The notes beneath the pieces are model-generated. The model worked only from the letters and a program-made list of their open reading frames with translations, was not told the origin of the DNA and ran no database searches. Made by a program: the position numbers and the translations under genes. A stretch of 64,000 nt of DNA. It comes from Desulfuromonadaceae bacterium. Lineage in GTDB: Bacteria; Desulfobacterota; Desulfuromonadia; Desulfuromonadales; JAHYIW01. The stretch covers positions 1 through 64,000 of the forward strand of contig JAHYIW010000011.1 of assembly GCA_019429445.1 (NCBI GenBank), read 5' to 3'. Position 1 is the first letter of the stretch, and each line of letters opens with the position of its first letter. Shown in pieces: positions 1 to 64,000 of this stretch.

Positions 1-197
1 ATCTCGGTTTTTTTCATACCGGCGCTTATCAGGATTCTATCAGTGGGTACGGAGGTATAAAGCATTGCCTGATCCCTGCTCCCAAACATGTGATTATTGA
101 CAGGGACGAAAAAGGGAACATTATCGATTATGTCTACCGGGAGGAGCAGTCGGCCCAGGATATGTTTAAAATACTGGGGTACAACAGGAAAGACTAA
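1..197 (+). CDS. speA: Arginine decarboxylase, C-terminal end (partial)
   Basis: The window opens inside this gene; reading from base 3 gives 64 codons and a TAA at 195-197. The visible tail contains HTGAYQDSISGYGG followed by KHCLIPAPKHVIIDRD and ends near EEQSAQDMFKILGY, which I recognise as the C-terminus of the biosynthetic PLP-dependent arginine decarboxylase (arginine to agmatine). The next gene on the same strand is agmatinase, so the two steps of putrescine synthesis from arginine sit together. The form of this tail resembles Bacteroidota enzymes as I remember them, and the local base composition is visibly more AT-rich than the rest of the window, which suggests transfer. The N-terminal part lies outside the window. 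Confidence 0.8.
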   Translation, partial: LGFFHTGAYQDSISGYGGIKHCLIPAPKHVIIDRDEKGNIIDYVYREEQSAQDMFKILGYNRKD

Positions 198-337
198 TCG
201 TTTTATTTTTTTTTGCACCATTGTAAATGGTTTAGCAACTGGATGTCAATGGATAATTTCCAATAGATAAACGGTACAAGAAGAGTTGTTGCCTGATCGG
301 CGTTGTAATAACAGAACGACCAAAAGGATTTATAAAG

Positions 338-1195
338 ATGGTTACATTCGGTGGAATAGAGAAGGAGCTGGCTACATTTGAAAATGCCAGCATGCTTCTA
401 CAATCGATCCCCTATGACGGCACGAGCACATGGGGGAAAGGAGCAGACAAGGGATTTGAGATGTTCCTGGAGGCTTCAGAGAACATGGAACTCTATGATA
501 TTGAAACCGATTCGGAGGTTTTCAAAAAGGGGATCCATATTTTACCACCTGTAACTGAGGCATCATCGCCCGAGGCTGTTTACAGGGCGGTACTGGCTAA
601 GACCAGGGAGTTGCTGCGTAATGACAAGTACCTGACCTTTTTTGGAGGGGAACATTCAGTGAGTATCGGGATTATTGAAGCATTTCGTGAAAAATACAAA
701 AACCTGACAGTTCTGCAGCTGGATGCGCATGCAGATCTGAGAAGCAGTTATGACGGTTCTCCCTATAACCATGCTTGTGCGGTACATTGGGCCAGTAAGA
801 ATACAAACCTAGTTCAGGTTGGTATCCGGAGCATGGACATATGCGAAAATGAGTTCATGAACCGGGAGAAGTGTTTTATGGCCCAAGAGATGCAGGCGAA
901 CCCTGACTGGATGGATCGTTCGCTGAATCTGATGACAGATGAGGTGTACCTTACCATTGATCTGGATGTATTTGATCCGTCGGTCATGCCGGCAACAGGA
1001 ACACCCGAGCCCGGAGGAATGATGTGGTATGAAACACTGACTTATCTCAGGAGGGTTTTTGCTGAAAAAAGGGTCGTTGGGTTCGATATAGTGGAGTATG
1101 CACCTTTGCCGGGTTTACGCGCCCCCGGGTTCCTGGTGGCAAAGCTCTACTACAAATTATTGTCTTACCAATTCAGTAAGGCTTCTGGTCATTGA
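338..1195 (+). CDS. speB: Agmatinase (arginase/ureohydrolase family)
   Basis: Hydrolyses agmatine to putrescine and urea with a dinuclear Mn centre in the cytoplasm. The 285-residue protein shows the family metal motifs in order: GGEHSVS (about 103-109), DAHADLR (about 129-135) and the SIDLDVFDP-like segment TIDLDVFDPS near 207, plus the EY motif DIVEYAP near the end. The N-terminal signature GTSTWGKGADKG is typical of the agmatinase group rather than arginase. AAAGGAT lies about nine bases before the ATG. It follows the arginine decarboxylase tail by 140 bases, so the pair forms a polyamine module. Base composition is lower in GC than the genes from 1.3 kb onwards. Confidence 0.92.
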   Translation: MVTFGGIEKELATFENASMLLQSIPYDGTSTWGKGADKGFEMFLEASENMELYDIETDSEVFKKGIHILPPVTEASSPEAVYRAVLAKTRELLRNDKYLTFFGGEHSVSIGIIEAFREKYKNLTVLQLDAHADLRSSYDGSPYNHACAVHWASKNTNLVQVGIRSMDICENEFMNREKCFMAQEMQANPDWMDRSLNLMTDEVYLTIDLDVFDPSVMPATGTPEPGGMMWYETLTYLRRVFAEKRVVGFDIVEYAPLPGLRAPGFLVAKLYYKLLSYQFSKASGH

Positions 1196-1271
1196 CAAGA
1201 TGAACGAATGCAGCAAATGTCATAGAAAAAACTTTTAGTATAGGGCAATAAGTCGCTTTCAAACTGAACGA

Positions 1272-1277
1272 TATAAT
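1272..1277 (+). promoter_or_regulatory. Candidate -10 box of the B12-protein operon
   Basis: A perfect TATAAT lies 30 bases before the ATG of the B12-binding protein gene. No good -35 is seen at 16-18 bases upstream, so this may need an activator or an extended contact. The assignment rests on the motif only. Confidence 0.4.
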
Positions 1278-1306
1278 AGGAGATTAAAACAAAGGAGATT
1301 ACATAG

Positions 1307-1867
1307 ATGGAAAAAAAAGGAGCAATAAGCCGGTTTATCGAGGAGATTGCTGTGCCCCTGTTGCAGCTGCTGGACCACCGTTGGACAACGGGTAGCATCA
1401 GTATAGCCCGTGAACATCTGCTCTCCGATCAGCTGGAGAAACTGCTTAAAACCGAATTTTTAGCACCAACGAACACCGATCAGCCGCAGCTGCTGTTTCT
1501 GACCTTAAGCGGCGAACGTCACAAGCTCGGGCTGCTGCTGGCGGCAGCAGCCTTTAACAGCGCTGGCATCAACTGTATCTGGTTGAATGAAGAGCTGCCG
1601 CTCTCTGAAGTCCCCGGGCTTGCACATGAGCTGGGCGTTGCTGGCGTGGCCCTCTCGTTCAGTTCTCACTATCTGCCACGCCAGGCAAAGCAGGATTTAG
1701 GAAGTTTGCGCAAGCAGCTCGACCAGAAAATCAAACTGATTGCCGGCGGGCACGCGGTGCACCAGTTCACCAGTCTGCCCAACCTGCTGATCTGCACCGA
1801 CTTGCAGCTGATACCACAGCTGGTTCGCAGACACTTCAACGATCCTCGGGTCACACCGAGCAACTGA
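1307..1867 (+). CDS. Stand-alone cobalamin-binding protein, CarH/AerR photoreceptor-like, no DNA-binding domain
   Basis: A 186-residue protein made only of the two B12-sensor modules: a helical cap (about 10-50) and a Rossmann-like B12-binding domain (about 60-185). The cap holds W26, nine residues, then E36-H37, the Wx9EH pattern known in light-sensing adenosylcobalamin repressors of the CarH/LitR group. The second domain has E70-x-H72-x-x-G75, a form of the ExHxxG cobalamin loop that supplies the lower axial His, and a later AGGHAV segment near 146-151. CarH carries a MerR-type helix-turn-helix in front of these domains. Here an AAAGGAG site nine bases before the ATG and the lack of an upstream extension show that it is truly absent. 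It resembles AerR, a short B12 anti-repressor of purple bacteria. The gene leads a tight three-gene operon. A light or B12 sensing role is inferred. Confidence 0.75.
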   Translation: MEKKGAISRFIEEIAVPLLQLLDHRWTTGSISIAREHLLSDQLEKLLKTEFLAPTNTDQPQLLFLTLSGERHKLGLLLAAAAFNSAGINCIWLNEELPLSEVPGLAHELGVAGVALSFSSHYLPRQAKQDLGSLRKQLDQKIKLIAGGHAVHQFTSLPNLLICTDLQLIPQLVRRHFNDPRVTPSN

Positions 1868-1879
1868 CAGGAGTTTTTT

Positions 1880-2266
1880 ATGGATCTTAACGAATATTTT
1901 GCCAACCGGACTGGCACCGGAATTATCTCGACAGCCGACGCTAACGGCCGGGTGGACAGCGCTATCTATTCACGCCCCCATCTGCTGGCTGATGGCAGTC
2001 TGGCGATGATCATGCGCGAACGCTTGACGCACAAAAACCTGCAGGAAAACCCTTATGCCACCTACCTGTTTATCGAGTCAGGAGGAGGCTACCAGGGGGT
2101 GCGGCTGTTCCTGAAAAAGATTCGCGAAGATGAGAATCAGCAGTTAATCCAGCAGTTGACGCGACGCTCCCTGACGCCGGAAGAAGATCAGGCCAAGGGG
2201 CGCAAGTTTATGGTTTACTTTGCGGTGGAAAAGACGCTTAGCCTGATCGGTGGCGAGGAACTCTGA
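1880..2266 (+). CDS. Pyridoxamine 5'-phosphate oxidase-like FMN-binding protein
   Basis: A 128-residue split-barrel protein of the PNPOx-like family. The pattern ISTADANGRVDSAIYSRP, then a strand with MIMRERLTHKNLQENP, then YATYLFIE is typical of small FMN- or F420-binding split barrels that act as flavin reductases or oxidoreductases; no substrate can be named. CAGGAG precedes the ATG by six bases. It starts 12 bases after the B12-binding protein and its TGA overlaps the next ATG by one base (TGATG), so it is translated in the same operon. Whether it has a flavin-linked role next to the B12 sensor is open. Confidence 0.75.
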   Translation: MDLNEYFANRTGTGIISTADANGRVDSAIYSRPHLLADGSLAMIMRERLTHKNLQENPYATYLFIESGGGYQGVRLFLKKIREDENQQLIQQLTRRSLTPEEDQAKGRKFMVYFAVEKTLSLIGGEEL

Positions 2267-2745
2267 TGACACAGGCGTTGCGTAGAGTGGACACGACACT
2301 GCTGCTGTTGTCCTGCCTGCTGCTTGCGGCCTGTAGTGGAGGAACATCGATGACCACACTTGGTCTCTACAATGATAAACTGGCGGCCTGTCCCAGTTCG
2401 CCCAATTGTGTCTCCAGTGACGCGGCAGAGACCGGACAGCAAATCGAGCCGTTGCGCTTGACAGTTTCAGCCGAAGACGCCTGGCAAGCCGCGCAAGCAG
2501 CCGTCGCGGCACTGCCGGGGACAAAAGTTACCCGCGTCGAAAACCACTATGTGCGGGCGGAATGTCGCAGCACAGTCTTTGGTTTTGTCGATGATCTGGA
2601 GCTGCATTTGCGCCCGGCAGAAAGACTGATTGCAATCCGCTCGGCCGCCCGGCTCGGCTACTTCGATTTCGGAGTCAACCGGAAACGGGTTGAAAAATTG
2701 CGTTCGGAACTGATCGCGCAAGGGGTGCTCGAGCAGCCGCGTTGA
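2266..2745 (+). CDS. DUF1499 domain lipoprotein
   Basis: A 159-residue protein with a hydrophobic signal segment (about 9-22) ending in the lipobox LLLAAC, so an N-terminal lipidated cysteine near residue 22 is likely. The mature part carries the DUF1499 signature CPSSPNCVSS near 42-51 and the later FGFVDDLELHLRP and FGVNRKRVEKLR segments. Function of the family is unknown. It overlaps the PNPOx-like gene by one base and closes the operon begun by the B12-binding protein. Confidence 0.8.
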   Translation: MTQALRRVDTTLLLLSCLLLAACSGGTSMTTLGLYNDKLAACPSSPNCVSSDAAETGQQIEPLRLTVSAEDAWQAAQAAVAALPGTKVTRVENHYVRAECRSTVFGFVDDLELHLRPAERLIAIRSAARLGYFDFGVNRKRVEKLRSELIAQGVLEQPR

Positions 2746-2881
2746 GGAAGATCAATCCTGCATTGACCTTTACCAGACGATAACCATGAGCAACAGCGTA
2801 GAACCGATCTTTATTGCCGGGGCAATCGGCTAAATATGGTGTCAGGTTTTCAACTTGGGGAGTTAACGGTAAACTATCATC

Positions 2882-3196
2882 ATGCCACGTAAACCACGAA
2901 TCCATTATCCCGGTGCCCTGTACCACGTCATATTGCGTGGTAACGATGGTGCGCCAATCTTTGCCGATGACCGGGACCGTTATCGATTCTTTCTTTTTTT
3001 GCAGGAGATTGTGGAGCGGCTTGGCTGCCACGTCTATGCTTCTTGTTTGATGGACAATCACCTCCATCTGGCGGTTCAGGTTGGCTCGGTTCCGCTGTCC
3101 AAAATCATGCAGATTCTTGCCTCGCGCTACACCCGGTGGTCAAACTGGCGGCAGGCTGTTCGGCGACAATTATCCTGTCCGGTCGGCGTCAATTAA
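2882..3196 (+). pseudogene. Truncated REP-associated tyrosine transposase (RAYT, Y1/HUH type)
   Basis: The first ~90 residues match the N-terminus of TnpA-REP-like proteins: MPRKPRIHYPGALYHVILRG, then the HUH metal motif NHLHL at about 59-63 and LASRYTRW. After about base 3150 the reading departs from the family (normally 200-300 residues) and stops at 3196, so the part bearing the catalytic tyrosine is missing. An IS21-type fragment lies just downstream and probably caused the truncation. Confidence 0.75.
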
Positions 3197-3279
3197 CTTG
3201 GCCGGTTGAGTGCCCCTCCATGTAAGCTCCTCCTTGAATTAAAAGGAGGCTGACTTGCCTGGTAAACACATCACTCAAC

Positions 3280-3688
3280 GACAGGAGAGGCAGGTTCAGG
3301 CTGCGACCGATCTGGCGCCGCTTGAGATTTAGTTCGAAATGAAGACGCAGAACGTCTTTGATCTTGCGCATGGAGAACCTCTTTCTTGCCAAGGGTACAC
3401 CTCCTGAAAAGTTAAAATCAGAAGGTGTATACCAGGTTACCCAGCGACGTTGCATGATTCCGAAACAAACCATCCACCGATTCCGACAGGTCAGCAAAAT
3501 TGGACGAATTGCCGTCGGAATGGGTGGCCGAATTTAATCGGAACGGGTGGCCGAATTCAATCGGAACGGGTGGCCGAATTCAATCGGAACGGGTGGCCGA
3601 ATTTAATCGGAACGGGTGGCCGAATTGGATCGGAACGGGTGGACGATTTGCGTCGGAATCAGTGGCGGAATTGGCTCGGAATACGCAC
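3280..3688 (-). mobile_element. Remnant of an IS21-family element (left end)
   Basis: Read on the minus strand, the stretch holds an outer block of regularly spaced 23-bp repeats and then the first codons of an IstA-like transposase. IS21 elements are known for multiple terminal repeats ahead of istA. Nothing of the rest of istA or of istB is present. The element sits between a broken RAYT gene and an orphan Ehr small-subunit fragment. The precise borders are my estimate. Confidence 0.6.
3288..3392 (-). pseudogene. istA: istA N-terminal fragment (IS21 transposase)
   Basis: About 35 codons beginning at a TTG with CAGGAGG a few bases upstream give the helix-turn-helix start ARKRFSMRKIKDVLRLHFEL, followed by a degenerate RRQIGRSLNLP. 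I recognise this as the N-terminus of IS21-family IstA. The frame then runs into unrelated sequence. Full IstA is ~500 residues, so this is a relic. Confidence 0.65.
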
Positions 3689-3699
3689 ATCCCCGCGCC
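3516..3699. repeat. Eight tandem 23-bp units
   Basis: Units begin at 3516, 3539, 3562, 3585, 3608, 3631, 3654 and 3677, exactly 23 bases apart. The core is CGGAACGGGTGGCCGAATT plus a variable 4-base end; the first and the last two units are more degenerate. There are no unique spacers, so this is not a CRISPR array. The position ahead of the istA fragment fits IS21 terminal transposase-binding repeats. Confidence 0.85.
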
Positions 3700-3874
3700 C
3701 AAACTGGGGATCGCCTCTGCCGCCTGCGCTATTGGCGGCAGGCCGCTTGGTGGCAGCCCCGAAGTGAATAACGGCAGCGGCGGCCTGCTGCCGGTCGACC
3801 AGCACGTCCCCGGTTGTCCGCCCCATCCCCACACGAGGCTGGATGGACTTATCCGGTTACCCGGTCGCCGTTGA
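3689..3874 (+). pseudogene. Orphan C-terminal fragment of an Ehr small subunit (NuoB-like)
   Basis: Sixty-one codons beginning IPAPKLGIASAACAIGG and ending at the TGA at 3872-3874 line up residue for residue with the last 61 residues of the ferredoxin-NuoB fusion encoded at 12075-12827. It includes the fourth cluster ligand motif PGCPPHP. The DNA is clearly homologous but diverged at many positions. It is on the plus strand, opposite to the Ehr operon, and begins where the 23-bp repeats end. It is therefore a relic of a third copy or of a rearranged duplicate, cut by the IS21-type element. An open frame runs through the repeats into it but is not a real gene. Confidence 0.8.
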
Positions 3875-3890
3875 GTAGCGGGTCGCCAGA

Positions 3891-4400
3891 TTAGCGTTTT
3901 TGCAAGAGGTCAAGCAGGCCCTGTAAAAGCTGAAGGGGGGTCGGGGGACAGCCCGGGATAACGGCGTCGACCGGGATGACATTTTCGAGCGCGCCGCAAC
4001 TGGCGTATGAGACGCCGAATTCGCCGCCGTCTGCCGCACAGTCGCCCATGCCGACCACCAGCTTGGGGGCCGGCGTCGCGGCATAGGTTCGTAGCAGGGC
4101 GGCCTGCATGTGGCGTGAGACGGGGCCGGTGACCAGCAGCAGATCGGCATGGCGCGGTGAGGCGACAAAATGGATACCGAAGCGCTCAATGTCGTAAAAG
4201 CTGTTATTCACGGCGTGCATCTCCAGTTCACAACCGTTGCAGCTGCCGGCATCAACCATGCGGATCGCCAGCGATCCGGAAAACTTACGCGCGATCTCTT
4301 TTTGGCAAGCCACACCCAAGCGGGCGACCTGCTGATCCCGTGGCGCCAAAGGTTCAGTCAGGCGACCGGTTTTGCGGATTTTATTGAAGATGCGAAACAT
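3891..4400 (-). CDS. Ehr complex A small subunit (NuoB/HycG-like, [4Fe-4S])
   Basis: A 169-residue NADH-quinone oxidoreductase subunit B/hydrogenase small-subunit-like protein. The four ligands for the proximal (N2-like) 4Fe-4S cluster are in place: C54 and C57 in GSCNGCELE, C121 in GDCAADGG and C151 in PGCPPTP. It is expected to pass electrons in the peripheral arm of a membrane complex, next to the NuoD-like subunit encoded directly upstream (20 bases apart). Unlike its counterpart in set B it carries no ferredoxin domain. It is the last gene of the Ehr cluster. Geobacter annotations call such genes ehrS, as far as I recall. Confidence 0.85.
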   Translation of the reverse strand: MFRIFNKIRKTGRLTEPLAPRDQQVARLGVACQKEIARKFSGSLAIRMVDAGSCNGCELEMHAVNNSFYDIERFGIHFVASPRHADLLLVTGPVSRHMQAALLRTYAATPAPKLVVGMGDCAADGGEFGVSYASCGALENVIPVDAVIPGCPPTPLQLLQGLLDLLQKR

Positions 4401-4420
4401 GGTTTAGAACTCCAATTTTT

Positions 4421-6025
4421 CTACAAATCATGCCCCGAGTATGAACCGTTGACCGATTTGTTGCAGACCGGGAAATCGGGCACAATCACCCCGTCCATCA
4501 TCTCTTCCAGCGCCAGCCAGTTGATCGCACTGGGATCACGGGGGAAGTAGCGTAACACCTTTCCTGCTGCATCCAGTCTCACGTACGCAACGGTTTCACC
4601 GCGCCAGCCTTCGACCAGCCCCAGGCCCTGTACCTCGCGTCCTGGAGCGGAACACAAAACAGATAAATCGCCACTCGGCAGTTTGCCCAGCAGTTCCTCG
4701 ATCAGCCCCAGCGCGACCAGAATTTCGTCGCCGCGAACCCGCACCCGGCGGGCCACATCCCCGTCAAGATAGGCCGGAACTTCGACCTTCAGATCGTCGT
4801 AAGGCGGATAAGGCGCGTCGCGGCGCAGGTCATATTGATGATTGCTGGCGCGACCGACATAGCCGAGGATGCCGAGCAGGGTGGCCTTTACGGGGGAAAG
4901 CAAACCGGTATCGCGCAAACGATCCTGCAGGGAGGGATATTCGAGCAACAGCGGCATCAGCTCGACAACCTCGGTACGCAGGGTTGCACAGGCCGCGAGC
5001 TGTAGTCGAATCTGTGCGGCAGTGAGATCGCTGGCCACCCCGCCGGGGACAAGATAATCCATCATCAACCGATGGCCGAAACACTCTTCACTGTTGCGTT
5101 GCCACAATTCGCGCAGCCGGGTCATCTGAACCTGGGCGAAGGCGAAACCGACATCGTTGCCAACCGCACCGATATCTCCCAAGTGATTGGCGATCCGTTC
5201 GCGCTCGCAGGCAATGGCGCGTAAGGCACTGGCGCGCGGCGGCGGGTCGATCCCTAAGGCCAGCTCGGCGGCCTGGCACGCGGCCCAGCTGTGCGCGACC
5301 GTGCTGTCACCTGAGACGCGCGCTGCGAGGCGGATCAGCGCCGACAGGTTGCGCCCGACGGCAATCTTTTCGATCCCCTTATGCACATAGCCCAGATGTT
5401 CTTCGAGGCGCAGGATGGTTTCGCCGACCGCTTGGAAACGGAAATGCCCCGGTTCGATGATCCCGGCATGAACCGGTCCGACCGGGATCTCGTAGACTCC
5501 AACGCCAGCGGTGGCGATGAAGGGGTATGCGCAGTCGGGTGGCGTCTGTTCAGCGGGATGCCCGGCGCACGGGAACTCGACTCGCAACGGAAAATCTCCC
5601 TCGGCCCAGGCCTGATGGCGCAACCAGCGGCGCGGGTCCGGGTGACCCTGCACTTGAACGCCCAGCATATCTTGCAGGACTCGTTCGGGGCGCGCCGCCG
5701 CAGCAAAAAAAGGGGTTTGGGCAGGGAGTTGCGGATCATCTTCGGCGATTTCGGTTTGCAATAGCAGATGCCCATCGCCACCGGCAAAGAGGCTGAAAAT
5801 CTGGATATGCGGTGGGCGATGCTCACCCCAACAGGCCGAAAAGCGCAGTTTTTCATCGCGTGCCAGTTTGGCGGCCTTACCCCAGTCACAACGGGCAATG
5901 CTCAGGTTGATGCAGCCGGGGTGCACGGCCGGAAGCTCGGTTCCGGACAGCCTGATAGCTTGCAGCGCGGTTGCGAATTCAGCGGTCTTGCCGCTGGGGA
6001 TCAGCGCAGGTTGACGTTTGCTCAT
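4421..6025 (-). CDS. Ehr complex A large subunit (NuoCD/HycE-like, no NiFe site)
   Basis: A 534-residue fusion of a NuoC-like domain (about 1-150) and a NuoD/hydrogenase-large-subunit-like domain (about 165-534, opening with YEIPVGPVHAGIIEPGHFRF). In NiFe hydrogenases the N-terminal motif is RxCGxC; here the matching stretch is AARVSGDSTVAHS. The C-terminal DPCxxC is replaced by DFPVCNKSVNGSYSGHDL. Without both cysteine pairs nickel cannot be bound as in hydrogenases, which places the protein with Ehr complexes rather than Hyf/Ech hydrogenases. The ATG at 6025 overlaps the stop of the HyfF-like gene (ATGA); an upstream start at 6139 would lie wholly inside that gene. The natural substrate is unknown. 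Confidence 0.85.
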   Translation of the reverse strand: MSKRQPALIPSGKTAEFATALQAIRLSGTELPAVHPGCINLSIARCDWGKAAKLARDEKLRFSACWGEHRPPHIQIFSLFAGGDGHLLLQTEIAEDDPQLPAQTPFFAAAARPERVLQDMLGVQVQGHPDPRRWLRHQAWAEGDFPLRVEFPCAGHPAEQTPPDCAYPFIATAGVGVYEIPVGPVHAGIIEPGHFRFQAVGETILRLEEHLGYVHKGIEKIAVGRNLSALIRLAARVSGDSTVAHSWAACQAAELALGIDPPPRASALRAIACERERIANHLGDIGAVGNDVGFAFAQVQMTRLRELWQRNSEECFGHRLMMDYLVPGGVASDLTAAQIRLQLAACATLRTEVVELMPLLLEYPSLQDRLRDTGLLSPVKATLLGILGYVGRASNHQYDLRRDAPYPPYDDLKVEVPAYLDGDVARRVRVRGDEILVALGLIEELLGKLPSGDLSVLCSAPGREVQGLGLVEGWRGETVAYVRLDAAGKVLRYFPRDPSAINWLALEEMMDGVIVPDFPVCNKSVNGSYSGHDL

Positions 6026-7488
6026 AGCACCCCCTTGCCGACTACCATGATCGTTGCCTGATTCAGCCAGTCGACGAGCACCCCGGGGATGGAGATGCCG
6101 AGGAGTAACACCAGGAGGAGATGAAGAATAACTGGCCACATGTTGGCCGGTACCGCGACCTGACCGGCGGGGGGCTCACCGAAGACCATCGGCTGGATGT
6201 GGCGAAAAAGCCCGGTGAAGGCGATTACCAAACCACTGAGCAAGGGGATGACCAGCCAGGGCCAGCTCTTCATGGTAGCGGTGAAGAGTAGAAACTCGCT
6301 GGTAAAGACACCGAAGGGAGGGAACCCGGCGATCGCTACGGTTGCGATCAGCAAACACCAACCGACGAGCGGCTGGGTTTTGATCAGCCCGCGGATACTC
6401 GCGATGTTCTGGGTGCCGGCGATATGGGCGGCATGGCCAACGGTGACGAAGATCGAGGATTTGGTCAAGGAATGCACGATCATATGCAGCAAAGCGCCGA
6501 AGGTTGCCAGTGGGCCACCGATGCCAAAGGCGAAGGTCATCAGCCCCATGTGTTCGATAGAAGAATAAGCGTACATCCGTTTCACGTCGCGCTGGTGGTG
6601 CAACAGCAGACTGGCGACGGTAAAGGAGAGCAGGCCGAAGCCCATCATCATCTGACCCGCCAGCTGATTGCCCAGCGCCGGGTCGACGATCATTTTGAAG
6701 CGCACCACCGCATAGAGCGCGATATTCAGCAGCAACCCGGAAAGGATTGCCGACATCGGCGTCGGCCCTTCGGAGTGGGCGTCGGGTAGCCAGTTGTGCA
6801 GCGGAACCAGCCCGACCTTGGTGCCGTAACCGACCAGCAAGAAGGCAAAGGCGATGGTCAGCACCGCCGGTTCCAACTCGCTGGCGTGTTCATGAAGGAC
6901 GCTCCAGAGCAGGGTCTCGTCGCTTTCAGGAAATATTTTCTCGGCGGCGAAGTAGATCAACACCGTACCGAAGAGCGCCTGAGCGATACCGACACCGCAG
7001 AGGATGAAGTATTTCCAGCCCGCCTCGATCGCTTCCGGGGTGCGGTAGAGCGAGACCAGTAGCACCGTGGCCAGGGTTGCGCCCTCGATGGAGACCCAGA
7101 GAATGCCGAGATTATTGGTCGAGAGCGCCAGCAGCATGGTAAACAAAAAGCCCTGAAACATCGCATGGTAGAGGCGCATACGTCCATCATCGACCCGACC
7201 AATCTTGACTTCGTGCGCCATGTAGGGCCCTGAAAAAATCGAGGTCGTCAAGCCGACAAAGGCGTTCAGCAGAATCAGGTAGACATTGAAGGCGTCGACA
7301 TAGAACAGCTTGCCCGAGCTGAGTAGCGGGCCATGCTCAAAGATGTTGACTGCCAGTTGCAGCGCGGCGACAAAGGTGGCGAGGCAGAAAAGACTATTGA
7401 GCAGACCGGCGTTGCGCCAATGGCCGATCAGTGCCAGCAACAGGGTGCCGATCAGTGGCAGCAACAGGCAGAGGGAGAGTGCACTCAT
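6022..7488 (-). CDS. Ehr complex A antiporter-like membrane subunit (HyfF/NuoN-like)
   Basis: A 488-residue, ~14-helix Mrp/NuoLMN-type subunit. Key charged residues of proton-conducting subunits are visible: Glu in WVSIEGATL, Lys in GYGTKVGLVPLHNWLPDAHS and Lys in HSLTKSSIF. It should move protons (or Na+) across the inner membrane, driven by redox change in the peripheral arm. It overlaps its upstream HyfE-like gene and its downstream large-subunit gene by four bases each (ATGA), which indicates coupled translation. Confidence 0.85.
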   Translation of the reverse strand: MSALSLCLLLPLIGTLLLALIGHWRNAGLLNSLFCLATFVAALQLAVNIFEHGPLLSSGKLFYVDAFNVYLILLNAFVGLTTSIFSGPYMAHEVKIGRVDDGRMRLYHAMFQGFLFTMLLALSTNNLGILWVSIEGATLATVLLVSLYRTPEAIEAGWKYFILCGVGIAQALFGTVLIYFAAEKIFPESDETLLWSVLHEHASELEPAVLTIAFAFLLVGYGTKVGLVPLHNWLPDAHSEGPTPMSAILSGLLLNIALYAVVRFKMIVDPALGNQLAGQMMMGFGLLSFTVASLLLHHQRDVKRMYAYSSIEHMGLMTFAFGIGGPLATFGALLHMIVHSLTKSSIFVTVGHAAHIAGTQNIASIRGLIKTQPLVGWCLLIATVAIAGFPPFGVFTSEFLLFTATMKSWPWLVIPLLSGLVIAFTGLFRHIQPMVFGEPPAGQVAVPANMWPVILHLLLVLLLGISIPGVLVDWLNQATIMVVGKGVL

Positions 7489-8162
7489 TTATCCACCTCG
7501 GTCAGGCGATTGAGGTGATCGACATTGAGCGAGCCGATGCCGGAACGGATCTGAAAAAAGAAGATGCCGAAGAGGATCGCGGCGACCAGCACATCGAAGG
7601 CCACGCCAAGCTCAACCACCATCGGCATGCCGTAGGTTGAAACGACGGCGGCAAAGAAGAGCCCGTTTTCCATCGACATGAAGCCGATCACCTGGGCTAC
7701 CGCCTTGCGCCGGGTAATGATCATCAGCATGCCGATGAGGATGACCGCCAGCGATATCGCAATGGTATTGCGTGTCGAGAGGAGGGATAGCTCGCGGATC
7801 GGCAGTACCACGTAGTAACTGAACAGGGTCAGGGCCCCGGCGGCAATCATGATCAGGGAGGCTCCACCGACCGTTTCAACTTCGCGGCGAATGTCGAGGC
7901 GCACCACCAGACGACGCAATTGCCAGGGGATGAAGAAGACCTTCAGCCCGAGGGTCAGCCCGGCCGAGATAAACAGATGATGGCGCCCAGAACTGGAAGC
8001 CATCAGGACGGTTGCGGCAAACAGTAGCGCGCCCTGCCAAGCAAAGGTGTGAATCAGGCTGACTATGCGCGACTGCGCCAGCAGCAGGAATGAGGTAAAC
8101 AGAATCAGTGCCGCCAGGGTCAGAATCAGTTGTTCGCTCAGACTTAAGGCTTCAATTCCCAT
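7485..8162 (-). CDS. Ehr complex A membrane subunit (HyfE-like)
   Basis: A 225-residue, seven-helix membrane protein of the HyfE type (fused NuoK-like features with extra helices); VLDVLVAAILFG-like text near the C-terminus (VAFDVLVAAILFGIFFFQI) and a KAVAQVIGFMSMENGLF segment are typical. It overlaps the following HyfF-like gene by four bases and sits two bases after the NuoH-like gene. The set HyfB-HyfC-HyfE-HyfF is the known membrane module of formate hydrogenlyase-2-like complexes. Confidence 0.82.
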   Translation of the reverse strand: MGIEALSLSEQLILTLAALILFTSFLLLAQSRIVSLIHTFAWQGALLFAATVLMASSSGRHHLFISAGLTLGLKVFFIPWQLRRLVVRLDIRREVETVGGASLIMIAAGALTLFSYYVVLPIRELSLLSTRNTIAISLAVILIGMLMIITRRKAVAQVIGFMSMENGLFFAAVVSTYGMPMVVELGVAFDVLVAAILFGIFFFQIRSGIGSLNVDHLNRLTEVDK

Positions 8163-8164
8163 GC

Positions 8165-9109
8165 TCAGCGCACCTCCAGAATGATATGGCTCAACATCCC
8201 GAGCAGTGACAGGATAAAAGCCAGCCCGAGGAGTTGCGGCACACGAAACAGGCGCATCTTGGCCAGACCGGTTTCCGCGACAGCCAACGCCAGCCCAAGA
8301 AGCAGGAGTTTCACAATCATGATGATGGCGGCAAAGGCGAGTGCAGCCGGGGTGAGAGTGATTGCGACGCCCCAGGGGAAAAACAGATTAACCAGCAGAA
8401 CCGCATAGAGCATCAACTTGAGCATGGCGCTCCATTCCATCAGCGCCAGATGTCGCCCACAATATTCAAGGATCATCGCTTCATGGATCATGGTCAATTC
8501 CAGGTGGGTGGCCGGATTATCAACCGGAATGCGCCCGGTTTCGGCCATCGCCACCAGCACCAGGCCCATGGCGGCGAAGATGAAGGAGGGGTAGAGCTGA
8601 AACGGGCGCAGCAGCAGGGTGCTGATCACGCTCGAAAGATTGGTACTCGAAACACTCATCGCCAGGGTGAAAACCGCCAGCAGCATGGCCGGCTCGGCCA
8701 GCGAGGAGATAGTCACTTCGCGCGACGAGCCCATGCCGCCGAAGGCGGTGCCGATGTCCATGCCGGCCAACGAGAGAAAGAAGCGACCGAGGGCAAAAAG
8801 TCCAACCAGTACAATGACATCGGCCAGCGCCGAAGTCGGCAGTCCGACGGCAACCAGCGGCACGACCGAGCAGGCGATCGCGGTAACACTGAAAACGATA
8901 TAGGGCGCCAGGCGGAAGATCGGCGAGGCATTTTGCGGCAGGACAATCTCCTTGCCGAAGAGTTTTTTTAGGTCGCGGTAGGGCTGCCAGGGTGGTGCGC
9001 CACGGCGGTTCTGCAACTTGCACTTGCTCCACTTGACCCAGCCGCTGAAGAATGGCGCCGCGCCGATAAAGACCAGGGTCTGCACTATGGCCAGCAGCCA
9101 GCCGTTCAT
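8165..9109 (-). CDS. Ehr complex A membrane subunit (HyfC/NuoH-like)
   Basis: A 314-residue complex I subunit 1 (NuoH) family protein linking the peripheral and membrane arms. Visible features are RRGAPPWQPYRDLKKLFGKE near the N-terminus, the acidic loop GMGSSREVTISSLAEP, and the conserved NPATHLELTMIHEAMILEY. I place the start at the ATG at 9109 because it overlaps the TGA of the HyfB-like gene (ATGA); an ATG four codons upstream is also possible. Confidence 0.85.
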   Translation of the reverse strand: MNGWLLAIVQTLVFIGAAPFFSGWVKWSKCKLQNRRGAPPWQPYRDLKKLFGKEIVLPQNASPIFRLAPYIVFSVTAIACSVVPLVAVGLPTSALADVIVLVGLFALGRFFLSLAGMDIGTAFGGMGSSREVTISSLAEPAMLLAVFTLAMSVSSTNLSSVISTLLLRPFQLYPSFIFAAMGLVLVAMAETGRIPVDNPATHLELTMIHEAMILEYCGRHLALMEWSAMLKLMLYAVLLVNLFFPWGVAITLTPAALAFAAIIMIVKLLLLGLALAVAETGLAKMRLFRVPQLLGLAFILSLLGMLSHIILEVR

Positions 9110-11112
9110 ACCAGCACCCACAGGATAAAGATCAGGGTGAAGAAGGAGTAGGTCAGGTAAACGCGGATATTCCCCCCCTGAATCAAGGCCGTGCGTTTGG
9201 CGGCGGTCAGCACCAATCTGCCGAGGGGCAGGTAGATCTTCTGCCAGGCCCAGTCGCCGATGTGCAGCAGATAGCGCTGCGGCTGCAGGTCGGATGCAGG
9301 CTCAAGCTGCTCCTTGATCGGCCAGGCGGGGCCAAAGATCCGCCGGATCGGCATGCTGAAGGCGGTCGCCGTGTACTGCGTACGTTCGTTCAGCGCACCG
9401 AACCCGCAATCCCAGGGTTCTCCACGCCGGAGCGATTGGCGTCTGCGCTGAGGATGAAACCCGAGCCAGACCAGGATCCAGGCCAGACCTAGCCCCAGCA
9501 GCACCATCGGTGCACCGTACGAAGCGGTCTCTGATGCGATCGGGGTCAGCCATAACCAGCCGTGGGCGGTCGCCTCGGGCAGTGCTTCGCCGAGCAGGCT
9601 CTGTGAAATCACACTCAGTGCGCCGATGGTCCAGGTCGGCAGCACGCCGAACAGCAGGCAGCAGGCGGCCAGGACGATCTGGGCAAACGTCATCCCGAAG
9701 CTGACTTCATGCGCTTGTACGGCTTCGGCGTTGCGCGGCAGGCCGAGGAAGATGACGCCGAACACCTTGACAAAGCAGGCAGCCGCGAGTGCGCCGGTCA
9801 AGGCGAGCGCTGCCGCTGCGACCGGGATCAGGGAACCGAGCACACCACTTTCAAGCACCGGCCCCTGCAAGGCCGCCTGAAAGGTCAACCACTCCGAAAC
9901 AAAGCCGTTAAAGGGCGGCAGCGCCGAGATGCTGATGCAGCCGATCAGGAAGCAGCTGGCGGTGACCGGCATACGGTGAATCAGTCCCCCCATCTGTTCC
10001 ATATCGTGTTGACGGCTCTGCTGCAGCACGGCGCCGGCGCCGAGGAAAAGCAAGCTTTTGAACAGGGCATGGTTCAGACAATGATAGAGTGCCGCGACCA
10101 GGCCGAGCGCCGCCAGGGCCAGATGACCGGTGCCGGCGAAGATCATCGAGAGTCCGAGTCCGATATAGATGATGCCGATGTTTTCGACGCTGTGATAGGC
10201 GAGCAAACGCTTGAGATCATGCTGCATCAGCGCGTAAAGAACTCCCAAAAGTGCCGACGCGGCTCCGATGAGCAGAACCAGCACTCCCCAGGTCCAGTGA
10301 ATTTCGCCCAAAAGATCATAGGTGAAACGAATAAAGCCGTAGATCGCCACCTTGAGCATGACCCCGGACATCAGCGCCGAAATGTGTGAGGGCGCCACCG
10401 GGTGCGCCTGGGGCAACCAGACATGCAAGGGGACGATCCCCGCTTTCATGCCGAAACCGACAAAGGCCAGTAAAAATGCGATGGTCTGCCAATTCGAAGA
10501 GAGCTGCGCCGTCGCCATGGCCGTGAAACTGAAATCGCTGCCGAAACCGGCCAGAACGCCATAGCCGAGCAGGATACACAGTCCGCCAACCTGGGCCATC
10601 AGCAGATAAAGGAAGGCCGCGTTGCGATTTTCGAGCTTGTAGTGCTGGTAAGAAACCAGAAAGTAGCTGGAAACGGACATCAGTTCCCAACTGAACATAA
10701 AGGAGAAAGCATCCGCGGCAAGCAGCAACAGGAACATGCTGGTGACAAACAACCCGGTAAAGATGGTCAGTGGCGCGAGGGGGAGCCCCTCTTTTTCAAA
10801 TTCGTAGGTATATCCTGGACCATAGCAGGCTGCAACCGCCGTGACCAGCCCAACAATTGCGAGGAAAAAACCGGCGAGGGAATCAAGCTGAATGTGAGCC
10901 TGCAGCCAGGGCAGACCGACGGGCAGGACTTCAGACAGGGGGGCAGGATGCAGGAGCGCCATGGCCCCTGCGCCAGCGGCGGTCAGACCTGCCAACCCCA
11001 GAAGACTGAACGCCAGGGTTTTTGAGAGCTGCGGCCGGCGCTTCAAAAGAGGCGGAAGGAGAGCTGAGAACAGCGCCAAGATGATAGCAATTTTAGCAAT
11101 AAACAGTGGCAT
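9106..11112 (-). CDS. Ehr complex A antiporter-like subunit (HyfB/NuoL-like)
   Basis: A 668-residue HyfB-type protein with about 15-16 helices. The proton-pathway residues are present: Glu in FMFSWELMSVSSYFLV, Lys in GFGMKAGIVPLHVWLPQAHP and Lys in HALFKSLLFLGAGA. GAGGATCC stands just before the ATG. It is the first gene of set A and follows the DUF815 ATPase gene by about 50 bases on the same strand, so the two Ehr sets may be one long transcript. Confidence 0.87.
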   Translation of the reverse strand: MPLFIAKIAIILALFSALLPPLLKRRPQLSKTLAFSLLGLAGLTAAGAGAMALLHPAPLSEVLPVGLPWLQAHIQLDSLAGFFLAIVGLVTAVAACYGPGYTYEFEKEGLPLAPLTIFTGLFVTSMFLLLLAADAFSFMFSWELMSVSSYFLVSYQHYKLENRNAAFLYLLMAQVGGLCILLGYGVLAGFGSDFSFTAMATAQLSSNWQTIAFLLAFVGFGMKAGIVPLHVWLPQAHPVAPSHISALMSGVMLKVAIYGFIRFTYDLLGEIHWTWGVLVLLIGAASALLGVLYALMQHDLKRLLAYHSVENIGIIYIGLGLSMIFAGTGHLALAALGLVAALYHCLNHALFKSLLFLGAGAVLQQSRQHDMEQMGGLIHRMPVTASCFLIGCISISALPPFNGFVSEWLTFQAALQGPVLESGVLGSLIPVAAAALALTGALAAACFVKVFGVIFLGLPRNAEAVQAHEVSFGMTFAQIVLAACCLLFGVLPTWTIGALSVISQSLLGEALPEATAHGWLWLTPIASETASYGAPMVLLGLGLAWILVWLGFHPQRRRQSLRRGEPWDCGFGALNERTQYTATAFSMPIRRIFGPAWPIKEQLEPASDLQPQRYLLHIGDWAWQKIYLPLGRLVLTAAKRTALIQGGNIRVYLTYSFFTLIFILWVLV

Positions 11113-11161
11113 AACTGGATCCTCGCATTTGGAGCCGAATCAAGTCAAGGGAAAGAAGAGA

Positions 11162-12052
11162 CTAATTGTTGGCCCGCAATAACAACTCCTTCCCCACCCA
11201 CAGGCGGGCAAACTGCATGGCGGTGCGACCGCAACACTTGCTTTTTTCATACGACCAGGCAATCGCCGCCTGCTCGACGTCACGGGTGAACGCGACCTGA
11301 AGCTGATGTTCGCGGCAGAGAATGTCGATGCACTGCTGCACCACCAGCAGATATTGTTTCTGGGAAAAGACATGGAACGCCACCCAGAGGCCGAAACGGT
11401 CGGAGAGGGAGATTTTTTCCTCGACGGCTTCACCGTGATGGATTTCATTGTTGACCATCTTCGCGCCGAGGTTGTCGGTCTCGTGTTCGGGGAGCAGGTG
11501 GCGACGATTGGAGGTGACGTAGATGAGGACATTTTTCGGGGTCGCGTAGACCGACCCGTCAAGCGCACTTTTGAGAATTTTGTAACTTTTTTCGCCGATT
11601 TCAAAAGACAGATCATCGCAAAAGATGATGAAGTGATAGGGGAGTGCCCTGATCTGAATGAAGATATCGGGAAGGGACGGCAGGTCGTCCTTGTCGAGCT
11701 GAATAATGCGCAACCCGTGGCCGACATAGGCGTTGAGCAGGGCGCGGATCAGCGATGACTTGCCGGTGCCGCGTGATCCCCAGAGGAGGATGTTGTTGGC
11801 CGGATACCCTTGCAGAAACTGACGGGTATTTTCCTCGACGGTCTGTTTCTGCTGGTCGATCCCGAGAAGTTCATCGAGGTGGATCGTATCCTCGGCGGGC
11901 AGCGGTTCAAAATAACCGGACAGGGCGTGCTGTCGCCAGTTGGCCGCCGCGCAGTGCGCCCAGTCAAGCAAGGATACCGGGCGGGGGAGCACCATTTCCG
12001 CCGCCGTCAATACCCGCCGCAATTGGTCGATCAGGTCTTTATCAAAAGGCAT
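11162..12052 (-). CDS. DUF815 family AAA+ ATPase, embedded between the two Ehr sets
   Basis: A 296-residue single AAA+ module: Walker A GSRGTGKSS near 80-90, Walker B IIFCDDLSFE, and sensor-like YVTSNRRHLLP, all typical of DUF815 ATPases. The start at 12052 has CCAAGGAGAACCC ahead of the ATG; a longer reading back to 12169 has no ribosome site. It lies 22 bases after the ferredoxin-NuoB gene of set B and 50 bases before the HyfB-like gene of set A, all on one strand. The position suggests an assembly or remodelling factor for the complexes, perhaps comparable to the ATPases that load metal centres, but this is inference. Confidence 0.8.
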   Translation of the reverse strand: MPFDKDLIDQLRRVLTAAEMVLPRPVSLLDWAHCAAANWRQHALSGYFEPLPAEDTIHLDELLGIDQQKQTVEENTRQFLQGYPANNILLWGSRGTGKSSLIRALLNAYVGHGLRIIQLDKDDLPSLPDIFIQIRALPYHFIIFCDDLSFEIGEKSYKILKSALDGSVYATPKNVLIYVTSNRRHLLPEHETDNLGAKMVNNEIHHGEAVEEKISLSDRFGLWVAFHVFSQKQYLLVVQQCIDILCREHQLQVAFTRDVEQAAIAWSYEKSKCCGRTAMQFARLWVGKELLLRANN

Positions 12053-12074
12053 AATGGGTTCTCCTTGGTCAGTT

Positions 12075-12827
12075 TTAAAGTTGCCCGAGCAGACGCAACA
12101 GGCCGTCGAGTGCCGTATAGGGATGGGGCGGGCAGCCGGGGATGTAGAGGTCAACCGGGAGCAGGTCACCGATGCCGTTGTTCACCTCGGGGCTGTCGCA
12201 AAGCGGCCCCCCACCGATGGCGCAGGCTCCGGAGGCGATCACCAGTTTGGGCGCGGGGATGGCGGCATAGGTCTCCAGCAACGCACTCCTCATGTTCTTG
12301 GTCACAGGACCGGTGATCAGGATGCCATCGGCATGGCGTGGTGAGGCGACGAACTGGATGCCGAAACGGCCCAGGTCGTAAACCAGGGTGCCGAGCACGT
12401 TGAGGTCGGCTTCACAGGCATTACAACCACCGGCACAGACCTGGCGCAGCTTGAGGGATCGACCGAACAGGCGCTTCATCTGACCATCGAGAGCGCTGGC
12501 TAACTGGTGCCCCTCGGCGCTGGCCAACAGGCCTTCCCGCGTGCGGGAAGCGAGGCGATAGTCACTACTGAAATGGATCGCGCCATGCGGGCAGACCGGG
12601 CAGTCGGCGCAGAACAGACAACGTCCCAAATCGAGCTGGGGTTTGCCACCTTTCAGCTCTACCGCCCCATAGGGGCAGGCACTCAGGCATTCGGTGCAAC
12701 CGCTCTGGCAGCGATTGGGATCGATCAGCGGCGCGCCGCGGAATCGTTCGGGTAGCACCGGTTCCTCTTTCGGAAACTTGCCGGTCCGATGGCCTTGGCG
12801 CAGGCGTTCGGGAATAATTTTAAGCAC
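12075..12827 (-). CDS. Ehr complex B small subunit: 2[4Fe-4S] ferredoxin fused to NuoB-like domain
   Basis: A 250-residue protein. The N-terminal part has two 4Fe-4S sites, C40/C44/C47/C51 and C70/C73/C76/C79. The C-terminal part is NuoB/HycG-like with C135, C138, C202 and C232 as proximal cluster ligands. It thus combines the roles of HyfH/NuoI and HyfI/NuoB in one chain and gives an electron wire of three clusters. Translation starts at a GTG (12827) behind AAGGAG. Set A lacks the ferredoxin part, so the two complexes probably take electrons from different partners. The last 61 residues recur as an orphan fragment at 3689-3874. Confidence 0.85.
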   Translation of the reverse strand: MLKIIPERLRQGHRTGKFPKEEPVLPERFRGAPLIDPNRCQSGCTECLSACPYGAVELKGGKPQLDLGRCLFCADCPVCPHGAIHFSSDYRLASRTREGLLASAEGHQLASALDGQMKRLFGRSLKLRQVCAGGCNACEADLNVLGTLVYDLGRFGIQFVASPRHADGILITGPVTKNMRSALLETYAAIPAPKLVIASGACAIGGGPLCDSPEVNNGIGDLLPVDLYIPGCPPHPYTALDGLLRLLGQL

Positions 12828-12878
12828 AGGAACACTCCTTGCCCTTTGAAGTCAGTACTTTTTGAGATTGCGACGCCA

Positions 12879-14396
12879 TCAGAGGTCGAATCCGCAGTAA
12901 GAGAGGTTAAAACTCTTGTTGCATAACGGGAAGTCCGAAATCTGTTCACCGCGCAAAGCTATCGCCAGCCCGTTCCAGTTGCGAAACGATGGATCCACGA
13001 CCTTGTAGCGGTTGAAGCGTCCCGCGCTATCGGTCAATCCGACATGGACCACCTCACCGCGCCAGCCTTCTGTAATCGCAACGGCCAGGCTATCGGGGGC
13101 CAGCGGCCGTTGGGGCATAAGGGCCTCTCCTGTCGGCAGGTTTCTCAGTAAGTGCCGCACCAGTGAGATCGAATTGTAGATCTCACGGCGTCGAATGTTG
13201 GCGCGGTCGTAAACATCGCCACGCTCTTCAATCACCAGCTGATCATACTCACGGGGGTAGGCTCCAATCGGATGATGCATGCGGCTGTCACGTGGCAGGC
13301 CGGAAGCGCGTGCCGCCACCCCGACCATGCCGAACGCTTCTGCGATGTCTGCCGAGACCAGCCCGATGCCATCGAGCCGAGCAAGGACCGAAGGTGACTC
13401 ATAGAACAACTCAATGGCCCCGCGCGTCTCTCTTTCCATCACTGCAAGCCGTTTGAGAAGTTGATTTCTGAGGCTGTCATCAAGGTCGAAGCCGACGCCG
13501 CCGGGGAGCACCAGACCACGTCCAAAGCGGCTGCCGCAGATCTCTGCGGTTAAGTTGAGATAGTCACCGCGAATCCGCCCGCAGAACGACGCAGTTGGTA
13601 AATAACCAACATCACCTGAAAGCGCGCCGACATCACCGACATGGTTGGCCAGTCGTTCCAGTTCCAGCGCCAGTGCGCGAATCGCCTTGCCCCTGGGAGG
13701 CGCGGGAGATGCGCTGAGGGCTTCCAGAATCAGTGCATAATTGCTGCTGTGCCCAATGGTGGTGTCACCGGCCAGAACCTCAACCTGATGCAGAGTGGCG
13801 GGATGCGGACCGCCAACGAATAGCGGTTCGAGACCACGGTGCTGGAACCCGAGGGAGATTTCGAGGCTCATGACCTCTTCGCCGTGGCACTGAAAACGGA
13901 AGTGTCCCGGTTCAATGATCCCGGCGTGAACCGGCCCGACCGCAACTTCATGCACCTCTTCGCCATCAACTCGATAGAACTCCATGTCACCGGGGACCGG
14001 GTGTTGTGCAGGATCCCGCCCCCAGGCATCCTCTCCCGCACGCCAGGGCTGGTGAAAGCGCACTGGTTTAAACCAAGGGTGCCCTTCGATCTTCACCCCG
14101 TACTGTTCGGCAATCTCACGTTCAAAGAGGTGGAGTTGCGGGCAGTCGGGGGTTAAAGATTTGAAGTGGCGTCCGACACTGGTGCGCAACAACAGAAAAT
14201 CTTCCTGCCAGTCGCGTGACATCAGTGCGAATATCTCAAGACGGTCTTCCTCAGCTGGCCGGGCAAAATAGGCCGAGATCCGTGCATTCTCTCGCTTGGC
14301 CTGCAATAGTTCGGTCGTGAATACGCTGTAATCAAGGATATCCAGATCATCAAGCGGCAGCATAGCACCATTTTTGAGCAGGGTTGATTTTTTCAT
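12879..14396 (-). CDS. Ehr complex B large subunit (NuoCD/HycE-like, no NiFe site)
   Basis: A 505-residue NuoC-NuoD-like fusion; the second part opens with HEVAVGPVHAGIIEPGHFRF. The hydrogenase motif RxCGxC is replaced by VEVLAGDTTIGHS, and the C-terminal DPCxxC by DFPLCNKSFNLSYCGFDL. Two cysteines remain near the C-terminus but not in the NiFe-binding pattern. It overlaps the HyfF-like gene upstream by four bases (ATGA). Together with the set A homologue it shows that loss of the nickel site is old and shared, not a recent mutation. Confidence 0.85.
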   Translation of the reverse strand: MKKSTLLKNGAMLPLDDLDILDYSVFTTELLQAKRENARISAYFARPAEEDRLEIFALMSRDWQEDFLLLRTSVGRHFKSLTPDCPQLHLFEREIAEQYGVKIEGHPWFKPVRFHQPWRAGEDAWGRDPAQHPVPGDMEFYRVDGEEVHEVAVGPVHAGIIEPGHFRFQCHGEEVMSLEISLGFQHRGLEPLFVGGPHPATLHQVEVLAGDTTIGHSSNYALILEALSASPAPPRGKAIRALALELERLANHVGDVGALSGDVGYLPTASFCGRIRGDYLNLTAEICGSRFGRGLVLPGGVGFDLDDSLRNQLLKRLAVMERETRGAIELFYESPSVLARLDGIGLVSADIAEAFGMVGVAARASGLPRDSRMHHPIGAYPREYDQLVIEERGDVYDRANIRRREIYNSISLVRHLLRNLPTGEALMPQRPLAPDSLAVAITEGWRGEVVHVGLTDSAGRFNRYKVVDPSFRNWNGLAIALRGEQISDFPLCNKSFNLSYCGFDL

Positions 14397-15823
14397 GGCT
14401 GCACCTCAATCAGGGCGGCGGCACCGTGCAGAAGTCGATTTAAAGGTTCGGGGAGATAAAGACCAAGCATCAGCACGATCAGCAGCAACAGCAGCGGGGG
14501 GGCAACCAACAGAAAGCGATCGCGAAACCCGTTGTCCTTGAGGGTCGGGTCGGCTTCGCCCTGGGTCACCGCCAGAACCGTGCTACCCATGCCGATAAAA
14601 ACCGTTGCCAGCAGGATCAGGACCAGGGTACCGATCAAGTAGTGCTCGCCGCCGAACACCCCGCGCAGGATGGTAAACTCGCTCAAGAACGGGCCGAAGG
14701 GCGGGGAACCGGTGATCGCCAGAAATCCGGCCAGGAAGAGTCCACCAGACAAAGGCAGGCGCGACATCGCTCCACGGATGCCGCTCATTTTTTTACTGTC
14801 GTGAGCGCGCTGGATATTGCCGGCAGCCAGAAACAGGCTCCCCTTGGTCAGGGCGTTGTTGATCAGGTGTAGCATGGCCCCGAAGGTTGCCAAACCGCCG
14901 ATGCCGATGCCGAGCGCCAGGATCCCCATATGTTCGACACTGGAAAAGGCCAGCATCCTTTTGATGTCTGCCTGACGGATGACAAAAATGGCCGCCAGGG
15001 TGAGCGACAAGAGGCCCATGCCGAGCAGGGCATGCTGAGCCATCTTCAGATCGCCTGCCGCGCCCATTAATTGCACCCCGCGCAGAATCGCCAGAAACGC
15101 AACGCTGGTCAGTCCGCCGGCCAACAGGGCACCGACCAGACCGGGCGCCTCGCCATAAGCGTCTGGCTTCCAGGTGTGAAGTGGGGCGAGGCCCATCTTG
15201 CTGCCGAAGCCGACCAGCAGAAAGACAAAACCGGCGTGCAGCCAGGGCTTACTTAAGGAACCAGCCATCGTCAGCAACTGGTCAAACTGCAGGCTGACTT
15301 CAGGGCCCGTGCCGAGGGCGGCATAGCCGACAAACAGAATTCCGAGCATTGCCAGAGCGATGCCGACGGAACAGATCAGCAGGTATTTCCAGGTCGCTTC
15401 GATTGACAGGGCGTTGCGATTGAAATAAATCAACGGCGCACTGGCGATCGTGGTCGTTTCGACCGCAACCCACAGCAGCCCCATGTGCCGCGAGAGCACC
15501 GCCAGGGTCATCGCCGACAGAAAGACCAGCAGGCACGAGACCATGATGTGATTGTCGCGGTCACTGCGCAGGTTGAGGTAATCGAATCCGTAGACCGCGC
15601 AGGCGAAGAAAAGCAGGGCTGTGACCAGGAGCACCAGCCGTGAGAGATCGTCAAGACCGATCCAGTCATGGTTGCGGACCAGCGGCTGGCTGATCAGCAG
15701 GAGAGACAGGACCAGATGCAGGGCGCTTCCCAGCGGTAACACCAGCGAGCGCATTCGATGAGAGGGAAGCCCCCAGGAAATGGCCGCAAAAAACAGAGGG
15801 ACGACAATGACAGCTATCAACAT
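14393..15823 (-). CDS. Ehr complex B antiporter-like subunit (HyfF/NuoN-like)
   Basis: A 476-residue multi-helix Mrp/NuoLMN-type protein. Glu in LWVAVETTTIASAP, Lys in GFGSKMGLAPLHTWKPDAYG and Lys in NALTKGSLFLAAGNI match the proton-pathway residues. It stands three bases after the HyfE-like gene and overlaps the large-subunit gene by four bases. Confidence 0.85.
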   Translation of the reverse strand: MLIAVIVVPLFFAAISWGLPSHRMRSLVLPLGSALHLVLSLLLISQPLVRNHDWIGLDDLSRLVLLVTALLFFACAVYGFDYLNLRSDRDNHIMVSCLLVFLSAMTLAVLSRHMGLLWVAVETTTIASAPLIYFNRNALSIEATWKYLLICSVGIALAMLGILFVGYAALGTGPEVSLQFDQLLTMAGSLSKPWLHAGFVFLLVGFGSKMGLAPLHTWKPDAYGEAPGLVGALLAGGLTSVAFLAILRGVQLMGAAGDLKMAQHALLGMGLLSLTLAAIFVIRQADIKRMLAFSSVEHMGILALGIGIGGLATFGAMLHLINNALTKGSLFLAAGNIQRAHDSKKMSGIRGAMSRLPLSGGLFLAGFLAITGSPPFGPFLSEFTILRGVFGGEHYLIGTLVLILLATVFIGMGSTVLAVTQGEADPTLKDNGFRDRFLLVAPPLLLLLIVLMLGLYLPEPLNRLLHGAAALIEVQP

Positions 15824-15826
15824 AGT

Positions 15827-16465
15827 CTACTCCCGCAGCGCCGAAAGGCGTTCGGTGTTCAGTGATGAAAATTCCCGATTGATCTGGTTGAGAACGATCC
15901 CCATGACGAAGACACCGACCAGCAGGTCGAGTAGCACCCCGGCCTCAACCATCAACGGCATCGCTTCAGAAAGCAGAATGCCGAAGATAAAGATGCCGTT
16001 TTCGAGCACCAAGTAACCGAGGACCTGAGTGATCGCCTTGAGTCGCGTGATCAGCAGGAGAAAACCGGTGCCGAGCGTGGCCAGCGATACCGGGATAAAC
16101 AGGCTGTCATGATGCTGGGGCAAAAGCGGCAGGTAATCGGCAAAGATAAAGGCGGCAGCGGTGGTCAAGGCACCCAAAATCAGGGTCGGTACAAAGCCGA
16201 TAATGGGTTGGACTTCGCGTTGGATACGCACCTCGCGAATGGCGCGAAAGAGCAACCAGGGGATGAACCCGCCCTTCATGGCGAAGGCGGCAAAGGCCAG
16301 AAACAGGGTGTGCCCGGAGAATCCGTGCTCGCTCAGCGGCAGCAGGGCGAGGAGCGCCCCCTGTAGCGCGACCGCCTGGATACAGGCACCAAGACGCGCA
16401 CTACCAAGGCAGAAAAAGTTGATCAGGACGACTGCCAGCAGGCAGAAATTGCTTAGATGAGCCAT
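15827..16465 (-). CDS. Ehr complex B membrane subunit (HyfE-like)
   Basis: A 212-residue, about seven-helix protein of the HyfE type; LKAITQVLGYLVLENGIFIF and VEAGVLLDLLVGVFVMGIVL are its clearest segments. The ATG at 16465 has TGGAG five bases upstream; a GTG two codons earlier would overlap that ribosome site, so I prefer the ATG. Confidence 0.82.
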   Translation of the reverse strand: MAHLSNFCLLAVVLINFFCLGSARLGACIQAVALQGALLALLPLSEHGFSGHTLFLAFAAFAMKGGFIPWLLFRAIREVRIQREVQPIIGFVPTLILGALTTAAAFIFADYLPLLPQHHDSLFIPVSLATLGTGFLLLITRLKAITQVLGYLVLENGIFIFGILLSEAMPLMVEAGVLLDLLVGVFVMGIVLNQINREFSSLNTERLSALRE

Positions 16466-16486
16466 AACCACTCCAAAAATAAGGCT

Positions 16487-17398
16487 TTAACGCAGGGTTA
16501 AAACCAGGGCGAAAGCAGACAGCAGGGTGGTGCCGATCAGCATCTGCGGGATTCTCGGCATACGTAGTCGCGCCATGATCGATTCAATAACTCCGATTAA
16601 GACCGCAAGTAACAACTCCCCCCCTAAAAAGATCAGCAGGTCGAGCCACAGCATTCCCGTATTAAGTGGCAGGACCAGGCGCACCACCAGTGCCCCGAGC
16701 ACCATCATCTTCATCGCTGCACCGTAGAGAATCATGCCTAAGGCCGGGCCGCTGTGATCGAGGACCATGACCTCATGGATCATGGTCAACTCAAGGTGGG
16801 TATTGGGGTCGTCAAAAGGGATGCGTGAGTTTTCGACCAGCACCACGATCAGCAAGCAGACAACCACCAGTCCCAGCGGCGCACTCATGGTCAGCCAGGC
16901 CTGGGACAGATGTGGACCTAAGAGATTTTGCAGCGCCAGACCATCTGACAGGCGGGCCAGCACAATCAGGCCGAAGAGTACCGTCGGCTCGGCCAGACAG
17001 GAGAAGGTCACCTCGCGGACAGCACCCATCCCCTCAAAACTTGAACCGGTGTCGAGCGCCGCTGCTGCGGTAAAAAAGCGCGACAGGCCGAACAGGTAAA
17101 CGAACAGAATCAGGTCCCCGTTAAAGGAGAAGGGTGCCGACAGGGCACCGAAGGGAATCAGCAACGCGGCTAAAATCGGAATCACCAGGCCGACCACAGG
17201 CCCGGCGCGAAAGACCCAGGTGGTGGTGCGACTGAAGACAAAACCTTTTTTCCATAGTCGCAGCAGATCCCAGTAGGGCTGCAGCAGCGGAGCGCCGATG
17301 CGTCCGGCAAACCAGGCCTTGGTCTTGGTGATCACCCCAAGCATCAGCGGGGCAAATAGGAGCAGGACCAGCAGATGGAGCAAAAGCTGAAGAATCAT
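16487..17398 (-). CDS. Ehr complex B membrane subunit (HyfC/NuoH-like)
   Basis: A 303-residue complex I subunit 1 family protein: GRIGAPLLQPYWDLLRLWKK near the N-terminus, GMGAVREVTFSCLAEP in the acidic loop and NTHLELTMIHEVMVLDHSG. It is expected to form the joint between the large/small subunits and the antiporter-like chain. It lies between the HyfB-like and HyfE-like genes with gaps of 17-21 bases. Confidence 0.85.
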   Translation of the reverse strand: MILQLLLHLLVLLLFAPLMLGVITKTKAWFAGRIGAPLLQPYWDLLRLWKKGFVFSRTTTWVFRAGPVVGLVIPILAALLIPFGALSAPFSFNGDLILFVYLFGLSRFFTAAAALDTGSSFEGMGAVREVTFSCLAEPTVLFGLIVLARLSDGLALQNLLGPHLSQAWLTMSAPLGLVVVCLLIVVLVENSRIPFDDPNTHLELTMIHEVMVLDHSGPALGMILYGAAMKMMVLGALVVRLVLPLNTGMLWLDLLIFLGGELLLAVLIGVIESIMARLRMPRIPQMLIGTTLLSAFALVLTLR

Positions 17399-17415
17399 AA
17401 TGACGTCCTTCGCAC

Positions 17416-19383
17416 TTATGGCAATGTGGCGGTTAACAGCACCACCAGCGCTAACATAACATAGAGTAGATAGAGCCCGACGCGGCCGTTATGAACCAGG
17501 TGGCGGATTCGATAAAACAGCCAGGCCGCAGCCGCCATGACTGGTAACAGTAACCGATCCAGGACCGTATCAGGGGTGTGACTGGAGAATTCACTCCTCG
17601 CGGGGAATACGCCCTCGACCTGGCCGCCGTGCCGTTCACTCCAGAGTCCGAAGCGAAAGAGCCGAACCAGAAAATCCCCGAAGGATGAGGCGGTGTACTG
17701 CATCCGGGGTGAGGGAAAGGGAAAACCACAACCCCAGGTCGCAACCTTTTCAGGCGCATGCCGAGCGCGACGCCACAGCCAGAACCCGACCAACGCCAGG
17801 CCGGAGAGCAGCACCCAGCCACTGATACCGATCAGCAGCAGCGGGCTCATGGGCCCGGCCAGGCTTTGTGCCGAAACCGAACTCCAGGAGAGCACTGCGC
17901 TGCTGAGCAGCGGAGCGAGACTGGTCGGGAAAAGACCGATCCAGGCACAGCTGATCAGCAAACCGGCCATGGCCAGCAACATGCTTTTGGGCGCTTCATG
18001 GCCGTGGCGGCTCTGTTCACTGCGTGGCTCGCCTAAGAAGGTCACACCAAAGACCTTGACGAAGCAGGCGACCGCCAGCGCACCGATCATCGCCAGGGTT
18101 GGCATTGCCAGCAGTACCAGCGAGACGGGGAGCGGCTGCCCCTGCACGGTCTGAAACAGACCGAGATAGATCAGCCATTCACTGATGAAGCCGTTAAAGG
18201 GTGGCAAGCCACAGATAGCGACCGCGCCGCCGAGAAAGAACAGACCACTAAAGGGCATGCGCCTGAGCAGGCCGCCATACTGGTCGATCTCACGAGTTCC
18301 GGTGGTATGAATCAAGGCTCCAGCACTTAAAAAGAGCAGTGCCTTGAACAGACCATGATTAATCACATGCAGTAGCGCACCGGCCATACCGAGCAGGACC
18401 AGTTGCGGGATATGATAGCTGCGTCCGAGCAGCGCGGCACCGATCCCCAGTGCGATAATGCCGATATTCTCAACGCTGTGATAGGCAAGCAGCCGCTTGA
18501 TATCGTGCTGGGCGATGGCGAAGGCGACGCCAAAAATCCCGGAGATGGCCCCGATAATCAGGATGGTCCAGCCCCACCAGGGAGGGATCTCCGAGAAGAA
18601 AGAAGTGACCCGCACCAGCCCGTAGATGCCGGTTTTGATCATGATCCCCGAGAGGACCGCCGAGGCATGGCTGGGCGCCGCCGCGTGAGCACCGGGCAAC
18701 CAGATGTGCAACGGCATCATGCCTGCCTTGACACCAAAACCGCCAAGCGCCAGGAGGAAGATCGCTGTGCCGCCAGTGGCCAGGCTTCCGGCCAGCGGGA
18801 AGGCCAGTGATCCGGTGTTGGCGCCCAGTAGCGAGAACATCGCGAACAGTGCGAGGGTGCCAGTATGGGTCGCACAGAGATAGATAAAACCGGCGCGGCG
18901 GGCATCGGCTTTCTCTTGCTCGGTGGTGATCAGAAAAAAACCGGCCAGCGCCATCAATTCCCAACCGAGCAGAAAGAGCACGCCATTACGGGCCACCACC
19001 AGCAGCACCATCGCGCCGGCCAGCAGGCCATAGTTGAAGCGCAGTCCACGGCCTGACTCAGGATGCTCGCGCTGCGGCCAATAGCCGTGACCATAAATGC
19101 TGCCGAGAGCAAAGACGAGAAACAGCGGCAGCAGGAAAACCGCAGAGAGGGGGTCGATTGCGATTGACAGCTGGCCGGCAGGGACCGACCAGGCGCTTTG
19201 CCACAGGCTTGCACTGCCGCTCAGTAGCGCACAGATGACGCCGAAGCTGCCACAAAAACTGGCAGCCAGCACCATCAAGCTGGCGAGCATCGCCCCGCCG
19301 CCGCCGGTGCGCCGCATAAATAGCCCCGGGACGCCCGACACTCCAAAGAGCAGAGCGGCAAACCCGATCGATATAATTGGCAC
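17416..19383 (-). CDS. Ehr complex B antiporter-like subunit 1 (HyfB/NuoL-like)
   Basis: A 655-residue HyfB-type protein. Glu in FLLGWELMALAGFFL, Lys in GGFGVKAGMMPLHIWLPGAH and Lys in HGLFKALLFLSAGAL are conserved. I take the GTG at 19383, which has GGGAGAA upstream and lies two bases after the stop of the preceding HyfB-like gene; a reading from 19431 would run inside that gene. It is a close relative of the neighbouring gene at 19386-21374, so set B has two HyfB-like chains. Confidence 0.83.
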   Translation of the reverse strand: MPIISIGFAALLFGVSGVPGLFMRRTGGGGAMLASLMVLAASFCGSFGVICALLSGSASLWQSAWSVPAGQLSIAIDPLSAVFLLPLFLVFALGSIYGHGYWPQREHPESGRGLRFNYGLLAGAMVLLVVARNGVLFLLGWELMALAGFFLITTEQEKADARRAGFIYLCATHTGTLALFAMFSLLGANTGSLAFPLAGSLATGGTAIFLLALGGFGVKAGMMPLHIWLPGAHAAAPSHASAVLSGIMIKTGIYGLVRVTSFFSEIPPWWGWTILIIGAISGIFGVAFAIAQHDIKRLLAYHSVENIGIIALGIGAALLGRSYHIPQLVLLGMAGALLHVINHGLFKALLFLSAGALIHTTGTREIDQYGGLLRRMPFSGLFFLGGAVAICGLPPFNGFISEWLIYLGLFQTVQGQPLPVSLVLLAMPTLAMIGALAVACFVKVFGVTFLGEPRSEQSRHGHEAPKSMLLAMAGLLISCAWIGLFPTSLAPLLSSAVLSWSSVSAQSLAGPMSPLLLIGISGWVLLSGLALVGFWLWRRARHAPEKVATWGCGFPFPSPRMQYTASSFGDFLVRLFRFGLWSERHGGQVEGVFPARSEFSSHTPDTVLDRLLLPVMAAAAWLFYRIRHLVHNGRVGLYLLYVMLALVVLLTATLP

Positions 19384-19385
19384 GT

Positions 19386-21374
19386 TTAGATTCTCCCTTC
19401 GATGACACTCCAGACGAGCAGAACTGCACAACAGAAAAAGATGTAAAGCAGGTACACCGGCAGTTTCCCCTGTTGCAGCCAGCGCAGGTGAACGCAGCGC
19501 TCAGCCAGCCAGTGGAAGCCGGGATAGAAAAATTTCTGCAAGGCCGGATCGATCGAACGCTGGCTGATGCTCGCTCTGCCCGGGAACAGCCCTTTCGGTG
19601 CAGCAGCTTCGACCTCAGGCTGGATCACGCGCGGCAACAGATGCTGCACCATCTCGCCGTAGGCTTCGGCGGTGTAGGACATCCGGGCGCTGGGAAAACT
19701 GAAGCCGCACCCCCAGGTCGCGCCGTCGGCCGTCGGCCGTTTCTTGCGCAAGGAGCCGAGCAACAACCAGGCTGCAGCGAGCAGCAGAATCAGCAGCGCA
19801 CCCCAGCGGCCTAAGCCGCCGAGGGTCGCTGCAACCGTTAGTGGTGTCGCTGGCGTACTGTGCAGTAACTGGGCAATCGGTCCCTGCAAAAGGCCGATAC
19901 TCACTTGTGGCAGCAGCCCGATCAGCAGGCAACCGGCCAAAAGCAGTGCCATCGGCACTGTCATCAGCGCTGAGGCCTCATGGGCATATTTCGCGGCTTC
20001 GGAGCGGGGTTCGCCGAGCAGCGCGATACCGACAATCCGTGTAAAAGCAACCACCGCCAACGCTCCGGTGATGCCGAGCATCCCGACCAGCAGATAGGGG
20101 AAGAGCCCCCAGAAACCGCTGACGGCTTGTCCTGCCTGTAACATGCCGAGATAGATCAGCCATTCACTGACCAGTCCGTTAAAGGGAGGCAGTGCGGCAA
20201 TTGCCAGGCTGCCGCCGATGATCAAACCGCCCGCCAGCGGCATCTTGTGCAGCAAGCCGCCCATCAGATTCATATCGCGCGTGCCGGTGGCGTGCAGCAG
20301 CGTGCCTGCACCGAGGAACATCACCCCTTTAAAAAGCGCGTGATTCCAGATGTGCAACAGACCTCCGGCCAGGGCTAGTGCCGCAATCTGCGGCAGCCCG
20401 GCACTGTTGGCCGCCAGTCCGACCCCTAAACCGAGAAAGATAATCCCGACGTTTTCGACCGTGGAATAAGCCAGACAGCGTTTGACGTCGCGTTGCTGAG
20501 TGGCGAGGGCAATGCCGTAGACGGCACCGATGATGCCGCAACCGGCCAGCAATCCACCCCACCAGATGGGGGCGAGCGGCAGCAGGGTCAGGACCCGCAG
20601 TATCCCGTAGATGCCAGTCTTGACCATCACTCCGGACATCAGCGCGGAGACATGACTGGGTGCCGCGGGGTGCGCGTCGGGCAGCCAGACATGCAGTGGA
20701 AAGAGCCCCGCTTTGGTGCCAAAACCGATAACCGCGAGCAGAAATAGAGCCAGCGCCAGACCCGGATCGACCTGTTGCAAGGCCCCGAAGTCACTGAACT
20801 GCAGGCTACCGCAGATGTGACCGGCGAGCAGAAACAGGGCAAAGAGACATGCGGCGCCGACATGGCAGGCCAGCAGGTAAGTCCAGGCTGAACGTTGGAC
20901 CACCGGCAGTCGATGATCGAAGGCAACCAGGAAAAAGGAACTTAAAGACATCAGTTCCCATACCGCGACGAAGAGCAGGCCGTTGGCGGCGGTGACGACC
21001 AGCGCCATGGCCACAATCAAGAGGCAGAGAAAGAACCACTGGGGGCCGAGGATACGATGTTTCCCTTCATCATTCAGGTAACCGGCACCGTAAAGGGCAC
21101 AGAGCGGTGAGAGGACAAAGATCGGCAGCAAAAAACAGGCGCTTAAGGGGTCGATGGCAAGGGCAAATTCACCGCCCGGGACTTGCCAGTTCTGACTGAA
21201 GACGATCGCGCCCCGCAGTAACAGAACATTGATACTGATAAAAAGACCGAGCGCCGAACCGACAATGGTGCCGGTCACAGCCAAAAAACTGGCCAACCTG
21301 GACTTGCGCCCGGCGAACAGCGCTGCTGTTCCACCGGCCGATATGAACAATAGAGCCAAAATGAACGTCGACAT
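19386..21374 (-). CDS. Ehr complex B antiporter-like subunit 2 (HyfB/NuoL-like), first gene of the cluster
   Basis: A 662-residue HyfB-type protein with the expected Glu in VAVWELMSLSSFFLVAFD, Lys in GFGTKAGLFPLHVWLPDAHP and Lys in HALFKGVMFLGAGTL. GGAGGCT precedes the ATG at 21374; the frame stays open for 12 more codons upstream without a ribosome site. With the next gene it forms a pair of NuoL-like chains, so complex B could have three proton channels (two HyfB-like and one HyfF-like) against two in complex A. Confidence 0.85.
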   Translation of the reverse strand: MSTFILALLFISAGGTAALFAGRKSRLASFLAVTGTIVGSALGLFISINVLLLRGAIVFSQNWQVPGGEFALAIDPLSACFLLPIFVLSPLCALYGAGYLNDEGKHRILGPQWFFLCLLIVAMALVVTAANGLLFVAVWELMSLSSFFLVAFDHRLPVVQRSAWTYLLACHVGAACLFALFLLAGHICGSLQFSDFGALQQVDPGLALALFLLAVIGFGTKAGLFPLHVWLPDAHPAAPSHVSALMSGVMVKTGIYGILRVLTLLPLAPIWWGGLLAGCGIIGAVYGIALATQQRDVKRCLAYSTVENVGIIFLGLGVGLAANSAGLPQIAALALAGGLLHIWNHALFKGVMFLGAGTLLHATGTRDMNLMGGLLHKMPLAGGLIIGGSLAIAALPPFNGLVSEWLIYLGMLQAGQAVSGFWGLFPYLLVGMLGITGALAVVAFTRIVGIALLGEPRSEAAKYAHEASALMTVPMALLLAGCLLIGLLPQVSIGLLQGPIAQLLHSTPATPLTVAATLGGLGRWGALLILLLAAAWLLLGSLRKKRPTADGATWGCGFSFPSARMSYTAEAYGEMVQHLLPRVIQPEVEAAAPKGLFPGRASISQRSIDPALQKFFYPGFHWLAERCVHLRWLQQGKLPVYLLYIFFCCAVLLVWSVIEGRI

Positions 21375-21386
21375 CAATTGAGCCTC

Positions 21387-21416
21387 CGACAAACTGCAGG
21401 TCTGCAGCATTTGTCG
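21387..21416 (-). promoter_or_regulatory. Leader inverted repeat abutting the ribosome site of the Ehr operon
   Basis: On the minus strand CGACAAATGCTGCAG is followed after two bases by CTGCAG and TTTGTCG, an imperfect palindrome whose right arm touches the GGAGG of the first ehr gene. It could be an operator or an mRNA hairpin that hides the ribosome site. Confidence 0.45.
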
Positions 21417-21566
21417 TGAAATTTTTTCTCATTTTTCCCTTGCTCGCTGAGTTCTGAACGAAAGCCAGGGTCGAGCAGGGCAAATCTCAGACGTGACAGT
21501 AGGACGAAGTGAGCTTTTATTGTCGGCGCAAAAAGCGGGAAAGAATCTGTCCCCGACTTTTGCTGA

Positions 21567-22304
21567 TCAAGCGTGTAGGGCCTTTGATTTATCACCCTTC
21601 TGTGATGATTTCAGGGTGATATCCTGCTCTTCTACGAGACGAGCCTCCGCCTCTTTCAGACCCGCGTAAAGTTGTTCGCGACTCGCTTGATGATCCAGCA
21701 GATTTTGGAACTGTTGGTTCCGCAGCACAAACATCAATTTTGATAGAAGATACAGGTGCTCTCTCAGGTTTGCGGCGATGATGACAAAGAGAGAATGTGT
21801 CAGCTGGCCATCGAGGGCGGCGAAGCTGACCGGTTTTTCAAGAAAGAAGAGCGAGACGGTTGACCGGCCGGTAAAAGGCAGCCCTGGACTGCGAGGATGA
21901 GATGCCGCAACACCATGGCCAAGAGCAGTCGATGCGAGTTTTTCACGTGCAATCAGCGACTTGGTCAATTCATGCCGATTGATTTCTTCTGGAATGCGCA
22001 GACTGGTCACAGCCCCTGCGAGGATCTCATCGCGCGAATTCCCTTCGAGGCGATAATGGATTCCCCCAGCCTCAAGGGCTAAAAATAGACTGGGGAGAGT
22101 TTTGACCTGGGGGTCGGCTTCGTCAAGCGCATCGGTGGCCACACCGATGCGGCGCGACGCTGCCCATTCCAGTAATTCAGCTGAATTAAAACGATAGCTT
22201 CCGTTCAGTTTGTAGGCGGGGAGCACGCCAGACTTTAACCATCGATAAATGGTTTTTTCCGAAACCGACAGAAGCCTGGAGGCATCCTTGACTGTTACGT
22301 TCAT
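21567..22304 (-). CDS. HTH (excisionase/MerR-like) protein fused to a PTS EIIA domain, probable Ehr operon regulator
   Basis: A 245-residue protein. Residues 1-50 form an excisionase-type DNA-binding domain (VKDASRLLSVSEKTIYRWLK). Residues ~68-215 form a PTS EIIA type 2 (fructose/nitrogen, PtsN-like) domain in which GHGVAASH (H136) matches the GxGIAIPH phosphohistidine motif. Such a protein could read the phosphorylation state of a nitrogen-type PTS and set transcription. It ends 190 bases upstream of the first ehr gene on the same strand, so control of that operon is a fair guess. Its own start has GGGGG five bases upstream. Confidence 0.75.
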   Translation of the reverse strand: MNVTVKDASRLLSVSEKTIYRWLKSGVLPAYKLNGSYRFNSAELLEWAASRRIGVATDALDEADPQVKTLPSLFLALEAGGIHYRLEGNSRDEILAGAVTSLRIPEEINRHELTKSLIAREKLASTALGHGVAASHPRSPGLPFTGRSTVSLFFLEKPVSFAALDGQLTHSLFVIIAANLREHLYLLSKLMFVLRNQQFQNLLDHQASREQLYAGLKEAEARLVEEQDITLKSSQKGDKSKALHA

Positions 22305-22437
22305 TTAACCCCCAATAGGAGCATTACTCTTTATCTATGGACATATTTGGACATTACCTTGATGTTGCCACAATTGTCAACACCTTCCACGCAGACACGG
22401 AGACTGGATCAAGGACATTTCGGTTCGCAGTCTTTTT

Positions 22438-22467
22438 TTGCTTAATCATGACGAAATGTGCTATTTT
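22438..22467 (+). promoter_or_regulatory. Candidate sigma-70 promoter of the receiver gene
   Basis: TTGCTT, an 18-base spacer and TATTTT lie about 50 bases before the TTG start of the receiver gene, in the divergent gap next to the HTH-EIIA gene. Confidence 0.4.
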
Positions 22468-22515
22468 CGCGGGACACAGCCACGGAGGTTTATCGAACGT
22501 TGAAGGGGGTATCGT

Positions 22516-22920
22516 TTGCGTATTCTTGTCGTTGAGGATAATGAGGCCGTCGCCGTCCTGTTGCGCACCTTGTTGACGCGGCACGGACATCAGGTCGATG
22601 TCTGTATTGATCCAGTTCATTGTCCCTACCATAATCGAGAAAGCGCCGCGTGCTCAGCGCAGGAAACACCCTGTGCCGATGCGGTTATTGTCGATTATCA
22701 GATGCATAACATGACCGGTCTGGAACTGCTGCTTCAGCAGCAGCAGAACGGTTGTCGGGTGCCGAACCGGAACAAGGCGGTTGCCAGTGCGTTGGTCAAT
22801 GATGAGCGCAGAATCGCAATTGAGCGCCACGGGTTCACGGTGTTGCGCAAGCCGTTTGAAAAACAACGGTTGAACGATTTTCTCGCCGGTTGCATGTCCT
22901 CTCCGGCCAACAACGATTAA
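22516..22920 (+). CDS. Single-domain response regulator with a cysteine-rich insert
   Basis: A 134-residue CheY-like receiver. The acidic pocket residue is in VVEDNE (ED in place of DD), the phosphoacceptor Asp is in VIVDYQMHNMTG and the conserved Lys is in LRKPF. Between strands 2 and 3 lies an unusual insert, DPVHCPYHNRESAACSAQ then ETPCAD, with three Cys and two His, which could bind metal or a cluster. No output domain follows. Translation most likely begins at the TTG at 22516 behind GAAGGGGG. It is divergent from the HTH-EIIA regulator; a kinase partner is not in the window. Confidence 0.75.
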   Translation: MRILVVEDNEAVAVLLRTLLTRHGHQVDVCIDPVHCPYHNRESAACSAQETPCADAVIVDYQMHNMTGLELLLQQQQNGCRVPNRNKAVASALVNDERRIAIERHGFTVLRKPFEKQRLNDFLAGCMSSPANND

Positions 22921-22936
22921 TTTTGCCCCCACTTTG

Positions 22937-24823
22937 ATGACTCCAGCAAAAACTCCGACTGAAAAATTTATTCCGGTCTGTCGTGAAGATATGCAGCGCC
23001 GCGGCTGGGATGAGCTCGATGTGCTGTTCGTCAGCGGTGATGCCTACGTTGATCATCCCGCCTTCGGCACCCCTCTGCTGGCACGGTTGCTTGAAGCCGA
23101 AGGATTTCGCGTCGGTATCCTCGCCCAGCCCGACTGGCGTGACCCCGCCGCCTTACAGGTCATGGGACGCCCGCGGCTGTATGCTGCAATCTCCGCCGGT
23201 GCAATGGATTCACTGGTCAACCATTACACCGCCGCCAAAAAAATCCGCCGCGATGATGCCTACACGCCGGGAGGGCAGGCGGGGGCGCGCCCCAATCGGG
23301 CGGTGATCGCCTACACCGCCGCTGTAAAAGGTGCGTTCAAGGGATTACCGACGGTGATCGGGGGGATTGAGGCCAGTCTGCGACGGCTGGCACATTACGA
23401 TTACTGGAGCAATGCAGTTCGACGTTCCATCCTGATCGACGCGAAAGCCGATCTGCTCCTCTTCGGGATGGCGGAAACGGCGCTGGTCGCGTTGACGCAA
23501 CGACTTCACGCCGGTGAACCGATCACGGCTATCCGTGACCTGCCGGGAACCGCAGGCGTCGTGACGGAAGTGCCCCCTGCGGCGCTCCAGTTGCCTGCCT
23601 ACGAAGACGTTGCGACGCACCCGGCGGCTTATAACAAAGCATTCACCCTTACTGCCGCCGAGGCGAATCCGTTCAGCGGCAGACCCCTGGTACAGGCGCA
23701 TGACAAGCGCTCGGTACTGATCAACCGCCCCGCCCTGCCACTTGGCGAGGCGCAACTCGACCGCATCTACGCGCTGCCGTTCCAGCGCCTGCCGCACCCC
23801 TCTTACACCGCTGCAATTCCCGCCTACGAGCAGATTAAATTTTCCATCACCAGCCATCGCGGCTGTTTCGGGGGGTGTGCTTTTTGCGCGATTACCCATC
23901 ATCAGGGGAAGTTCGTCCAGTCCCGCTCGCACGATTCAATTCGGCGTGAGGTCGAACGCCTGAGCGAACATCCGGACTTTCGCGGCACCCTCACCGATGT
24001 CGGCGGCCCGACCGCCAACATGTATGGTCTCGGCTGCGCTGATCCGGCAGCGGGAGCAATCTGCCGCCGCGAAAGCTGTCTTTTCCCGGCACCCTGTCAG
24101 CATTTACGCACCAGCGACCGCCGCGCGGTCAAGTTGCTTGCCGACCTGAGTGCCTTGCCGCAGGTCAAGCACCTCTTCGTTGCCTCCGGCATCCGCTTCG
24201 ATCTGCTGGAAAAGCAGCCGCGCTATTTTGATGCATTGTTGCAACGTCATGTCGGCGGATTGCTCAAGGTGGCCCCCGAGGCGGCGGTGGCTACGGTAAC
24301 AAAAATCATGCGCAAACCGGGACCGGAACACTTCAGTCGTTTTCTGGAACGTTATCGCACCCGCGTTCAGGAGCTGGGGCAGCGCTACGGGATCGTCCCC
24401 TATCTGATCAGTGCGCATCCCGGTTGCACCCTCAACGATATGATCGACACCGCGTTGTTCCTCAAACGTCACCAGCTGCGCGTCGAACAGGTGCAAGAGT
24501 TTACCCCCACGCCGGGGAGCCTTGCCACCTGCATCTACCACACCGGACGTGACCCCTACAGTGATGCACCGGTCCATGTTCCGCGCGAGGCCAGGGAGCG
24601 GCGTTTGCAAAAGGCGTTATTACTCTGGCACCTGCCGGAACAGCGTCAGGATGTGATGGAAGCGTTGCGCGAATGTGGCAGAGAAGATGTCGCAGACGAG
24701 TTGTTCAGTTCCAGACGGGCCTTTGCCGGGGCGCGGCAATCGACGGCAGCTCCACCCACTTCCAAAGGGCTCAAATCGGGATCAAAAAAAAGGCGCACCC
24801 TGCACAAACAAAGAAAACCATAA
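22937..24823 (+). CDS. ygiQ: YgiQ family radical SAM protein
   Basis: A 628-residue protein of the YgiQ/UPF0313 family. The radical SAM motif CFGGCAFC (CxxxCxxC) follows SITSHRG near 300-320. The N-terminal B12-binding-like part shows FVSGDAYVDHPAFG and the typical IGGIEASLRRLAHYDYW. It probably makes a radical-based modification; the substrate is unknown. An ATG at 22937 directly follows a TTG at 22934; I prefer the ATG. It starts 16 bases after the receiver gene. Confidence 0.88.
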   Translation: MTPAKTPTEKFIPVCREDMQRRGWDELDVLFVSGDAYVDHPAFGTPLLARLLEAEGFRVGILAQPDWRDPAALQVMGRPRLYAAISAGAMDSLVNHYTAAKKIRRDDAYTPGGQAGARPNRAVIAYTAAVKGAFKGLPTVIGGIEASLRRLAHYDYWSNAVRRSILIDAKADLLLFGMAETALVALTQRLHAGEPITAIRDLPGTAGVVTEVPPAALQLPAYEDVATHPAAYNKAFTLTAAEANPFSGRPLVQAHDKRSVLINRPALPLGEAQLDRIYALPFQRLPHPSYTAAIPAYEQIKFSITSHRGCFGGCAFCAITHHQGKFVQSRSHDSIRREVERLSEHPDFRGTLTDVGGPTANMYGLGCADPAAGAICRRESCLFPAPCQHLRTSDRRAVKLLADLSALPQVKHLFVASGIRFDLLEKQPRYFDALLQRHVGGLLKVAPEAAVATVTKIMRKPGPEHFSRFLERYRTRVQELGQRYGIVPYLISAHPGCTLNDMIDTALFLKRHQLRVEQVQEFTPTPGSLATCIYHTGRDPYSDAPVHVPREARERRLQKALLLWHLPEQRQDVMEALRECGREDVADELFSSRRAFAGARQSTAAPPTSKGLKSGSKKRRTLHKQRKP

Positions 24824-24843
24824 CAGTCCAGGCTGTTATGGTT
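24816..24843 (+). terminator. Perfect inverted repeat overlapping the ygiQ stop codon
   Basis: AACCATAACAG, a six-base loop and CTGTTATGGTT form an 11-bp perfect stem; the TAA of ygiQ lies inside the left arm. There is no clear T-run after it, so intrinsic termination is possible but not certain. It lies between convergent genes. Confidence 0.5.
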
Positions 24844-24965
24844 CGAGGTTTCTGCACAGAAAAAAGTTCACCCCACTCATTTTGTGCGCTGGAGAGCGCG
24901 AAGATCACGGCGAGGATGATGCAACGGTCGTTTGCGCCGCTTCGTGTCCTGCGGGGCAAAGCGGT

Positions 24966-25493
24966 TTATTTTTCGTCCACTTCAATCGCAAACGCATGGT
25001 TAAAACGAGCACTGAAGTTCTCCAGTGCAATCGCGGCCGCCAGTTCAACCAGTTGTTCCTTTGTAAGTTCTGCCGCCAGGCGTTGATAGAGTTCTTCCGG
25101 CACCCGCACCGGGGTGTCGGTCAGCTGCTCGGTAAATTCAAGGATGTCCTTTTCCAGCGGGGTGAACGCCGCGCTGGTTCTGAAATCGGCCAGCGCCGTA
25201 ATCTCTTCGGGGGTAATACCCGCCTCACGGGCGAGTCGGTCAGTCAGATCGATTCAAAAGGGGCACTCGACGCGGTGCGCCGTCCAGTACATAGCCAGGC
25301 GCTTGAGTCGTTCCGGCAACGCCCCGCCACCGCGCACCCGGCGGGCCAGCGTCAGAAACCCGCGCATGATCCCCGGTTTATGCGCATAAACACGCAGCGG
25401 CGCGGGCACCTTGCCGGTGCGCCATTTCAGTAGTGCGAAAAGTATCCGGGTGGTGAACCCAACCTCCGCATCTTTCATCCCGCTCATACGCAT
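24966..25493 (-). CDS. AhpD-like/carboxymuconolactone decarboxylase family selenoprotein (CxxU)
   Basis: Read through an in-frame TGA at 25254-25256, the gene encodes 175 residues. The active-site text before the TGA is RVECPF, so the stop falls where family members have the second Cys of the CxxC pair, giving C77-P-F-U80. The sequence after it (IDLTDRLAREAGITPEEI, then FTPLEKDILEFTEQLT, ending FNHAFAIEVDEK) is typical of AhpD-like proteins and has no further stop before TAA at 24966. Such proteins act as thiol or selenol peroxidases or disulphide reductases. AAAGGAT lies before the ATG at 25493. A simple gene finder would stop at 79 residues and miss the second half. Confidence 0.88.
25218..25236 (-). 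promoter_or_regulatory. Bacterial SECIS-like hairpin
   Basis: Starting 17 bases after the UGA, ACTCGCC - CGTGA - GGCGGGT can form a seven-pair stem (one G-U) with a five-base loop containing GU. Position and size fit bacterial SECIS elements read by SelB. Confidence 0.65.
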
Positions 25494-25499
25494 TGTTCT

Positions 25500-26333
25500 T
25501 TATCCTTTCCCTTGTTTAAGACGCACACCGTCCTCGACCAGTTCAACCAGACCGGCCTTGTAAAGACCGCCGAGCGCTTTTTTGAAAAGTTTCTTGCTCA
25601 TTCCGGTTTCCCGCTGGATCGTTTCGGGGGTGCTTCGGTCATGGACCGGCAGAAACTCACGCTCTTGCAACAGCGTCAGCAACGAATCCTTCCCTTCGCG
25701 GATTCCCGCAATCCCCGCTGGCCGCAGCGTGACATCGATCTTGCCATCGGTACGCACCTTGCGGACATAACCGGACAGGCGATCGCCGGGACGCAAATTG
25801 TCACCCATCTCATCCCGGTAAAGCAGCCCCTCATAGCGATGATTGATAATCACCGCCGCCCCCAGTTCAGTAAAACGCCAGACCATCAGTTGCACCGGTT
25901 GACCTGCCTTCACGTCAACGCTATCGACGGCAAAACAGAGGTCAATCAGGGCGGTCCCGATCGGCCGCTGGCGGTCGTCAAGACAGACCTTGACCAGATA
26001 ACTGCGCCCCTCGCGCATCCGTTCCGGCTGTTCGCTGTAAGGCACCAACAGATCTTTCTCCATCCCCCAATCGAGAAACGCCCCGTGTTTGGAGGTTTGA
26101 TTGACCTTGAGCCGAGCAAATTCACCGACCTGCGCTTTTGGAATTCGGGTGGTCGCGGCCAACGTTGCGTCGGAACTGTGATAGATAAAGACCGTCAGCC
26201 GGTCACCCTCCTGAACCTCCGGCGGCGCTTCCCGGCGCGGCAGCAGGACGAGGTTGTTACCCTCCCCCAACCAGGCCCCGCGCAGGTCAACCTGCCGAAC
26301 CCTGAGCGTATTTATTTTGCCAATGTCAACCAT
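25500..26333 (-). CDS. cvfB: CvfB/YitL-like S1-type RNA-binding protein
   Basis: A 277-residue protein with several OB/S1-like folds and a C-terminal winged helix, the layout of CvfB. Clear segments are LLPRREAPPEVQEGD (first domain), TSKHGAFLDWGMEKDLLVPY (second), LRPGDRLSGYVRKVRTDGKI (third) and MSKKLFKKALGGLYKAGLV (winged helix). CvfB proteins bind RNA and affect virulence gene output in Staphylococcus; the role here is unknown. ATG at 26333 is preferred over a GTG two codons upstream. It lies 20 bases after sucD and 6 bases before the selenoprotein gene. Confidence 0.85.
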   Translation of the reverse strand: MVDIGKINTLRVRQVDLRGAWLGEGNNLVLLPRREAPPEVQEGDRLTVFIYHSSDATLAATTRIPKAQVGEFARLKVNQTSKHGAFLDWGMEKDLLVPYSEQPERMREGRSYLVKVCLDDRQRPIGTALIDLCFAVDSVDVKAGQPVQLMVWRFTELGAAVIINHRYEGLLYRDEMGDNLRPGDRLSGYVRKVRTDGKIDVTLRPAGIAGIREGKDSLLTLLQEREFLPVHDRSTPETIQRETGMSKKLFKKALGGLYKAGLVELVEDGVRLKQGKG

Positions 26334-26353
26334 GGTCACTGCTCATCGTAAGA

Positions 26354-27232
26354 TTATTTCCCCAACACGTCCTTGACTCTCCTGCCGATATCCGCCGGAG
26401 ACTGGACCACATGCACGCCACATTCCTCCAACGCTTTCATTTTTGCCGCCGCAGTATCATCTCCCCCCGAAACAATCGCCCCCGCGTGTCCCATGCGTTT
26501 GTTTCGCGGAGCGGTCTGCCCGGCGATGAAGCTCACCACCGGCTTGCTGAAGTGCTGCTTGATCCACTCCCCGGCCTTCACTTCGGCCTGCCCGCCGATC
26601 TCGCCGATCAGGACAACACATTCGGTCTGGGCATCGAACTGGAACATCTCCAGCAGGTCAATATATTTCAAGCCAACAATGGGGTCCCCCCCGATGCCGA
26701 TACAGGTCGACTGCCCGTAGCCGAAGGCGCTGACCTGCTTGACCGCCTCATACGTCAGGGTCCCCGATTTGGAGATGATCCCGACCGTGCCGGGAGTGTG
26801 TATTTCGCCCGGCATGATCCCCATTTTGCATTCGCCGGGGGTGATCACGCCCGGACAGTTCGGCCCGATAAGCATGGTCCTTGAAGCACTCGTCTTCATC
26901 AGCCGCTTGACATTGATCATGTCCCTGACGGGGATCCCTTCGGTAATGCAGACGCACAGATCGAGATTGGCATCGATCGATTCCATCACCGCATCAGCCG
27001 CGTAGGTCGGAGGCACATAGACGATAGAAGCGTTTGCGCCGGTTTTGCGAATCGCTTCCTCGACAGTGTCGAACACCGGCGTGCCATCAACCTCGGTACC
27101 CCCCCTGCCGGGGACCACCCCGGCGACGATATTGGTACCATATTCTTTCATTTTCTGCGCATGAAATTTGCCCTGAGATCCGCTCAGCCCCTGAACAAGG
27201 ACTTTCGTCCTGTTATTGACAAGTATGCTCAT
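26354..27232 (-). CDS. sucD: Succinate-CoA ligase, alpha subunit
   Basis: A 292-residue CoA-binding subunit of the TCA-cycle enzyme that interconverts succinyl-CoA and succinate with ATP or GTP formation. The Rossmann start [20 protein letters not shown] and the phosphohistidine motif [11 protein letters not shown] near 246-250 are present. It follows sucC by 13 bases. Confidence 0.95.
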
Positions 27233-27245
27233 TTTTCACTCCCTG

Positions 27246-28460
27246 TTACGCAGACTTTGCTGCGGATCTCTTTTTGGCGGGCTGGTCGGCGGCAGCCAGC
27301 TGCACCGCTTTTTCGGCGGCATCGGCCATGGTATCTCCGGTGACGATATTCAAACCCGACTTGGCGGCGCCCTCCTCAAGGATCCTGCGCCCTTCCTGCA
27401 CATTTGTCCCGTCCAGACGGACAACAATATGGCGGTCGCTCGGCACCTCCTCGGAAGCTTTCAGCACCCCCTGAGCGATAAGATCACAGCGGACTATCCC
27501 GCCGAAAATATTGACAAAAATTACTTTGACTTTGGGGTCGGTGAGAATGATCTTGAACGCTTCCCGCACCTTGTTGACATCCGCCCCCCCCCCCACGTCG
27601 AGGAAGTTTGCCGGTTCGCCACCGTTGAACTTGATAATGTCCATGGTCGCCATGGCCAGACCGGCGCCGTTGACCATGCACCCGATATTGCCGTCCATGC
27701 TGACATAGGAAAGATCAAAAATCGAAGCTCTGACCTCCTGGGGTTCAAGCTCTCCGTAATCTTTCATCTCTTCGATTTTCGGATGCCGGAACAGGGCGTT
27801 ATCGTCCACGGACATTTTTGCATCGAGGCAGATAATCTCGCCATCGCTGGTGACAACCAGTGGATTGATTTCCAGCATCATCCCGTCATGATCGACAAAA
27901 CACTGATAGAGTTTGTTGGCAACGTCCGCGAACCGGGTGAGCAGACTCGAATCAAGACCGATCGCCTTGGCAATCTTTCGCCCGAGGAAAAGACCCATTC
28001 CCGTCACCGGATTGACCTGTGCCTTGATGACCGCCTTCGGATTATCCCTGGCCACCTCTTCAATCTCCACGCCCCCCTCGGAACTGGCAATCACCATGTG
28101 CTGTTCAGAGTCCCGGTCGACCAGGAAACTGAGGTAAATTTCCTGTTTGATCTGCGTCGCCTTTTCGACCAGGATGCGGCGCACCACCTTGCCCTCAGGT
28201 CCGGTCTGTTTGGTGACGATTTTCATGCCGAGCATCCGCGTCGCTTCGTCATAGACCTGATCGAATGCCTTGACGACCTTGACCCCGCCCGCCTTGCCAC
28301 GGCCACCGGCATGAACCTGCGCCTTGATGACCCAGGCATCACCTTTCAATTCTTTCGCGACGCGCAGGGCATCACTGGCAGTCGAGGCGACACTGCCGTC
28401 CGGAACGGGAACCCCATAGTTTCTGAGCAGTCCTTTAGCCTGAAATTCATGCAGATACAT
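27246..28460 (-). CDS. sucC: Succinate-CoA ligase, beta subunit
   Basis: A 404-residue nucleotide-binding subunit beginning [20 protein letters not shown]. The ATP-grasp part and the C-terminal [17 protein letters not shown] segment are typical. It is about 15 residues longer than usual because of a Lys/Ala-rich tail ([11 protein letters not shown]). AAGGAAGGTG lies ahead of the ATG. Confidence 0.95.
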
Positions 28461-28519
28461 GGTTCACCTTCCTTGTTGAGTGATTACTAGCAGCCGGTCG
28501 GACTATCCATCTAGCCTTC

Positions 28520-28548
28520 CTTATACGCCGCTGAAGGTTGTGGTGCAA
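28520..28548 (-). promoter_or_regulatory. Candidate sigma-70 promoter of sucCD
   Basis: On the minus strand TTGCAC, a 17-base spacer and TATAAG stand 60 bases before the sucC ATG. Confidence 0.6.
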
Positions 28549-28794
28549 TCTTTTATCTATAATAAAAATTATCGCAATCAGAATTATGCCCGTTAAAATC
28601 TCGAATGAACCCTTCAAACGTTATAACTGATCTATTTTTATTATAAAAAACGAGGTAAGGATGATGAAAAAATATTATTCCGGTGATTATTAACCATATA
28701 ACGCACAAAACCACAGAACAGTTTAACTAAAAAATCAGACGGCTGGCTCCTTGGGAGAAGCTGAAGACGCCTCCGCCTTTCATCTCGGGACAGC
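28549..28794. other. Gene-free AT-rich gap between sucC and a cytochrome gene
   Basis: Together with the sucC leader this makes about 330 bases without a supportable gene. It is rich in A/T runs and holds no ORF, RNA gene or strong terminator that I can recognise. Confidence 0.5.
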
Positions 28795-29112
28795 TTATTT
28801 CAACGTCGTTAAATAATGAACCAGGGCATCAATTTCCGCTACCGAGAGATGCCGCGAATCAGGCATCGCTGATCGCGGCAATTTGGCCGCCGGATATAAC
28901 AACTTTTGCCGAATTTCATCGGCTGTCAAGCGCTGGCCGACAAATTTCAGTTCGACACCGAGCGTTCCGCCAGGCTGATTGATGGCATGGCACCCCAGGC
29001 ACCCTTGCGACAGAATCAGCTCACGCGCCACCACATCCTCTCCTCCCCGCGCGGTGGACCACCCTCCCAACAGCAACAGCAGACCGATTATGACCACCCT
29101 GCGACAATGCAT
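28795..29112 (-). CDS. Small monohaem c-type cytochrome
   Basis: A 105-residue protein with a signal peptide (hydrophobic stretch about 7-16 ending near GGWSTARGG) and one haem site CLGCH. Distal Met candidates are in SAMPDSRHLS, and the C-terminal LSVAEIDALVHYLTTLK is typical of class I cytochrome c. It should be a soluble periplasmic electron carrier. GGAGGT before the ATG at 29112 supports that start over an ATG five codons upstream. Confidence 0.85.
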   Translation of the reverse strand: MHCRRVVIIGLLLLLGGWSTARGGEDVVARELILSQGCLGCHAINQPGGTLGVELKFVGQRLTADEIRQKLLYPAAKLPRSAMPDSRHLSVAEIDALVHYLTTLK

Positions 29113-29262
29113 TGCTTTGACCTCCATGGACCGTGTCCCGCCCTGAAACCTGACTGCAACCGAATCGCGGGGAAAGGCGCCGATTCCGGTTGAATTATCA
29201 CCAGCTGCCCGCTAAACTGGGTCGCCATCGGAACAAACGGCCCATCCACAGGAGGATTTTCC

Positions 29263-30267
29263 ATGCTGATTGTTATGCATCATAGTGCCACCGCCGCCCA
29301 AATCGACCGCGTTGAAAAATCTGTCCGCGCCATGGGGCTGCGCCCCGAACCGATTCCGGGCAGTCTGCGTACCGCTATCGGGGTTCTCGGCAACCAGGGG
29401 TACGTGGACGATGCGACGATCCGCGACCTGCCGGGGGTGCGCGAGGTCATTCATGTCAGCAAACCGTACAAACTGGTCTCTCGCGATTTTCACCCCCAGG
29501 CGACGATTGTCAAGGTCGGCGCGGTTGAAATTGGCGACAACTGTCCGCCGGTGATCATGGCGGGGCCATGCTCGATTGAAAATGAAGAGCAGATGCGCGC
29601 CGCTGCGGTCGGGGTTAAAGCCGCCGGTGCGCACCTCCTGCGCGGCGGAGCATTCAAGCCACGGACCGGTCCCCACTCCTTTCAGGGACTCGGCATCGAG
29701 GGGTTGAAACTGCTGCGCCAGGCCGGTGACAGTGTTGGCATGCCGGTGATCACCGAGGTGATGCGTATCGAACAACTTGACGCCGTTTGCGCCAACGCCG
29801 ACATGCTCCAGATCGGCGCGCGCAATATGCAGAATTTTGATCTGCTTAAAGAAGTTGGCAAGCTGCGCCATCCGGTCTTGCTGAAGCGTGGCATGAGCGC
29901 GACGATCGAGGAATTTCTGGCGGCGGCGGAGTATATCGTCGCCGAAGGAAATGACCAGGTCGTGCTCTGTGAACGCGGTATCCGCACCTTCGAACGCGCC
30001 ACCCGCAACACCCTTGATCTGTCTGTCGCCACGCTCGTTCGTGAACTCTCCCACCTGCCGATTATCGTCGATCCGAGCCACGCCACCGGCGTTCGCTCAC
30101 TGGTGCCGGTGATGTCAAAGGCAGCGCTGGTCGCCGGGGCTCATGGACTGATGATTGAAGTCCATCCCGATCCGGCCAAGGCCTTGTGCGATGGGGCCCA
30201 GAGCCTGACGATCGAAGGCTTTACTGAATTGATGGAGCAGTTGCGTTCCTTGTCCGCGGTCCTCTAG
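29263..30267 (+). CDS. aroF: 3-deoxy-7-phosphoheptulonate synthase (DAHP synthase, class I-beta)
   Basis: First enzyme of the shikimate pathway, joining phosphoenolpyruvate and erythrose 4-phosphate. The 334-residue protein has the N-terminal ferredoxin-like regulatory domain (about 1-70) and then a TIM barrel with GPCSIENEEQM, RGGAFKPRTGPHSFQGLG and VDPSHATG. AGGAGGA precedes the ATG. Its 3' end overlaps the convergent phosphoesterase gene by four bases. Confidence 0.93.
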   Translation: MLIVMHHSATAAQIDRVEKSVRAMGLRPEPIPGSLRTAIGVLGNQGYVDDATIRDLPGVREVIHVSKPYKLVSRDFHPQATIVKVGAVEIGDNCPPVIMAGPCSIENEEQMRAAAVGVKAAGAHLLRGGAFKPRTGPHSFQGLGIEGLKLLRQAGDSVGMPVITEVMRIEQLDAVCANADMLQIGARNMQNFDLLKEVGKLRHPVLLKRGMSATIEEFLAAAEYIVAEGNDQVVLCERGIRTFERATRNTLDLSVATLVRELSHLPIIVDPSHATGVRSLVPVMSKAALVAGAHGLMIEVHPDPAKALCDGAQSLTIEGFTELMEQLRSLSAVL

Positions 30268-31157
30268 CCGGCGGATTTTGATCGTTCCGCATCCGCCCCG
30301 ACCAACCTGATCAGAGTGATTTCCGGCGGGCAGAAAAAGCGCGCCGGGAGACCGCTGGTGCCGATCCCCCGGTTCACGTAAAGGGGGGTGGCGTGCGCCC
30401 CGACCTGGTAATTTCCGGCCACGAAATCACCGCTGTACATCGGCAGATGGAGCGGCGGCAGACCGGGCAGACGCACCTGCCCACCGTGGGTATGCCCACA
30501 GAGGATCAAGTCCCAGCGCTTATCCAGCAGATGATGATCGAAAGCCGGAACGTGTGACAATAGCAGGTTGAGTCGCCGTGGATCAATCTGCGCCTGCAGC
30601 CGTTTCAGGTGGTTCGCCAAAGACGGGTAATCGAGCCCCGCCAACGACAGGGGGATTCCGGCCACCGTCAGATCGATGCGTTCATTGATCAGCAACGTTA
30701 CCCCCGCCGCAGCAAAGCGCTGGCGCAAATTTTCCCCCTCCAGACGTGACCAGTATTCCCAGTTCCCCTGGACGCCATAGACGCCCTGCGGTGCGTGCAA
30801 CAGTTGCAAAAAACGCATGACCCCGGCAAGATTACGCTTCTCTTCCAGGTAGTCACCGGTCAGCAAAACAGCATCGACACCCAGCGCATTGACCTGTGCC
30901 GCGACCTCCCGGTGATAGCGGTTAACCGTCTGGATATGCAGATCGGACAGCTGTCCCAGACGCACCTCCACACCGGCAGGGAGCTTGGGGCTGACGAGCA
31001 ACTGTTCCTCGACGACTGCGTGGCGCGGTTCGTACCACAAGCCACGGACGCCGACACCACTACCGAGAAGTGTTAAAAAACCGGCCGAACGGCCGAGAAA
31101 TCTCCGCCGCTCCGGAAGGTCAGGAAGGTTTTCGGAATTTATTTCGTCATGGTGCAT
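30264..31157 (-). CDS. Metallophosphoesterase (YkuE/YaeI-like)
   Basis: A 297-residue calcineurin-type phosphoesterase. Metal-binding blocks are visible in order: QLSDLHIQ, LLTGDYLE, GVQGNWEYW, LLLSHVPAF and LCGHTHGGQ. The N-terminus has RRRFLGRSAG followed by a hydrophobic run, which resembles a Tat signal or membrane anchor, so the enzyme probably acts at or outside the inner membrane. Related enzymes cleave UDP-diacylglucosamine-type or phospholipid substrates; the substrate here is unknown. GGAGC lies before the ATG. Confidence 0.85.
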   Translation of the reverse strand: MHHDEINSENLPDLPERRRFLGRSAGFLTLLGSGVGVRGLWYEPRHAVVEEQLLVSPKLPAGVEVRLGQLSDLHIQTVNRYHREVAAQVNALGVDAVLLTGDYLEEKRNLAGVMRFLQLLHAPQGVYGVQGNWEYWSRLEGENLRQRFAAAGVTLLINERIDLTVAGIPLSLAGLDYPSLANHLKRLQAQIDPRRLNLLLSHVPAFDHHLLDKRWDLILCGHTHGGQVRLPGLPPLHLPMYSGDFVAGNYQVGAHATPLYVNRGIGTSGLPARFFCPPEITLIRLVGADAERSKSAG

Positions 31158-31229
31158 GCGTTGCTCCGGTGGCGCTGGTCACGTACCCCGCCCCGGCCAG
31201 CGGAAAAAACAGCAGAAGGCGCTCTGCAC

Positions 31230-31259
31230 TTGCGCGCAGTGAGTGATCGGCGCTATACT
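31230..31259 (+). promoter_or_regulatory. Candidate sigma-70 promoter of fprA-priA
   Basis: TTGCGC, an 18-base spacer and TATACT lie about 50 bases before the fprA ATG. Confidence 0.55.
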
Positions 31260-31310
31260 TCATTGACTTGATTATGCCGTGCTTCCCCCCCTTGAACAAG
31301 GAGATAGTTG

Positions 31311-32504
31311 ATGGATGCCTCGCAAAAGATTGTAGCTGATGTTCACTGGGTCGGTGTTAAAGATCGCGACCTGAAGATTTTTGATGACCTTTTTCCGACC
31401 CACAACGGCACCACCTACAATGCCTATCTGGTCCGCGGAAAAAACAAAACCGTACTGATCGACACCGTCAAGGAACCGTTCAGCGCCGAATTTTTCAGCA
31501 AGGTCGGCGAGCATCTCGCTCTGGAAAAAGTCGATGCGGTGATCATCAACCACACCGAACCGGATCACTCCGGGGCACTCAACGCCCTGCTCGATAAAAA
31601 CCCGGAACTGGTCGTTTATTGCTCACGACCGGCAGATAATTTTTTACGCCAGTTGCTCAATCGCGATTTCACCAGTTGCGTTATTGAAGAGGGTGGGGAA
31701 CTCGACCTCGGCGGCAAAACCCTGCGTTTTTATCTGGCGCCCTCACTGCACTGGCCCGACACAATCTTCACCTATCTGGTCGAGGACGAACTCCTCTTTT
31801 CGTGTGATGCGTTCGGTGCGCACTATTGCTCAAGCAAACTGTTTGATGATGAAATTGCTGATTTTTCGGCCGATTTTTATTTTTATTTTGACTGTATCAT
31901 GCGCCCGTTCAAAGACAAGGTGCGCGAAGCACTGGCGAAGATCAGCGACCTGCCGATCCGTATGATTTGTCCATCTCACGGCCCGATCCGGCGTTCGACG
32001 TATCAGGATGCCCTTAATTCTTACCGTCGCTGGTCCGCCGCGCCCCCCATCGCCAACCGTCCCAAGGCTCTGCTGGCGATCCTTTCCTCTCACGGTAATA
32101 CCCGCAAGATGGCGGCGGTCGTCCGCACCGAGCTTGAAGCACGCGGGATCGAAGTAAACGAGTTTGCGCTCAGTACGATGCGCGACGACGATTACCGCAA
32201 TGCCCTTGAAGAAGCGGATGTCCTGGTTATCGGCACCCCGACGATTCAGCGCGACGCGCCGCCGCAAGTCTGGCACGCTCTGACGCTGATTTCAGCGGTG
32301 CACCCGAAGGTAAAACGCGCCGCCGTGTTCGGCTCCTACGGCTGGAGCGGCGAAGCGACCAAAATGATTGAAGAACGTTTGCGCGGGCTCAAGTATACGC
32401 TGGTGACCGACGGGCTCTCGTTCCGCTTTACCCCGACGACCGCCAACCTCGAAGAGTGTCGTCAATTCGCCAGCCGCATCGCCGCAGTCGTCCTTCAAGA
32501 CTGA
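31311..32504 (+). CDS. fprA: FprA-type flavo-diiron protein (O2/NO reductase)
   Basis: A 397-residue A-type flavoprotein that reduces O2 or NO without releasing reactive products, a common protection in anaerobes. The metallo-beta-lactamase-like N-terminal domain holds the diiron ligands in NHTEPDHSG and further His/Asp (ALHWPDT-like APSLHWPDT, CDAFGAHYCS). The C-terminal flavodoxin domain (about 255-395) has LSSHGNTRKMA for FMN. AAGGAGA precedes the ATG; a TTG one codon earlier is less likely. priA follows after ten bases. Confidence 0.92.
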   Translation: MDASQKIVADVHWVGVKDRDLKIFDDLFPTHNGTTYNAYLVRGKNKTVLIDTVKEPFSAEFFSKVGEHLALEKVDAVIINHTEPDHSGALNALLDKNPELVVYCSRPADNFLRQLLNRDFTSCVIEEGGELDLGGKTLRFYLAPSLHWPDTIFTYLVEDELLFSCDAFGAHYCSSKLFDDEIADFSADFYFYFDCIMRPFKDKVREALAKISDLPIRMICPSHGPIRRSTYQDALNSYRRWSAAPPIANRPKALLAILSSHGNTRKMAAVVRTELEARGIEVNEFALSTMRDDDYRNALEEADVLVIGTPTIQRDAPPQVWHALTLISAVHPKVKRAAVFGSYGWSGEATKMIEERLRGLKYTLVTDGLSFRFTPTTANLEECRQFASRIAAVVLQD

Positions 32505-32514
32505 CTGACCGTGC

Positions 32515-34713
<2,199 letters not shown>

Positions 34714-34738
34714 TTCCCCGCCCTTGATAAAGAAGCAG

Positions 34739-36001
34739 ATGGCAGTCTCGCCCTTAACCTTGAGGATTTTTTTAGTGTCTTTGTATTTTTCCCCCCGTTT
34801 ACCGTTGCTCGCCCTGTTGACCCTGCTCGTCGCCTGTACTCCGTCCTGGCCCCCTCCCTCGCCGCCATCGTTGCCGGAAATCGCGCGCCCTGAACCGCCC
34901 CCCCCGAAAACGGTCGCTCCTCCCGCTTTGCAACCGGTCGACTGGGACGCGCTCGACGGCTGGGCAAGTGATGCGCATGACGATGCGTTACAAACCTTCC
35001 TCGTCAGCTGTCGCCCGTTGCGTTTTCGCGCCGTCTGGCAAGACGTCTGTGCCCGTGCGCGGGAGATAGCCGAGAAGGATCGCGCCGCCGCCCGGTTATT
35101 TTTTGAACAGGAATTCACCCCCCACCGCGTGGTCAATCCTGACCGCAGCACCAGCGGGCTGATCACCGGCTACTATGTTCCTGACCTGGATGGCAGTCGG
35201 CACCGTTCACCAACCTATGCCTATCCTCTCTATCGCACGCCCGAGGATTTGCTGGTCATCGACCTTGACGAGGTTTACCCCGAACTCGACCGGATGCGCC
35301 TGCGCGGCCGGATCGAAGGGCGGCGCGTCGTCCCCTACTGGCAGCGGAGCGAAATTGATACGCCAATCGCGCCGCTCGCCGGACAGGAACTGGTCTGGGT
35401 CAACGATCCGGTTGAACGCTTCTTTTTGCACATTCAAGGTTCCGGCAGAATCAATCTTGATGATGGTACCCAGATTCTGGTCAACTACGATGACCAGAAC
35501 GGGCACCCTTATCGTTCTATCGGCAAACTGCTGATCGAGCGCAACATCATGACCCGCGACCAGATGTCAATGCAGAATATCCGCTCCTGGGCCAGCAAAA
35601 ATCCGCTGGCGGCACAGACGCTGCTCGCCGAGAATCCGAGTTATGTTTTTTTCCGCGAACTTGACGCTGATTTTACCAGCCCGCCCGGCGCTCTCGGTGT
35701 CCCCCTGACCGCGCGCCGCAGTCTGGCGGTCGATGCACATACGATCCCGCTCGGCGCCCCGGTCTACCTCGCCGCCACCTGGCCGGATCGCGATGCTCCC
35801 TTGCAACGGCTGATGGTCGCCCAGGATACCGGCGGCGCGATCAAGGGCGCGGTGCGCGCCGATTTTTACTGGGGGATTGGCGATGAAGCCGGTTTCTACG
35901 CGGGACGGATGAAACAACCGGGGCGACTTTGGGTGCTGCTACCGAACGCGCTGGCCGCAACCCCGGCAATGGCGGATGAAGAGGGGGAAGAGGAAAAGTG
36001 A
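34739..36001 (+). CDS. mltA: MltA-type lytic transglycosylase lipoprotein
   Basis: A 420-residue murein hydrolase. The signal peptide ends in a lipobox (TLLVAC), followed by a Pro-rich linker, so it is anchored in the outer membrane. The MltA domain shows GYYVPDLDGS, VNDPVERFFLHIQGSGRI and the C-terminal 3D (double-psi barrel) segment QDTGGAIKGAVRADFYWG with catalytic Asp. A longer open frame back into priA is not supported by a signal peptide or ribosome site. yqgE follows after ten bases. Confidence 0.9.
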   Translation: MAVSPLTLRIFLVSLYFSPRLPLLALLTLLVACTPSWPPPSPPSLPEIARPEPPPPKTVAPPALQPVDWDALDGWASDAHDDALQTFLVSCRPLRFRAVWQDVCARAREIAEKDRAAARLFFEQEFTPHRVVNPDRSTSGLITGYYVPDLDGSRHRSPTYAYPLYRTPEDLLVIDLDEVYPELDRMRLRGRIEGRRVVPYWQRSEIDTPIAPLAGQELVWVNDPVERFFLHIQGSGRINLDDGTQILVNYDDQNGHPYRSIGKLLIERNIMTRDQMSMQNIRSWASKNPLAAQTLLAENPSYVFFRELDADFTSPPGALGVPLTARRSLAVDAHTIPLGAPVYLAATWPDRDAPLQRLMVAQDTGGAIKGAVRADFYWGIGDEAGFYAGRMKQPGRLWVLLPNALAATPAMADEEGEEEK

Positions 36002-36011
36002 GGACGAGACG

Positions 36012-36617
36012 ATGACACGAGTAAACTGTTGGCCGCTACTGTTGTTGCTTCTGACGTTGACCTGTGCAGGGGCCACCGACAGCCATGCCCTCGAAGCGGC
36101 GACCGGACGACTGTTGCTGGCGAGTAACAAGATTAACGATTCGCGTTTCAAGGAAACGGTCATCCTGCTCACCGGACACGAACACGGGAGTATGGGGATC
36201 ATCCTTAACCGCCCCACCGGCCTGAAACTGGCGGAGGTCCTGCCTGAAGTTGACGAGGTTCGGGGCCGCCCGACGATCTTTTATTTCGGCGGCCCGGTCG
36301 ACAAGCAACAGGTACTCACCCTGCTCCGCAACGGTGAACGGCGGGACAACTCCAGCCAGGTTGTCGGCCGCACCGGCTTAAGTGATCTCAAATCGGTGCT
36401 GGATCGTTTTGACGATGAACAGATTGATGCCAAGCTGCGTGTCTATCTCGGCTATGTTGGCTGGGCACCGGGACAATTGAACAAGGAAATTGTCCGTGGG
36501 GACTGGCTGGTAATCGCGGAAGACGAAATGGCCATCTACGATCCGCTGCCCCGGACTCTGTGGACGCGCTTGTGGCAAAAATATACGCAGGAAATGACCG
36601 GACAGGAGAAGGAATAA
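36012..36617 (+). CDS. YqgE/AlgH (UPF0301) family protein with a signal peptide
   Basis: A 201-residue UPF0301 protein: family segments are LLLASNKINDSRFKETVILL, HGSMGIILNRPTGLKL, YFGGPVDKQQVLTL and YLGYVGWAPGQLNKEI. Most family members are cytoplasmic, but this one has an N-terminal Leu-rich stretch ending near AGATDSHA that looks like a cleaved signal, so it may act in the periplasm. Function of the family is unknown. It closes the fprA-priA-mltA-yqgE run. Confidence 0.85.
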   Translation: MTRVNCWPLLLLLLTLTCAGATDSHALEAATGRLLLASNKINDSRFKETVILLTGHEHGSMGIILNRPTGLKLAEVLPEVDEVRGRPTIFYFGGPVDKQQVLTLLRNGERRDNSSQVVGRTGLSDLKSVLDRFDDEQIDAKLRVYLGYVGWAPGQLNKEIVRGDWLVIAEDEMAIYDPLPRTLWTRLWQKYTQEMTGQEKE

Positions 36618-36628
36618 CTGGTTGGCAG

Positions 36629-37024
36629 TCAGGGCTCCCAGCGGTTGCCGCGCCGCCGCATTTCGATCACTTCCATCGTGCCCTGATCGTTAATCATCGC
36701 ATTGAGTAGCCAGCTGACCAGGCTGATCACCAGCGAACCGGCCACCGCCGACCAGAAGCCGTGCACCACGAAACCGCGGCTGACCCCTGAAGTCATCAGC
36801 AACAGCACGGCATTGATGACAAAGGTGAACAGCCCCAAAGTGAGAATATTCAGCGGCAAGGTAAAGAGCAGCAGGAGTGGTCGCAGCAGGGCGTTGAGTA
36901 CGCCGAGAACTGCGGCGGCAAAGATCGCCGCAACCGGGCCATGGATTTCAATCCCGCCAAGCAGCCAGGCGGCGGCCATAATCGCCAATGTTTGAATAAT
37001 CCAGCGAATCAATAATCCGCGCAT
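36629..37024 (-). CDS. YvlD/phage holin IV-like small membrane protein
   Basis: A 131-residue, four-helix membrane protein of the YvlD (DUF360, 'phage holin family') type, e.g. AAVLGVLNALLRPLLLLFTL and LNILTLGLFTFVINAVLLL. The ATG at 37024 stands just after GGGGAGGA; an earlier ATG at 37045 would place that site inside the gene. Function unknown. It converges with yqgE. Confidence 0.8.
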   Translation of the reverse strand: MRGLLIRWIIQTLAIMAAAWLLGGIEIHGPVAAIFAAAVLGVLNALLRPLLLLFTLPLNILTLGLFTFVINAVLLLMTSGVSRGFVVHGFWSAVAGSLVISLVSWLLNAMINDQGTMEVIEMRRRGNRWEP

Positions 37025-37110
37025 AACCGTCCTCCCCGTGTTCATACACCTTTAATCAGTATCACACGCAAAGTAAAGGGGTGGCAGCGCATAACTGATC
37101 AGCAAGGCCA

Positions 37111-37821
37111 TCAGGGGCAAACGCCGATGTAGACCGTTGCAATTCCGAAAGTCAGATCAAAATGGCGGACATCAACGAAACCGGCTGTCGTCAGCATTGC
37201 CTTGAACTCGCTGCGGGCGGGAAATTCGAGGACCGAATCGGGCAGGTAGGTGTAAGCCCCGCGATTTGAGAAGAGCCCGCCAATCAACGGCAGCAGCCGA
37301 CGGAAATAGAAGTAGTAGAGGACACGAAAGAAGCGGCTGGTCGGGGTCGAGAATTCGAGGATCACCACCCTCCCTCCCGGCTTGAGAACCCGACGCATTT
37401 CGTTGAGCCCGGTCTGACGTTCAACCACATTGCGAATTCCGAAAGCAATCGTCACCCCATCAAATACCCCGTCCGGGTGGGGCAGGGCTTCGCACGGCGC
37501 GTTGGCAAAAACGATGCGATGGGCAAAGGGGGATGCGGCAACTTTTTGCTGCCCACGAACCAGCATCCCCTGGGTAAAATCGGAACCGACAATCACCACG
37601 CTGGCCGGGGTTCGCTTGGCAATTTCGATCGCGACATCGCCCGTCCCGGTCGCAATGTCGAGCACCCGCCCGTGTTCAGGGATACGCAGACGCCCGACGG
37701 CAAAAGATCGCCACGAACGGTCAATCCCGAAGGACAGCAGCCGGTTGAGAAAATCGTAGCGCGGGGCAATGGTGTCGAACATATCGCGAATGCCGCGCCC
37801 TTTGTCAGTAAGTTTGTACAT
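37111..37821 (-). CDS. ubiE: Demethylmenaquinone/ubiquinone C-methyltransferase
   Basis: A 236-residue class I SAM methyltransferase that makes the last step of menaquinone synthesis (MenG/UbiE). Motif I is VLDIATGTGDVAIEIAK. Family hallmarks are MFDTIAPRYDFLNRLLSFGID near the N-terminus and FGIRNVVERQTGLNEMRRVL. The presence of a menaquinone enzyme fits an anaerobic respiring organism. Confidence 0.93.
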   Translation of the reverse strand: MYKLTDKGRGIRDMFDTIAPRYDFLNRLLSFGIDRSWRSFAVGRLRIPEHGRVLDIATGTGDVAIEIAKRTPASVVIVGSDFTQGMLVRGQQKVAASPFAHRIVFANAPCEALPHPDGVFDGVTIAFGIRNVVERQTGLNEMRRVLKPGGRVVILEFSTPTSRFFRVLYYFYFRRLLPLIGGLFSNRGAYTYLPDSVLEFPARSEFKAMLTTAGFVDVRHFDLTFGIATVYIGVCP

Positions 37822-37866
37822 CAGTCTCTTTCGCTGGGCAGAAAATGTTGACGCAGATGCATCGAT

Positions 37867-37895
37867 TTATTAGCATATCGCCTTGACGCTGTCAG
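37867..37895 (-). promoter_or_regulatory. Candidate sigma-70 promoter of ubiE
   Basis: On the minus strand CTGACA, a 17-base spacer and TAATAA lie about 45 bases before the ubiE ATG. Confidence 0.5.
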
Positions 37896-37976
37896 TAAAA
37901 AACCAGTGCGGCGCGCGACCGCCATCGAACCCGCTGAGCGCCAACCATGTCCCGCGCCCGGCGCCCTCCTTAACAA

Positions 37977-38018
37977 GGAACACCATGCCACCGCTGAGGA
38001 ACACCATGCCACCGCTGA
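37977..38018 (+). repeat. Tandem 21-bp duplication of a ribosome site plus start codon
   Basis: GGAACACCATGCCACCGCTG plus A occurs twice back to back (37977-37997 and 37998-38018). Each copy contains a GGA ribosome-site core and an ATG, and the period keeps the two starts in frame. Confidence 0.9.
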
Positions 38019-38401
38019 TTGTTATTGCCGCTGTTCTGCATCACCGCGACACCGTCCTGATCACCCAGCGGCGCCCCGCTTGCCGTCTGGCGGGAAAGTG
38101 GGAATTCCCCGGCGGCAAACTTGAGGATGACGAGTCGCCGCAGGATGGCCTCAAGCGAGAAATTCGCGAAGAACTCGGTATTGAAATAACCGTGGGGGAA
38201 ATTTTTGCGGTCAGCTATCACCGCTACGACTGGGGAACCGCGTTGATTCTTGCCTATACCTGCCAGCCGCTGTCGCTGGCGATCAAGAATCTCGAAGTGG
38301 CCGATCATCGCTGGGTAACGCCGGCAGCGATTGATGCGTTTGAGATGCTTCCCGCCGATGAGCCGATTGTGCGCAAATTACAGCACATTGGGGGGGATTA
38401 G
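37985..38401 (+). CDS. mutT: MutT-like Nudix hydrolase (8-oxo-dGTP diphosphatase type)
   Basis: A small protein cleaning oxidised nucleotides. The Nudix box reads GKLEDDESPQDG then LKREIREELGI, matching Gx5Ex7REUxEExGU. The N-terminal strand IVIAAVLHHRDTVLITQRR and the LAGKWEFPGGK lead-in are typical of MutT. Two in-frame ATGs at 37985 and 38006, each with its own ribosome site, arise from the 21-bp duplication; the downstream start gives the canonical 131-residue protein and the upstream start adds seven residues. Confidence 0.88.
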   Translation: MPPLRNTMPPLIVIAAVLHHRDTVLITQRRPACRLAGKWEFPGGKLEDDESPQDGLKREIREELGIEITVGEIFAVSYHRYDWGTALILAYTCQPLSLAIKNLEVADHRWVTPAAIDAFEMLPADEPIVRKLQHIGGD

Positions 38402-38467
38402 AGAGCCTTGCGCATAACGTTCAAACTCACTTGCCGCAAGGAAACTCAGCGTTGCTCAGGGAATTCC

Positions 38468-38516
38468 TTGACAGCAGACCAGCGACTATGTACCATTTGT
38501 ACATAAAGTACATAGT
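38468..38516 (+). promoter_or_regulatory. Promoter and operator of the toxin-antitoxin operon
   Basis: TTGACA (38468-38473), a 17-base spacer and TACCAT (38491-38496) make a good promoter. Over it lies a perfect inverted repeat ACTATGTAC (38485-38493) / GTACATAGT (38508-38516), with a third TGTAC in the middle, the likely binding site for antitoxin autorepression. Confidence 0.7.
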
Positions 38517-38528
38517 GGAGGTATTGCC

Positions 38529-38783
38529 ATGCACAATACAGTGACTACAGCCGAAGCCAGAAAAAAGCTTGCCGAGATCGTCAACAAGGTAGCGTACGGA
38601 AAAGAGCCCGTTGTGCTGACCCGTCGAGGGGAGGAGATTGCGGCCCTGATTTCCATGGAAGAACTGGAGTTACTTGAGCTTATTGAAGACCATATTGATA
38701 TCGAAGATGCAAAAAAAGCCCTTGCTGAACGAGGAGAAAACATCCCTGCGGAAAAAGTTTGGCAAGATTTGGGGCTTATCTGA
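38529..38783 (+). CDS. Phd/YefM family antitoxin
   Basis: An 84-residue antitoxin with the Phd/YefM DNA-binding start TTAEARKKLAEIVNKVAYGK and VVLTRRGEEIAALISMEELE. The C-terminal part, rich in charged residues, would bind and neutralise the toxin. The toxin gene starts three bases after its stop. The strong operator upstream fits autoregulation. Confidence 0.9.
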   Translation: MHNTVTTAEARKKLAEIVNKVAYGKEPVVLTRRGEEIAALISMEELELLELIEDHIDIEDAKKALAERGENIPAEKVWQDLGLI

Positions 38784-38786
38784 TCC

Positions 38787-39053
38787 ATGAAATATTCTGT
38801 TGAGTTCAGGCCCGCTGTCCTGAAGAGCCTCAAACAGCTGCCCAAGAAAGACCTGCAACGGGTCAAGAAAAAGATTGACGAAATAGCCGAGAATTTGCCT
38901 GAGCCTGCGACAACCAAAATGAAGGGAGGCCATTCTTTTCATAAAGTACGATCTGGTGATTATCGGATAATTTACGAAATTCATGGTGAACGGCTTGTCA
39001 TCCTTGTCGTAAAAGTTGGTCACCGGAAAGATGTATATAAAAAACTCCTGTAG
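38787..39053 (+). CDS. RelE/ParE family toxin
   Basis: An 88-residue toxin with the RelE fold order: VEFRPAVLKSLKQLPKKDLQ, the core HKVRSGDYRIIYEI and the C-terminal VVKVGHRKDVYKKL. The R-x-Y-R-x-x-Y pattern and terminal HRKDVY favour an mRNA-cleaving RelE-like enzyme over a gyrase-directed ParE. It is cotranscribed with the antitoxin. The restriction island begins about 300 bases downstream. Confidence 0.9.
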   Translation: MKYSVEFRPAVLKSLKQLPKKDLQRVKKKIDEIAENLPEPATTKMKGGHSFHKVRSGDYRIIYEIHGERLVILVVKVGHRKDVYKKLL

Positions 39054-39070
39054 CATCCCTTTCTGCACGA

Positions 39071-39222
39071 CGGAGAATATTTAAAAACAAAAAGGATCGG
39101 GAAGATTTCCGGCAACGCCTGGAGAAGTCATTTCTGGAAACCAGAATTGTCAGTTATGCTGTTGCCGGAGGTGAACCACTTGCCCTGACCAACAATTTTA
39201 ATCTGCAGGATTGAAGTTGTTG
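39071..39222 (+). repeat. Left copy of a ~150-bp direct repeat flanking the restriction locus
   Basis: From CGGAGAATATTTA to GATTGAAGTTGTTG this stretch is repeated with few changes at 45144-45296. It encodes an open tail, REDFRQRLEKSFLETRIVSY and then AVAGGEPLALTNNFNLQD with a TGA, which reads like the C-terminus of a lost protein. The rest of the 39054-39362 gap holds no gene that I can support. Confidence 0.85.
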
Positions 39223-39362
39223 GGGTTTTTGAGAGTGCCCTTTCAGAGCGTCCCCCCTTCCAGTTTCACCACCCCCTCTTGATTTATCTTCAACCTCTTC
39301 AGAAAAAGTGCTAACCTCCCAAGTGTTTGATTTCGATGAATTCTTGACGCAAGGGGGAATGC

Positions 39363-41896
39363 GTGTCAGCTAAAGAAGCTACCGCAAGAATCAAGATCAA
39401 CAAACTGCTCGAAGGGGCGGGTTGGCGATTCTTTCCAGAGGGGGCCGCTTCTGCCAACATTCGTCTTGAGCCTGGTGTCATCCTCAAAACAACCGACCTC
39501 GACACCCTTGGCGACATTTCGAGGAAGTCGACAAGAAGGGATTTGTCGACTTTTTATTGCTCGACACCAAGGGCTTTCCGCTGATTGTCCTCGAAGCCAA
39601 GGCCGAGGAGAAAAACCCGTTGGTCGGCAAGGAGCAGGCGCGCAAGTACGCCCGTTCTCTGAATTGCCGCTTCGTTATCCTCTCCAACGGTAATCTGCAC
39701 TATTTCTGGGACCTGGAGCGCGGCAACCCTTACGTCATCACCTCGTTTCCGACTCCCGATTCGGTCACCGGCTACCAAAAGGTCACGCCCAACCCGCAAC
39801 GCCTCATCGAGGATCAGGTCGAGGCAGACTACATCGTGCTGACGCAACGCCCGAACTATCAATCGGAAGCGGCGTGGTGCAATGAGGTCGAACGGCCCGA
39901 TTTCATCCAGGTCAACAAGTTGCGCTTTCTGCGCCCTTATCAGTTGAAAGCCATCCACGCCCTGCAACACGCGGTCAAGGAAGGCAAAGATCGATTCCTC
40001 TTCGAGATGGCCACCGGCACCGGCAAAACCCTCACTGCCGCCGCCGTCATCAAGCTCTTCCTCCGCTCCGGCAATGCCCGGCGTGTGCTCTTCCTGGTTG
40101 ATCGCCTCGAACTTGAGGATCAGGCCAAGAAAGCCTTCGCCACCCTTCTCTGTGCCGATTTTCAGACAGTCATCTACAAGGAGAACCGCGACGACTGGCG
40201 GCGGGCGGAGATCGTCGTCACCACCGTGCAGTCGCTCCTTTTCAACAACAAGTACCAGCGGCTCTTCTCGCCGACCGATTTCGATCTGGTCATCTCCGAC
40301 GAGGCGCAACGCTCCATCGGTGGCAACGCCCGCGCCGTCTTCGATTACTTCATTGGCTACAAACTTGGCCTCACCGCCACGCCGCGCGATTACCTCAAGC
40401 GCTTCGACAAGACCAGCCCCACGACCCGCGACCCGCGCGAGGCTGAACGCCGACTGCTGCTTGACACCTACCGCACCTTCGGCTGCGACAGCGGCCAGCC
40501 GACCTTTCGCTACTCCCTGCTCGACGGGGTCAAGGATGGCTACCTGATCAGCCCGACGGTGGTGGATGCCAGGACCGAGGTCACGACGGATCTGCTTTTT
40601 GAGGAAGGTTTTGTGGTCGAATTCAAGGACGATACCGGGGAGGACCAGCAGGAAGTCTACAAACAGCGCGAGTTTGAAAAACGATTCTTCTCCGAGGCGA
40701 CCAATATGGTCTTTTGTAAGGCTTTTCTGGATAACGCTCTGCGCGACCCGGTCAGCGGAGAGGTCGGCAAGGCGATCATCTTTGCCGTCAGTCAACATCA
40801 TGCGGCCAAGCTGACGCAGATCCTCAACCTGATAGCCGACCGCATGTTCCCCGGCAAATACCAGTCTGACTTCGCCGTGCAGGTGACTTCGCAGATTTCC
40901 GACGCCCAGCAGTTCACCATCAACTTCGCAAATAACAACCTGCTCGGTTCCGGTAACGTCCTGCCATCCTACAAGACCAGCAAGGTGCGAGCTTGCGTCA
41001 CTGTCGGTATGATGACCACCGGCTATGATTGCCCGGATATTTTGAACATCGGGATGTTCCGTCCGATCTTCTCGCCGACCGACTTTATCCAGATCAAGGG
41101 GCGCGGCACCCGCAAGCACAACTTCCTCGAACAGCTGTTCGACGCGGGGATCAAGGAGACGGTGAAGGAACCCCATAAAAGGGCCTTCAAGCTCTTCGAC
41201 TTCTTTGCCAACTGCGAATACTTCGAGACCGAGTTCGATTACGACGAGGTCCTCAAACTCCCCAAGCCCAAGGATAAGGGCGAAGATGGAGGGGATCCGC
41301 CGCCGTACGCTGAGACCTACGAGCACCTTGGTTCTGACATCCTGGCCGGCATCAAGGAAGAGATGATCGGCCTGGACGGGATGAGGATCGACCGGATGTT
41401 CTTCGAGAAGTTCGAAGAGGTCGTGCTGGAGAACGACTTCATCGCCCAGGCGGTCGAGGACGGCCAGTGGGATCGGGTTATCGACTACGTCAACCGCGAG
41501 GTCTTTGACAAGCCGAACGAGTACTACACCCTCGACAAACTGCGTAAGGCGGCTGCTGTCGACCGTCGCCTGACCTTGCGTGAGATTCTGGAGAAAGTCT
41601 TCGGCCTGATTCCGCGCTTCAAGTCGAAAGATGAACTGCTGGAAGAGGAGTTCGCCAAGTTCGTCGCCGACGTCAAGCCCGAAGAGGCCGCTGCGATCCC
41701 GGCGATCAAAACCTACTTCAAGGCCTACGTCACCAGCGACCAGGTGCGTCACATCATCGAGAGCAAGCACTTCACCGATCTGGCGACCAACCCGGTCTTC
41801 TCCTCCAACGATTTCCGCGCCGTGCCGCCGAAATACCGCACCTATGTCCCGGAGTACGTCAAGGATTACGTCTCACTAAACCAGTTTGCGGCATAA
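39363..41896 (+). pseudogene. hsdR: Type I restriction endonuclease subunit R, frameshifted near the N-terminus
   Basis: The gene starts at a GTG (39363) behind AAGGGGGAA and reads SAKEATARIKINKLLEGAGW and on to LDTLGD, then loses frame near 39513-39516. The other frame continues with EEVDKKGFVDFLLLDTKGFP and the nuclease lysine in VLEAKAEEK. One missing base there would restore a normal HsdR start. The 779-residue remainder has ATP-helicase motifs (MATGTGKT, SDEAQRS, IKGRGTRKH) intact. If real, the shift removes the first ~52 residues and, from the next start, the first nuclease Asp. A sequencing error cannot be excluded. It is the first gene of the restriction locus. Confidence 0.8.
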
Positions 41897-41988
41897 TTCT
41901 GTGCGCTCATAACAATGCGATGCTAAATTCGGCAAATTCGATATATTTGAACCCTTTGAATTCGAGGGGTTTGAGGAGCACAAATGTC

Positions 41989-42309
41989 ATGGCTAAGGAA
42001 AAGAGAAGCACACTCGAGGTTCAGGGGTTGGCGATCGCCATCATTAGCAAACATAACCAGGATTATATCTCCCTTACAGATATCGCCCGGCATCGGGATT
42101 CACAAGAGCCTTTTTCGATCATCAATAACTGGATGCGCACCCGGAGCACGATTGAATTCCTTGGGCTTTGGGAAACGCTGAACAATCCGGATTTTAAACC
42201 TATCGAATTCGAGAGGTTTAAAAGTGAAGCCGGCAGTAACTATTTTGTCCTCTCGCCGCAACGGTGGATCGACGGCGATCAAACAGCTCAAGTGATGACC
42301 ATGCCATGA
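41989..42309 (+). CDS. KilA-N domain protein, truncated
   Basis: A 106-residue protein with the N-terminal part of the KilA-N fold (DYISLTDIARHRDSQEPFSI, then NWMRTRSTIEFLGLWE). Usual members with this start are ~270 residues; here the frame ends soon after SPQRWIDGD, so the second half is missing. GAGGAG precedes the ATG. Its TGA overlaps the ATG of the next gene. Small KilA-N genes are often found inside type I restriction operons, where their role is unclear. Confidence 0.7.
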   Translation: MAKEKRSTLEVQGLAIAIISKHNQDYISLTDIARHRDSQEPFSIINNWMRTRSTIEFLGLWETLNNPDFKPIEFERFKSEAGSNYFVLSPQRWIDGDQTAQVMTMP

Positions 42310-42725
42310 ACATGGATAAACAGGATGCTCAGGATAAAAGCTTGAAGCATGAGCAGATTACCAGCAGCGTAATTGGTTGTGCTTTTGAAGTCATAAATGA
42401 ACTTGGCGCCGGTTTTCTTGAGTCTGTTTATGAGAAGGCCTTGCTTCTTGTCCTGCGACAAAAGGGCTTGGCGGCCATCACTCAGCATCCTGTTAAGGTG
42501 ATGTTCAGGAACGAGTGTGTGGGAGACTTTTATGCCGATATTATTGTTGAGGGGAAGGTCATTGTTGAGCTCAAGGCAGTAAAGGCGATTGCGCCCGAAC
42601 ATCAAGCTCAAATTGTCAATTACTTGAATGCCACGGGGTTCGAAGTCGGCCTTCTCATCAATTTTGGCTGCCAAAAACTCGAATATAAGCGCTTCACCAG
42701 GAGCAAGGGCATTAAACATGGATAG
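42306..42725 (+). CDS. GxxExxY family protein
   Basis: A 139-residue protein named for its motif, here GFLESVY in ELGAGFLESVYEKAL. Further marks are VIVELKAVKAIAPEHQAQIV and LNATGFEVGLLINFG, which have the layout of a PD-(D/E)xK-like nuclease core (E-L-K). Its function is not known. The start overlaps the KilA-N stop by four bases. The 70 bases after it contain a degenerate second copy of its own opening words (GGATAGACAGGATGTTCAGG), so a small local duplication is likely. Confidence 0.8.
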   Translation: MNMDKQDAQDKSLKHEQITSSVIGCAFEVINELGAGFLESVYEKALLLVLRQKGLAAITQHPVKVMFRNECVGDFYADIIVEGKVIVELKAVKAIAPEHQAQIVNYLNATGFEVGLLINFGCQKLEYKRFTRSKGIKHG

Positions 42726-42798
42726 ACAGGATGTTCAGGGTTGTATGTTCGCCTTTTATCCTGCTTATCCAGTCCATCCATGTAAATAAAGGAATCGA

Positions 42799-44832
42799 AT
42801 GTTAGACACTGATACCAAACGCCGCATCGACACCGCCCGCGACATCCTCGTCGGTAAAGTCCCAGACCCAAAAAGCCAGGTCGAACAGATCACCATCGCC
42901 CTGATCTACAAATTCATGGACGACATGGACGCCGAGAGCGAAGAGTTCGGCGGTCAGCGCAAGTTCTTTACCGGTGACTTCGCCCGCTACGGCTGGGCCA
43001 AGCTCATGCACTCCGGCCTCGGCGGGCACGAGACCTTGAACCTTTACGCCGAGGGGATCACCAAGATGCCGGAGAATCCCGGCATCCCGCTGCTGTTTCG
43101 CGACATCTTCAAGAACGCCTATCTCCCTTATCGCGACCCGGAGACGCTGCGCGCTTTTCTCAAGATCATCGACGAGTTCAGCTACGACCACAGCGAGCGC
43201 CTCGGCGATGCCTTCGAGTATTTGCTTTCGGTCCTTGGTTCGCAGGGGGACGCCGGGCAGTTTCGCACCCCGCGCCATATCATCGACTTCATGGTCAAGG
43301 TCCTTGACCCGAAGAAGAACGAAACCATCCTCGACCCGGCCTGCGGCACCGCCGGCTTTTTGATCTCTGCGTACAAACACATCCTGGCGACCAATACAAC
43401 CCCTCCCCAGCCCTCCCCTTATCAAGGGAGGGAGTCAAGCCTCCCCCCTGACAAGGGGGGATTGAGGGGGGTTAGCACCCTGACCCCGGACGACAAGGGG
43501 CGACTCGCCAAAAACTTCAAGGGCTACGACATCTCCCCCGACATGGTGCGCCTGTCGCTGGTCAACCTCTACCTGCACGGTTTCGCCGATCCGCACATCG
43601 TCGAGTACGACACCCTGACCTCCGAGGAGCGTTGGAACGAATTCGCTGACGTCATCCTCGCCAACCCGCCCTTCATGTCGCCGAAAGGGGGGATCAAGCC
43701 GCACAAGCGTTTTTCCATTCAGGCCAAGCGCAGCGAAGTGCTGTTCGTCGACTACATGGCCGAGCACCTCACCCCCAACGGTCGTGCCGCGATCATCGTG
43801 CCGGAGGGGATCATCTTCCAGAGCCAGGGCGCCTACAAGGAGCTGCGCAAGCTGCTGGTCGAAAACTCTCTCGTCGCCGTGGTCTCGTTGCCGGCGGGGT
43901 GTTTCAACCCCTACTCCGGGGTGAAGACCTCGATCCTTATTCTCGACAAGTCCCTCGCCAGAACCGCCGAGACCATCGCCTTTTTCAAGGTCGAGAACGA
44001 CGGCTTCGGTCTCGGCGCCCAGCGCCGCACCATCGGCAAGAACGATCTGCCGCAGGTCCAGGCCGAACTCGCAGCCTACCTTCAAGCCCTGCGCAACAGA
44101 GTGGCCACCGAGTCCATCCTTTCCACCTCGTCCACCGCCCAGATCGTGCCGAAAACCAAGATCGCCGCGAATGGGGATTACAATTTGAGTGGGGAGCGGT
44201 ATCGGGCGGGGGTAACGAGCAATCATGCCTACCCGCTTGTATACCTTGGTGAGGAATGTCTTTTCCGAGTGGATAGCGGAGGCACGCCGAAGTCTAATTT
44301 CGAGGAGTATTGGGGCGGCGGTATTCCTTGGGCAACGCTCGTTGATTTGCCAGCAACCGATTTTATCTCACAAATCACCACGACCAAACGGACGATTTCC
44401 GAAAAAGGGCTGCGTGAATCGTCAGCAAAGATGATTCCGGCAAACTCGGTCATTGTCTCGACCCGTGCGACCATTGGGCGCATCGCCATCAACCGCGTAC
44501 CCATCGCAACAAATCAAGGTTTCAAGAACGCCGTGATTGAAGATTCTGCGCGAGCGGTGCCGGAATATGTGGCGCTCGCACTCACCAAACTTGTACCGAC
44601 GATGAAGGCTTGGGCAACGGGCGGAACGTTCGCAGAGATTTCCAAATCCAAGTTCTGCGAACTCCAGATCCCCCTGCCGCCGCTGGAGGTGCAGAAGGAG
44701 ATCGTTGCGGAGATAGAGGAGCGCCAGCACGAGATTCCTCGGCTCAAGAGCGCAATCGAAAATGAAGAGAAGAAGATCCAGACCACCCTGGCGCGGGTCT
44801 GGGGGGAAGAAGAGAAAGGTGACCCACAATGA
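42799..44832 (+). CDS. Type I-like N6-adenine methyltransferase fused to a single-TRD specificity domain (HsdM-HsdS)
   Basis: A 677-residue fusion. Residues ~1-165 are the HsdM N-terminal helical domain; the methylase core has motif I DPACGTAGFLISAY (about 180-193) and motif IV NPPF. Residues ~475-670 form one target-recognition domain plus helix, as in half an HsdS (GGTPKSNFEEYWGGGIPW, LPPLEVQKEIVAEIEERQHE). A single recognition domain suggests the enzyme pairs up to read a symmetric site. Between motifs I and IV, about 25 residues (PPQPSPYQGRESSLPPDKGG) come from an inserted palindromic element. With hsdR frameshifted, it may now act as a solitary methylase. Confidence 0.85.
   Translation: MLDTDTKRRIDTARDILVGKVPDPKSQVEQITIALIYKFMDDMDAESEEFGGQRKFFTGDFARYGWAKLMHSGLGGHETLNLYAEGITKMPENPGIPLLFRDIFKNAYLPYRDPETLRAFLKIIDEFSYDHSERLGDAFEYLLSVLGSQGDAGQFRTPRHIIDFMVKVLDPKKNETILDPACGTAGFLISAYKHILATNTTPPQPSPYQGRESSLPPDKGGLRGVSTLTPDDKGRLAKNFKGYDISPDMVRLSLVNLYLHGFADPHIVEYDTLTSEERWNEFADVILANPPFMSPKGGIKPHKRFSIQAKRSEVLFVDYMAEHLTPNGRAAIIVPEGIIFQSQGAYKELRKLLVENSLVAVVSLPAGCFNPYSGVKTSILILDKSLARTAETIAFFKVENDGFGLGAQRRTIGKNDLPQVQAELAAYLQALRNRVATESILSTSSTAQIVPKTKIAANGDYNLSGERYRAGVTSNHAYPLVYLGEECLFRVDSGGTPKSNFEEYWGGGIPWATLVDLPATDFISQITTTKRTISEKGLRESSAKMIPANSVIVSTRATIGRIAINRVPIATNQGFKNAVIEDSARAVPEYVALALTKLVPTMKAWATGGTFAEISKSKFCELQIPLPPLEVQKEIVAEIEERQHEIPRLKSAIENEEKKIQTTLARVWGEEEKGDPQ
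43398..43473. repeat. Palindromic element inserted in frame in the hsdM-hsdS gene
   Basis: About 76 bases with imperfect outer inverted ends (AACCCCTC / GAGGGGGGTT) and two inner hairpins, CCCTCCC-CTTATCAA-GGGAGGG and CCCCCC-TGACAA-GGGGGG. The element adds about 25 codons without breaking the frame. Confidence 0.75.
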
Positions 44833-45143
44833 CCAGGAATAAATCAGGGCGGTGCCCCTATTAATTTATCAATCGCAATTGTTCACCATGTGCTCGACCA
44901 GGAAAACACACGCATTCAACAAAAAAGCCGCGCGTATGATCTGTACTGTACAAATCATATGCGCGACTTGTGTCGTTACTATTTGCATCACGGTAATATG
45001 GACAGATCGTAGGCTGGGCACGGTCCAGCACCGGCAATCTGGTGGCGGTGCCCACCCTGCGGAACTTTATGCCACACCTCGATCTGTACGGCTTGACGCC
45101 CCCCGTAGTCATTCATCCTGTGATGATCCAGGCAATTGAGTGG
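44833..45143. other. Gene-free gap with inverted repeats after hsdM-hsdS
   Basis: No supportable gene. It contains a near-palindrome at about 44926-44965 (GCGCGTATGAT, then a centre with TGTACTGTACA, then ATCATATGCGC). A second hairpin-forming unit lies at about 45010-45060, where CTGGGCACGG faces GGTGCCCACC. These look like dispersed intergenic repeats. Confidence 0.5.
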
Positions 45144-45296
45144 CGGAGAATATTTAGAAAAAAGTTTGGGAAGATTTCCGGCAACGCCTGGAGAAGTCAT
45201 TTCTGGAAACCAGAATTGTCAGTTATGCTGTTGCCGGAGGTGGACCACTTGCCCTGACCTGACTAACAACTTTAATCTGCAGGATTGAAGTTGTTG
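45144..45296 (+). repeat. Right copy of the ~150-bp direct repeat flanking the restriction locus
   Basis: Nearly identical to 39071-39222 and in the same direction. In this copy a small insertion (TGACCTGACTAAC against TGACCAAC) introduces an early stop after AVAGGGPLALT. The following 190 bases up to the next gene hold nothing recognisable. Confidence 0.85.
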
Positions 45297-45486
45297 CGTT
45301 TTGTAAGAATGTCCCGCCTTTTATTTGAGCGTCCGGTAGTTGCTGCATAAGGAGCTTCTGGATGCGTGCGAAGATGTGCAGGACTTTCGTAGAATTTTCC
45401 AGCGTCGACAAAGAAGACTTGACCCACACGGTACCGGAGCGGTATCACTGTGAGGAATGCACACCAAACAAAGGGGGGGCAATCCT

Positions 45487-45780
45487 GTGGAGAAAGATCA
45501 TTTGACGATTATTCTGGAAGATATCAGCAGCAAATTTGACCTGGTTCTCGAAGGGCACGAAGTCCTGCGCCAGGAGATTCGCGAAGTGCGCGAGGAGTCG
45601 AATGCCCGACACGACCATACGGCATTTCTACTCTCGGCACTGAACGACAAGATCGATTCCGTCGAGTCGCAGCTTGGTAAAAAGATCGATGCCGTTGCCC
45701 ACGACCTTGCCGACCACCGCAAGGATACCGAAGCGCACGGGACGGTATGGCGGATCAAAGAGCGCGGCGAAGAACCCTGA
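45487..45780 (+). CDS. Small coiled-coil protein of unknown function
   Basis: A 97-residue, highly charged, probably helical protein: LTIILEDISSKFDLVLEGHE, then heptad-like text through VESQLGKKIDAVAHDLADHR. I prefer the GTG at 45487, which has a GGGGGG stretch eight bases upstream; the ATG at 45457 has its only ribosome-like motif too close. I do not recognise a function. Confidence 0.55.
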   Translation: MEKDHLTIILEDISSKFDLVLEGHEVLRQEIREVREESNARHDHTAFLLSALNDKIDSVESQLGKKIDAVAHDLADHRKDTEAHGTVWRIKERGEEP

Positions 45781-45893
45781 ACCGCAAAGCCAGCGAACCA
45801 CCCATCATGGCGGCCCGTGTTTTTGCGTAACTGCTGCCAATCATTTTCGCCCGTGGGGCAATGCCAATTAAATAAACTATCCCCGGAAGCACA

Positions 45894-46915
45894 TGAAGAT
45901 TGAACCATAAACCGGCGGGGTTCGTCCCGCCAGCCGACATTCTTTTGCCCGGCAGCAAAAGGATGCAAAAGTGCCTGCGCTCGCAGCGGGCATGGTGGTC
46001 GCGTATCTCTGTGATTTCTATAAAGGTCACGAGAAGAGACAATATGCTGCTCATTTGCACCGGGACGGGGCCTTTTCTTATGGGGCCCCGTTGGCGTTGA
46101 AAATTGCTATAGCCGGGTTTCATGGTGGCTTCAATATAGCATTCATTATTTACAACGGAGATGCCGAACGGCACGGGGCGAAAAGAACAGCCCCGTTAGA
46201 TGCGGCAGACACGCACCGACCGTGTCTCTTGCACGAAATCATCAGAGCACATCACAGCTTGCATCCGACATGCTCCATGCAATGGCAGGCCCTTTTCTGC
46301 TTACTCTTTTGGGCCAGCAAAAGAGTAAGGCGGCTGCGGGCCGCGACCCGCGAAGTTGCTTTTCAGCTTTTATTGAAGATTGAATCATAAACCGGCGGGG
46401 TTCGTCCCGCCAGCCGACATCCTTTTGCCCGGCAGCAAAAGGATGCAAAAGTGCCTGCGCTTGCAGCGGGCATGGTGGTTTGCAATTGACCGTTAGGATC
46501 TTTTATGAGGGTGGCTGTTGCGTCGATTCTGCTTCTCTTCAACGGATGCGGCCCATCCCTCTGGGGCCGCACAGAACAAGGTCAAAGGCAAAAAAACAGG
46601 TTACATTGCGGCGTCAATATGGCGCTCCCCATTGACTACGACGCCGCCGAACGGCACGGGGCGAAAAGAACAGCCCCGTTAGACGCGGCAGATGCGCACC
46701 GACCGTGTCCCTCGTACACAGTCCCTTGAATTCCTCACCCTGCGAACCCGACATGCTCCATGCAATGGCAGGCCTTTTTCTGCTTACTCTTTTGGGCCAG
46801 CAAAAGAGTGAGGCGGCTGCGGGCCGCGACCCGCGAAGTTGCTTTTCAGCTTTTATTGAAGATTGAAACACAAACCGGCGGGTTTCGTCCCCCCCGCCGC
46901 CATTCTTTTGCCGAC
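45894..46915. repeat. Modular array of hairpin-forming intergenic repeats
   Basis: Two kinds of module alternate. Module 1 (45894-45998, again at 46374-46480, and cut short at 46858-46912) has GGCGGG-GTTCGT-CCCGCC and TCCTTTTGC-CCGGCA-GCAAAAGGA type hairpins. Module 2 (46163-46380 and 46647-46866) has CGGGGC-GAAAAGAACA-GCCCCG and TACTCTTTT-GGGCCAGC-AAAAGAGTA. Copies are nearly identical, giving a ~480-base tandem arrangement. No gene is supportable in the 1.1 kb between 45781 and the tolB stop. Confidence 0.8.
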
Positions 46916-48220
46916 TTACCAGCGCGGCGACCAGGCGGGATGGCTGTAGTTCGCCCCTGGCGGAGTCAGGCGCCGGTCCCCTGAACCATCGGCGCGCATC
47001 ACATGAATTGCCTTTTCTCCCGAAGCGTCTGCTGAATAGACCAGAAAGCGCCCGTCGGGGCTCCAGCGCGGGTGTTCCTTGTTCCCTGGTCCGTCGGTTA
47101 TACGCCGTTCATCACCACCATCGCTGCGTACCGTGTAAATATCAAATTTACCGTTTTCCAGCCGACTGAATGCAATGCGGTCACTGACCGGGCTCCAGGC
47201 CGGGGTGACATTGTATTTTCCATCGAAGGTCAGCCGCTCGACCTTCCCGGTCGGGATATCGAGGATAAAGACGTGTGGATTGCCGCGCCGGTCGGAAACA
47301 AATGCCAGCCGATCACCGCCCGGGCTCCAGCTCGGGTCGATATCGATCGCCCAGTTGTCAGTCAGGCGTTTGCGCAGCACCCCGGACGGGCTGAGCAGGT
47401 AGAGTTCTGAATTGCCGTCATGTGACAGTGAAACCGCCAGTTCACCGCCGTCGGCGCGAAAGCGCCCGGCAATATTGAGCCCCAGACGATGAGAAATCTT
47501 CGCCTCAAAGCCGGTGTAGATTTCCTTGCGGTAAAGGTCGGGGTTGTCATCCCGATACGAGGTGAAGATCACCTCCCGCCCCAACGGTGAAAAGTCGGGG
47601 TTGAGTACCAGCGAGCGATGGTTGGTGATCTGGATCGGGTCACGCCCGTCGGTCTCCATCAGGTAGAGTTCCTTGTAGCCGGTCTGGTCGGAGATATAAG
47701 CGAGGCGGGTGTTGAACGCTCCGGCGCGCCCGGAGAGGCTTTGCAGTACCAGATCAGCGAAGGCGTGAGCCATCCGCCGCGCGTCCTGCGGTCGTCCGCG
47801 ATAGCGACGCCCGGCCAGCAAGCGACCCCCGGTTACGTCATAGAGGCGTGCTTCGAGGGTCAATTCCTCGTCATCAAGCCGATAGGCCCCCTTGATGACA
47901 CTCTCGGCACTCAATAGCCGCCACTGACTGAAATCGACAGCGGTGCTGGTCAGCCCGATCCGCCCGGCGTCGGACAGAAACGTCGCGCTGTCGATCAGGG
48001 TGAAGATGCCGCTCAGATCGAAATCAGAGCGCAGGGTAATGGCGACTTCCGCCGCCAGGTCGGGGCGCTCCACGCCGTCGAGTGGCAGAAAACGGGTCAA
48101 GGCCAGAGGGACAGTCTGCTGTCCCGGCTCACGCAGGGTGATGCGCGAGGTATCGGCCAGTGCTGCTCCGGCACAACTGACTAACAGCATCAATAGTAAG
48201 GCAATACGAAAAAATATCAC
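46916..48220 (-). CDS. tolB: Tol-Pal system beta-propeller protein TolB
   Basis: A 434-residue periplasmic protein with a signal peptide (first ~22 residues, ending CAGAALA), an N-terminal domain and a six-bladed propeller made of repeats such as NPDFSPLGREVIFTSYRDD, DPSWSPGGDRLAFVSDR and TPAWSPVSDRIAFSR. It works in outer membrane constriction at division. The start is a GTG that shares a base with the TAG of the TonB/TolA-like gene. The pal gene that usually follows is absent; the hairpin repeat array begins at its stop codon. Confidence 0.93.
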   Translation of the reverse strand: MIFFRIALLLMLLVSCAGAALADTSRITLREPGQQTVPLALTRFLPLDGVERPDLAAEVAITLRSDFDLSGIFTLIDSATFLSDAGRIGLTSTAVDFSQWRLLSAESVIKGAYRLDDEELTLEARLYDVTGGRLLAGRRYRGRPQDARRMAHAFADLVLQSLSGRAGAFNTRLAYISDQTGYKELYLMETDGRDPIQITNHRSLVLNPDFSPLGREVIFTSYRDDNPDLYRKEIYTGFEAKISHRLGLNIAGRFRADGGELAVSLSHDGNSELYLLSPSGVLRKRLTDNWAIDIDPSWSPGGDRLAFVSDRRGNPHVFILDIPTGKVERLTFDGKYNVTPAWSPVSDRIAFSRLENGKFDIYTVRSDGGDERRITDGPGNKEHPRWSPDGRFLVYSADASGEKAIHVMRADGSGDRRLTPPGANYSHPAWSPRW

Positions 48221-49059
48221 TAGCGTCGTTTCTTGATGGTTTCAACTTCGAAAAACACATCAAACTCCTGAGGCCCTTCCAGCGGGAAAGGCAGTTTTTT
48301 TGATTTAAGGATGGCACTCTTGGCTGACTGATCAAAGATCGCGCTACCGGAACTGGCCACCAGATTGAAATTGATCAGCTCACCGGCGGCGTTATATTTG
48401 ACCAGAAAATTGGCGTCAGATTCATTCCCCTTGAGTTGATAGGGGGAGAAGGTCCAGTTCTCGGTCAGATAGGCCCTGACTTTGGCAACCAGTTCGGCAC
48501 CGCCATCCTGTCCCCCTGACTCTGGAGTTGCAACCGGCGCGTCGAGTCCGGCCTTGAGCTGCGCCAGCTTGTCCCTGATCACGGCGATATCGTCCTGGGC
48601 CTGTTGTTGCTGCAACGCCTCGATCCGCTTTGCGACCGCACTCAAATCGCGTTCGCTGGGGCGCGGCGGAGTTGTTGGCAGCGTAACCGCCGGTGGTGCA
48701 GGCTTGACCGGTACCTTCCTGGCTACCGGCTTTGCAGGCGGTGGGGGGAGCGGTAGCGGTTCAACCACCGGTTTCGGTGGCACCTTTTGGGGGGTCGGTT
48801 CGACCACCGCCGGTGCGGCCTGGGGTGGCTCAGCTTTGGACACCACCGGCCCCGGAGGTTTTGGGGCCGGCAAGGTCAGCAGATCGACGTGGTAAATATT
48901 CTGCAGTGGTGCAACCCGAGGGAAAAAACTGTTATTTCCGAAGACCAGAAAAACCAGCAGGTGCAGGCCGAGGGACACCAGCAGCATCCTCCCGAAACCG
49001 GAATTTCGGGAGTGACTGATGCCGCTGCGGCGAAAGTTATTTTGCGTCTTTACGGGCAT
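48220..49059 (-). CDS. tolA: TonB/TolA-like energy transducer
   Basis: A 279-residue protein with one N-terminal membrane helix (LLVSLGLHLLVFLVFG), a long Pro/Val/Ala/Lys-rich periplasmic linker (about 60-150), a short coiled segment and a C-terminal TonB/TolA-like domain (VRAYLTENWTFSPYQLKG, VKYNAAGELINFNLVASSGS). In this operon it should act as TolA, linking TolQR to the outer membrane. A TonB role is the alternative. Confidence 0.85.
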   Translation of the reverse strand: MPVKTQNNFRRSGISHSRNSGFGRMLLVSLGLHLLVFLVFGNNSFFPRVAPLQNIYHVDLLTLPAPKPPGPVVSKAEPPQAAPAVVEPTPQKVPPKPVVEPLPLPPPPAKPVARKVPVKPAPPAVTLPTTPPRPSERDLSAVAKRIEALQQQQAQDDIAVIRDKLAQLKAGLDAPVATPESGGQDGGAELVAKVRAYLTENWTFSPYQLKGNESDANFLVKYNAAGELINFNLVASSGSAIFDQSAKSAILKSKKLPFPLEGPQEFDVFFEVETIKKRR

Positions 49060-49076
49060 GCGGTTAACAACCGGGG

Positions 49077-49499
<423 letters not shown>

Positions 49500-49502
49500 C
49501 GC

Positions 49503-50174
49503 CTAATCCTTCCGCATGGTGCGTTCGACGATGTTGAGGAATTCCTGGCTGAAGTTGTCCATTTCGCCGGTGAGGATATTGACCTTGTTGACGAAGTGAT
49601 TGTAGGCCACGACCGCCGGAATTGCCGCCATCAGACCGATAGCGGTCGCGACCAGTGCCTCGGAGATGCCGGGAGCGACCACGGCCAGTGACGCACTCCC
49701 TGACTGGCCGATGCCGCGAAAGGAATCCATGATCCCCCAAACGGTGCCGAACAGGCCGATAAATGGCGCGGTCGATCCGGTGGTGGCAAGAAAAGTCAAA
49801 AATTTTTCCAGCCGATGCGTTTCCAGGGTGGTCGCCCGGCGCAGTGTCCGCGCCACCCGATCGACGCCGCCAAGGTCAGCGCTCAACCCGGCGAGCTCCG
49901 GTTCCCCTTCGCGGCGCTGCAACTTCACCAGCTCCTGATAGCTTTCGCGAAAGAGAACCGCCAGCGGGGAGTTGGGGAAATTGCCCAGCCCCTTGCCGAT
50001 CAGGTCGAAACGTTTCTTGCTCCAGAAAAACTCCAGAAAAGCGCTCGACTCACGCGTGGCGCGGTGGATCACCAGCAGTTTATAAAAAATGATTGTCCAC
50101 GATACGATCGAAAAATAAGCAAGTACCAGCAGCACCAGTTTAACGACCGGGCCAGCGTTCCAGATCAGATCCAA
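49503..50174 (-). CDS. tolQ: TolQ (MotA/TolQ/ExbB family)
   Basis: A 223-residue protein with three membrane helices: one near 10-30 and two near 130-195 (STAPFIGLFGTVWGIMDSF, EALVATAIGLMAAIPAVVAY). It is the channel partner of TolR. The start appears to be a TTG at 50174 with AAGGAGG nine bases upstream. Confidence 0.92.
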   Translation of the reverse strand: MDLIWNAGPVVKLVLLVLAYFSIVSWTIIFYKLLVIHRATRESSAFLEFFWSKKRFDLIGKGLGNFPNSPLAVLFRESYQELVKLQRREGEPELAGLSADLGGVDRVARTLRRATTLETHRLEKFLTFLATTGSTAPFIGLFGTVWGIMDSFRGIGQSGSASLAVVAPGISEALVATAIGLMAAIPAVVAYNHFVNKVNILTGEMDNFSQEFLNIVERTMRKD

Positions 50175-50214
50175 GGCAAAGCCTCCTTCAAGATGGTCAG
50201 AATGAATGCTGCTG

Positions 50215-50243
50215 ATTATCGGTTATCGACGGCGGCAAGTCAA
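50215..50243 (-). promoter_or_regulatory. Candidate sigma-70 promoter of the tol operon
   Basis: On the minus strand TTGACT, a 17-base spacer and GATAAT lie about 40 bases before tolQ. Confidence 0.65.
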
Positions 50244-50347
50244 CGCTCTCGAAACGATTTACGGTCCTGCAATCCGAGAACGCCCTGAAGTGAGTGGAGC
50301 TGATCAATTTGGTGCTTTTGGGTTTTTCTTCTTCTGCGGTGTTTTTT

Positions 50348-51193
50348 TTACTTCTGTTTTTCCAATTTCTTCTTGGCGCTTTCAACCTGCTTGATACCTT
50401 GCTCCGGGGTCGGCAGCGACTCAGGCATGGTTCCTCCCAAATCTTTGATCGTCTGCCGGACTTTCTGCCCGACCTCGTAATGAGTTTGGTTGGCTTGCTG
50501 CTTCCCCCGCACCTGCTCACGCATGAGCTTTTCTTCGGTCTGGGTGGCGCGGAAGAGGTTGGCGGCCAGTTCGGTACTCCCCATGTGGTCGAGAATCTTC
50601 TGGCTCTTCTTCAACCCCTTGCGCGCGTGAATCTCTCTGGCCGCCAGTCCGCCGTAGAGACCGCGATATCCGTGATCCTGAAAAATAGCGTAATCCAGAC
50701 TTGTCTCCACCCCGGCATCCTTGGCCGCCGCCGCCAGATATTTGTTGTGCTGGACCAGTTCGTTGCGGATCGCCAAGCGCTTTTCGTCTTCGCTAAGACA
50801 GGCAAATTTCTCATCATCGGCCAGTTCTTGCCGTCGGGTCTGAATGGCAAAGTAGGTCTGGCCGTTGGCGATGATCGGCTTGGCGGGGTCGGCATTCTGT
50901 ACAACCAGATAGCAGGCGTAACGGGAAAGCCGCAAATTTTCAACTTGTCGTTTCGCGCCAGAACCGATTTCGACCATAGTGAGGACATCCTCAAAATGGT
51001 CTTCCGCCGTTTGGCCGCTATTAACGCAAGCCTCTTTGGCTCGTTCGATGACGGGCAAAAAATGACGATACTGGGAATACTCAAGGACTCCGGCGAGTTG
51101 CCGCGCCAACCAATATTCGTTGCCATCGGAGTCAATCTGGCGCAGTCCCTCGAATGTAGCGTGGTGTTTTTCTTCAGTACGTTTTTCCGTCAT
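50348..51193 (-). CDS. dinD: DNA damage-inducible protein D
   Basis: A 281-residue DinD protein: the BRO/KilA-like start (GNEYWLARQLAGVLEYSQYR), VEIGSGAKRQVENLRLSRYA, then QDHGYRGLYGGLAAREIHAR and DHMGSTELAANLFRATQTEEK. DinD of E. coli is SOS-induced and binds RecA filaments. I see no clear LexA box in the 103 bases upstream. It lies directly downstream of the MmeI-like gene on the same strand and is often found near restriction and defence genes. Confidence 0.9.
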   Translation of the reverse strand: MTEKRTEEKHHATFEGLRQIDSDGNEYWLARQLAGVLEYSQYRHFLPVIERAKEACVNSGQTAEDHFEDVLTMVEIGSGAKRQVENLRLSRYACYLVVQNADPAKPIIANGQTYFAIQTRRQELADDEKFACLSEDEKRLAIRNELVQHNKYLAAAAKDAGVETSLDYAIFQDHGYRGLYGGLAAREIHARKGLKKSQKILDHMGSTELAANLFRATQTEEKLMREQVRGKQQANQTHYEVGQKVRQTIKDLGGTMPESLPTPEQGIKQVESAKKKLEKQK

Positions 51194-51296
51194 AACAATC
51201 CCCCTCCAGATGGTGATAAAAATGCTTGAGGCAGAATTCTTTCCGGCATCAGATTGATTTCGCTCAGTGTCTGTTCAATGCCTCGGCGCATTGGTT

Positions 51297-54062
51297 TCAG
51301 CTCAGCCAGGGCCTGTGACGTGCACTGTTGCTCGGCGATTTTTTCTGCGTCGCGGTGGCCAACGGGGCAACAAGTTGTTGATAACGTTCAAAAAGAAAGG
51401 CGACGCGCTCAGCTTCACTTTTGAAGGTGGTCTTGCCGTAGGCGGCATCAACAGCGCGATCCAGAGTCTGGTGCGCCTTGACCAGCGGCGACGGCATGGT
51501 CAGTGGGTCGTAAAGGTCGGCGAGGGTGGCGTTTGGAAACTGGGCGCGGGCGTCGAGGACGCTTTGCGCGGCGGCTTCGATGGTGGCTTGTTGCTTTTCG
51601 GTCGGGGTGGGCCAGGGGAAGTTGTTGTAGACAATCCCTGACGAGTAACGGTAGTCACTTTTCAGGCGGCCACAGACAGCGCGCATCCATGAGTTGTGCA
51701 TGGTTGATGAGAGGATGCCGAGGTGATAATAGGTGGCAGAAGGAAGGATCTTGACAAGATTGCTACAGAGGGTATTTGGAGACATGAATCCGATTGGAAT
51801 AAAGGGACGCCGTTCAGAGGAAACTTCAGGAATAACAAGATAATTTTCGTCTGGCATGTTTTCAACATGAAAGCGTGTCGGTGTTGCAGCCAGTTTTTGG
51901 GTCGGCGCACTTCTGGACGCCAGACGAAAAGCCCGCACCGCTTCGACTCGTTTCAGCGCCTCAGGTAGCCGATGCAGCTCTTCCGGGGGGCAGTCGCCCA
52001 ACCAGAGGCACCAGCGCTCATACCCGTTGATGAACTCATCGGAACCGATCCAGCGGCGGAACCATTGTGCTGCTGCCGGTTCTTTTATCAGAAAACTTGT
52101 TTTTTCATCTGTGGTAAAAAGATAATTTCCGCCATCGATCGGTTTGTTGCCGATCCCTATTTTAGGCACTGTGCATAATGGGGTCGTGCGGTTTTGCAGG
52201 ACCACAATTGGCCCATCCACCAGATACGGATTGATGCTATTCACCTTGACGACGTGAGGCTCGCTTCTCGGTGTATCGTAATCGAAGAGCCATTTTTCGG
52301 CTGCGTCCTGTAAACCGAAACCGACAATGACGCAATGCACTGCGGCTTTGCCGCGTGCTTCGCTGTTCCACTGAAAGGTTCGGTGCGCAAAGTTAATCTT
52401 GATGCCGCGTCGGAAAAGGTCAGGCCAAAGCACACCAACCTGCTCTCCCTGAGTGATGGAGTTGGTGGAAACGAAGGCGGCACGAATTCTCGGATTGTCT
52501 GCCATGTATTCCGTCGCTTTGCGGTACCAGCAAGTCACATAATCGAGAACCCCGGCACCCTTGACGTCATGAAAGATCGACGCAACCTCTGTCCGCTGTT
52601 GGCCGTCCAGAAATTTTGAGCCAATGAACGGTGGATTCCCCAGCAGATACGACAACCGCTCCGGTGCGATCACCTCGCGCCAGTCGATCTGCAACGCATT
52701 CCCATGCACGATATGTGGCGCTTTTTTCAGCGGCAGGCGGGCGAAGTAGAGGCCGAACTCTTCAGAGACTTTGAGGTTCATCTGGTGATCAACCAGCCAC
52801 AGCGCCACCTCGGCGATCCGTGCCGGCCATTCTTCAATCTCGATGCCGTGGAACTGGTCGACATTGACACCGATGAGCTCGAAAACATTGAGCATCAATT
52901 GATCGCCCTGACGCACCTGACGCAACACTTCCAGCTCCAGCAGGCGCAGTTCGCGGTAGGCGATGACGAGAAAGTTGCCGCAACCGCAGGCGGGGTCGAA
53001 AAACGTCAGGCGCGATAGTTTTTTATGAAATTCGAACAGGCGGTTGCGGTTGTTTTTAACCTTATGAAATTCGGTTTTCAGCTCGTCAAGAAAGAGCGGA
53101 CCAATCAGCTTCAGGATGTTGCTTTCGCTGGTGTAATGCGCGCCGAGGTTGCGTCGTGCCTTGGTGTCCATGATGCTCTGGAAGAGCGAACCGAAGATCG
53201 CCGGGCTGATGCGGCTCCAGTCGAGGGCGCAGCAGTCGAGTAACGCTTCGCGCATCTTCCGGTCGCAAGCGGCGATGGGGAGTGTTTCGGCGAAAAGCTG
53301 GCCGTTGACGTAGGGGAAGGCGGCGAGCTGTTCGTCGAGGGTTTTTGGCCGCTTCTCCGGCGGGGTATCAAGCACCTGAAATAATTGCGCAAGGTGCATG
53401 CCGAGATCGGAGCCGTCCTCATGGGTACGCTGTTCAAGGTAATCCTGAAATGCGCAGCGTTCAAAGAGGGCGGTATCTTCGGCGAACTGGCAAAAGAGCA
53501 AACGCACCAGCAGCACTTCAAGGGGATGCCCTTCGTAGCCTGCATCGCGCAGCAGGTCGTGCAGCTTGCCGAGTTTTTCAGCGGCCTGAATATTGACCGG
53601 GTCTTGCTGGCCGAAACTGCGGGTCTGGTACCCGGCAATGAAACCGAACAGGTGGATATGATCGGGGAGGGCGGCGAGGGGGAAGTCGTGTTGCTCACCG
53701 GTGTCGAGGTCGAAGAGACGGAAGCGGGCGAAGTCGGAAACCAGTACATAGCGGGGCAGGTCGCGCTCCTTCAGACCAGGGAAATAATCGAACGCCTGCC
53801 GGGCGGCGCGCTCCAGATCCCTGCCGCGCGATTTGTGTTCAACCAGCAGCACTCCTTTCCAGAGCAGGTCGATGAAGCCGCCGCGACCATCCCCTTTTTT
53901 AACCGGTGCCTCAAACGATGCCAGGCGGCGGCGAGTCATTCCGAAGACATCAAAAAATCCATCCCAGAAACTCTTGGCTTCCGCATCTTCTGATGTCTCA
54001 TCGACCCATTCACGAGCAAAGGCAAGCGAACGGTCACGTATTTCATTCCAGGAAAGCGGCAC
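51297..54062 (-). CDS. MmeI-like type IIG restriction enzyme/methyltransferase
   Basis: A 921-residue single-chain restriction-modification enzyme. The nuclease site D65-x9-E75-H-K77 (in FIDLLWKGVLLVEHKSRG) has the same spacing as that of MmeI. A helical spacer follows; the adenine methylase shows motif I DPACGCGNFLVIAYRELR and motif IV GNPPFIGSK; the C-terminal ~350 residues are the recognition domain. The GTG at 54062, with GGGGG seven bases upstream and protein start PLSWNEIRDR, matches the family; upstream ATGs at 54095 and 54086 are less likely. All key motifs look intact, so it may be active. Confidence 0.9.
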   Translation of the reverse strand: MPLSWNEIRDRSLAFAREWVDETSEDAEAKSFWDGFFDVFGMTRRRLASFEAPVKKGDGRGGFIDLLWKGVLLVEHKSRGRDLERAARQAFDYFPGLKERDLPRYVLVSDFARFRLFDLDTGEQHDFPLAALPDHIHLFGFIAGYQTRSFGQQDPVNIQAAEKLGKLHDLLRDAGYEGHPLEVLLVRLLFCQFAEDTALFERCAFQDYLEQRTHEDGSDLGMHLAQLFQVLDTPPEKRPKTLDEQLAAFPYVNGQLFAETLPIAACDRKMREALLDCCALDWSRISPAIFGSLFQSIMDTKARRNLGAHYTSESNILKLIGPLFLDELKTEFHKVKNNRNRLFEFHKKLSRLTFFDPACGCGNFLVIAYRELRLLELEVLRQVRQGDQLMLNVFELIGVNVDQFHGIEIEEWPARIAEVALWLVDHQMNLKVSEEFGLYFARLPLKKAPHIVHGNALQIDWREVIAPERLSYLLGNPPFIGSKFLDGQQRTEVASIFHDVKGAGVLDYVTCWYRKATEYMADNPRIRAAFVSTNSITQGEQVGVLWPDLFRRGIKINFAHRTFQWNSEARGKAAVHCVIVGFGLQDAAEKWLFDYDTPRSEPHVVKVNSINPYLVDGPIVVLQNRTTPLCTVPKIGIGNKPIDGGNYLFTTDEKTSFLIKEPAAAQWFRRWIGSDEFINGYERWCLWLGDCPPEELHRLPEALKRVEAVRAFRLASRSAPTQKLAATPTRFHVENMPDENYLVIPEVSSERRPFIPIGFMSPNTLCSNLVKILPSATYYHLGILSSTMHNSWMRAVCGRLKSDYRYSSGIVYNNFPWPTPTEKQQATIEAAAQSVLDARAQFPNATLADLYDPLTMPSPLVKAHQTLDRAVDAAYGKTTFKSEAERVAFLFERYQQLVAPLATATQKKSPSNSARHRPWLS

Positions 54063-54095
54063 GGTATAACCCCCACAAATTGTCATTTTCAGCAT

Positions 54096-54298
54096 AAAAA
54101 TGGGTGAGAAACAGGAACAGAAAAAACACGAGCGTTGTTTACTGTGTTGTCCGGGAGATTAACAACAGTGTCCGGCACAAATAACGATTTTGCCAATATG
54201 CCTCATCCGGGAACTTGTCGTCAATGACTTGCCCTCAGCGCGAGTTCCGTGGACATTTTACACAACGCTTCCACGGAGCGGAGGAAACTCCCCCACAA
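54096..54298. other. Gene-free gap with an inverted repeat
   Basis: No gene seen. TCCGTGGA and TCCACGGA (about 54246-54278) form an 8-bp stem around a 16-base loop near the 3' end of the DUF2064 gene, possibly a transcript-end structure. Confidence 0.4.
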
Positions 54299-54943
54299 TC
54301 ACAAATAGCGTGCCAAATTGTCCCGTACATACTGCGCGGTTGCTGACCTGGGGGAGCGTTCGAGCAGGGCCAGAACGCTTCCCCAGTCATCGCAATCCTC
54401 CCACTGGCCAACCGTTGCGCAGCTCAGGTTGAACGCTGCGGCCCGTCGCTGCGTTGCCGCAAACACTTCCGTCGTGCTCCAGGGGATCCCGGCGAAGAGT
54501 TCGGGGTGATGTTGCGACTCACCGATCAGGACGTAGCCGCCGTCACCGGCGGGGATGGTCACGCAAGCGTGCTCGCGCAGTGCTGAGAACGCCGCGTCAA
54601 CCAGCTTCGGTGGCAGATCCGGGCTATCACTGCCGATCAGTGCCGCACGCTGGTAGCCGTCGGCAAGGAGGTCCCGCAACGCCTGTTCCAGGCGGGTGCC
54701 GAGATCGCCCTCCGCCTGGGGGCGCAACTGCAAGTGGGGAAAGTGCTGTCGAAAATAATCACCCGTTCCGCTGTGAAACAAGACCAGATCAATACCTAAC
54801 GTACTGAAAACGTTGATTGTTTCATGCAGCGCGGTCTGATAAAAAGCCGCCGCCTCGGCCCCCGTCAAGGGCGGACAAAGACGCGTCTTTACTTTTCCCG
54901 CTGCGGGGGGCTTGGCAAAAATGCCCAGAACAGCATCAGTCAT
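54299..54943 (-). CDS. DUF2064 / TIGR04282 glycosyltransferase-like protein
   Basis: A 214-residue GT-A-like nucleotidyl/glycosyl transferase domain: ILGIFAKPPAAGKVKTRLCP-type start (FAKPPAAGKVKTRLCPPLTG), RAALIGSDSPDLPPKLVDAA and GDGGYVLIGE. The family is annotated with arsenosugar biosynthesis in some organisms, but no other genes of that pathway are near, so the role here is open. It is the last gene of the pyk-queC-folE2 run. Confidence 0.85.
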   Translation of the reverse strand: MTDAVLGIFAKPPAAGKVKTRLCPPLTGAEAAAFYQTALHETINVFSTLGIDLVLFHSGTGDYFRQHFPHLQLRPQAEGDLGTRLEQALRDLLADGYQRAALIGSDSPDLPPKLVDAAFSALREHACVTIPAGDGGYVLIGESQHHPELFAGIPWSTTEVFAATQRRAAAFNLSCATVGQWEDCDDWGSVLALLERSPRSATAQYVRDNLARYL

Positions 54944-54994
54944 CGGGAGAAATTCTTTTGATAAAAAAGTGACTTGTCCACTATTTCAACAGGG

Positions 54995-55789
54995 TTATCC
55001 ACAACCATTCAGGGCGCGGTCGATCTCGATCTGCGCATAGGCTGAATGGTTGTGAATCGATTCAAAGTTTTCACATTCGACCCGGAACCAGAGAATATCG
55101 ACGTTATTCATCAGCGTCTCGGTCACCGCCCGCACCAGATCCTCGACGAACATCGGGTTGTCGTACGCCTGCTCGGTCACTGCCTTTTCATCTTCGCGTT
55201 TGAGCAGGGAATAGACCGGTGCACTGGCGCAGCGTTCGACCATTTCGATCAGATCCTCGATCCAGATATGACCGCGATAACGAATGCACACATTGATAAC
55301 GCTACGTTGATTGTGGGCCCCGCGTTCGCTGATTTCGCGCGAGCAGGGGCAGAGCGAGGTCACCGGCACCGCCACGCCGAGGATAAAGTCCTGATTTTCA
55401 TCAAGGGTTCCGATCATCCGGCACTGATAATCCATCAAGCCGCTTGCGCCGGAGACCGGCGCGCGTTTTTCAATAAAATAGGGGAATTCCAGTTCCAGAT
55501 GAGCCCGCGAGGCTTCGAGTCGGGATTTCATCTCGCGCAGGATGGTGTCGATACTTTCGACGCTGATTTCGCCGTGATAGAGATTGAGGATCTCGATAAA
55601 GCGGCTCATGTGCGTCCCCTTGAACTGATGGGGAAGATCAACGTACATGTTGACGCGGGCGACGGTATGTTGTTGTTCCTTGTGCTTGTCGAGCACCACG
55701 ATCGGGTAGCGGATATTCTTGACCCCCACCTTGTCAATGGCGATACGCCGGGTATCCGGGGATTTTTGCAGGTCAGGCATGGTTTTCAT
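54995..55789 (-). CDS. folE2: GTP cyclohydrolase I type B
   Basis: A 264-residue FolE2 that converts GTP to 7,8-dihydroneopterin triphosphate, the entry to folate and queuosine. Marks are IRYPIVVLDK, the metal-site segment TSLCPCSREISERGAHNQRS and the C-terminal FRVECENFESIHNHSAYAQ. FolE2 does not require zinc strictly and is common in anaerobes. Its location 12 bases after queC suggests supply of the queuosine pathway. Confidence 0.94.
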   Translation of the reverse strand: MKTMPDLQKSPDTRRIAIDKVGVKNIRYPIVVLDKHKEQQHTVARVNMYVDLPHQFKGTHMSRFIEILNLYHGEISVESIDTILREMKSRLEASRAHLELEFPYFIEKRAPVSGASGLMDYQCRMIGTLDENQDFILGVAVPVTSLCPCSREISERGAHNQRSVINVCIRYRGHIWIEDLIEMVERCASAPVYSLLKREDEKAVTEQAYDNPMFVEDLVRAVTETLMNNVDILWFRVECENFESIHNHSAYAQIEIDRALNGCG

Positions 55790-55801
55790 TGCGGGCCTCT
55801 C

Positions 55802-56482
55802 TCAGGCGTAGGGGAGCGGGTCAACGGTTCCCGCCTCGGCAAAACCTTTCAGCCGCAGACGACAGGAATCACACCGGCCACAGGCCAGGCCGGCAGGGGT
55901 TGGATCGTAACAGGAATGGGTCAGTCCATAGTCGACCCCCAGGGCGAGACCGCGACGCACGATATCGGCTTTACTCAAATAGAGCAAAGGAGCGTGAATA
56001 CGGTAAACACCCCGCCCGTCGACTCCGGCGGCGGTGGCCAGATTGGCCAATTTTTCAAAGGCATCGATATACTCGGGACGACAATCGGGGTAACCGGAAT
56101 AGTCGCGGGCATTGACGCCGATAAAGATATCAAAAGCACCGAGGGCCTCTGCCCAGCCGAGGGCAAAGGAGAGAAAAATGGTGTTGCGGGCCGGTACATA
56201 AGTGACCGGAATACCGGCATCAAAATCACCGTCCTTGGGCACGGCAATGTCGGCAGTCAGCGCGCTCCCGCCGATTTTACGCAGATCGATGGTGACGACC
56301 TGATGCTCTGCCACCCCCTGTCGCGGGGCGTATGCACACGCCCTGTCCAGCTCGATGGCGTGGCGTTGACCGTAGGCGAAGCTCATCGCATAGGGGGTGA
56401 ACCCTGCCTCGCGCGCGATGGCCAGACAGGTCGTCGAATCGAGTCCGCCGCTGTAAAGGACGACCGCTTTCTTTTCACTCAT
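55802..56482 (-). CDS. queC: 7-cyano-7-deazaguanine synthase
   Basis: A 226-residue ATP-dependent enzyme making preQ0 from carboxy-deazaguanine. The PP-loop [12 protein letters not shown] is at the N-terminus, and the zinc ligands appear in [18 protein letters not shown] near 190-207. It forms a small cluster with folE2 downstream. Confidence 0.95.
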
Positions 56483-56533
56483 GGTTCCTCATTGATGGTC
56501 GGTTTGAATCGCGTTAATGCGCGTCGTTCGCGG

Positions 56534-57982
56534 TTAATGCACTTCGTAAAAAACCCCGGTTCCCAAACGATGAATCTTCAGCAGGTTGGTGGTTCCCGGT
56601 GCCGAAACCGGGCTGCCCATGGTAATGGCGACCACGTCGCCGCGTTGCAACACCCCGGCTCTAAGGACGACCTCTTCAACCGAGCGAATCTGGGCTTCGG
56701 TGTCTCCTTCAATATCGACCCGAATGGAACGGACACCGGCATAGAGCGCCAACCTGCGGCGGACCGTCTGGGTCGGCGTCAACGCATAAATCGGCAGGGC
56801 CGGACGGTATTTGGCGACCAGCGCGGCGGTGCTGCCGGTCTGGGTAAAAGCCAGAATCGCCGCCGCACCGACATTTTCCGCGACCCGGCAGGCCGCCTGA
56901 CTGATCGCTTCAGGGAGACTGCGATAGCTGTGCTCCCCGGACAGAGGCTGAAATACCTGCTCGCGCAGGGCCGGGTCGGTTTCAACATCGAGTGCCACGC
57001 GAACCATCAGCTCCACCGCTTCCACCGGGTATTTGCCGGCCGCCGTTTCGGCGGAAAGCATTACCGCGTCGGTGCCATCGAGGATTGCATTGGCGACATC
57101 GGAGGTTTCGGCGCGCGTCGGTCGCGGATTGTTGACCATGCTTTCGAGCATCTGGGTCGCTGTAATCACCGGTTTGCCGACGGCGTTGCACTTGCGGATA
57201 ATCTTTTTCTGAATCAGCGGCACCAGTTCCGGACTGACTTCCACGCCGAGATCACCACGCGCGACCATAATCCCGTCAGCGACCTCAAGAATCGCATCAA
57301 AATTGGTCACCGCTTCAGGTTTCTCGATTTTTGCGATGACTTTGAGTGACGATTTCTCCTGAAAAATCAGTCGCTGCAACTGCTGAACATCAGCGGCGCT
57401 GCGGACAAAAGAGAGGGCGACATAATCGACGCCGTGGTCGATACAGAAGCGCAGGTCAGCGAGGTCCTTTTCGGTCAGCGCCGGGGCGGAAACCGCGACG
57501 CCGGGGAGGTTTATGCCCTTGCGGTCCTTCAGCAGTCCGCCGACGATCACCCGGCAATGCACCTCACTGCCAGCGATCCCCAGCACTTTCAGTTCGAGCA
57601 GGCCGTCATCGAGCAGGATGCGGTCCCCCGCCGTAACGTCACCCGGCAGGTTGCGGTAAGTGGTTGGAATCAACGTCCCTGCACCGGGCACCGGGCGGGT
57701 GGTCATGGTGACCTCGGTCCCCGCCGTGAGGAGCAGCTCGCCATCAGCCATCGTCCCGGTGCGAATCTTCGGTCCCTGCAAATCGCCGAGGATGGCCACC
57801 GCCTGCCGCCGTGCTTTTGATAACGTTCGGATATGGTCGATTATTTCCGCCTTTTCCGCCCGCTCGCCATGCGAGAAGTTAAGCCGAAAAACATCAGCAC
57901 CGGCCTCCACCAAAGCTTTTAAACCGGCAACCGAAGAGCAGGCCGGGCCAACGGTCGCAACTATTTTTGTCCGTCTGAACAT
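56534..57982 (-). CDS. pyk: Pyruvate kinase
   Basis: A 482-residue glycolytic enzyme making pyruvate and ATP from phosphoenolpyruvate. Signatures are TKIVATVGPACSS, FRLNFSHG, the active-site IMVARGDLGVEV and the MLESMVNNPRPTRAETSDVA segment, with a C-terminal allosteric domain. AAAGGAG lies about 14 bases before the ATG. Confidence 0.95.
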   Translation of the reverse strand: MFRRTKIVATVGPACSSVAGLKALVEAGADVFRLNFSHGERAEKAEIIDHIRTLSKARRQAVAILGDLQGPKIRTGTMADGELLLTAGTEVTMTTRPVPGAGTLIPTTYRNLPGDVTAGDRILLDDGLLELKVLGIAGSEVHCRVIVGGLLKDRKGINLPGVAVSAPALTEKDLADLRFCIDHGVDYVALSFVRSAADVQQLQRLIFQEKSSLKVIAKIEKPEAVTNFDAILEVADGIMVARGDLGVEVSPELVPLIQKKIIRKCNAVGKPVITATQMLESMVNNPRPTRAETSDVANAILDGTDAVMLSAETAAGKYPVEAVELMVRVALDVETDPALREQVFQPLSGEHSYRSLPEAISQAACRVAENVGAAAILAFTQTGSTAALVAKYRPALPIYALTPTQTVRRRLALYAGVRSIRVDIEGDTEAQIRSVEEVVLRAGVLQRGDVVAITMGSPVSAPGTTNLLKIHRLGTGVFYEVH

Positions 57983-58075
57983 GAGGGGAGAGCGCTCCTT
58001 TCACAGCACCAGCGGGGCAATTTTTTTGTGGTGCAAGTCTAACACAACCCGGCAAACAGGCAAACGGGAAAACCG

Positions 58076-58105
58076 TTGCCGCTGGCGGGTGCTTTATGTT
58101 AAAAT
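58076..58105 (+). promoter_or_regulatory. Candidate sigma-70 promoter of the PBP1A gene
   Basis: TTGCCG, an 18-base spacer and TAAAAT end 34 bases before the ATG. Confidence 0.5.
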
Positions 58106-58139
58106 TTATAGCTTGCATTTGATACGGATCTAAACCCCC

Positions 58140-60557
58140 ATGACATTTAAAATTAAAGCCGTTCTTAAAAAACTCCTGATTATCGGCGCGGTCGGGCTGT
58201 TGATCGCACTTCTGGTCCCGGTTGGAATCTATTTTTATCTTGCCGATGATCTGCCGCGCGTCGAAACCCTCAGCGATTACCGTCCACCGATCGTCACGCG
58301 CGTCTTCAGTGAAGATGGTCAACTGATCGCCGAATATTCGAAAGAACGGCGCATCCTCTTTCCTGTTGAACAGATGCCCCGCCAGTTGATCGACGCCTTC
58401 GTTGCGGCTGAGGATTCCCACTTCTTTGCGCATCAGGGGATTGATTTCACCTCGATACTGCGCGCGGCGATCAAAAATATCAAGGCCGGGGGAATCGTTC
58501 AGGGGGGGAGTACCATTACCCAGCAGGTCGCCAAAACGATGCTCCTTTCGTCGGAACGCAAGTTCAAGCGCAAGTTCAAGGAAGCGATCCTCGCCTGGCG
58601 GATGGAACAGCATCTGACCAAAAATGAAATCCTCTACCTCTACCTCAACCAGATCTATCTGGGGCACCGCGCCTACGGCGTACAGGCGGCGGCGGAGAAT
58701 TATTTCGCCAAAGACGTCAACCAGTTGACAGTTGCCGAATGTGCGATCCTTGCCGGGCTGCCCCAGGCTCCGAGCCGCTATTCGCCGTACAGTCATCTTG
58801 ACCGCGCCAAAAAACGTCAGCACTACGTCCTCAACCGCATGGTCGATGACGGCTACATCTCCCGCGCCGAGGCGGATTCGGCCTTTGCCCAGGAACTTGA
58901 CATTCAGCCACGGATCAATCGCAATATTGAAGATGCCGCCTATTTTACCGAACAGGTGCGGCGCTATCTCGAAGAGCGCTATGGCGAAGAGGTGCTCTAC
59001 ACCGAGGGGCTGGAGGTTTATACCACCATGAACCTTGCGCTGCAGCATGCCGCGCAGCAGGCGGTGCAGCAGAATCTGCGCGACCATGATCGTCGCCAGG
59101 GTTACCGGGGGCCTGAAAAGGTTTTGCCCGGCGCCGAGATCGAAGCGTTCCTTGCGCAACAGGAGGTCGGCAGGCAGGGGCAACCGCTGCTGGTTGGTGA
59201 CGTCCTTGACGCAGTGGTCAGCACTGCGGACCCGGCGGGATTCAGTGTCCGTTGCGGTCCTTACGCCGGGGTTGTGACGATCGCCGACGAGCACTGGGCG
59301 GCACCTCTGGAAATCGTTGCCAATAACATTCCCGCACAAGGCAATGCGGACGGGAGGCGTACCCGGCTGCCGATCGGCGCGGTGATTCAGGTGCGGATCA
59401 GTGGTGCTGACGACGCCGGTGTTCTCCAGCTGGAACTTGAACAGGAACCGTTGGCCGAAGGGGTAATCGTCGCCATCAATCCGGAAGATGGCAGCGTCAA
59501 AACCATGGTCGGTGGTTACAATTTTAAACGCAGCCAGTTCAATCGGGCACTCCAGGCCCGGCGTCTCCCCGGCTCGGCGATCAAACCACTCCTCTATGCC
59601 GCTGCTCTCGACAAAGGCTACACCCCCGCTTCAATCATTCTTGACACGCCCGTGGTCTTCAAGGACAGGAATGTTGCCGGCGCGGAAACGGTCTGGAAAC
59701 CGAGTAACTATTCAGATAAATGGTACGGACCGACCTCGTTGCGGCTGGCGCTCTCCAAATCGCGCAACATTGTGACGATCAAATTACTTGAAGATATCGG
59801 CATCAACTACGCCGCTAAATATATCGCCAAATTCGGTATCGAATCACCGCTGACGCGCGACCTGACCCTGGCGCTCGGTTCCTCGGCATTGACCCCGCTG
59901 GAACTGACCACGGCCTATGCTGTCATCGCCAACGGCGGGGTCAGCGTCACCCCGGTCTATGTGACCAGGGTTGTCAATCGCGACGGCAAGATTATCGAAT
60001 CGATCGACCCGGCCGATTTTCCCGATGGTCCCGGTTCCGGGCAACAGTTGATTCGCCAGGGACGCAAGCGGGTGATCTCGCCGGAAACCGCCTATCTGAT
60101 TACCAATATGATGGAAAGCGTCGTGCAGCATGGCACCGGCTGGCGTGCCAAAGCGCTGAAACGCGCGGTCGCGGCAAAAACCGGCACCACCAACGACCTG
60201 AAAGATGCCTGGTTTGCCGGTTTCGTGCCGCAACTGGTTGCCGTTGCCTGGGTCGGCTACGATATCGAACGCCCGCTCGGCAAGTACGAAACCGGTTCCA
60301 AGGCCGCAGCTCCCGCCTGGGTCGAGTTCATGCGGGAAGCCGTTGCGGATCTGGACCTTGCTCCGCTCAGCTTTCGCGTCCCCGATACGATCGAATTCCA
60401 TCCGGTTGATCCCCAGACCGGGCTGCTCGCCCCCGAGGACGGCTCCGATGCTTATATCGAGGCCTTTGCCCCCAATACCGCTCCCACCCGGTACGCCCTC
60501 GACGAGAAGCATCCGCAGGCCCAGGATTTTTTCCGGTTGGACTATGAGGATTTATAG
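58140..60557 (+). CDS. mrcA: Class A penicillin-binding protein 1A
   Basis: An 805-residue bifunctional peptidoglycan synthase. One N-terminal membrane helix (about 12-33), then a GT51 glycosyltransferase domain with catalytic Glu91 in VAAEDSHFFAHQGID and GGSTITQQVAKT. An OB-like insert follows (about 300-440), then the transpeptidase domain with SxxK in PGSAIKPLLYAA, SKSRN and KTGTTND. The length and insert are those of PBP1A. Confidence 0.93.
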   Translation: MTFKIKAVLKKLLIIGAVGLLIALLVPVGIYFYLADDLPRVETLSDYRPPIVTRVFSEDGQLIAEYSKERRILFPVEQMPRQLIDAFVAAEDSHFFAHQGIDFTSILRAAIKNIKAGGIVQGGSTITQQVAKTMLLSSERKFKRKFKEAILAWRMEQHLTKNEILYLYLNQIYLGHRAYGVQAAAENYFAKDVNQLTVAECAILAGLPQAPSRYSPYSHLDRAKKRQHYVLNRMVDDGYISRAEADSAFAQELDIQPRINRNIEDAAYFTEQVRRYLEERYGEEVLYTEGLEVYTTMNLALQHAAQQAVQQNLRDHDRRQGYRGPEKVLPGAEIEAFLAQQEVGRQGQPLLVGDVLDAVVSTADPAGFSVRCGPYAGVVTIADEHWAAPLEIVANNIPAQGNADGRRTRLPIGAVIQVRISGADDAGVLQLELEQEPLAEGVIVAINPEDGSVKTMVGGYNFKRSQFNRALQARRLPGSAIKPLLYAAALDKGYTPASIILDTPVVFKDRNVAGAETVWKPSNYSDKWYGPTSLRLALSKSRNIVTIKLLEDIGINYAAKYIAKFGIESPLTRDLTLALGSSALTPLELTTAYAVIANGGVSVTPVYVTRVVNRDGKIIESIDPADFPDGPGSGQQLIRQGRKRVISPETAYLITNMMESVVQHGTGWRAKALKRAVAAKTGTTNDLKDAWFAGFVPQLVAVAWVGYDIERPLGKYETGSKAAAPAWVEFMREAVADLDLAPLSFRVPDTIEFHPVDPQTGLLAPEDGSDAYIEAFAPNTAPTRYALDEKHPQAQDFFRLDYEDL

Positions 60558-60562
60558 CTGAA

Positions 60563-60602
60563 CAATCACCAGCGCCGGTTTGTGCTCTTTATCCGGTGAT
60601 TG
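60563..60602 (+). terminator. Possible stem-loop after the PBP1A gene
   Basis: CAATCACC and GGTGATTG form a perfect 8-bp stem around a 24-base loop just after the stop codon. No T-run follows, so termination is only possible. Confidence 0.35.
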
Positions 60603-60666
60603 ATAAAAGACCTGTCTGGACGGGCAAAGGGTGTGGAAGTCCCGCTGACACCGCCCCGGCTCCCGG

Positions 60667-60695
60667 TTGACAACCCGTGTCAATCAAGCTAGATT
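60667..60695 (+). promoter_or_regulatory. Sigma-70 promoter of the MshEN-receiver gene
   Basis: TTGACA, a 17-base spacer and TAGATT stand 40 bases before the ATG at 60736. Confidence 0.65.
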
Positions 60696-60735
60696 TAGCC
60701 AGCTTCAACGCCGCAGCCTTATCCGGGGAATTGGC

Positions 60736-61599
60736 ATGAGCGCAGAGATGAACGGAAAACCGTGGAAAAAGCTTGGTGAGATTTTGATTGCCGAGGGCAT
60801 CGTTACCCGGAAAACGGTTGACCGTGTTCTGGTTCATGCTCAGGAGTTGCACCGGCGTTTCGGCGCGACGCTGATCGATCTTAATCTGGTCAGCGGTGAG
60901 GAACTGGCCAACGCACTGGCCAAGCAGCATGGCTGTAAAACCGTTTTCGGCCTCGGTGATATGCCGGTTGACAAGTCCTTGCTGGCCACCGTTCCGGTTG
61001 AGCAGGCGCTGCGTCATCTGATTTTTCCGTTCAAACGCAAGGGCGACCAGCTGGCTCTGGCGATGGTCGATCCCACCGATGGTGATATCCTCCACGAATT
61101 ATCGATCCGGACCGGTCTCAAGGTTTTCCCCTTTGTCACGACCCGCGAAGATATCCGTACCGCAATCAGTCGTCTTTATCTGAATAAAGAGCCACGGCGC
61201 ACAAAAGAGCGAACCGTGTTGCTGGTCGATGACGACAAAGTTATTCTGCAGATGCTGACCGATATTCTCAGTGGGGAGGGTTATCGCATCCTGACCGCAC
61301 AGGATGGCATGGAAGCGTTCAAGATCGTCATCGGGGACAGCCCGCATGTGGTGATCACCGACATGGAAATGCCGAAACTCGGGGGGTATCAACTGCTCAA
61401 TTCAATGACCGCGATTCCGGAAACACACCATATTCCCGTCATTATGATCACCGGCAAGGCAAAGACCGAAGAAGAAGAGCTGCATGCCTTTGAAAAAGGT
61501 TTTTTTGACGTGATCATGAAACCCTTCACCAAAGCCTCGGTACGGGCACGGGTGCGGCGCGCGTTCCATTTCTACAACAATCAATACCGCATTTTCTAG
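60736..61599 (+). CDS. MshEN/T2SSE N-terminal domain fused to a receiver domain
   Basis: A 287-residue protein. Residues ~10-155 match the N-terminal domain of type II secretion ATPases (KKLGEILIAEGIVTRKTVDR, then LAMVDPTDGDILHELSIRTG), a fold known in MshE to bind c-di-GMP. Residues ~163-285 are a receiver with LLVDDD, phospho-Asp in VVITDMEMP, Thr in MITGK and Lys in DVIMKPF. No ATPase part is present. It could join a phosphorelay with a pilus or secretion signal. GGGGA precedes the ATG at 60736; 60748 is an alternative. Confidence 0.78.
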   Translation: MSAEMNGKPWKKLGEILIAEGIVTRKTVDRVLVHAQELHRRFGATLIDLNLVSGEELANALAKQHGCKTVFGLGDMPVDKSLLATVPVEQALRHLIFPFKRKGDQLALAMVDPTDGDILHELSIRTGLKVFPFVTTREDIRTAISRLYLNKEPRRTKERTVLLVDDDKVILQMLTDILSGEGYRILTAQDGMEAFKIVIGDSPHVVITDMEMPKLGGYQLLNSMTAIPETHHIPVIMITGKAKTEEEELHAFEKGFFDVIMKPFTKASVRARVRRAFHFYNNQYRIF

Positions 61600-61796
61600 T
61601 GTTCTTGTCTCGCGCTGATGTCTGCACTTTGCTGCCAGCGGTTTTCTCTTTAATTTTTTTGATCTGTTTGGGGATGCTCAAAGTATGAGTACAGAGGCTC
61701 AGATCGAAGGGCAGCAGCCACAACAGATGCGGCGCGGGATGCTTATTTGACGGGCCTGAACTTCACCGTCATTCATGTGCTGGACAGCGGAGAAAG

Positions 61797-61896
61797 CACC
61801 ACCCCGCCCCTGCGGGGCACCCCTCCACAGGAGGGGAATGGGGCACAAAATTCCCCTCCTGTGGAGGGGTGGCAGGCGCAGCCTGACGGGGTGGTG
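61797..61896. repeat. 100-bp hairpin element, upstream copy
   Basis: Outer perfect inverted ends CACCACCCCG (61797-61806) and CGGGGTGGTG (61887-61896). Inside is a perfect 21-bp inverted repeat (61819-61839 and 61850-61870) around a ten-base loop. The ATG of the DUF559 gene starts two bases after its end. Confidence 0.9.
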
Positions 61897-61898
61897 TA

Positions 61899-62384
61899 AT
61901 GCGCTCAACCAAAAGCTATATGTCGCTCCCCTATAACCCGGCGCTAAAGGAAAGAGTCAGGGATTTGCGCAGAGCTGGAAATTTATCCGAGGTTTTGTTG
62001 TGGAATAAAATCAAGAACAAGCAGTTTTCAAGCTTGGATTTTGATCGGCAGAAAATCATCGGCAACTATATTGTTGATTTTTTCTGCGCAGAAAAGGGTG
62101 TGGTGATCGAAATCGACGGCAGCAGCGACGATGACAAGGCTGATTACGATGCGCAACGGGATGCGTTTTTAATCGGGCTTGATTTGGTGGTCATTCACAT
62201 CAGTGATAGCGACGTGAAACGCAATTTGTTCGGGGTCATGGAATTTTTGAGAAATCATCCGGTATTGGCGACCACCCCGCATGGGGATAAAGGCACCACC
62301 CCCCGCCTATGGCGTACCCCTCCAGAGGAGGGGAATGGTACACAAAATTCCCCTCCTCTGGAGGGGTGGTGTAATGACGATTAA
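61899..62384 (+). CDS. DUF559 endonuclease-domain protein
   Basis: A 161-residue protein of the DUF559 (Vsr-like PD-(D/E)xK) family: LPYNPALKERVRDLRRAGNL, LWNKIKNKQFSSLDFDRQKI, GNYIVDFFCAEKGVVIEIDG, with the nuclease core D in YIVDFFC and E-x-D in VIEIDG. The last ~40 residues (from about ATTPHGDKGTTP) are encoded by the downstream hairpin element, so the natural domain probably ends near FLRNHP. No ribosome site is obvious because the upstream sequence is the hairpin element. It may be a nicking or double-strand nuclease; its target is unknown. Confidence 0.8.
   Translation: MRSTKSYMSLPYNPALKERVRDLRRAGNLSEVLLWNKIKNKQFSSLDFDRQKIIGNYIVDFFCAEKGVVIEIDGSSDDDKADYDAQRDAFLIGLDLVVIHISDSDVKRNLFGVMEFLRNHPVLATTPHGDKGTTPRLWRTPPEEGNGTQNSPPLEGWCNDD
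62294..62371. repeat. Hairpin element, downstream copy
   Basis: Ends CACCACCCC (62294-62302) and GGGGTGGTG (62363-62371) with an inner perfect 21-bp inverted repeat (62316-62336 and 62347-62367). The inner arms differ from the upstream copy at one compensated position (ACA/TGT there, AGA/TCT here). Both copies run directly into GGTGGTGTAATG. Confidence 0.85.
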
Positions 62385-62510
62385 AGAGAAGGATGGCAAC
62401 AACGCGTTTCTCAAGGAGCTTGGCTTGCCGAATCTACCGTTTGCCAGCACCCGGTAACGGCGACAAATTCGGTTGCGGATGTGTGGCTGTAGTCCACCAG
62501 GTCTCAGACA

Positions 62511-62544
62511 CAAAAACGGCCCACCGCGAAATCAGGATGGGCCG
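62511..62544 (-). terminator. Intrinsic terminator after the RND permease gene
   Basis: On the minus strand CGGCCCA, a 14-base loop, TGGGCCG and a run of five T. It lies 35 bases beyond the stop codon. Confidence 0.75.
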
Positions 62545-62578
62545 CTCCGCAAGCACCTGAAAATCATCGATCTCATGC

Positions 62579-64000
62579 TCAGTGCTCTGTGCCGGGCTTT
62601 TCCGCAAAAAACTTGCCGCGAAAATCCTCAATTACCATATACAACGACGGCACCAGCACCAGGGTGATCAGGGTCGCGAAGACGATGCCGAAACCGAGCG
62701 ATAACGCCATCGGAATCAGAAAACGCGCCTGACGCGAGGTCTCGAAGATCATCGGTGACAGACCGCCGAAGGTGGTCAGGGTGGTGAGAATGATCGGCCG
62801 GAAACGCCGCACTCCGGCGGCGTGGATCGCCGTGTGGGAATCGATCCCGGCGAGACGCTGGCGATTGGCATAATCGATCAGTACCAGCGAGTCGTTGACC
62901 ACCACCCCGGAGAGGGCGACAATCCCCATCATGCTGATCACGCTGAGGTTATAGGACATCAACAGGTGTCCGAAGACCGCGCCGACAATCCCGAAGGGGA
63001 TCGCGATCATGACGATAATCGGCTGGATATAGCTGCGAAACGGAATGGCGAGCAGAAAGTAAATCCCCATCATCGCCAGAGCGAAGCCGGTGAAAAGGCT
63101 CGACATGCTTTCCCGCATCGTTGCCTGACGCCCCTGGTAGCCGTAGGTCAGCCCAGGGAAATCGCGCGCCAGTTGGGGCAGGATCGTTGCGTTGAGAACT
63201 GCCGTGACCTGGCTGACTTCGCCGATTGGCTCGACATCGGCGGTGACATTGAGCGTTCGTCGCGCATCACGCCGCTTGATTACGGTGTAGGCGCGGCCAC
63301 GTTGCACAGCGGCGACTTCCACCAGCGGGACAAAGGTGCCGGTCGGGGTGCGTATGAGCAGATTTTCGACATCATATTCGCGTTGACGTTCCCTTTCCGG
63401 CAGACGCACCCGCACCGTGACTTCGTTGCGACCCCGTTGCTGGCGCAGTGCGACAGAACCGGTGAAGGCGTTGCGGATCTGGCGCGCCACCTCGCTGGAG
63501 GTCAGCCCAAGGGCCCGCCCGGCGGGAGTGATACTGAAATCGAGTTGCTCCTTGCCGGAGGTTGAACCATCATTAATATCCTTGACGTTGGGGAATTCTT
63601 CCAGCCGTTCGGCCAGGGCAAGCGCAGCGCGTTCAATCGTCGCGACATCGCGATGTGAAAGTTCAACGGTCAGCGCGGCCCCCGAGCCGGGGCCGCCGCG
63701 ATCCGATTCAAAGCGCAGCGACTGGAGTCCAGGCAGCGTCCCGACGCCCTTGCGCCATGCTGTGGTCACCTCACGGGTCGACAGCGGGCGGACCTCGGGG
63801 GGGGGAAGATAGGCGACGATTTCGACCTGATTCTCATCGACCTGGGCACGGATCCCTTCAACCAGATCTTCTCCGCCATGCTCCCGCGCGACCTCCTGAA
63901 TAGCGGTTACCAGCGTGTCACGAACCGCCAGCAGCGTGGCGAGCGGACTGCCGACCGGTAATACCGCGGTGACGACGGCGCTGTCCGCTTCGACACGTGG
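62579..64000 (-). CDS. RND efflux transporter permease, C-terminal part (partial)
   Basis: The frame is open to the window edge, so about 473 C-terminal residues are seen. They include periplasmic porter/docking parts (LPGLQSLRFESDRGGPGSG, EVTVRVRLPERERQREY) and the final membrane block of the AcrB fold (MGIYFLLAIPFRSYIQPIIV, MMGIVALSGVVVNDSLVLID, RPIILTTLTTFGGLSPMIFE). The motif text does not settle drug versus metal export. Membrane fusion and outer membrane partners would lie beyond the window. The gene ends at an intrinsic terminator. Confidence 0.9.
   Translation of the reverse strand, partial: PRVEADSAVVTAVLPVGSPLATLLAVRDTLVTAIQEVAREHGGEDLVEGIRAQVDENQVEIVAYLPPPEVRPLSTREVTTAWRKGVGTLPGLQSLRFESDRGGPGSGAALTVELSHRDVATIERAALALAERLEEFPNVKDINDGSTSGKEQLDFSITPAGRALGLTSSEVARQIRNAFTGSVALRQQRGRNEVTVRVRLPERERQREYDVENLLIRTPTGTFVPLVEVAAVQRGRAYTVIKRRDARRTLNVTADVEPIGEVSQVTAVLNATILPQLARDFPGLTYGYQGRQATMRESMSSLFTGFALAMMGIYFLLAIPFRSYIQPIIVMIAIPFGIVGAVFGHLLMSYNLSVISMMGIVALSGVVVNDSLVLIDYANRQRLAGIDSHTAIHAAGVRRFRPIILTTLTTFGGLSPMIFETSRQARFLIPMALSLGFGIVFATLITLVLVPSLYMVIEDFRGKFFAEKPGTEH

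Follow-up and report, generated by a model that had tools for sequence, protein, structure and literature searches.

The DUF559 gene close to the end of the window, the 64,000-nucleotide stretch of DNA analysed here, is probably one copy of a mobile element with a single gene, bounded by cognate double hairpins, with the nuclease likely to act at these ends. Each element comprises a left end (L), a DUF559 nuclease gene and a right end (R), about 420-560 bp in all and usually one open frame throughout. It would spread as a whole to other places in chromosomes, some of them in frame within conserved genes, with solo ends remaining. Sequence comparison reveals the unit, its ends, the cognacy between nuclease and ends, differences in presence and absence, and in-frame insertion; we infer that mobility is due to the nuclease, which would recognise and cut the hairpin and drive copying.

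The window locus and its nuclease

The gene (61899..62384, plus strand, 161 aa, domain at 61944-62243) is an intergenic copy, with a MshEN/response-regulator gene on one side (60667-61599) and, on the other, an efflux-pump gene on the minus strand (62579-64000). Its product belongs to DUF559 (PF04480, E 8.5e-25, 87.2 bits against a curated cut-off of 20.6), as an earlier note on this DNA had proposed. That note also described two elements of the same build, of ~80-100 bp, and these are real: the two hairpin units (61793-61872 and 62290-62369) share 86% identity across 80 nt (z about -8.5). The inner perfect palindrome, given earlier as 21 bp, is an inverted repeat of 22 bp in unit 1 (61818-61839/61850-61871) and of 21 bp in unit 2 (62316-62336/62347-62367), each with a 10-nt loop. 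As single strands the two units fold with -47.1 kcal/mol (z = -8.7) and -31.3 kcal/mol (z = -8.5), and none of 200 shuffles folds as well; the outer CACCACCCCG..CGGGGTGGTG of unit 1 is base-paired too.

Each unit consists of two ends, R and L, placed back to back. Between the units there is one compensated base pair, CCACAGG/CCTGTGG in one and CCAGAGG/CCTCTGG in the other (ACA/TGT against AGA/TCT), and it links the two ends of a double unit with each other, R1 with L1 and R2 with L2. The earlier note took this change as implying selection on the hairpin. The change itself is genuine, but a single pair could equally be produced by template-switch correction of a palindrome, and it is thus weak evidence of selection.

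The order of parts is remnant, R1, L1, gene, R2, L2. The upstream unit does stand before the start codon, as first described, but that description was incomplete, because the unit directly follows the C-terminal 22 codons of a second DUF559 copy (AARDAYLTGLNFTVIHVLDSGE, 61729..61794, plus strand), which are in frame with the hairpin tail that follows. This remnant is identical at 12 of 20 positions to residues 85-104 of the intact window protein, and 65% identical to the protein of locus L051. The right end of the remnant copy, R1 (CACCACCCCG..CACCCCTCCACAGGAGGGGAAT, 61797..61839, plus strand), has the R-end layout found in relatives, and L1 (ATTCCCCTCCTGTGGAGGGGTGGCAGGCGCAGCCTGACGGGGTGGTG, 61850..61896, plus strand) is the left end of the intact copy. 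On the other side, R2 (62294..62336, plus strand), the right end of the intact copy, lies within the 3' coding end of the gene, where the second unit had been placed by the earlier note; L2 (62347..62371, plus strand), which pairs with R2, is a shortened left-type end without the inner small hairpin and may be the remnant of a third copy. The gene frame passes through both R2 and L2, so that the last ~30 codons are translated hairpins and the protein has a hairpin-coded tail, TTPRLWRTPPEEGNGTQNSPPLEGWCNDD. The TAATG that had been seen after each element is present and is explained as an overlapping stop and start, TAA closing the upstream frame and ATG opening the next; it is in this way that the remnant frame's stop shares bases with the start codon of the DUF559 gene. 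At the second TAATG there begins a short open frame, MTIKEKDGNNAFLKELGLPNLPFASTR (62374-62457), for which no relatives were found among the fetched loci.

Given the C-terminal remnant upstream of the first unit, we read the window locus as a small decayed array of remnant, intact gene and extra ends, which may itself be inactive. At most loci the unit that emerges from comparison is L-gene-R, rather than a gene with two double units, although R-L double units flank the gene here and at L001, L079, L100 and L102.

The invariant residues of DUF559 proteins (R24, E31, W35, F48, R50, Q51, D60, F61, E71, D73, D84 and R87, with H77 near-invariant) fit a PD-(D/E)XK/Vsr-like nuclease. The window protein has the catalytic-type residues E31, D60, E71 and D73, with Asp in place of H77, a replacement by which this copy may be inactive. 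The nearest characterised relative is the homing endonuclease I-Bth0305I, both by profile (3r3p, E 6e-4) and by fold (probability 1.00, TM 0.69); a fold model of the window nuclease (pLDDT 90) matches both it and 3hrl (ngo0050) better than Vsr (1vsr, E 0.29). Repeats likewise lie on either side of the DUF559 gene of N. gonorrhoeae in L099.

Matching ends and their cognate nucleases

With two samples combined, matching inverted ends were found for 85 of 119 DUF559 genes from many phyla, compared with 0 of 87 other genes from the same loci tested with their own flanks (Fisher p about 3e-30, computed without correction for relatedness); about 29% of the DUF559 genes are without clear ends. Together with the fold z-scores, these counts reject terminators or chance hairpins as the source of the pattern. 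In relatives the left end has the layout AATTCCCCTCC-N-GGAGGGGTG..GGGGTGGT, and the right end is its inverse. The first sample, that of the relatives, is possibly biased, one of its search patterns having been taken from the hairpin tail and related queA insertions making up 23 of its 80 loci. A second sample was drawn by the DUF559 family profile alone from 148 genomes of the phylum; here 29 of 47 DUF559 genes reached a score of at least 16, against 8 of 256 shifted controls, and 38 of 47 a score of at least 14, against 9 of 256.

The ends also agree with each other and with the nuclease between them. Left and right ends of the same element score 20.4 on average, compared with 11.6 (sd 0.38) for permuted pairs, and the similarity of ends follows the similarity of nucleases with r=0.65 (permuted maximum 0.12), results for which host phylogeny is a confounder; the permutations ignore phylogeny, and the queA loci are related lineages whose counts are not independent. 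Different nuclease clades carry different end families inside one genome: the 2.9 Mb window genome has two DUF559 genes, each with its own hairpin family, the window hairpin (and likewise the perfect CCCCTCCNNNGGAGGGG) occurring at this locus only, and the gene on contig C28 having on either side another double hairpin, repeated in tandem and restricted to that locus. One queA gene (L057) holds two nuclease clades with two end families. The earlier note had named, as the finding that would count against it, hairpins that are common intergenic repeats without enrichment beside DUF559 genes. The reverse is seen, with the hairpin confined to its locus and the ends enriched as above; an ordinary intergenic repeat is rejected by the 0 copies away from DUF559 genes in the window genome.

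Three further arrangements were observed. At L197 the polarity of the ends relative to the gene is reversed with respect to the queA elements, the ACCCTCTCC tip lying outside and the hairpin inside. At L031:2501-3175 tandem amplification of the right end gives the protein a C-terminus with about seven repeats like NHPGLTATPPEEGNG. A different repeat of ~160 bp, at L142:2446-2607, directly adjoins a DUF559 element and has dozens of copies in two congeneric genomes (G133/G104).

Occupied, empty and in-frame sites

A unit of 437-444 bp is found at different sites, with similarity ending at the hairpins. The copies at queA site A in L040 and queA site B in L050 are 91.1% identical over 438 bp, from AAGTTCCCCTCC to GGAGGGGAAC, and a unit is likewise shared between the non-homologous places L040A and L046B, and between L065B and L069A. 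Two congeneric genomes share one at L129 and L142 (91.7% over 423 bp), and two copies a few kb apart on one contig, L123 and L144, are 86% identical over 394 bp. No transposase is present in the unit.

Empty sites, the comparison suggested by the earlier note, were also found. The sister species G148 has 95-97% DNA identity to the window genome, but there the window interval (61606..62599) measures 77 bp instead of 994 bp and has no DUF559 gene. The hsdM gene of G148 contains an in-frame DUF559 element that splits the N6_Mtase domain, whereas the hsdM of the window genome, 92-96% identical, is without it; 462 bp and 21 bp, respectively, separate the flanks, so that the two genes differ here by 441 bp, equal to 147 codons. 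No target-site duplication is seen at the hsdM junction, where the flanking bases have diverged, and neither a target-site duplication nor a target motif was recovered for the elements compared. The window genome's hsdM (L211, G000:C5 about 69451-69586) has a gene-less palindrome at a place that is taken in the sister species by another small palindrome, TCATTCCCGCGAAGGCGGGAATCC. For the L129 site, another species (G104/G133) has the orthologous interval without the element, but its intergenic DNA is too diverged for the exact junction to be defined.

Other possible origins and test cases were set aside. Phage and plasmid origins are rejected, with 0 and 5 matches among 50,697 phages and 7 among 72,556 plasmid records. 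The E. coli ycjD region (L105, L103, sapF-fabI) is mostly covered in 3331 of 5426 E. coli genomes; it was rejected as an empty-site test because efflux-pump genes occupy the junction in the three genomes without ycjD that were opened.

How might such a unit move? Most likely, the Vsr-like nuclease would recognise the hairpins at the ends of its own element, either as extruded structures or in single-stranded DNA, and nick there, after which repair or replication would copy the L-gene-R unit into a new place. A homing-type selfish gene is an unlikely alternative, in which the nuclease would cut empty alleles at chosen targets and spread by repair, the hairpins being by-products or end protection. 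It fits with the closest characterised relative, the catalytic domain of a homing endonuclease, with a few phage relatives annotated as homing endonucleases, and with the recurrent use of the same two queA sites and, repeatedly, of R-M genes. The insertion sites of the copies are, however, unrelated in sequence, a single host gene can hold elements in two positions and from two clades (L040, L057), and cognate end hairpins are not predicted by homing.

A search for solo hairpins and for other flanked DUF559 genes, proposed in the earlier note, found both. The queA sites A and B are variously empty, occupied or solo, with solo ends in queA at L061, L066 and L069; about a dozen more occur in G104. 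The S. meliloti strains have one close DUF559 locus only, nearly all remaining matches being solo repeats. Some genomes have many similar solo repeats, which leaves a small probability to a passenger role, somewhat lower than that of homing: the palindromes would move or form by other means (host recombination, template switching or an enzyme acting in trans), and DUF559 would be cargo or a domesticated repair enzyme, the function proposed for the Caulobacter DUF559 protein VsrA (PMC12907096). Such a role would leave unexplained both the cognacy of nuclease clade with end sequence and the confinement of the window-genome hairpins to DUF559 genes. We favour the mobile element with its own nuclease, and the candidacy as a selfish element put forward in the earlier note is strongly supported by end enrichment, cognacy, empty sites and solo hairpins alike.

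Many elements continue the frame of a host gene. Hosts confirmed by Pfam are queA (two sites, sometimes both), hsdM, hsdR, pglX and ispG, together with Type ISP and Eco57I-type methyltransferases, a DUF1156 methyltransferase and a radical SAM gene. DUF559 also occurs as an N-terminal fusion of Cas4, and at L198, in the sister species, DUF559 is open in frame with Cas4 and has hairpins on both sides. Among elements with both ends, 28 of 31 have no stop over their whole length when read in the frame of the gene, and the ends are open more often in this frame (28/28) than in either alternative frame (23/17 and 13/16). The hairpins are translated as linkers such as KFPSFGGVPEGRGG, and QueA, HsdM and further host proteins retain the element as a domain in frame; open-frame ends would allow insertions in coding genes to survive.

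R-M and other DNA-modification genes seem over-represented as hosts or neighbours, possibly in connection with the behaviour of the Caulobacter DUF559 protein, which sets off the SOS response upon loss of a DNA methyltransferase (PMC12907096). That the nuclease serves the adjoining or enclosing restriction or modification systems is nevertheless very improbable, for although in-frame copies lie in HsdM, HsdR, Type ISP, Eco57I-type, PglX and DUF1156 genes, Cas4 is fused, and among the 68 neighbours of stand-alone genes about 11 match R-M families, queA, ispG, the radical SAM gene and others are equally in-frame hosts, and the hairpin-ended unit stays constant while its neighbours vary.

Relationship to known systems

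The DUF559 hairpin element is apparently an undescribed, widespread family of tiny mobile elements, and no paper joining DUF559 to palindromic repeats was found in the open-access literature. We regard the element class as categorically new; a conservative reader could see in it a variant of the selfish nuclease gene. On the broadest reading, for which we see the balance as even, this is an undescribed class of transposable element in which a Vsr-like nuclease would mobilise its own hairpin ends, insert in frame as an added domain of host proteins, and be the source enzyme of BoxC, RIME-like and cyanobacterial palindromic repeats. BoxC-type and similar hairpin repeats gain a candidate mobilising enzyme, in a unit that can be tested in laboratory E. 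coli. A nuclease domain also enters conserved proteins such as HsdM, HsdR and QueA in frame, with no intron or intein evident, a route of domain gain for which no description was found in the open-access literature.

I-Bth0305I (EDxHD, Vsr-like) shares with DUF559 its fold, profile similarity and the logic of a selfish nuclease, but it resides in a self-splicing phage intron, is not known to have hairpin ends and has a specific target. Homing would use one conserved target site with an empty allele that is cleaved; DUF559 copies occupy many unrelated sites, but the queA sites recur. YcjD, previously connected with Vsr (PMC1189080), and Caulobacter VsrA are both DUF559 proteins, and these and E. 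coli Vsr are all PD-(D/E)XK enzymes; Vsr differs as a mismatch nickase without flanking hairpins, and is a weaker structural match.

Rickettsia palindromic elements are palindromic DNA in frame in conserved protein genes. In-frame insertion is shared by the relatives of the window element, the window copy being intergenic, but the Rickettsia elements are not known to have a nuclease gene whereas DUF559 elements carry one, and the sequences probably differ. In S. meliloti, R-L palindromes of the same layout enclose the DUF559 gene (L102), and a single record has as many as 25 matching places; we take these repeats to be RIME-type. The Rhizobium RIME-type repeats are gene-less mosaic elements, unlike those of DUF559.

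Many bacteria carry hairpin repeats of the BoxC type, which have been recognised since the 1990s. Also called PIT or triplex motif (TM) repeats, in E. coli and elsewhere, they are described as gene-less and intergenic, and a 2015 study never found a mobility activity nearby and left their origin open (PMC4666352). Several DUF559 elements have ends in exact agreement with the published TM consensus: CCCTCNCCC N3-6 GGGNGAGGG N3 GGGNGAGGG occurs in 11 of 132 DUF559 loci, though not in the window ends, and at a density of 0.11 per kb near DUF559 genes against 0.012 elsewhere in the same loci. Most solo copies are far from DUF559 genes, and E. coli genomes have a median of 19 related repeat places. 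The E. coli ycjD gene has a BoxC copy within 400 bp downstream and a different palindrome upstream, a link that is suggestive only.

The closest parallel in logic is REP/BIME-RAYT, which also has a single gene between cognate palindromes, dispersed solo palindromes and cognacy between nuclease and palindrome. The likeness drawn in the earlier note holds for this logic but not for the enzyme, since RAYT (TnpA-REP) is an HUH/Y1 transposase related to IS200/IS605 and DUF559 is of the PD-(D/E)XK/Vsr-like type; the enzymes are unrelated, and the DUF559 element is thus not a member of the REP/RAYT group. Moreover, REPs are extragenic, whereas DUF559 elements, with ends that read AATTCCCCTCC..GGGGTGGT, also lie in frame within genes.
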